A model generated the notes under the pieces. It made no database searches. It saw only the letters and a list, made by a program, of their open reading frames with translations, and had not been told where the DNA came from. Position numbers and translations under genes: made by a program. A stretch of DNA of 20,477 nt from a virus. The stretch is taken from positions 1 through 20,477 of IMG/VR virus record IMGVR_UViG_3300007363_000138; one strand, 5' to 3'. Positions 1 through 20,477 of this stretch are shown one piece after another; position 1 is the stretch's first letter; the number at the start of each line of letters is the position of its first letter.

Positions 1-57
1 GCGAACTGCAATGCCAGCAGACACGATGTCTTGGGCGGAGCTTTTTTCTGTATGCAT
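1..57 (-). CDS. 5' end of an unidentified phage gene (partial)
   Basis: Only the first 19 codons are in the window, reading MHTEKSSAQDIVSAGIAVR from the ATG at 55-57. The start is well supported: AAGGA lies seven bases upstream on the minus strand, in the short gap after the 149-aa gene. It is therefore the next gene of the same minus-strand operon. The fragment is too short to assign a function. A small membrane protein such as a holin is possible from position alone, but nothing visible proves it. Confidence 0.6.
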   Translation of the reverse strand, partial: MHTEKSSAQDIVSAGIAVR

Positions 58-66
58 GATTTATCC

Positions 67-516
67 TTAAGAAATACGCACGATGGCGCTGTTGGCATCG
101 GGGGTTGGGAAGATGATTTGGAACGTGTCGTTATTGACAGTTTTGTCTGAACCAAAGTCCAAAACTGCAACGGATGGTTTTCCTGCAACAGTGTCGTTGT
201 AAATCAATGCGCCGCGGGCAGTAAATGTTGCGTTTGTCCAGCTTGTGTTGTTGAACGAAATGTAGGCTGTTGGCACACTGCTCGCGTTATTGCCTGATGT
301 CGGGGACGTAGAAATCACAAGCGTGTTTCCACCAGCGGTGTATCCTGTACCAACTACTTCACCACTTGTTGTGTATGCCGTAGTTGTCGGGCCGATACTG
401 GCCGCGCCGGTATACAACGCCACTTTAAATGTGTCAGGCGATGTTGGGCCAAAGTTATGGACTGCTTGGAGCAGCTCAACTTTAAAGCTTGTGGTTGCTG
501 TTTGTGCAATCGACAT
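67..516 (-). CDS. Probable virion structural protein, 149 aa
   Basis: A 149-residue protein rich in Thr, Ser, Gly and Ala with alternating hydrophobic residues, as expected of an all-beta virion protein. The N-terminal part contains TFKVALYTG, the middle GEVVGTGYTAGGNTL, and the C-terminal part ARGALIYN and VAVLDFG. This pattern is familiar from unannotated structural genes of environmental phages, where it usually sits near adaptor or tail genes, as here. The ATG lies just after the stop of the 219-aa adaptor-like gene, in the same operon. No catalytic motif is visible. A tail or head-completion role is inferred from context; the exact function is unknown. Confidence 0.75.
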   Translation of the reverse strand: MSIAQTATTSFKVELLQAVHNFGPTSPDTFKVALYTGAASIGPTTTAYTTSGEVVGTGYTAGGNTLVISTSPTSGNNASSVPTAYISFNNTSWTNATFTARGALIYNDTVAGKPSVAVLDFGSDKTVNNDTFQIIFPTPDANSAIVRIS

Positions 517-517
517 A

Positions 518-1177
518 TCAAGTTACCTTTTGGCGGAATTGGCCAGAACGATAAGCGTCTTGACGCTCCATACCATCGCCCAAACGTTTTGCCAGTGCAA
601 GCGCTTCCATGAACTTCTGGTTGTATAAACCCATCATGTCCTGCTCGCCCTTCATGTAGGTGTATGCTTCAACCAAAGAGCCATACAACAGTACCGAATC
701 AAAGTTGTCGCCAAGCCAAGTTGTGTTTGCCGTAACGATAGACTGGGGATAGTAGTAATAGTGCAATTCAACGTCGTACGTTGCATCGGGCGTAGGGCCA
801 AGAATAAACGTCAATTCGTTAACGTCGTTACTTTGCGCTCCGAACAAAGCATAATACTTTGGTATACCTTTGTCTTCGTTGGGGTTTGGGTATGACTGAC
901 GAATAAAGTTAACGTCTTTGTTCAGCAAATACTCATACGCGCCAGTAGCGTCAACGGCAGCAATTGAGTAGACCGCCAAGAAATCGTTGGGACATCCCAG
1001 ATACTTGTTGTTTGCAGACGTAGACCCTGTCACATTCTTGCGAAGTGACGGGAACTGGACGGAGTTGTAAATACGCTGCTCAGCTTGCTGAACGAACACG
1101 GGTATCTCAGCGATGAAGTTCGCTTCGGTATTTTCCGTATACGCCTGAATAGCGTCACTGAGCTGCGTGTAGTTCAT
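518..1177 (-). CDS. Head-tail adaptor-like protein, 219 aa
   Basis: A 219-residue protein resembling the connector/adaptor proteins of podovirus-like environmental phages (SU10-type adaptor, similar in role to T7 gp11). The N-terminus has a helical segment (about residues 10-45, with FVQQAEQRIY). It is followed by a beta-rich centre with KYLGCPNDFLA, LNKDVNFIRQSYPNP and KYYALFG, then ELHYYYYPQS and a C-terminal helical region (LLYGSLVEAYTYMKGEQDM). Such proteins dock under the portal and form the tail attachment ring. The ATG overlaps the stop of the preceding 66-aa gene by four bases, so translation is probably coupled. The family call is from remembered sequence pattern, not a search. Confidence 0.72.
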   Translation of the reverse strand: MNYTQLSDAIQAYTENTEANFIAEIPVFVQQAEQRIYNSVQFPSLRKNVTGSTSANNKYLGCPNDFLAVYSIAAVDATGAYEYLLNKDVNFIRQSYPNPNEDKGIPKYYALFGAQSNDVNELTFILGPTPDATYDVELHYYYYPQSIVTANTTWLGDNFDSVLLYGSLVEAYTYMKGEQDMMGLYNQKFMEALALAKRLGDGMERQDAYRSGQFRQKVT

Positions 1178-1374
1178 GCCATTGGGCCTCGTGCCATGAC
1201 ACCTTTAGTCGCAGCACCCGTGCCACGAATCTTGATGCCAGAAGTCTTGACGCCGGGATAGTCATTGCTGTGGCTATTTGCCACAGAGACGTTGGCGTCT
1301 CTCATGTACTTCTTGTTGTTGCTCACGCCAGCAGGCTGGATGGGAGCAGACTTAGGTTGTTTGTACTCAGCCAT
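1174..1374 (-). CDS. Small basic protein, 66 aa, unknown function
   Basis: A 66-residue protein starting MAEYKQPKSAPIQ. The ATG at 1372-1374 is chosen because GGAGG lies five bases upstream; an in-frame ATG at 1390 has no such site and would overlap the previous gene. The sequence is low in hydrophobics and rich in Lys, Asn, Gly and Ser, with GIKIRGTGAATKGVMARGP at the C-terminus. The KIRGTGAATKG pattern recurs in small virion-region genes of environmental phages, but no function is known to me. It overlaps the adaptor-like gene downstream by four bases. Confidence 0.65.
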   Translation of the reverse strand: MAEYKQPKSAPIQPAGVSNNKKYMRDANVSVANSHSNDYPGVKTSGIKIRGTGAATKGVMARGPMA

Positions 1375-1375
1375 A

Positions 1376-1567
1376 TTAGCCTCCGCGACCAACAGAACGC
1401 TGGTTCATTACCTTGGCCATATTGCGGCCATACTTCAGCATGTCGCTGTTGGTTTTACCGCCAGCGCGAAGCTTGGTCAAAGGTTGACCGGGGTGCTTGG
1501 CTTTCTCATGTTTTGCCACAGCAGCCTTAATCATCTTCTTGTCTTGGGCTAAATCTTTCTTGTCCAT
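1376..1567 (-). CDS. Small lysine-rich protein, 63 aa, unknown
   Basis: A 63-residue, strongly basic protein (about one residue in five is Lys) with MDKKDLAQDKKMIKAAVAKH at the N-terminus and a flexible Gly/Arg-rich end (QRSVGRGG). AGGAG stands six to seven bases before the ATG. It lies between the zinc-ribbon protein and the 66-aa protein, with one- to two-base gaps, so it belongs to the operon. The charge would suit nucleic-acid contact or virion packaging, but that is inference; no domain is recognised. Confidence 0.65.
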   Translation of the reverse strand: MDKKDLAQDKKMIKAAVAKHEKAKHPGQPLTKLRAGGKTNSDMLKYGRNMAKVMNQRSVGRGG

Positions 1568-1568
1568 G

Positions 1569-2000
1569 TCAGACTCCTATCTGTATCGTTACTGTACCAA
1601 CTTGCGCCGCTAATGCCAAGTAATTTAGCGTTAAAGCAGCATCAAAACTTCTTGCACCGCCAACAGGGTTCCATCCCCACTGGTACACCCTACTACCTTC
1701 AGATGGCAGACCTGCCGCATCTTGAGCCGTACTGTTGGTCAACACAATCTGCAAGCCTGTATTACCAGACTGGTAGTAGCTCGTGTCAGGACGCGGATCG
1801 CGCAAGCCTTGTGGATCATCCACTGGGTACATACCCAATTGCAACTGCGGCTGGTCAGGATCCCAACATGTCTTGCAAACCAAGAGATTGTAGTTCTTGG
1901 TTTTGATAATTTCTTTGCGCAGCTCAGTCAGCTTAAATTGAAAGCCGCAGCGATCGCATATCGAGATCGCATTCTTGCCTGACGCAAACCGGTTCCCCAT
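1569..2000 (-). CDS. Zinc-ribbon-like phage protein, 143 aa
   Basis: The N-terminal third carries two cysteine pairs, CDRC at residues 15-18 and CKTC at about 42-45, spaced as in a four-cysteine zinc ribbon. It is followed by WDPDQPQLQLGMYPVDDPQG and DPRPDTSYY. The second half is beta-like and rich in small residues (QWGWNPVGGA). This architecture is recurrent in connector regions of uncultured phages. The ATG abuts the stop of the 315-aa gene (TAAATG), so it is probably translated by coupling. A structural or assembly role is inferred from neighbours. Confidence 0.7.
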   Translation of the reverse strand: MGNRFASGKNAISICDRCGFQFKLTELRKEIIKTKNYNLLVCKTCWDPDQPQLQLGMYPVDDPQGLRDPRPDTSYYQSGNTGLQIVLTNSTAQDAAGLPSEGSRVYQWGWNPVGGARSFDAALTLNYLALAAQVGTVTIQIGV

Positions 2001-2948
2001 TTACGTACCGCTTCCAATGAACATCTGACGGGGCACAAAGCGCACAGCCGCCTTCTCTTGGTCTTCACCTGCGGCGCGGTCCCAAGCCTCGTCATATTGC
2101 TGCTTCAGCACGTCCAAACGCTGCAAACCCTCAGGCACTTTCAAAGCAATGTAGTAAGCCAAGCCCGCAGCCAAGCAAGGCACAAAACGGAACGGCACAT
2201 CCATGGTCTTCGTACCGCCTCCAGCGTCTTGAATACGGCGCATGCGCCAGTACACAAACTGATATGTTGTGCCGGGGTTAGGTGTCGGCCACACAGTGAT
2301 GCTGTTCTTTTGGACCAAGCTCATGGCCGCACCGGTGTTGTGCTGTACAGCAGTAGTGCCGTCCTGCCCACGTGTGCAGTTGTACAGGTACGCTGGAGTA
2401 CTGTCGGTAGCTGGCGCAGTCTCGTTATAGCCAATCAGCTCCGAGCCAATCTGAATGAAGCCTGCGGTGGGAATGCCCGCCAAAGACGTCACAGGAATTG
2501 TTGTGGCAGTAGCAGAAATCGTAGCTTGTACAGTTCCTGCCAAAGCATTTGACCCGCCACTTAAACGCTGCACCCAAACCTGAATAGGACGGCCTTGGAT
2601 CAGTTTGTTTGGGATCGTGGCATACGTGGACACGCTGATACGCGTAATCGTCAGGTCGGCCTGATTTGTGGGCACGTTGGCGCTAGTACGAATGACGTGG
2701 TCAAGCAAGTCAACTGTGTCGTCTGGAAGCGCGTAGGTAGGTTGGCCAGTCACAAGCGTGATGGTGTTCTGCTCGAACGTCCACATGTTCACGCCGCGGT
2801 TTGCCCAGTCAGCAAACAAAAGATTCAATGAGCGACGGGCAGTGCGCAAGTCATAGCCCGTGCGAAGTTCAGAACCCGCCCGTTCAAAAGCCTCCTCAAC
2901 CATGTCGTTAAGGTCAAGATTGAAAGCGGTGAGTCCTGAAGTCGTCAT
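2001..2948 (-). CDS. Adaptor/connector-like phage protein, 315 aa
   Basis: A 315-residue protein. The N-terminus (about 10-60) is helical and contains LNDMVEEAFERAGSEL and LNLLFADWANRGVNMWT, a pattern common to head-tail adaptor-like proteins. A beta-rich insertion (about 135-205) follows, with GTVQATISATATTIPVTSL and GSELIGYN, like a small Ig-like or carbohydrate-binding-type fold. The C-terminus has VPFRFVPCLAAGLAYYIALK and another helix. It is probably paired with the 219-aa protein in the neck. The ATG overlaps the previous stop (ATGA). It could also be a nozzle-type protein; the choice cannot be made by eye. Confidence 0.7.
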   Translation of the reverse strand: MTTSGLTAFNLDLNDMVEEAFERAGSELRTGYDLRTARRSLNLLFADWANRGVNMWTFEQNTITLVTGQPTYALPDDTVDLLDHVIRTSANVPTNQADLTITRISVSTYATIPNKLIQGRPIQVWVQRLSGGSNALAGTVQATISATATTIPVTSLAGIPTAGFIQIGSELIGYNETAPATDSTPAYLYNCTRGQDGTTAVQHNTGAAMSLVQKNSITVWPTPNPGTTYQFVYWRMRRIQDAGGGTKTMDVPFRFVPCLAAGLAYYIALKVPEGLQRLDVLKQQYDEAWDRAAGEDQEKAAVRFVPRQMFIGSGT

Positions 2949-3196
2949 TTTTTCTTCGCAGTCTTAGCAGAGTTCAAGAACGCTTGTTTAGTTGGCGCGC
3001 CTTTGCTACCAACTCGGCGCATTTTTTCGCCAGAGCCTTCAGCGATTCTTTTACGCTTTGCATTGATATTGTCATACAGTCCTACCTTTCCGCCAGCGGC
3101 GTATTGGGTAAAGTCAGTATCGTCCCGCCGGGCTTTTTTGACGCCCTTGGGCATTTTTGAGGGGGAAATATCCCCCATGCCACGGCTGGCCATCAT
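2945..3196 (-). CDS. Small basic protein, 83 aa, unknown
   Basis: An 83-residue Lys/Arg-rich protein beginning (M)MASRGMGDISPSKMPKG and ending in a lysine tail (SAKTAKKK). The centre reads FTQYAAGGKVGLYDNINAKR. Two tandem ATG codons (3194-3196, 3191-3193) are possible starts; only a weak AAGAAG precedes them. The MASRGMGDISPSKMP type of N-terminus is seen repeatedly in environmental phage connector regions but has no assigned role. It shares four bases with the 315-aa gene. Confidence 0.65.
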   Translation of the reverse strand: MMASRGMGDISPSKMPKGVKKARRDDTDFTQYAAGGKVGLYDNINAKRKRIAEGSGEKMRRVGSKGAPTKQAFLNSAKTAKKK

Positions 3197-3199
3197 GAT

Positions 3200-3619
3200 T
3201 TACTTCTTGCCCTTGGCCATGCCACCACCGCACATTCCGTTGCCGGATGATACTTTGGTGCCGAGCACTTTGCCGCCGGACATAGAAACCATCGTACCTT
3301 TGGTTTTGCCTTTAGAAGCAATACCATCACGGCTAGGAGCCGCTGTACGCACTGAACCCATTTTGGCAGTAGTGATGCCGTTGTTTTTTGTAGCCATGAT
3401 TTTTCCACCTTCTTTGAAAAAAGCCATTTTCCCGTGATCGGTTTTAGGCTTGTTGATTTTCTGGATGTCCGTGCGACCGCCAGAGCCAAACTTCTTACCT
3501 TTGTCGGCTTGGAGGAAGTCCTCGCCAACACTGGATTTGATTCCAACCTTCTTGGCAAACGCAGGACTGTGCGCTATCGCTGCCATAAAGTTGTGTTGCT
3601 TTTTGCTAACCGAGGGCAC
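3200..3619 (-). CDS. Gly/Lys-rich small phage protein, 139 aa, GTG start
   Basis: A 139-residue basic protein. The N-terminal part (about 1-45) is a compact motif with SKKQHNFMAAIAHSPAFAKK and VGEDFLQADKGKKF, recurrent in environmental phages. The rest is low-complexity with repeated GGK, MSGGK and KGKT elements and a GMCGGGMAKGKK tail. The start is GTG at 3617-3619, chosen because AAGGAG lies seven bases upstream. It overlaps the end of the coiled-coil gene by 14 bases. The function is unknown; flexible basic C-termini suggest a virion or nucleic-acid-associated role, which is inference. Confidence 0.68.
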   Translation of the reverse strand: MPSVSKKQHNFMAAIAHSPAFAKKVGIKSSVGEDFLQADKGKKFGSGGRTDIQKINKPKTDHGKMAFFKEGGKIMATKNNGITTAKMGSVRTAAPSRDGIASKGKTKGTMVSMSGGKVLGTKVSSGNGMCGGGMAKGKK

Positions 3620-3854
3620 TTCGTTGCTCCTTCATAAAAGCGTCAAGCTTTTCATCCAGCCGGTCTAACCGCTGAAGTACGCGATTGATGTCGCCATGAA
3701 CATCTGCCTTGGTCACGTACTCTTTGGCAATTTCTTCCCGAGTACGATTCAACAGAATTTGAATGCGCTTCTGCTCGTCCATGACGGACTTGACCCAAAA
3801 AAGGATCAGTGCCGAAATGAAAGACAGGGCAGTGTTCCACAGCATCATCTCCAT
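3606..3854 (-). CDS. Short membrane-anchored coiled-coil protein, 82 aa
   Basis: An 82-residue protein with one hydrophobic N-terminal segment (about residues 4-22, LWNTALSFISALILFWVK). A charged helix with heptad-like spacing follows (about 25-78, RIQILLNRTREEIAKEY and INRVLQRLDRLDEKLDAF). The layout, one membrane span plus a coiled coil, fits a small holin-like, spanin-like or membrane accessory protein. No endolysin is in the window to support a lysis cassette. It lies 10 bases after the 84-aa gene, with no strong ribosome site, so coupling is likely. Confidence 0.68.
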   Translation of the reverse strand: MEMMLWNTALSFISALILFWVKSVMDEQKRIQILLNRTREEIAKEYVTKADVHGDINRVLQRLDRLDEKLDAFMKEQRSALG

Positions 3855-3864
3855 TTGCTCAACC

Positions 3865-4119
3865 TCAGCAATTCCAAGCCCGAAGGCTCTTGTTTATACG
3901 GGAGTTCGGGTCTTTTTTGGCCTTCTCTCCTGTCAGCTTCTTCTTCATGCCCTCCATACGGGCGCAGAAAGAGTCGCGGCGTTTGCCGCCCTCGGGCTGT
4001 GGGGCTTTCAGTCCCGGCTTGCCGGGATTTGCCTTGTTGTACGAGGCCCGTCCCTTGGCATTCAAGCCACCCTTCGGGTTTTTTCCCTCTTTGCGCGTCC
4101 ATGCTGGGGTCTTAGCCAT
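3865..4119 (-). CDS. DUF6321-like small basic protein, 84 aa
   Basis: An 84-residue Lys/Gly-rich protein with MAKTPAWTRKEGKNPKGGLN, AKGRASYN, KAPQPEGGKRRDSFCARMEG and a C-terminal NSRINKSLRAWNC. This pattern matches, from memory, a widespread phage family of unknown function (DUF6321); a Pfam search would settle it. The ATG at 4117-4119 lies inside the last codons of the 94-aa gene (eight-base overlap) and lacks its own strong ribosome site, so translation is probably coupled. Conserved single cysteines and many basic residues would suit nucleic-acid binding, but no role is established. Confidence 0.72.
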   Translation of the reverse strand: MAKTPAWTRKEGKNPKGGLNAKGRASYNKANPGKPGLKAPQPEGGKRRDSFCARMEGMKKKLTGEKAKKDPNSRINKSLRAWNC

Positions 4120-4396
4120 AGAACACCGTGATAGCGGCTACGTTTGTCAATACGGCATAGGGCAGCGTTGTAAAACGCACACCTTCACCGGGGATCAAAA
4201 TGTAGGTAGGGTTCGCAGTGGCTGCAGCCGGGGTAGCAATCTTGATAAGAGATGTGCCGCCGTTGCCGTCAGTCAACTCCAGCGTACCCGCGCTTGCGCC
4301 GGAGTACACATAAATAGCTTTGACACGCGTTGGCTGGTTTAGTACCGCGCCACTAGCGTCAAGATACGTCGACCGTACGTCATATTGCATCGTCAT
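4112..4396 (-). CDS. Small beta-rich virion-type protein, 94 aa
   Basis: A 94-residue protein starting MTMQYDVRSTYLDASG. The ATG at 4394-4396 is chosen because AAAGGAG lies seven bases upstream; a TTG two codons earlier sits too close to that site. The sequence alternates hydrophobic and polar residues (AIYVYSGASAGTLELTDG, YILIPGEGVRF, AVLTNVAAITVFYG), which suggests a compact beta sandwich. Genes of this type stand next to capsid or fibre genes in environmental phages. A minor virion component is likely, but no specific function is known. Confidence 0.7.
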   Translation of the reverse strand: MTMQYDVRSTYLDASGAVLNQPTRVKAIYVYSGASAGTLELTDGNGGTSLIKIATPAAATANPTYILIPGEGVRFTTLPYAVLTNVAAITVFYG

Positions 4397-4436
4397 AATC
4401 AATCTCCTTTAAATCGGGGCAAGCCCCAAAGATCAA

Positions 4437-4718
4437 TTAGGCGGGGGTGATGGTAGTTGTACCGTCAGACGAATCAATCCATGTGCTAGCAGCCAAAGCG
4501 CCTTGAGCAACGTAGAAAGTCTTGGTAGTTGTGTTGTACAACGTAGTACCCAAAGCTTTACCAGAAGTGTTTACTGCGTTAGCAATAGCACCCAGAGCAG
4601 TGGAAGTTGTAGTTGTGGAGGTCAAAGTGCCGGTCACATTACCGGTTGTATTGCCAGTGACTGCACCAATAAAGCCGTTTGTGGACGTTACTGGGCCGGA
4701 GAACGTGGTTGATGCCAT
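4437..4718 (-). CDS. Fibre-like Thr/Gly-rich protein, 93 aa, behind a structured leader
   Basis: A 93-residue low-complexity protein dominated by Thr, Ser, Gly, Asn and Ala. Residues 15-40 contain repeated GxVTGNTTGNVTGTLT units like those of trimeric phage fibres or spikes. The C-terminal part (LYNTTTKTFYVAQG, DSSDGTTTITP) resembles short structural proteins of environmental phages. It is the first gene after the capsid terminator and has its own candidate promoter. Its site AAGGAA touches the end of a predicted pseudoknot (4730-4783), so translation may be controlled by RNA structure. A decoration or fibre role is inferred. Confidence 0.68.
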   Translation of the reverse strand: MASTTFSGPVTSTNGFIGAVTGNTTGNVTGTLTSTTTTSTALGAIANAVNTSGKALGTTLYNTTTKTFYVAQGALAASTWIDSSDGTTTITPA

Positions 4719-4801
4719 GATAGTTCCTTACATACAAGTGGGGCACATTAGTCTGTATGTCGTCAGCCGGGACTGTCTAATGCACCGGATAACCCCGGAG
4801 T
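4719..4801 (-). ncRNA. Structured 5' leader with candidate H-type pseudoknot
   Basis: On the minus strand the roughly 83-base leader of the 93-aa gene contains two crossing helices. Helix 1 pairs 4777-4783 (GCATTAG) with 4745-4751 (CTAATGT); with a tandem G-U step it can extend to ten pairs (4777-4786 with 4742-4751). Helix 2 pairs 4754-4760 (ACATACA) with 4730-4736 (TGTATGT), perfect over seven. The order 1a-2a-1b-2b makes an H-type pseudoknot with loops of 16, 2 and 8 bases, which is sterically feasible. A further CCGG hairpin lies at 4785-4798. Helix 2 ends directly against the AAGGAA ribosome site. The pairing is seen; the regulatory function is inferred. Confidence 0.5.
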
Positions 4802-4807
4802 GATTGC

Positions 4808-4836
4808 AATATACACCAAATAAAAAACACATGCAA
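4808..4836 (-). promoter_or_regulatory. Candidate promoter for the second structural gene set
   Basis: On the minus strand TTGCAT (4831-4836), a 17-base AT-rich spacer and TATATT (4808-4813) resemble a sigma-70 promoter (-10 five of six, -35 three of six). Transcription would start near 4801, right after the capsid terminator and at the beginning of the structured leader, which strengthens the placement. Confidence 0.4.
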
Positions 4837-4840
4837 CAAA

Positions 4841-4867
4841 TAAAAAGGGCCCCCGAAGGAGCCCTTT
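4841..4867 (-). terminator. Rho-independent terminator after the major capsid gene
   Basis: Minus-strand transcript AAAGGGCTCC-TTCG-GGGGCCCTTT (4844-4867) forms a ten-pair stem, with one G-U pair, closed by a C(UUCG)G tetraloop. The U-run continues as TTTTTATTT at 4838-4846. It lies 37 bases past the capsid stop and would limit read-through from capsid to the downstream genes. Confidence 0.85.
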
Positions 4868-4903
4868 CTACGGCCGGGAACCCCCAACCCTTTTACAAAC
4901 GCA

Positions 4904-5833
4904 TTAAGCGCCTGCAGAACCCCACATACCGAGAGGATCAGACCAGCCGAAGCTATAACGCTCGCGGGCTTTGTAACGAACGTTACCTGTATCGAAGTCA
5001 CCGTCCATGCTGTTTTGCAAGGCGATACGCTCGAAGTGCTTCATGCCGTTTGGCACGTCGGTAATCAAATACCAGCCGTTCACGTCGGTCAAGAAGTGGT
5101 TAACAGTGTAACCTTCAGGGATTGCACCCATCTGCTTCAACGCGTTGATGTCGTTGTCAGCAGTTGCAACACGCAACTCTGTGTCCAACAGGCGCTTGGC
5201 CGTGAACATCAGTGATGGAGGAACAATCATCTTACGGGGCTTGGCGGCGATCAACAGACCGCGCTCATCTGTCCACGCAGCGATTTGAATCACAGCGTTT
5301 TCCAATGAGGTTTCGTTCAAGTCAACACCAGTTGTTGGGCTGTTGTAGTTCACGCCACCGTTAACGAGTGGGTGACCAACGCGAGCGCTGGAAGAGTTAA
5401 CACCGAACAAAGAAACGCCGTCACCGCCCAAGTATGAACCGCTGAAGCCGTTGTTGATAACGGAAGCAGCTTTAACTTGCTTGGTGTAAGCCATAGCACG
5501 GGCCAAAGACTTTGTGTAGCGAGCAGACAAGCTGTCGTACAAGTTATCTTCCACAGCTTCTTCCGTGATGGAGAAACCGAGGGCGATAGTCTCGTGGTTG
5601 TAACGTGCTGTGAAGGCTTCCTGCGCATTGTCATAAGCAATGGCTTGGCCCTCGTTCTTGACTGGAGCAGAACCAAAGCCAGCCAGCTTTGTTTCTTCTT
5701 CGAAGCTACGCTCAGATTTCTCTGTTTCGTAGATTTCTTTGTGCTCTTCGCCGTAGCGTGCGTATTCCATACCGAACAAAGCGTTCAGACCGGGGAGCAA
5801 CTCTTTAAGTAGTTGTGCGCGTGAAATTGCCAT
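4904..5833 (-). CDS. Major capsid protein (Mu gpT-like / HK97-fold type)
   Basis: A 309-residue protein beginning MAISRAQLLKELLPGLNALF, the characteristic start of gpT-like major capsid proteins in environmental phages. Further landmarks are ARYNHETIALGFSITEEAVE (about 75-95), DERGLLIAAKPRKMIVPPSL in the middle, LRVATADNDINALK, and a C-terminal FDTGNVRYKARERYSFGWSD. It forms the icosahedral shell, assembled on the scaffold encoded three genes upstream. AGGAG stands about nine bases before the ATG. No separate protease gene is seen in the neighbourhood, so whether the shell matures by cleavage is unclear. A strong terminator follows. Confidence 0.92.
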   Translation of the reverse strand: MAISRAQLLKELLPGLNALFGMEYARYGEEHKEIYETEKSERSFEEETKLAGFGSAPVKNEGQAIAYDNAQEAFTARYNHETIALGFSITEEAVEDNLYDSLSARYTKSLARAMAYTKQVKAASVINNGFSGSYLGGDGVSLFGVNSSSARVGHPLVNGGVNYNSPTTGVDLNETSLENAVIQIAAWTDERGLLIAAKPRKMIVPPSLMFTAKRLLDTELRVATADNDINALKQMGAIPEGYTVNHFLTDVNGWYLITDVPNGMKHFERIALQNSMDGDFDTGNVRYKARERYSFGWSDPLGMWGSAGA

Positions 5834-5849
5834 GGTTAATTACTCCTGA

Positions 5850-6452
5850 TTAAGCGATGCCAGTGGCGTTGCTATAAGAATGAACACCAACGTTAAACTT
5901 GACCAAAATGTCAGTCTTAGCGTCGCCGGGGGCTTGGTTCGGGCCTTGTGCGAAACCAACAATACGGAATGCGTATGTTGATGTAGCAGCAGCCGTAGCG
6001 CTCACGGAAATTGTGGAATTGCCAGAGATTGTTGAACCTGTGGTGTTGTCTTGAGCAGCGCTCAAAATAACGTTTTGGCCCAGTTCGGCTTGGCTGATAA
6101 CACCGTCAGCTTGAACTTGGAACACAGCGCGGTCATCGTCAACGACGAAAGCCACAGCGTTCAAAGCGTTAGCAGGGTAGTACTGTGAGTACACAGTCTG
6201 ACCTTGAGCGTTCACGTAAGAGCAACCGACGAAAATGCCGATTGTGCCAACGGGGAACACGTTGCCAGATGAGCTACCAACGGTAGTCACGTTTTGCAGG
6301 TAACCACCCACCAAACACACAACGTTACCGTTGTAAATGTTGTAGCCGTAACCGGCTGGGGTGATAAGGAATGAGCGAGTGCTACCAGCGTATGGTAGGC
6401 CACCCAACTCATTTACGGGCTTGAAGCCGTAGGGAGAAGCGGTAGATGCCAT
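5850..6452 (-). CDS. Head decoration/stabilisation-type protein, 200 aa
   Basis: A 200-residue protein starting MASTASPYGFKPVNELGG, then beta-rich with small residues (NGNVVCLVGGYLQNV, GTIGIFVGCSYVNAQGQ, DDDRAVFQVQADGVIS) and a VKFNVGVHSYSN C-terminus. Its position directly upstream of the capsid gene, its size and its composition fit a capsid decoration or stabilisation protein, as in many tailed phages. A clear AGGAG is seven bases before the ATG. No catalytic residues are apparent. The family is recognised by pattern and synteny only. Confidence 0.75.
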   Translation of the reverse strand: MASTASPYGFKPVNELGGLPYAGSTRSFLITPAGYGYNIYNGNVVCLVGGYLQNVTTVGSSSGNVFPVGTIGIFVGCSYVNAQGQTVYSQYYPANALNAVAFVVDDDRAVFQVQADGVISQAELGQNVILSAAQDNTTGSTISGNSTISVSATAAATSTYAFRIVGFAQGPNQAPGDAKTDILVKFNVGVHSYSNATGIA

Positions 6453-6468
6453 TTAAGGACTCCTAAGT

Positions 6469-6927
6469 TTATTTAGAACCAGAACCAAACCCACCACCAC
6501 GCGTTGTTGTCGACTTGCGTTCGGCAAACAACGGCATGCGTGGATCGTTTTGTCGCATGAAGTTGTTGTCAACTGAGTCCATCTGGTTTTGAGCTTGTTG
6601 GTTGTAGTACTCGTCCCGAGCACGGGCTTTTTCAGTAGACATCTTGCAGAGCATGAGGCCACCAATTTCCACGTTCCCAGTCTTTTCGTTCCCCATCATC
6701 ATCAATTCCGGATGGTCTTCTGCCTTCACCGGCTCCCAACCTTCACGCATTTTGCGCGATACGTTGGTCACTTCCGCTTGGCCCATAACGTGAGTCGCTA
6801 CCCAGCGATACACATACCCGGGTTCAGGCGTTGGATCAGGCAAGTTTGTCGGCGGTACGTATACAGCACGGACAGATTTTTCGCGTGTCGTCAGATCACG
6901 ATTTTTGCGGTCAATAGTTTCAGCCAT
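6469..6927 (-). CDS. Conserved phage head-region protein, 152 aa, unknown
   Basis: A 152-residue hydrophilic protein. The N-terminal half has TIDRKNRDLTTREKS, a YVPPTNLPDPTPEPGYVYRW segment and VSRKMREGWEPV. The middle carries IGGLMLCKMSTEKARARDEYY and the end is Gly/Ser-rich (TRGGGFGSGSK). It lies between scaffold and decoration genes and starts one base after the scaffold stop, with TGGAGAA upstream. This gene type is regularly present at this point of environmental phage head modules, so a role in head assembly is plausible, but its function is not known. Confidence 0.7.
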   Translation of the reverse strand: MAETIDRKNRDLTTREKSVRAVYVPPTNLPDPTPEPGYVYRWVATHVMGQAEVTNVSRKMREGWEPVKAEDHPELMMMGNEKTGNVEIGGLMLCKMSTEKARARDEYYNQQAQNQMDSVDNNFMRQNDPRMPLFAERKSTTTRGGGFGSGSK

Positions 6928-6928
6928 T

Positions 6929-7879
6929 TCAGTTCTCCAGTTTTGCTACTTGTGCAGCGTATTGCTGCGGGGTTAAACCTAATTTTTTAGCCAACGCAAC
7001 TTGCGTTGTTGTCAGCTTAATTTTTCCAGCGCTCGTAGAACGCGAGACAGAGGCAACCACTGTCGTAGGCTTCTTTTGAACCTCACCAGACCTTGGCTTG
7101 TCATTCGTCTGCCCGAACAAGTCAGGAAACGTCGACTTCATGCGAGCATCAATTTGCTCGAAGTATTCAGCAGAGCGGGGGTCCACTCCGTTTGTGACTA
7201 GCTTTTGATGCAGCCCTAGTGCGTAGCTGGTGTATTCTTCAAATCCTTGAGCACCGAACCACTGGTTTTTTGCCTGCCAGCGCAGAGTTTTTTCGTCGGG
7301 CTCAGCCTTTGCGGGCTGGATTTGAGGAGTTTGTACCTCAAATTTTTCTTCCTGTAAAGGGGTAGGTCGAAAATTCTTTGTTTGCTCTACTCTGATCTTT
7401 GCATCCGTCACTTCTTCGAGGGCTGCAACGATCGCATCGTTGTCGTACGCTTCTTGTGCTGCTTTCAGTTTACTGCGAGCCTTTTCAAGCTCGCTCTCCG
7501 CTTTGGACTTTGCGCCTTCAATGATGGCTTCTTGTCCTGTGTAAACGTTTTGCTTGAGGCGTTTGTTCTCCTCAATCAACTGCTGTGCTAGACGCTCCAG
7601 CTCCTGCTTCTCACGCATCGTAGCTTCTTTGACACGGCGCTCGTCATGACGGGCGTGGGTCAACTCTTTGATACGTGTCTTGACTTTGTCCGAGTAAGAC
7701 TCAATTTCGTCATCGGTTGGATCAGCAACTTCCTTGTCCAAAGGCTTGCGGCCTCTATCTTGGACAGGCGTATCGTCCTCGATTTCGATGTCTACTTCAC
7801 CTTCGCCTTCGATTTCAAACTCAACCTCATCGGTCTTTTTGTCTTCGATTTCGTCGGGGAACTTGTATGGTTCAGGCAT
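6929..7879 (-). CDS. Capsid scaffolding protein
   Basis: A 316-residue, very hydrophilic protein. Residues 1-75 are strongly acidic (EVEFEIEGEGEVDIEIEDD). Residues about 75-190 are helical coiled coil (MREKQELERLAQQLIEENKR, ARSKLKAAQEAYDNDAIVAA). The C-terminal third is more ordered (WQAKNQWFGAQGFEEYTSYA) and ends in a basic segment with LTPQQYAAQVAKLEN. Acidic start, long coiled coil, basic end and position just before the capsid genes are the hallmarks of scaffolds, which guide shell assembly and are then lost. AAAGGA lies shortly before the ATG. Confidence 0.85.
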   Translation of the reverse strand: MPEPYKFPDEIEDKKTDEVEFEIEGEGEVDIEIEDDTPVQDRGRKPLDKEVADPTDDEIESYSDKVKTRIKELTHARHDERRVKEATMREKQELERLAQQLIEENKRLKQNVYTGQEAIIEGAKSKAESELEKARSKLKAAQEAYDNDAIVAALEEVTDAKIRVEQTKNFRPTPLQEEKFEVQTPQIQPAKAEPDEKTLRWQAKNQWFGAQGFEEYTSYALGLHQKLVTNGVDPRSAEYFEQIDARMKSTFPDLFGQTNDKPRSGEVQKKPTTVVASVSRSTSAGKIKLTTTQVALAKKLGLTPQQYAAQVAKLEN

Positions 7880-7889
7880 TTTCTTCCTT

Positions 7890-8336
7890 TCAAGCGCGGG
7901 TCAAACCGCGAGGGTCTAGCACAACAGCATCAACTTGGTCATCGTTGATGAGACGGAACTCCTTACCGAAAATCTTGAATCGGGTACCGGAGTAAGTACG
8001 CACTAACACGAAGTCGCCCTCTTTACACCATGCTCCGTTGGGGAACTTGGCGGTGTCTTTGTACGCATCGGGGCCTACGCGCAACACAAACAGCACCGTG
8101 GTGGCGTGTTCTTCTTGACGCATAGTGGCTGTATCTCTCACGAGATCCAGTGTTGTTCCTGCAATCTTTTGTTCGACTTCAGGGACTACGCAGAGCAATT
8201 TCCAACCTGTTGGGGTGGGCAGTGCGCCTGCTTTCGTTTCGTTGTCATCATCCGCCTCTGGTTTGTCCATCGGTTGAATGTGGGGCGGCAACGAAATACC
8301 GGGAGGCAGGATTAAACCTGATTCAGATTCCATCAT
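7890..8336 (-). CDS. GroES-like co-chaperonin fold protein, 148 aa
   Basis: From the ATG at 8334-8336 the product starts MMESESGLILPPG. About residues 45-145 align by eye with the GroES/Cpn10 barrel: GWKLLCVVPEVEQKIAGTTL matches the GroES opening strand and mobile-loop region, VLRVGPDAY the G-D turn, and GDFVLVRTYSGTRF plus LINDDQVDAVV the last strands. Phage GroES-like proteins (T4 gp31 is the known case) assist capsid folding with host GroEL; placement next to the scaffold agrees. The ATG overlaps the 66-aa gene by 14 bases, with no good site of its own. A TTG ten codons upstream is less likely. The mobile loop lacks the typical GGIVLP, so GroEL binding is uncertain. Confidence 0.7.
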   Translation of the reverse strand: MMESESGLILPPGISLPPHIQPMDKPEADDDNETKAGALPTPTGWKLLCVVPEVEQKIAGTTLDLVRDTATMRQEEHATTVLFVLRVGPDAYKDTAKFPNGAWCKEGDFVLVRTYSGTRFKIFGKEFRLINDDQVDAVVLDPRGLTRA

Positions 8337-8523
8337 TTGCTTTTTCGACTTTCTCAAGCAGGTCAAGGAGATAACGCTCTGCGAGAGCTAGACCTGAAAT
8401 AATCCCGCAGAGTTTTTGGTATTCCTCAAAGGAACGACACACACCACCAGCCAAGTCGTCGGCGTAGTTGTTCATGTCTGTACGTATTTTGTCGCGCAAT
8501 ACGTGTGCGAAGTCTTGGATCAT
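8323..8523 (-). CDS. Small helical protein between portal and GroES-like gene, 66 aa
   Basis: A 66-residue protein, MIQDFAHVLRDKIRTDMNNY at the start and LALAERYLLDLLEKVEKAND at the end, predicted mainly helical. A homologous type of gene (with the RDxI...DDLAGG core) is a regular companion of the portal in environmental phages. The start overlaps the portal stop by four bases (ATGA), and its own end overlaps the next start, so the three are coupled. Function unknown. Confidence 0.72.
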   Translation of the reverse strand: MIQDFAHVLRDKIRTDMNNYADDLAGGVCRSFEEYQKLCGIISGLALAERYLLDLLEKVEKANDGI

Positions 8524-11030
8524 TTTCTAGATGTTCCTCGTTGGCTACTATGTTGGAGCGCAGTAGTTCGCGCTTGTAAATCCATCTGGGCTTTACTCTT
8601 TGCGATGTCAGCGCCCATCTGGACGCCGGCACGTTCTTGTTCAAACTCTTGTTTGGCTTGGCTTTCTTTGATTTGCGCACCTGTGCGTAAAGCCTCCAAC
8701 TCCAGTTTGCCGCTGACTTCTTGCTCTTTCAAAGCCTGTGCGTCGGCCTTGGCAGCAGCATCCATCATGATCTTTTGTTTCTTCAGTTCCAGCTCTTGTT
8801 GCTTGAGCTGGAGTTCCTGCATCTGCATTTGCAAGACGGGGTCTTGTGCTTGTTGCTGTGCTTGCGCCTGTGCAGCCTTGGCTTGATCCTGCATCATGAC
8901 CTGCTGAGCCGCTTGAGCCATCATGCCTGACAAGGCAATCTCGATCTGCGGTGGAAGCTTCTCGTCTTCGGGAGGCAGGGGCATACCGAGCTGCTGCTCG
9001 ATCTTCTGGCGCATCTGGTAGCCAACGTGCTCTGCAATGTGGGCTGTGATCGCGCCCATGATCTTGGGAGCCTGTGGGTTCTGGCCAATGAACTGCTGAA
9101 TCATTGGGTCTTGCAGGAGCATCATGTGCACTTGGATATGCGAGGCGTGATCTTGGTGCAAGAAGGCTTTGAGCGGTGTGCCTTTGAGCGCGTTCTGGTT
9201 CTCTTGCACGGGGTCGATAGGCTTCATGTCCTCTTCGATTGGCACCAGCTTTTCGGCGTTCTTGATGCCCAAGACGCTCAACATACCGCGGTGCAACTCT
9301 GGCAGGTTGTAAATATCGGGAGCCATCTGCGCCATCTGGATCACAGCTTGGTACTGGATCACGCGCTGGCTCATGGTGGCCGCGTTGGGGTCTGACACGG
9401 GGATGATGTCCACCATGTCGTAGTCGGCTTTCTTGGCCTTACGGCTGCCGTACTCAGGCGTGTATGTGTAGTCTGGGTCGGTGTAGTCGCGGATGATGTT
9501 CTTGAGAAGCTTGAACTCTTGCTTCAAAGCGAAGTGCACGCGAGCCTGAACAGCCGTCATCACCTTGAGCTGCCGCTCCAAGAGAGCCAGTGTGGTTCCC
9601 ACAGGCGCGTTGGCGCTCATGTCCGAGACCTTCATGTCAGCAGTCGCAGCAAAGCGACGGCCTTCATCAACGATGGTCTGCATCAAGTTGTACAGCGTAG
9701 CGCTTGGCTCTTTGTACGGCAGGGGCAAGATGCTGTCGCGGATGTTGCCAGAGGCTACGTCTACATCGCGCCACTCACCGGGAGCGATTGGTGTGTCGTC
9801 TCCCTTGATGCGCAAGCCACGGGACTTAAGACCGCCGGGCAAGTTGGACAACGTTCCTGCATCCACCAGTTGACGCATAAGACTAGTGGCTGACTTGGCA
9901 AAACCGCCGATAAGGTGGAACAGACCGAAGCCGTAAGCACCAAAGCCGGGGATGTACTGGTAATGTACAAAGTGCTGGCGCTTCAGGCGCAGGTCATCAT
10001 CTTCCTTCCAGTTGCGGCGGATTGACAGGATGTCGTTTGTGCCTTTGATGATGGTGACGACGTAGGGCAACATGATGCCGGTCTCTTCTTCCTCACCATC
10101 TTCGCCTTCGGTCATGTCCTCGTAACCTTCAAGGTTCAAGTCAACGTGGCACTCATAGATGACATAGCGGTCATCGCTCAGGTCGTTGAAACCTGTCTCT
10201 TTGTCCTTGGCTTTCTGAATGTCAGTACGATCTTTGGGCGCATCGGGCAGGTCGATGTCCAAGTAAAACCCAGCTTGCTGAAGCTTCACGATCTCGTTCT
10301 TGGTCTTGCGCATGACGTGCGTGACGCGGTGGCAAGTATCCAAATCTGTTGCGCCGTAGGGCAGCAGCATGTCTTCCGCAGGCACAAACATCGACACCTG
10401 CCGGCCAAGGGCTGGGTCGTAGTAAACCTTCTTGAATGCTGAACCTGTGGCTGGCAGGCTCCACAACATGCGCTCATGCTCGGAGCGGTACTCGACCATG
10501 TTCTCGGTCAGCTCGTAGTTCATGTCGTCTTCGACGTTGGCTGCGATCTCTTTCAACTCAGGCGTATCTTTGCCCAAAATTTTGGAACGCACAGGCCCTT
10601 GCGCGGGGAACGTCTCAGTGATTGTCTCGGACTGGAACCTAACAACCGCCTCTGTAATCATTGGGTGGAACACACCGCAAGCGCCTTGCCATGGTTCTGT
10701 TCTTTCCTCGATCTGAAGCCCAAGCAGCTTCAAGCCATCAACGTAGGTTTTCTCCCACTCTTTGCGTGAGCCCTTGTCGTTGTCAATGTCAGAGACCAAG
10801 TCACCGGCCAGTGACTGCAAGGCACCATCGTCCATGTACTCGGCCAAGTTGTCATCAAAGCCTTCTTCAGTATCGTCTTGGCCGGAAATCAAATTGATCT
10901 CCATACCGTCCATACCAATGGTGACTTCTTCGGGATCAACGATCTCGATCTCCAAGGGGGACTCTTGCTCTGCCAGTGCATCAATGCCAGTGGGTTGCTG
11001 GTACAGCGCTTTGTCGATGTTCGTTGCCAT
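8520..11030 (-). CDS. Portal protein, 836 aa
   Basis: A large portal of the type found in podovirus-like environmental phages. It builds the dodecameric ring through which DNA is packaged. Near the N-terminus it has a long acidic stretch, then WEKTYVDGLKLLGLQ and EPWQGACGVFHPMITEAVVR. The core includes SLPATGSAFKKVYYDPALGR, FVPAEDMLLPYGATDL, and LSNLPGGLKSRGLRI followed by GEWRDVDV. A helical stem region has DMKVSDMSANAPVGTTLALL. The last 150 residues are Gln/Ala/Lys-rich coiled coil. The ATG at 11028-11030 has GAGGA six bases upstream; an in-frame TTG at 11042 would overlap the terminase stop. It follows the terminase directly. Confidence 0.9.
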   Translation of the reverse strand: MATNIDKALYQQPTGIDALAEQESPLEIEIVDPEEVTIGMDGMEINLISGQDDTEEGFDDNLAEYMDDGALQSLAGDLVSDIDNDKGSRKEWEKTYVDGLKLLGLQIEERTEPWQGACGVFHPMITEAVVRFQSETITETFPAQGPVRSKILGKDTPELKEIAANVEDDMNYELTENMVEYRSEHERMLWSLPATGSAFKKVYYDPALGRQVSMFVPAEDMLLPYGATDLDTCHRVTHVMRKTKNEIVKLQQAGFYLDIDLPDAPKDRTDIQKAKDKETGFNDLSDDRYVIYECHVDLNLEGYEDMTEGEDGEEEETGIMLPYVVTIIKGTNDILSIRRNWKEDDDLRLKRQHFVHYQYIPGFGAYGFGLFHLIGGFAKSATSLMRQLVDAGTLSNLPGGLKSRGLRIKGDDTPIAPGEWRDVDVASGNIRDSILPLPYKEPSATLYNLMQTIVDEGRRFAATADMKVSDMSANAPVGTTLALLERQLKVMTAVQARVHFALKQEFKLLKNIIRDYTDPDYTYTPEYGSRKAKKADYDMVDIIPVSDPNAATMSQRVIQYQAVIQMAQMAPDIYNLPELHRGMLSVLGIKNAEKLVPIEEDMKPIDPVQENQNALKGTPLKAFLHQDHASHIQVHMMLLQDPMIQQFIGQNPQAPKIMGAITAHIAEHVGYQMRQKIEQQLGMPLPPEDEKLPPQIEIALSGMMAQAAQQVMMQDQAKAAQAQAQQQAQDPVLQMQMQELQLKQQELELKKQKIMMDAAAKADAQALKEQEVSGKLELEALRTGAQIKESQAKQEFEQERAGVQMGADIAKSKAQMDLQARTTALQHSSQRGTSRK

Positions 11031-11038
11031 GTTTGTCC

Positions 11039-12580
11039 TCAATAGTATGCGTGCGTCTTACGGCGGAAGATCGCGGGTTCGTCTTGCTCGTCCGTATCCA
11101 AACTGATAAAGCCGCCTTGCCTGAAGCGAAGCAGCGCCTGTGTTGTCGTATCCACGAAGTCGTCATGCTCGCCCACTGGGAAAGCCGCCATCTCCTCGAT
11201 CACCTCGCGTGCCCAGCGTGTGTCCGGTGCCCAGACTTTACCACTGCTGAATAAATCCGCAACAGCATTGACACGCACCGTTTTGTCATTTCCCCTCGAT
11301 GGGCTGAACTCCTGCACAGGTATGCCCATCGCCCTGAGTTCCTGAATCAGCGGCGCACCCGCGGCCTTTTTCTCCACAATGAAAGCATCAGGCTCCCACT
11401 CCTTGTAGTGCTTAAGTGCAATAGTCTTAAGTTCAGGGAAAGCCATGCGATCTTTAAACGCATCCAAAAGGATAAGCTGGGGCGAATCATTCTCTTCCTC
11501 GTTGTAGAAGATGCCCCACGTTGTGCACGCAGAGTAGTCGGAGTTGTTCTTGGTTTCAAACGCCGTGTCCCACGACTGGATGATGTACTCACACGCTGGC
11601 GGTTCATCGGCTTCCCAGATCCGCCACATTTTGCGGGAGATGATGGCCGAGTTCTCAGCCGTTGGCTGCTGCATGTACTGCGCGTTCCAATACCTTGGGT
11701 CAATGCTGGCCTTGGTAGATTTCAGAGCCTCGAGCGACCACTGCTCTGGCCAGAGGGACTTCTCGTCCTCTTCGCCTTCGTTCAGGATGGCCGGCAGTTC
11801 CACGATTTCCCAAGGAATAGCTTCGGGGTTTTTGGTCTGGTAGTCGATCAAACGGCCGGTCAGATCAAGCAGCGACCAGCGCGTCATGATGATAATAATC
11901 GCACCGCCCGGCATCAGACGTTGCAAAGGGCCCGTCTGGAACCAGCTCCAAGCTGTGTCAAACGCTAGACGGCTGTTGGACTTTACGTCTTGCTCCGAGT
12001 GAGGATCGTCAATAACAAATAAATCGGCCCCGCGACCAGCAAGAGCGCCACCAACGCCAGCGGCGTAATACTGACCGCCAGCAGAAGTTGACCATTTTCC
12101 CGCAGCCTTTTGGTCGTCCGCCACCAACGTATCAGGAAAGACTTCACGGTACTCCTCCGTATCAATCAAGTTTCGGATGCGCCGGCCAAAGTCCTCAGAC
12201 AGACCCGCCGTGTGCGTGCCCATGATGATCTTCTTGTCTGGGTACTTGCCTAAAAAATAAGCAGGGAACAGGTAAGAGGAGAACTCAGACTTACCCATAC
12301 GTGGCGCGATGTTGATAATCACGCGCTTCTTGCGCCCCTCGATCACGTCGGTAAAGATCTTGGCCAGCTTCTTGTGGTGTGGCCCCACTTTGAATCCGGG
12401 GTAGACCGCCTTGGCAAAGCCCAACATATTGGTATTGGCCGCCTTCAAACTGGCTCGTTTTTCCCGAAGCTCGAGGTCGGCAAAGAGTTCCGCCTTCTCC
12501 TCAAGGCTCATGTAAGGCAAAGCCTTTTGCATGGCGGCAAGCTCGCTCTTGCTCAGTGTGGTGAAATCATCACGCTTCAT
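11039..12580 (-). CDS. terL: Terminase large subunit (TerL)
   Basis: A 513-residue packaging motor. The ATPase half shows Walker A APRMGKS (92-98), Walker B LFVIDD (187-192) and a coupling motif IIIMTRW (229-235). The RNase H-like nuclease half has acidic residues D338 (QSWDTAF), E403 (AFIVEKK) and D473/D474/D477 (HDDFVDTTTQAL), which fit the metal site. It cuts concatemeric DNA and drives it through the portal. AAGGA stands five bases before the ATG, which overlaps the small terminase gene by 11 bases. All catalytic positions appear intact. Confidence 0.95.
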   Translation of the reverse strand: MKRDDFTTLSKSELAAMQKALPYMSLEEKAELFADLELREKRASLKAANTNMLGFAKAVYPGFKVGPHHKKLAKIFTDVIEGRKKRVIINIAPRMGKSEFSSYLFPAYFLGKYPDKKIIMGTHTAGLSEDFGRRIRNLIDTEEYREVFPDTLVADDQKAAGKWSTSAGGQYYAAGVGGALAGRGADLFVIDDPHSEQDVKSNSRLAFDTAWSWFQTGPLQRLMPGGAIIIIMTRWSLLDLTGRLIDYQTKNPEAIPWEIVELPAILNEGEEDEKSLWPEQWSLEALKSTKASIDPRYWNAQYMQQPTAENSAIISRKMWRIWEADEPPACEYIIQSWDTAFETKNNSDYSACTTWGIFYNEEENDSPQLILLDAFKDRMAFPELKTIALKHYKEWEPDAFIVEKKAAGAPLIQELRAMGIPVQEFSPSRGNDKTVRVNAVADLFSSGKVWAPDTRWAREVIEEMAAFPVGEHDDFVDTTTQALLRFRQGGFISLDTDEQDEPAIFRRKTHAYY

Positions 12581-13232
12581 CTGAGTCCTTGGCGGCTGGA
12601 TTCTCTTCTGGCTTGGCTTCTTCTGCTTCGTCTTCGCTGGTCACATCCACCACGTCGATGACGCCCATGAACCGGTTGAGCTTTTCTTTGATCCGTGTCT
12701 CAAGCTCAGTGTCCGACATTTCTTCTTTCTTGACCTCGATCTTCTCGGTGAAGAGGCCCACTTCCGTGACTTTACCTAAAGCAACCAGCGCTTTCAAGCG
12801 GATGTTGGCGTTTGGGTGTTCGGTTTCCTCGACCAGCTTGGCCACTGTGTAGCCCCTGATTTGTTTAGCTTGCTGAACAAATTCCCAGTCGTATGCCGAC
12901 AACATGCCCACTAATCTTTGGACGGCCTCTGGCGTTTTCACGTTTGCCAGAGAGGTATGCGTCATTTCCGCAGGTTTGGCGGTGACGATGTTTGTGAAAG
13001 CAGTACGTGCTGCTTGGCTTTGGGACTCATTGACCAAAGTATCTGTGTCTACAGCGCCCAGCTCTTTGAGCCAGTCAACGGTCTTGACCATGCCGTCGAC
13101 CACATCCGCTGGATCGTTCTTCTCCATCGGACGAAAGTTACCCTGATGCGCCTGCACCTCGGGTTCGAAATTGATTAAGTGATCTAACATCTGCGCATAA
13201 GCCCTTGAACCTGCGATGACTCTAATGTACAC
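12570..13232 (-). CDS. Probable terminase small subunit, start uncertain
   Basis: A 220-residue frame directly upstream of TerL, so by position the DNA-recognition subunit. It is helical and acidic: YAQMLDHLINFEPEVQAHQG near the start, KLVEETEHPNANIRLKALVA and LGKVTEVGLFTEKIEVKKEE in the middle, and an Asp/Glu/Ala-rich tail. The start is doubtful. GTG at 13230-13232 directly follows an in-frame stop and has no ribosome site; ATG at 13188-13190 gives 206 residues with only a distant AAGGG. Another reading frame upstream (13184-13321) may encode the true N-terminus. No clear helix-turn-helix is visible here, perhaps for that reason. Confidence 0.78.
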   Translation of the reverse strand: MYIRVIAGSRAYAQMLDHLINFEPEVQAHQGNFRPMEKNDPADVVDGMVKTVDWLKELGAVDTDTLVNESQSQAARTAFTNIVTAKPAEMTHTSLANVKTPEAVQRLVGMLSAYDWEFVQQAKQIRGYTVAKLVEETEHPNANIRLKALVALGKVTEVGLFTEKIEVKKEEMSDTELETRIKEKLNRFMGVIDVVDVTSEDEAEEAKPEENPAAKDSDEA

Positions 13233-13321
13233 TTAAACCGAGTGGGTGCGCAAGATCGTTTTTGGCCTTTGGCCAAACTCATCAAGTTCGCTTGCTTTCT
13301 CCTTGATGGTTTAGTTGCCAT
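13184..13321 (-). CDS. Short frame upstream of small terminase; possible displaced N-terminus
   Basis: ATG at 13319-13321 opens 45 codons: MATKPSRRKQANLMSLAKGQ, then KRSCAPTRFKCTLESS and a stop (TAG at 13184-13186) that overlaps the internal ATG of the terminase frame. It reads like a normal basic phage N-terminus. The text FKCTLESS in this frame could continue into SRAYAQMLDHL in the terminase frame after a -1 shift near 13195-13215. It may be a coupled leader peptide, a lost base in the assembly, a real frameshift, or chance. The AAGG before the ATG is too close for a good site. Confidence 0.35.
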   Translation of the reverse strand: MATKPSRRKQANLMSLAKGQKRSCAPTRFKCTLESSQVQGLMRRC

Positions 13322-13364
13322 CCTTACGCCCCGGGACAGTCTGCAGACCCCCGGGGCTTTTTTT
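13205..13364 (+). ncRNA. Candidate small RNA ending in a strong terminator
   Basis: A plus-strand promoter-like pair, TTGAAC (13205-13210), 17 bases, TACACT (13228-13233), would start a transcript near 13240 that ends at the terminator at 13328-13364. The roughly 125-base product could form TTTGGCC-TTT-GGCCAAA and CATCAAG/CTTGATG hairpins before the terminator. It would be antisense to the start of the small terminase region. The promoter is a modest match and the same bases may be coding on the other strand, so this is tentative. Confidence 0.3.
13328..13364 (+). terminator. Strong plus-strand rho-independent terminator
   Basis: GCCCCGGG (13328-13335) pairs perfectly with CCCGGGGC (13350-13357). 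The loop contains the palindrome GTCTGCAGAC, and seven T follow on the plus strand. No plus-strand gene precedes it. It may end a small RNA or shield the rightward genes from antisense transcription. Confidence 0.8.
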
Positions 13365-13383
13365 ATTTGGGGGTGTCAAGCGT

Positions 13384-13413
13384 TAGACAAAGGTATTTCT
13401 GAATTTTTATAAA
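13384..13413 (+). promoter_or_regulatory. Candidate rightward promoter 1
   Basis: TAGACA (13384-13389, five of six to TTGACA), an 18-base spacer and TATAAA (13408-13413, five of six) form the best sigma-70 match in the control region. It would drive the rightward genes starting at 13770, leaving a long leader. Confidence 0.5.
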
Positions 13414-13473
13414 ATTTTTGGGGGTAGTACTTTGGTTTGTAGGAATTTGTGATCTGGGATTGAGGGGTGGGGT

Positions 13474-13503
13474 TAGACATAGTTAGATTTTGTTAACTTT
13501 TAT
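13474..13503 (+). promoter_or_regulatory. Candidate rightward promoter 2
   Basis: TAGACA (13474-13479), an 18-base spacer and TTTTAT (13498-13503). It repeats the GTTAGACA core and spacing of the first promoter exactly 90 bases downstream, with a weaker -10. Confidence 0.35.
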
Positions 13504-13567
13504 GTTGTGTGTACTAAGGTTCTACAAAGTTTGCTGTGCGGTTATGGAACAGTGTTCGTATCTGGCA

Positions 13568-13614
13568 GCGACCCCCCGTCAATATATGGCTTGGTGGGGG
13601 ATGGGTGGGGTCGC
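13568..13614. repeat. Long hairpin, GCGACCCC / GGGGTCGC
   Basis: A perfect eight-base inverted repeat (13568-13575 and 13607-13614) with a 31-base loop. The C-run continues to 13577 and can also pair with the G-run at 13596-13600, allowing alternative folds. It lies in the leader of the rightward transcript. Confidence 0.55.
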
Positions 13615-13620
13615 CGAAAA

Positions 13621-13660
13621 GCCAAAAAAGGGTCAAAAACGCCAAAAATGGGGTCAAAGT
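13621..13660. repeat. Tandem imperfect repeat with GGGTCA half-sites
   Basis: Two adjacent 20-base units start GCCAAAAA and contain GGGTCAAA (13621-13640 and 13641-13660). The second unit runs into the palindrome at 13651. The A-tracts and spaced half-sites suggest a regulator-binding array. Confidence 0.5.
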
Positions 13661-13665
13661 GACCC
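13651..13665. repeat. 15-base palindrome, copy 1 (GGGTCAAAGTGACCC)
   Basis: Perfect six-base arms around AAG. It lies about 105 bases before the first rightward gene and is the only one of the five copies in the control region, where an operator would be expected. Confidence 0.6.
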
Positions 13666-13769
13666 GAAAAGGCAGGGATAAAGGGCGATCGAATAGGGGT
13701 CACCGCACAATAGAGTTTGTCTAGGGCAGTCAACCCAAGGCAATTCAATTAACTCAAGGAGAAATCACC

Positions 13770-14150
13770 ATGACAAACAAAGCCAAAGCATTTACAGTTC
13801 TCAACACATTCGCCGATTCAAGAGTCGCGCTCATTCAGGGCATGAAAGACGCGGGTTACGCGACAATCGAAGCGTGTCGCCCCATTGTGATCGAATGGGC
13901 ATGCGAGAAGACTGGCGCGGAATACCGCGAGACGAAGTCAGGCAAGGTTGTCCTTGTCACCAGTAGCGCGAACTACGAGGGCGCGAAAACCACAGTGCGC
14001 GACATCATGCACATGATCGAGGGCACAACACGCCGTAAAGCCTCAAGCGCCAAGAAAGAACCCAAGGACGACGTTGCGAAAATCATCGAAGCCTTCAACA
14101 AACTGAGCGCATCGGATCAGAAGCGCGCCTTGAAAGCTCTCGGTGCATGA
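13770..14150 (+). CDS. First rightward gene, unknown function, 126 aa
   Basis: A 126-residue protein starting MTNKAKAFTVLNTFADSRVA, with AAGGAG eight bases before the ATG. Residues 1-90 are mixed alpha/beta (GMKDAGYATIEACRPIVIEW, GKVVLVTSSANYEGAKTTVR). A basic linker TRRKASSAKKEPKDD follows, then a C-terminal helix (IIEAFNKLSASDQKRALKAL). Its position as the first gene behind the control region and its basic linker would fit an early DNA-binding or host-takeover protein, but no known domain is recognised. It is followed at once by a terminator-like palindrome. Confidence 0.75.
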   Translation: MTNKAKAFTVLNTFADSRVALIQGMKDAGYATIEACRPIVIEWACEKTGAEYRETKSGKVVLVTSSANYEGAKTTVRDIMHMIEGTTRRKASSAKKEPKDDVAKIIEAFNKLSASDQKRALKALGA

Positions 14151-14154
14151 TTTT

Positions 14155-14178
14155 CGGGTCACAGTGACCCGCTTTTTT
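14155..14178 (+). terminator. Palindrome copy 2, also a terminator
   Basis: CGGGTCA-CAG-TGACCCG followed by C and six T, just after the 126-aa gene. The inner GGGTCACAGTGACCC (14156-14170) is the same 15-base palindrome found in four other places; here alone it carries a U-run. Confidence 0.7.
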
Positions 14179-14184
14179 CTGGCG

Positions 14185-14209
14185 ACGCAAGAGAAAGAGC
14201 CTCTTGCGT
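14185..14209 (+). terminator. Second tandem hairpin after the 126-aa gene
   Basis: ACGCAAGAG (14185-14193) and CTCTTGCGT (14201-14209) form a perfect nine-pair stem with a seven-base loop and a T-rich tail (TGTTTCGTTTCTTGT). It probably reinforces termination or protects RNA ends. Confidence 0.6.
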
Positions 14210-14254
14210 TGTTTCGTTTCTTGTCTATTCATTTTTAAACCCAAGGAGAACCCC

Positions 14255-14449
14255 ATGAAATTCGCTTTTATCCCTAAAGCCCAATACCGCATCGGGCAAA
14301 TCATTGAAGTGCACGGCAAACCCATGCGTGTTGAAAGTTACACGCACACAGGCAAAAACGTAGTGGTTCACACCCTAGAAAATGCCAAGCGTTTTGAACG
14401 CATCGTGTGTGTTTGCACAGATGCCCCCGCAATTTCGGCAATCAACTAA
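14255..14449 (+). CDS. Small unknown protein, 64 aa
   Basis: A 64-residue protein from the ATG at 14255, with AAGGAG seven bases upstream; an earlier in-frame ATG at 14204 lies in the hairpin and is rejected. The sequence is beta-rich (RIGQIIEVHGKPMRVESYTH, NVVVHTLE) and ends with a Cys pair as VCVC. It resembles a small barrel-like fold, but the function is unknown. Confidence 0.65.
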   Translation: MKFAFIPKAQYRIGQIIEVHGKPMRVESYTHTGKNVVVHTLENAKRFERIVCVCTDAPAISAIN

Positions 14450-14466
14450 ACCCCAAGGAGAACCGC

Positions 14467-14616
14467 ATGCCTTTATTCGCAACACCCTCACCCAAAGACC
14501 TCGCGCTTGCTACATGGCAACACCAACAACGCCCCTACTTCATGGCCAAGATAGCCCACGCTCAACGCAAGGAATCGGGTCACAAAGACCCGAAAATCTC
14601 GAACCCGCGAAAATGA
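14467..14616 (+). CDS. Very small gene, 49 aa
   Basis: From the ATG at 14467 with AAGGAG seven bases before it, the same CCAAGGAGAACC context as the previous gene. The product starts MPLFATPSPKDLALATWQHQ and is polar and basic. The palindrome-like GGGTCACAAAGACCC lies inside its 3' end, where it encodes GHKDP. The ribosome site is the main evidence; the function is unknown. Confidence 0.5.
   Translation: MPLFATPSPKDLALATWQHQQRPYFMAKIAHAQRKESGHKDPKISNPRK
14575..14593. repeat. Palindrome copy 3 (GGGTCACAAAGACCC)
   Basis: TCGGGTC-ACAAA-GACCCGA, seven perfect pairs. The right arm differs from the consensus (AAGACCC for GTGACCC), yet the outer pairing is kept. It lies inside the last codons of the 49-aa gene. 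Confidence 0.5.
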
Positions 14617-14638
14617 CCCCAAAAACTAGCTATCCACA

Positions 14639-14656
14639 TTTTCGCGACTATCCGCA
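14639..14656. repeat. Left arm of 18-base inverted repeat
   Basis: TTTTCGCGACTATCCGCA. Its reverse complement occurs at 14893-14910 with one mismatch, 236 bases away across the AT-rich core. Confidence 0.75.
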
Positions 14657-14807
14657 AGGTCAGACACCCGCAAACCCGCATGGATTCAGGCGTCCTCAAA
14701 AAAGTATCCAACTATCTATCTTTTTAAATATATTTATATATATAGGAGTATTTATTTATATGTGTGCACATTCTCGCAAGCTCGACAAGCCGTGCAAACC
14801 TTGTAGC

Positions 14808-14836
14808 TTGAAAGCATTTTGTAAAAATGATAGATA
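14808..14836 (+). promoter_or_regulatory. Weak candidate promoter before the 238-aa gene
   Basis: TTGAAA (14808-14813, five of six), a 17-base spacer and TAGATA (14831-14836, three of six). It is well placed for the long gene chain starting at 14946 but the -10 is poor. Confidence 0.25.
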
Positions 14837-14892
14837 CTTGGACACTTTTTGGCGTACACTAGCGTTCATGCGGTCTGCGGGCTGTCCAAGTC

Positions 14893-14910
14893 TGCGGATA
14901 GTTGCGAAAA
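14893..14910. repeat. Right arm of 18-base inverted repeat
   Basis: TGCGGATAGTTGCGAAAA, partner of 14639-14656. It overlaps the first unit of the direct repeat at 14904. Confidence 0.75.
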
Positions 14911-14958
14911 TGCACGGATACCTCCAACCCTAGAAAGCGAAAATCATGGATACCTCCT
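14904..14958 (+). repeat. Direct repeat reaching into the 238-aa gene start
   Basis: Unit 1 (14904-14926) and unit 2 (14937-14958) both read GCGAAAAT, two to four bases, GGATACCTCC. In unit 2 the start codon at 14946 lies within the repeat, so a protein bound there would block translation or transcription of that gene. Confidence 0.6.
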
Positions 14959-15662
14959 ACAAACACTACCTAAAACTCACCCCAAACCAACTCCACGCAC
15001 GCCTCGTGGCACGCAAAACTCCGCCGTATCAGGCCGAGAACATCAAGCGAATCGTGGCCGAGCAACAGGCCATACTCAAGTCAGAGAACGCCCGAACCAA
15101 ACAACTCACCCGATTGTGGCGTGAGTTCATGCAACCCCTTGAGGCTGAGCGTGACAACGTGCAAGGCATGTTGCGGTACAAAGGCGGTAGCGAAAATGAT
15201 GCGAGGCGTGAGGCACTCGAAGCGTACCTGACTGTGCTGAACGCACTCAAGGCGAAGATGCTGAACCACTGCAAGATCGACCGCAAGACACCGACCATGA
15301 TCGCATCGGACAAAGACTTACCCAATGACGGCACGCATTGGACTGATTGGGTACCCGCGAAAATCAAGGGACGAGTGCTTGACCTGTTCGATCAGATCGA
15401 ACGCAAGCCCAAGGCGAAAATGAAAATCCCATTCGAGCGCCTCGTACCCACCACGCTACACGCCAAGCAAGTTACGCGGCTCAGGAACCGCACACTAAAA
15501 GATTTGGCCATGGCTGAGCAAGCGCAAGAGCTTGACCCGCACGCAGAGAACGAAGCCAAGGTCAGGCAGATCAGATACGCCCTTGACCTGATGGATGTAC
15601 TGGATGACAACGAACCTGTGCCTGCGACATGGCATGGGTTAAATAAAAACGGGTCACAGTGA
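14946..15662 (+). CDS. Basic helical protein of unknown function, 238 aa
   Basis: A 238-residue, strongly charged protein. Residues about 1-70 read KLTPNQLHARLVARKTPPYQ and RIVAEQQAILKSENARTKQL, helical with many Arg/Lys. A second helical block has ARREALEAYLTVLNALKAKM, and a basic centre has IERKPKAKMKIPFERLVPTT. No enzyme motif is seen. The start lacks the AAGGAG typical of its neighbours and lies in a direct repeat, which hints at special control. The stop codon is inside palindrome copy 4. Position beside the candidate origin would suit a replication or DNA-binding protein; that is only inference. Confidence 0.75.
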   Translation: MDTSYKHYLKLTPNQLHARLVARKTPPYQAENIKRIVAEQQAILKSENARTKQLTRLWREFMQPLEAERDNVQGMLRYKGGSENDARREALEAYLTVLNALKAKMLNHCKIDRKTPTMIASDKDLPNDGTHWTDWVPAKIKGRVLDLFDQIERKPKAKMKIPFERLVPTTLHAKQVTRLRNRTLKDLAMAEQAQELDPHAENEAKVRQIRYALDLMDVLDDNEPVPATWHGLNKNGSQ

Positions 15663-15665
15663 CCC
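15651..15665. repeat. Palindrome copy 4 (GGGTCACAGTGACCC)
   Basis: Identical to copy 2. It contains the TGA stop of the 238-aa gene (15660-15662), so the arms encode the last residues GSQ. No U-run follows. Confidence 0.7.
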
Positions 15666-15669
15666 GAAT

Positions 15670-15700
15670 GTGTGACTGCTTCGCCGTGTGGCAGTCACAC
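15670..15700 (+). repeat. Ten-pair hairpin after palindrome copy 4
   Basis: GTGTGACTGC (15670-15679) and GCAGTCACAC (15691-15700) pair perfectly around an 11-base loop. There is no T-run, so a role in RNA stability or pausing is more likely than intrinsic termination. As at 14155-14209, a palindrome is followed directly by a second hairpin. Confidence 0.6.
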
Positions 15701-15744
15701 CCTACCTTGAAATCACACGGCACTTGCAACTAAGGAGAAAGTAA

Positions 15745-15936
15745 ATGAAATCATGTAGAAATTGTGAGAACGCAACACACGATGGTTACTTCCATGTCAG
15801 GCTTATATGTGGGCTGAATAGGAAAGTAATCGTGCCGTTCTCTAAGAACCTAGAAGAAAACAAACAAGCCGATGCTTTCGCACAGCGCGAAGCTAAGTAC
15901 TGTTCAGCATACACACCCGAAGGAGAAATGAAATGA
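15745..15936 (+). CDS. Small Cys-containing protein, 63 aa
   Basis: A 63-residue protein with AAGGAGAAAGTAA before the ATG. It has CRNC at residues 4-7, a third Cys at 22 (LICGLNRK) and a fourth at 53 (KYCSAY), a spacing that could bind one zinc or form disulfides. The last codons (PEGEMK) contain the ribosome site of the next gene, and the stop overlaps the next start. Function unknown. Confidence 0.72.
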   Translation: MKSCRNCENATHDGYFHVRLICGLNRKVIVPFSKNLEENKQADAFAQREAKYCSAYTPEGEMK

Positions 15937-16064
15937 GTACGGATACATACGAAGAACAGTACTGCTACCACTGCGGGTATCACCACCCCGATGCTAGCGA
16001 TGGCAACTGGGCAGAGGCAGGATGCGATGACTACGAACAACCAACCGAAGGAGAAATGAAATGA
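15933..16064 (+). CDS. Tiny CxxC protein, 43 aa
   Basis: ATG at 15933 overlaps the stop of the 63-aa gene, with AAGGAG eight bases upstream. The product reads MSTDTYEEQYCYHCGYHHPD, then ASDGNWAEAGCDDYEQPTEG and EMK. It is acidic, with a zinc-knuckle-like CYHC pair, nearby His-His and a third Cys at 31. It ends in the same EGEMK as its neighbour, through an identical 20-base junction, and shares ATGA with the next gene. The good ribosome site and overlap on both sides make it a likely real gene. Confidence 0.65.
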   Translation: MSTDTYEEQYCYHCGYHHPDASDGNWAEAGCDDYEQPTEGEMK

Positions 16065-16291
16065 CTGTACTAACAACGCCTGACCAGATGGAGATGGCAC
16101 GACTGCTCACACTGAGGGCGATGCTAAAGCTAGAGATTCTCGGCATGAGCCGAAGCAAAGGCCCAAGCGCATACAGCATCCTGAAGAAAGAGTACGGATG
16201 CACAGGCACACGCCAAGCGGTGCTCGAAGAACTGAACGCATGGCGAGATCAACTGTTAAACCAAGGAGAAAGTAATGGCACGAATAGATGA
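16061..16291 (+). CDS. Small helical protein, 76 aa
   Basis: A 76-residue protein, MTVLTTPDQMEMARLLTLRA then LKLEILGMSRSKGPSAYSIL, predicted helical with a basic middle and a C-terminal amphipathic helix (RQAVLEELNAWRDQLL). The MARLLTLRAxLKLE pattern is known from small early genes of environmental phages, with no assigned role. Its start overlaps the previous stop by four bases. Its last 17 bases overlap the next gene and carry that gene's ribosome site. Confidence 0.7.
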   Translation: MTVLTTPDQMEMARLLTLRAMLKLEILGMSRSKGPSAYSILKKEYGCTGTRQAVLEELNAWRDQLLNQGESNGTNR

Positions 16292-16490
16292 AGACGCGAT
16301 GGATGCGCTTAGGTTAGTGCGGGAGTTCCTGCACATGTACGGACACGACTTGATGGGGGATACGTTCTACACGTCCTATCATTTTCGGCAAAACTTTTTA
16401 TTGGTAGCCGGTGCGGTAGACAAGGTGGTCAGCCGAGACGCACGAAGAACCACGAGAGTAACTAAACAAACCAAAGGAGAAACGAAATGA
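16275..16490 (+). CDS. Small unknown protein, 71 aa
   Basis: A 71-residue protein starting MARIDEDAMDALRLVREFLH. It has an aromatic centre (GDTFYTSYHFRQNFLLVAGA) and a basic tail (SRDARRTTRVTKQTKGETK). AAGGAGAAAGTA precedes the ATG inside the previous gene. The final codons TKGETK contain the ribosome site for the membrane protein downstream. No family recognised. Confidence 0.68.
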   Translation: MARIDEDAMDALRLVREFLHMYGHDLMGDTFYTSYHFRQNFLLVAGAVDKVVSRDARRTTRVTKQTKGETK

Positions 16491-16675
16491 AAACTAAGAC
16501 AGACAAAGCCCTAACGCTAATGATGACCGCATGTTTCATGCTATCCATGTACATCGGATACACGGGGCTCGATGAGTTCGGGGTTGGGTACTTGTGGCTC
16601 GGGCTGTACACCATCGGGGCGTACGGCTTGGCGTATCAGGTGTTCAAGTATTTTGTAAGTGAAGCAACTAACTAA
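16487..16675 (+). CDS. Small membrane protein with two predicted spans, 62 aa
   Basis: A 62-residue protein. Spans are likely at about residues 8-25 (ALTLMMTACFMLSMYIGY) and 34-55 (GYLWLGLYTIGAYGLAYQVF), joined by a short acidic loop. The N-terminus is basic (MKTKTDK). AAGGAG lies seven bases before the ATG, which overlaps the preceding stop. Small two-span phage proteins can be holins, superinfection-exclusion or host-membrane modulators; its early position argues against a holin, but this is not decided. Confidence 0.7.
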   Translation: MKTKTDKALTLMMTACFMLSMYIGYTGLDEFGVGYLWLGLYTIGAYGLAYQVFKYFVSEATN

Positions 16676-16696
16676 CCACAACCAAAGGAGAAAGCA

Positions 16697-18433
16697 ATGA
16701 CTACAACAAACAACACATACGACGGCACACAGATGCTGGAGATCATGACCAAGGCAGAGCGTGCCATTCGCATCGTGGACAATGACTACCGAGTCGCCTA
16801 CCACACGGCGCGTGACTCCGGTACTGCCATAGCCATTGACATTGAGCGTGAGCAACGCCGATGGATTACCCGTGAGATACAACGCTATCCCATGCACGAG
16901 GCTGTCAAAGCGGCAGTACTGCTCGCTCGTCCCTATGACTGGCAACAGATGCTTCTTGAATGGCCGCATGTATCCCAAGGCGATAAGTCTAAGATCGCAT
17001 ACACACAGAACGAGGACAAGGGACGGCGTGACATTCAGACTGTCACATCGGTGGGCAAGTATCTCAACAGACACTTCGCCCTCGCCGATCACGTCATCCG
17101 CGATCTAGTCTCACGCTACGGCACAGCATCGCAGTTCAAGTTCGTACATACAACAGCCGAGATGATCTACCACCTACATCGTGGGCCTCAGTCGTGCATG
17201 GTATGGGGCGAGGATCGCGGTGTCGGCTGTCGTGACGGCGTGACGCGTCACCCCTATGAGGCATACAACCCCAAGTACGGGTGGCACATGGCCGTGCGTA
17301 TCGAGGGCGACAAGACCATGGGGCGTGCGCTGTGCATGACCAACCCCGACACAGGGTACAAGTATTACGTTCGTACCTACCTCAGACCATCTAACGATTC
17401 ATCGTACAGCCAAGCCGATGCAGGCATGGAGAACTGGCTTGCCGATCAGGGCTACGCCAAGGAATCTAGTTGGCAAGACGGCGAGAAGCTAGCGTACTAC
17501 GAGACACGCGATGACTTCCTCTCTCCCTACCTTGACGGCAGTGACAAGCATGTCAAGATTGATTGTGCAGGCAACGAGACATACATCGTGGTCGATGCGG
17601 ATGGTGACTACATCTGCGATCAGACTGGCGGTGCACCTACCGAGTACAACGACAACACCTTCGAGTGCGCTGACTGCGGTGACGATACCGACGAGGACGA
17701 TGGCTACTGGGTCGGTCGCTACGAGGACTCTCGTGTATGCACCCACTGTCAGGAGAACAACTACCGCTATGCGTACAGCAGGGGTGGCGATCAGTACTAC
17801 ATCCACGAGGACGATGTGGTGTATGTCGAGTCTCAGTCTGACTACTACGATGTCGAGCGTTTGTCTGACAACAACATTGTCGAGCTTGAGAACGGCGAGT
17901 ACGAGCACATCGAGGAAGCCGTTGAGATTGACGGCGAGTGGTATCACATTGACGATGAGCGCATCTGCCGTACCGAGGACACCGATGAGTACATGCTGAA
18001 GGACGATGAATGCTGGCAGTGCGAGGAGTCGGGCAATTGGTACACCGATAACTGCGTCGAGTGGACTGAGTATCAGGGCAAGCGTTACCATGACGATTAC
18101 ATCCCGCAAGACATCGCTGACGCGACTGCCGACAAGGATGACGATGCCGAGGACGAGGCGGATGCTACCCCACCTGCTACACCCGAGCCAACGATGCTAA
18201 CCATGGACATGCTGTGGAACACGCACATGCTGTGGGACTACTCGATAGCCATGGATCAAGTCACGATCAGCATGACCTATGTACACGATGGCCACACGCT
18301 ACACGCTAAGGGCGTATACAGCACAGAGTTTGTCAACAGCATGGACAGAACAGAGTTCAACAGAATCACACGCAACAAACTCTGCACCGCCTTGGTTACT
18401 CAGGCATACAACAACTCACTCGCAATAATCTAA
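16697..18433 (+). CDS. Large acidic Cys/Tyr-rich phage protein, 578 aa
   Basis: The N-terminal region (about 60-225) resembles a family seen in several phages but with no known role: YDWQQMLLEW, SVGKYLNRHFALADHVIRDL, GPQSCMVWGE and HPYEAYNPKYGWHMAVRIEG. Residues about 320-460 are extremely acidic and aromatic. They contain CADC (324-327) with CTHC (348-351), a four-cysteine zinc-finger spacing, and a second set at C424, CWQC (439-442) and C453. Short WYxxD/YYxHxDD units repeat. An acidic linker with PPATPEPT leads to a C-terminal domain (500-578). The acidic part could bind metal or mimic DNA; no function can be assigned. AAGGAGAAAGCA precedes the ATG. Confidence 0.75.
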   Translation: MTTTNNTYDGTQMLEIMTKAERAIRIVDNDYRVAYHTARDSGTAIAIDIEREQRRWITREIQRYPMHEAVKAAVLLARPYDWQQMLLEWPHVSQGDKSKIAYTQNEDKGRRDIQTVTSVGKYLNRHFALADHVIRDLVSRYGTASQFKFVHTTAEMIYHLHRGPQSCMVWGEDRGVGCRDGVTRHPYEAYNPKYGWHMAVRIEGDKTMGRALCMTNPDTGYKYYVRTYLRPSNDSSYSQADAGMENWLADQGYAKESSWQDGEKLAYYETRDDFLSPYLDGSDKHVKIDCAGNETYIVVDADGDYICDQTGGAPTEYNDNTFECADCGDDTDEDDGYWVGRYEDSRVCTHCQENNYRYAYSRGGDQYYIHEDDVVYVESQSDYYDVERLSDNNIVELENGEYEHIEEAVEIDGEWYHIDDERICRTEDTDEYMLKDDECWQCEESGNWYTDNCVEWTEYQGKRYHDDYIPQDIADATADKDDDAEDEADATPPATPEPTMLTMDMLWNTHMLWDYSIAMDQVTISMTYVHDGHTLHAKGVYSTEFVNSMDRTEFNRITRNKLCTALVTQAYNNSLAII

Positions 18434-18442
18434 GGAACAATC

Positions 18443-19576
18443 ATGAACAAGAAATCTACACTTTACAAAACACTCGCTCGTGCGTTGTCCGCCAAGCGTC
18501 CACACAATACTGTCGCTGTGTCAGCGTTCACCGAGTGGCTGTTCAATTCTCTCCCTTCAACCCTTAAGTCTTTCACTAGCGTTGACGGCGCGGGTAATCT
18601 CCACGTTGACAATCGCATCGCAGGTTCGCGTACCCTGTTCATCGCTCACGTTGACACAGTACATCGTGAGGTAGGTGCCAACAAGATACGCAAGACCAAG
18701 GCTATGTGGTATGCCGATGGTGCACCGCTCGGTGCTGATGACGGCGCGGGTTGTGCCATGCTGATGCACCTCATCCATGCGGATGTCAAGGGCTACTACA
18801 TCTTCAGCCAAGGCGAGGAGTGCGGTGGTATCGGTGCTAAGTTCTTGGAGAGCACGCACAAGTCTTTGCTTTCGCAGTTCGATCGTGCCATAGCGTTTGA
18901 CCGCAGGGGTACGGACAGCGTCATCAGTCATCAGGGTTGGGGTCGCTGTGCTTCGGATACATTCTGTCAAGCCCTAGCTGACGCGCTTAACTTGCACGAT
19001 GAGAACCTGATGTATGCACCCGATGACACTGGCGTGTACACCGACACTGCTGAGTTCGTTGACATCATCCCCGAGTGCACCAACATCAGCGTGGGCTACA
19101 ACAGCGAGCACAGTCAGCAAGAGTCTCTTAACATCGCGCACTTCGAGTTGCTTGCTCAGTCTGTATTGCAAGTCGAATGGGATAAGCTGCCTGTCGATCG
19201 TGACCCAACTGTGCCCGAGTACAAAGAAACCAAGTACGACACAGGTTTGACCAACTGGTGGAGTACATACGACAAGGGCTACACCGAGCGCAACATCAAC
19301 CAAAGCAGATACTTTTCTAAGTGGGAGGATGACGAGTACTGGCAGACCGAGGACTTACTTGACGGCCTGTACGATGCGATGGTTGGGCATCACGACTTCC
19401 TGCTTGAGCAGATCAGCGAGGCGGTGTATCCCGAACAACCTGACCTTGCGTTGCGGTTCCTCAACCGCAAGCTACTGACCGATGACCTATTACAAGAAGC
19501 GCTGATACAGGCGCGTACCTACGACGCATCGACTGTGCTGTGCACGCTGTTCGATGCCATTCATTGTGAAGCATAA
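18443..19576 (+). CDS. M20/M28-type zinc metallopeptidase, 377 aa
   Basis: Motifs of clan MH co-catalytic zinc peptidases are present in order: H69-x-D71 (LFIAHVDTVH), D99/D100 (GAPLGADDGAGCA), E125-E126 (SQGEECGGIGAKFL), D153 (AIAFDRRGTD) and H223 (GYNSEHSQQESLNI). The 70 residues between D153 and H223 leave no room for the M20 lid domain, so a single-domain, M28-like enzyme is likely; the DD-x-AG motif also recalls peptidase T. Residues about 245-377 are an extra acidic and helical extension of unknown role. Family members remove single amino acids from peptides. It starts nine bases after the 578-aa gene with AAGGA upstream, so the two are probably co-expressed. Confidence 0.85.
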   Translation: MNKKSTLYKTLARALSAKRPHNTVAVSAFTEWLFNSLPSTLKSFTSVDGAGNLHVDNRIAGSRTLFIAHVDTVHREVGANKIRKTKAMWYADGAPLGADDGAGCAMLMHLIHADVKGYYIFSQGEECGGIGAKFLESTHKSLLSQFDRAIAFDRRGTDSVISHQGWGRCASDTFCQALADALNLHDENLMYAPDDTGVYTDTAEFVDIIPECTNISVGYNSEHSQQESLNIAHFELLAQSVLQVEWDKLPVDRDPTVPEYKETKYDTGLTNWWSTYDKGYTERNINQSRYFSKWEDDEYWQTEDLLDGLYDAMVGHHDFLLEQISEAVYPEQPDLALRFLNRKLLTDDLLQEALIQARTYDASTVLCTLFDAIHCEA

Positions 19577-19578
19577 GC

Positions 19579-19593
19579 GGGTCACTGTGACCC
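19579..19593. repeat. Palindrome copy 5 (GGGTCACTGTGACCC)
   Basis: Perfect seven-base arms (GGGTCAC and GTGACCC) around a central T, extended by C and G on either side. It lies two bases after the peptidase stop and 13 bases before the next ribosome site. Confidence 0.7.
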
Positions 19594-19614
19594 GTATTTA
19601 AAAGGAGAAAGTAA

Positions 19615-19971
19615 ATGAAGAAAGTAAACACAACAAGTGGTGCACTGCGGGCGGCTAAGCGGTACCTATGGGATGGTTCAGGGGGGTGGAACAGTTACCT
19701 CCATGACCCAATCATGCGTGTGTATATCTGCGACTCAATTCGCAAGGCGCACTATGAGGAGCAAATTACGCAGAAGTCCATGAGAACCGCAACCGCGCTC
19801 ATCGTGGGGCGGCTCGGCCCGCATGGTTCTGTCGGGCGATGGCTGGAAGTCAACGTGGGATACCGCGTGAAGTTCGGGCGCGGGCATAACGAGTATCACA
19901 AACAAGTACAAGCCTACCGACACCGGTGGCTTGACGCACTCATCAAAGAACTTGAATCAAAAGGAGAATGA
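19615..19971 (+). CDS. Basic unknown protein, 118 aa
   Basis: A 118-residue basic protein: MKKVNTTSGALRAAKRYLWD at the start, MRVYICDSIRKAHYEE, TATALIVGRLGPHGSVGRWL in the centre and YRHRWLDALIKELESKGE at the end. It is mixed helical with a conserved-looking aromatic content. AAAGGAGAAAGTAA precedes the ATG, after palindrome copy 5. Its last codons hold the ribosome site of the next gene. No family recognised. Confidence 0.7.
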   Translation: MKKVNTTSGALRAAKRYLWDGSGGWNSYLHDPIMRVYICDSIRKAHYEEQITQKSMRTATALIVGRLGPHGSVGRWLEVNVGYRVKFGRGHNEYHKQVQAYRHRWLDALIKELESKGE

Positions 19972-19972
19972 A

Positions 19973-20335
19973 ATGCAAGGACTAGACGCTTACTACGATG
20001 GCCTACTGGCCGAACACCAACGCACGTTGGACAGGCAAGCATACGAGGATGAGCAAAGGGATAGGCTACGCGATCGCATCGCTGACCTACTGCAAGAACA
20101 TCACTTCGCTGAACTCTCACGCCTGACTGGTGAGGACGACACGCTGTGTCGCAAGCTAGTGCATGAGCTGTACAGCAAAGACCCCAACGACTGGCACGCT
20201 GAGTATGTAGGCGATGACTACTGGGGTATCTATGGCAAGAACTTCTCGGGCGAGTGGATAGATGAGAACGGCGAATGCCTGTGCTTTAACACCGAGGAAG
20301 AAGCAAACGATTACATCAAGGAGGAAATTAAATGA
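19973..20335 (+). CDS. Acidic unknown protein, 120 aa
   Basis: From the ATG at 19973, one base after the previous stop, with AAGGAG seven bases upstream. An in-frame ATG at 19931 lies inside the previous gene without a site. Residues 1-50 are helical and charged (RQAYEDEQRDRLRDRIADLL). The rest is acidic with aromatic residues (WHAEYVGDDYWGIYGKNFSG, NGECLCFNTEEEANDYI). It may bind protein partners; no family is recognised. It ends in IKEEIK with the next ribosome site embedded. Confidence 0.7.
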   Translation: MQGLDAYYDGLLAEHQRTLDRQAYEDEQRDRLRDRIADLLQEHHFAELSRLTGEDDTLCRKLVHELYSKDPNDWHAEYVGDDYWGIYGKNFSGEWIDENGECLCFNTEEEANDYIKEEIK

Positions 20336-20477
20336 AAGTAGAAGACAAAGTTGACCTGTACATGCGCTGTATTGAGCATGACCTGCGCAGATACCTGATG
20401 GATCCATCAGACTTCAGAAGCGAATACTTCGAGGACATCCACCAACTGGTGCTCGAAGTTATGTACCGCCTCGACAT
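20332..20477 (+). CDS. 5' part of an unknown gene (cut by the window edge)
   Basis: ATG at 20332 overlaps the previous stop (ATGA), with AAGGAGG eight bases upstream. The visible 48 codons read MKVEDKVDLYMRCIEHDLRR, then YLMDPSDFRSEYFEDIHQLV and LEVMYRLD, a helical acidic protein. It continues past the window; too little is seen for a function. Confidence 0.7.
   Translation, partial: MKVEDKVDLYMRCIEHDLRRYLMDPSDFRSEYFEDIHQLVLEVMYRLD

Follow-up and report, generated by a model that had tools for sequence, protein, structure and literature searches.

The 5' leader of a 93-aa gene directly downstream of the major capsid protein gene, in the 20,477-nt viral DNA analysed here (IMG/VR record IMGVR_UViG_3300007363_000138, positions 1 to 20,477; hereafter the window), is a genuine, strongly conserved multi-knotted RNA, and the decisive support for it is comparative. 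Judging from sequence and position, we read it as a cis-acting leader that controls translation of a capsid cement or decoration gene (probability roughly 0.6); it most likely controls the timing or the amount of the decoration protein. The element is probably a new class of leader RNA, a more elaborate counterpart of Mu-gpT-DE (Rfam RF03012) that comes from the same stock.

All elements of the leader lie on the minus strand of the window. The features of the locus, with the basis of each in brackets, are the following:

4904 to 5833, minus strand: major capsid protein gene, Mu gpT-like, the upstream neighbour (Pfam and PHROG matches)
4842 to 4867, minus strand: intrinsic terminator of the capsid gene, a hairpin and U run, AAAGGGCTCCTTCGGGGGCCCTTTTT (sequence)
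4831 to 4836, minus strand: promoter-like -35 TTGCAT, with a 17 nt spacer to the -10 (sequence)
4808 to 4813, minus strand: -10 TATATT, ending 9 nt 5' of P0a (sequence and comparison)
4793 to 4798, minus strand: P0a, the 5' strand of P0, CCGGGG (pairs with the hpA loop, 4772-4767)
4777 to 4786, minus strand: S1a, the 5' strand of S1, GGTGCATTAG (covariation)
4764 to 4775, minus strand: hairpin hpA, CAG[TCCCGG]CTG, whose loop 4772-4767 is P0b (covariation)
4761 to 4763, minus strand: unpaired conserved ACG, from hpA to S2a (A and C invariant in A1; AC also in RF03012)
4755 to 4760, minus strand: S2a, the 5' strand of S2, ACATAC (pair swaps and covariation)
4752 to 4754, minus strand: unpaired conserved AGA, from S2a to S1b (invariant in A1; GA before S1b also in RF03012)
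4742 to 4751, minus strand: S1b, the 3' strand of S1, CTAATGTGCC (covariation)
4727 to 4738, minus strand: hairpin hpB, CTT[GTATGT]AAG, whose loop 4735-4730 is S2b (covariation)
4724 to 4729, minus strand: Shine-Dalgarno sequence AAGGAA (5 nt before the ATG)
4437 to 4718, minus strand: 93-aa gene, the putative target of the leader, ATG at 4718 (N-terminal motif MASTTFSGPVTSTNGF)

The capsid protein of the window matches Pfam PF25209 (2e-11) and PF10124, Mu-like_gpT (1e-5), above cut-off, and also phrog_371 (8e-17). An ORF is located between portal and capsid at 7890-8366 (minus strand), where cultured relatives annotate a phage co-chaperonin GroES. The promoter-like pair that the first-pass annotation had placed after the capsid terminator is found there (TTGCAT 4836-4831, TATATT 4813-4808, terminator 4867-4842), and a terminator is present at the equivalent site in many relatives. 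The -10 (four or more of six matches) lies 8-10 nt 5' of P0a in 119 of 162 relatives, against 5-33 of 162 at shifted control positions, and only 24 of the 162 have a -35 match together with the -10. In most relatives the distance from the end of the -10 to P0a is 9 nt, which would place the start of the knot a few nucleotides from the 5' end of the mRNA.

The leader RNA (4798-4724, about 75 nt) comprises five helices and three pseudoknot-type interactions, in the 5'-3' order P0a, S1a, A, hpA[P0b], ACG, S2a, AGA, S1b, linker, hpB[S2b], GAA, ATG. S1 has 10 pairs including G-U (4786-4777 with 4751-4742) and is crossed by S2, which has six pairs (4760-4755 with 4735-4730) and possible flanking ones, as well as by P0, the third long-range helix. 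The hairpin stems have three pairs each: 4775-4773 with 4766-4764 in hpA, around a 6-nt loop, and 4738-4736 with 4729-4727 in hpB, of which the 3' strand is the AAG of the Shine-Dalgarno sequence. The first-pass annotation had proposed two crossing helices, the second ending directly at AAGGAA, and both statements agree with our analysis: the 3' strand of S2 (4735-4730) directly abuts AAGGAA (4729-4724). Its S1/S2 knot stands, but the structure was incomplete, as P0, hpA and hpB had been missed and there are three pseudoknot-type interactions rather than one. P0a can also form an alternative hairpin (window 4798-4783) with CCGG, CCCAG or CCTAG just before S1a, which excludes P0; this hairpin can be drawn in 127 of 162 leaders against 27 expected by shuffling, and it is a possible alternative state, enriched but not universal, on which the mechanism proposed below does not depend.

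A nested fold of the leader gives no signal (z = +0.7), as is expected of a pseudoknot. When the five-helix plan is scored, the window leader reaches 59.7, whereas the maximum in 585 dinucleotide shuffles of 195 upstream regions is 50; the full plan is found in 191 of 195 relatives with a mean score of 60.5, compared with a mean of 11.5 for the shuffles. Two results, both from 162 distinct leaders, are independent of alignment: in 158 the hpA loop (P0b) pairs with the upstream strand of the same leader (34.5% in swapped combinations), and in 155 S2a pairs downstream in its own leader (12.6% when swapped). We also aligned 36 diverse leaders with MAFFT, without fitting to the structure. In this alignment 86.1% of the cells are paired (65.7% after shuffling) and 201 cells show double changes (72 after shuffling). 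The covariation score of 0.573 compares with 0.216 in shuffles and at most 0.168 with slid partners, and both sides change in 23 of 26 pairs. The unfitted P0 and S2 covary likewise in a second alignment, which has 57 sequences and was fitted to S1, hpA and hpB alone.

Looking at each helix separately, double changes are seen in four of the five pairs of P0 in both the 36- and the 57-sequence alignments, in all nine aligned pairs of S1 (93.5% and 97.1% of cells paired in the two alignments, with up to six pair types for each pair), in all six pairs of S2 and in all three pairs of hpB (CTT/AAG, CTC/GAG, GTG/CAC). The hpA stem is 99-100% paired, and its middle pair occurs as A-U, U-A, C-G and G-C. 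In view of how many pair types occur and of the controls with slid partners, the covariation is hardly doubtful, although the shuffles keep the relatedness of the sequences. The first-pass annotation had held that a lack of covariation in its two helices among related phages would speak against the element; S1 (9/9 pairs) and S2 (6/6) both covary. It had said the same of a leader that is not conserved where the gene is, and the RNA is present in 62 of 63 relatives of the gene.

The latter count comes from the 80 viral loci found with the 93-aa protein as query. A covariance model of the window-class leader (R1) matches the window and 62 of the 63 gene-relative loci tested, directly before the gene. 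The only exception is L042 (590-727), a relative of the decoration gene without the leader RNA, which may be a paralogue or a rearranged copy. A gene-blind pattern scan gave 120 viral loci; a readable gene is present in 117 of them, always within about 40 nt downstream of the RNA, and the N-terminal motif is found by pattern in 113 of these, the other four having related forms (MGFATHLGP, MGIATHLGP, MARTSFSGP). Each of the 20 long contigs (32-65 kb) contains exactly one copy. Among loci fetched by the capsid protein alone, 111 of 157 have the RNA, namely 72 of 79 with the window capsid protein as query and 39 of 78 with that of Planktothrix phage Pag-Yong1. Three records of 65,014 bp each (OQ594354.1, OL906435.1 and PP438419.1), deposited under Synechococcus, Planktothrix and Planktothricoides hosts, have identical capsid and terminase match scores and look like one phage.

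Concerning cultured phages, a search of INPHARED with the 93-aa protein gave no match, and the cultured relatives were reached via the capsid protein. The carriers are Pelagibacter phage HTVC023P (E 7e-10) and lake phage DSL-LC04 (E 8e-7). HTVC027P, phage 023Pt_psg01 and Pag-Yong1 have the S1xS2 knot in the same position, with an S2 strand that overlaps the Shine-Dalgarno sequence; the full S1xS2 knot was not found in the leaders of CRP-902, Alcaligenes QDWS535 and Caulobacter RW. The HTVC027P-type leaders (L288, L303, L326, L331, L337) are an A-T-rich pelagiphage version with P0 ACTGTA/TACAGT or CTATAC/GTATAG, a variable S1, and an S2 (CCTAG/CTAGG) that overlaps the Shine-Dalgarno sequence. 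R1 scores them weakly or not at all, so they need a model of their own. Applied to 84,980 bacterial and archaeal genomes, the pattern scan, which covers one sequence subtype only, gave 73 matches against an estimated 60 or so expected, and only four MAG contigs among the matches contain the full element; a host origin of the RNA is unsupported by these near-chance numbers.

Members of the gene family (window, L001-L201) share MA.TTF(S/T)GPV.S.NGF: the N-terminal 16 residues are near-constant and are followed by unrelated C-terminal parts. This constant N-terminus with a differing remainder suggests a common capsid anchor carrying interchangeable outer modules. The N-terminal peptide carries almost no charge (a net 0 or +1 in 95 of 117). 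The 93-aa protein has no Pfam or PHROG match, and a PDB sequence search with it and with the capsid protein gave nothing credible; weak matches to PDB spike proteins were set aside as low-complexity. The AlphaFold model of the window protein has low confidence (67) and was not used. For a cement-like subfamily, the model (pLDDT 73, moderate confidence) has the jelly-roll fold of cement proteins; among the top PDB matches to it are the phage KHP40 cement protein and capsids from KHP30, cyanophage Pam1 and Ralstonia phage GP4. The DSL-LC04 version is annotated as a cement protein. With one version of the family predicted to have a cement fold, the gene product appears to be a capsid cement or decoration protein, and a cement-like product is probably needed in many copies.

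A leader that touches the ribosome site, as the first-pass annotation described it, is the rule among the relatives: of 162 leaders, 135 have the Shine-Dalgarno sequence covered by hpB and another 12 have it covered by S2b (147 in total), counts that lean upwards since the helix finder maximises pairing. Against masking, the Shine-Dalgarno sequence is itself unpaired in 13 of the 162, lying 0-3 nt downstream, and in two it was undetected; since hpB has only two to four pairs, the masking could also be weak. In the HTVC027P-type phages S2b masks the Shine-Dalgarno sequence directly. By architecture there are four masking solutions: hpB/S2b, S2b alone, S1 (in Mu-gpT-DE) and a separate hairpin (in the hybrid leaders described below). 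That the masking helix differs from one relative to another favours translational control, and the end of the element in the ribosome site, the retention of masking in four ways and the tie to a single gene together point to translation initiation. The folded leader would hold the Shine-Dalgarno sequence in hpB/S2 and lower 30S loading, and translation would start when the fold opens, be it that S2 has not formed, that ribosomes compete with it or that a bound factor is released. A factor that sets the state would most likely make contact with the conserved core (the A preceding hpA, the AC following it and the AGA preceding S1b); candidates for this factor are a host factor, a small ligand, the capsid protein or the cement protein outside its N-terminal peptide. 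The effect could be either regulated or a fixed setting of dose, and of the layouts named in the first-pass annotation it could equally come from a riboswitch, an autoregulatory site or ribosome standby. The charge of the N-terminal peptide does not favour direct binding of this peptide to the leader.

The first-pass annotation knew no element of this kind by name in phage structural operons; RF03012, Mu-gpT-DE, sits at the same position in related phages. This RNA, reportedly first described by Weinberg et al. in 2017, scores above the gathering threshold in 17 of 20 knot-less Pag-Yong1-type loci tested, Roseobacter phage CRP-902 included. A model of the Mu-gpT-DE-class leader (R2, class II) finds this class in 34 of the 78 Pag-Yong1-type loci, where one class or the other is present in 73, and has no match in the window or in window-type loci. 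RF03012, typed in Rfam as Gene; sRNA, is the 5' leader of the decoration gene at L281 (4996-5048) and at 34 loci of L447-L526. The two RNAs occupy the same junction, bounded by a Mu gpT-like capsid gene upstream and, directly downstream, by the start codon of a gene of the same decoration family, and both have a masked Shine-Dalgarno sequence and a core of S1a, A, hpA (flanked by C-G pairs), AC, linker, GA and S1b; the order and the invariant bases of this core are shared by A1, A3 and the Rfam consensus. The window leader is set apart by the addition of P0, S2 and hpB, which brings some 30 nt and three pseudoknot-type interactions. Mu-gpT-DE has a short S1 whose 3' strand is the Shine-Dalgarno sequence (CAGGAG), which its consensus thus shows paired in S1, and this helix covaries (CCCUG/CAGG, also given as CCUG/CAGG, vs CCUUG/CAAGG). 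In the window, S1b (4751-4742) is apart from the Shine-Dalgarno sequence (4729-4724), which is masked by hpB/S2 and not by S1. The window has no RF03012 match at gathering or at E up to 10, and a search of 20 window-class relatives gave none either. As both the model match and the S1/Shine-Dalgarno feature were looked for and are absent, the window element is not a member of Mu-gpT-DE.

A third architecture is formed by hybrid leaders, also downstream of the capsid gene (L354, L355, L360, L449, L450, L454, L480, L482, L485, L500, L509, L526). These combine a window-like P0/S1/hpA with GCCAAGA as in Mu-gpT-DE (for example L450, L485, L500, L526), and most have the Shine-Dalgarno sequence in a separate covarying hairpin (ATTAAGGAGACTTAAT, ATTTAGGAGACTAAAT, ATTTCCGTAGGAGGAAAT, CGGGAGACCG); Rfam matches none of the seven hybrids tested. 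That the window class and Mu-gpT-DE have core and position in common, and that hybrids exist, speaks for descent from one RNA rather than for convergence. On a capsid-protein tree of 77 rows the leader class changes 11 times, at least six of these changes being forced by well-supported branches, and sister capsids can differ in leader (L498 window class, L499 Mu-gpT-DE class). One cement-like family is found under both classes, and the same protein can stand behind either leader: those of DSL-LC04 (window class) and CRP-902 (Mu-gpT-DE) are 71% identical over 151 aa. The simplest reading is that different leaders do the same job for the same gene. A wider reading, which we hold only tentatively and think unlikely as it stands, takes knotted leaders, Mu-gpT-DE and hybrids as one superfamily that couples translation of the cement protein to capsid assembly, in which the core would sense capsid or cement protein in its free form, or some other signal that depends on assembly, and open the ribosome site.

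Leaders that protect mRNA are known from ompA and T7 gene 10, and the main rival of translation control, though an improbable one, is a constitutive 5' leader that would shield a highly expressed late mRNA from decay and keep expression steady with no switch. The closeness of the predicted mRNA 5' end to P0a fits such a role, as does a cement-like product probably required in many copies. Protection alone does not require four conserved modes of Shine-Dalgarno masking, however; Mu-gpT-DE offers only a short helix and a hairpin, and in some relatives a terminator stands directly before the element with no clear -10. A separate small RNA gene, as the Rfam type of RF03012 implies, is very unlikely: the promoter-like site and the compact structure would suit it, but the RF03012 consensus ends in the start codon (ACAUG), the element always adjoins the same reading frame, and a terminator is absent between element and gene. 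Slightly less credible still is a ribozyme that cleaves itself and so shortens the mRNA at its 5' end. The element is small, knotted and near the predicted 5' end, yet the Rfam ribozyme models do not match it, invariant unpaired bases are few, and cleavage so near the 5' end would gain little.

Two further explanations are forms of the translation-control reading. Under autogenous control, free cement or decoration protein, or unassembled capsid protein, would bind the RNA core and repress translation, so that supply would be adjusted to assembly. Coat proteins of RNA phages are a precedent. T4 gp32 is another phage precedent (PMC535899). Only one gene family is ever controlled, and conservation extends to the RNA core and to the N-terminal peptide but not to the C-terminal domains; the near absence of charge on the N-terminal peptide and the switching of leader class while the protein family stays speak against it, and we regard this form as rather doubtful. 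More doubtful again is a riboswitch for a metabolite or ion with a translational expression platform. Compact pseudoknots that mask the Shine-Dalgarno sequence are typical of the SAM-II and preQ1 classes, in which two helices cross and the second covers the ribosome site, and the enriched P0a hairpin might be the alternative state. The target is a virion gene and not a metabolic one, however, invariant unpaired bases are few, and the hairpin is missing in many relatives and partly reflects the CCGG palindrome.

None of 4227 Rfam models, riboswitches and ribozymes included, matches the window leader or the 20 window-class relatives tested, and a permissive Rfam search of the window gave sub-threshold matches only, the best on the terminator. 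The crossing helices resemble those of SAM-II and preQ1; the window differs in being unmatched by the Rfam riboswitch models and in controlling a virion protein. The gene 32 leader of T4 and RB69 appears to differ from the window leader in topology and position. It is likewise a phage mRNA-leader pseudoknot linked to translation of the downstream gene (PMC535899). It acts as an autogenous translational operator, and its gene product is a ssDNA-binding protein, unlike that of the window gene. Polynucleobacter-1 RNA (RF01718), which the first-pass annotation had put forward for comparison, is similar in its fresh water and estuary origin and its proposed cis-regulatory role (PMC2864571); it was excluded, as neither the window nor 20 relatives match it at any threshold used. 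Rfam release 15 does not contain the window class, and no description of it was found among the mainly open-access papers searched.

The finding adds a sizeable phage RNA class with exceptional covariation, so far missing from Rfam, that occurs in freshwater, estuarine and marine phages including the cultured HTVC023P, whose group is reported as the most abundant among pelagiphages (PMC12753301). The orphan family RF03012 gains a plausible role as the leader of a capsid-cement gene. The finding also offers a natural experiment, in that one ribosome site is masked by several architectures, which have taken one another's place across the capsid tree. If the trigger is an assembly signal, the leaders would reveal the way in which DNA phages keep capsid and cement protein in proportion, and the superfamily reading, if true, would mean assembly-coupled translational control in tailed DNA phages, including the abundant HTVC023P-type pelagiphages.
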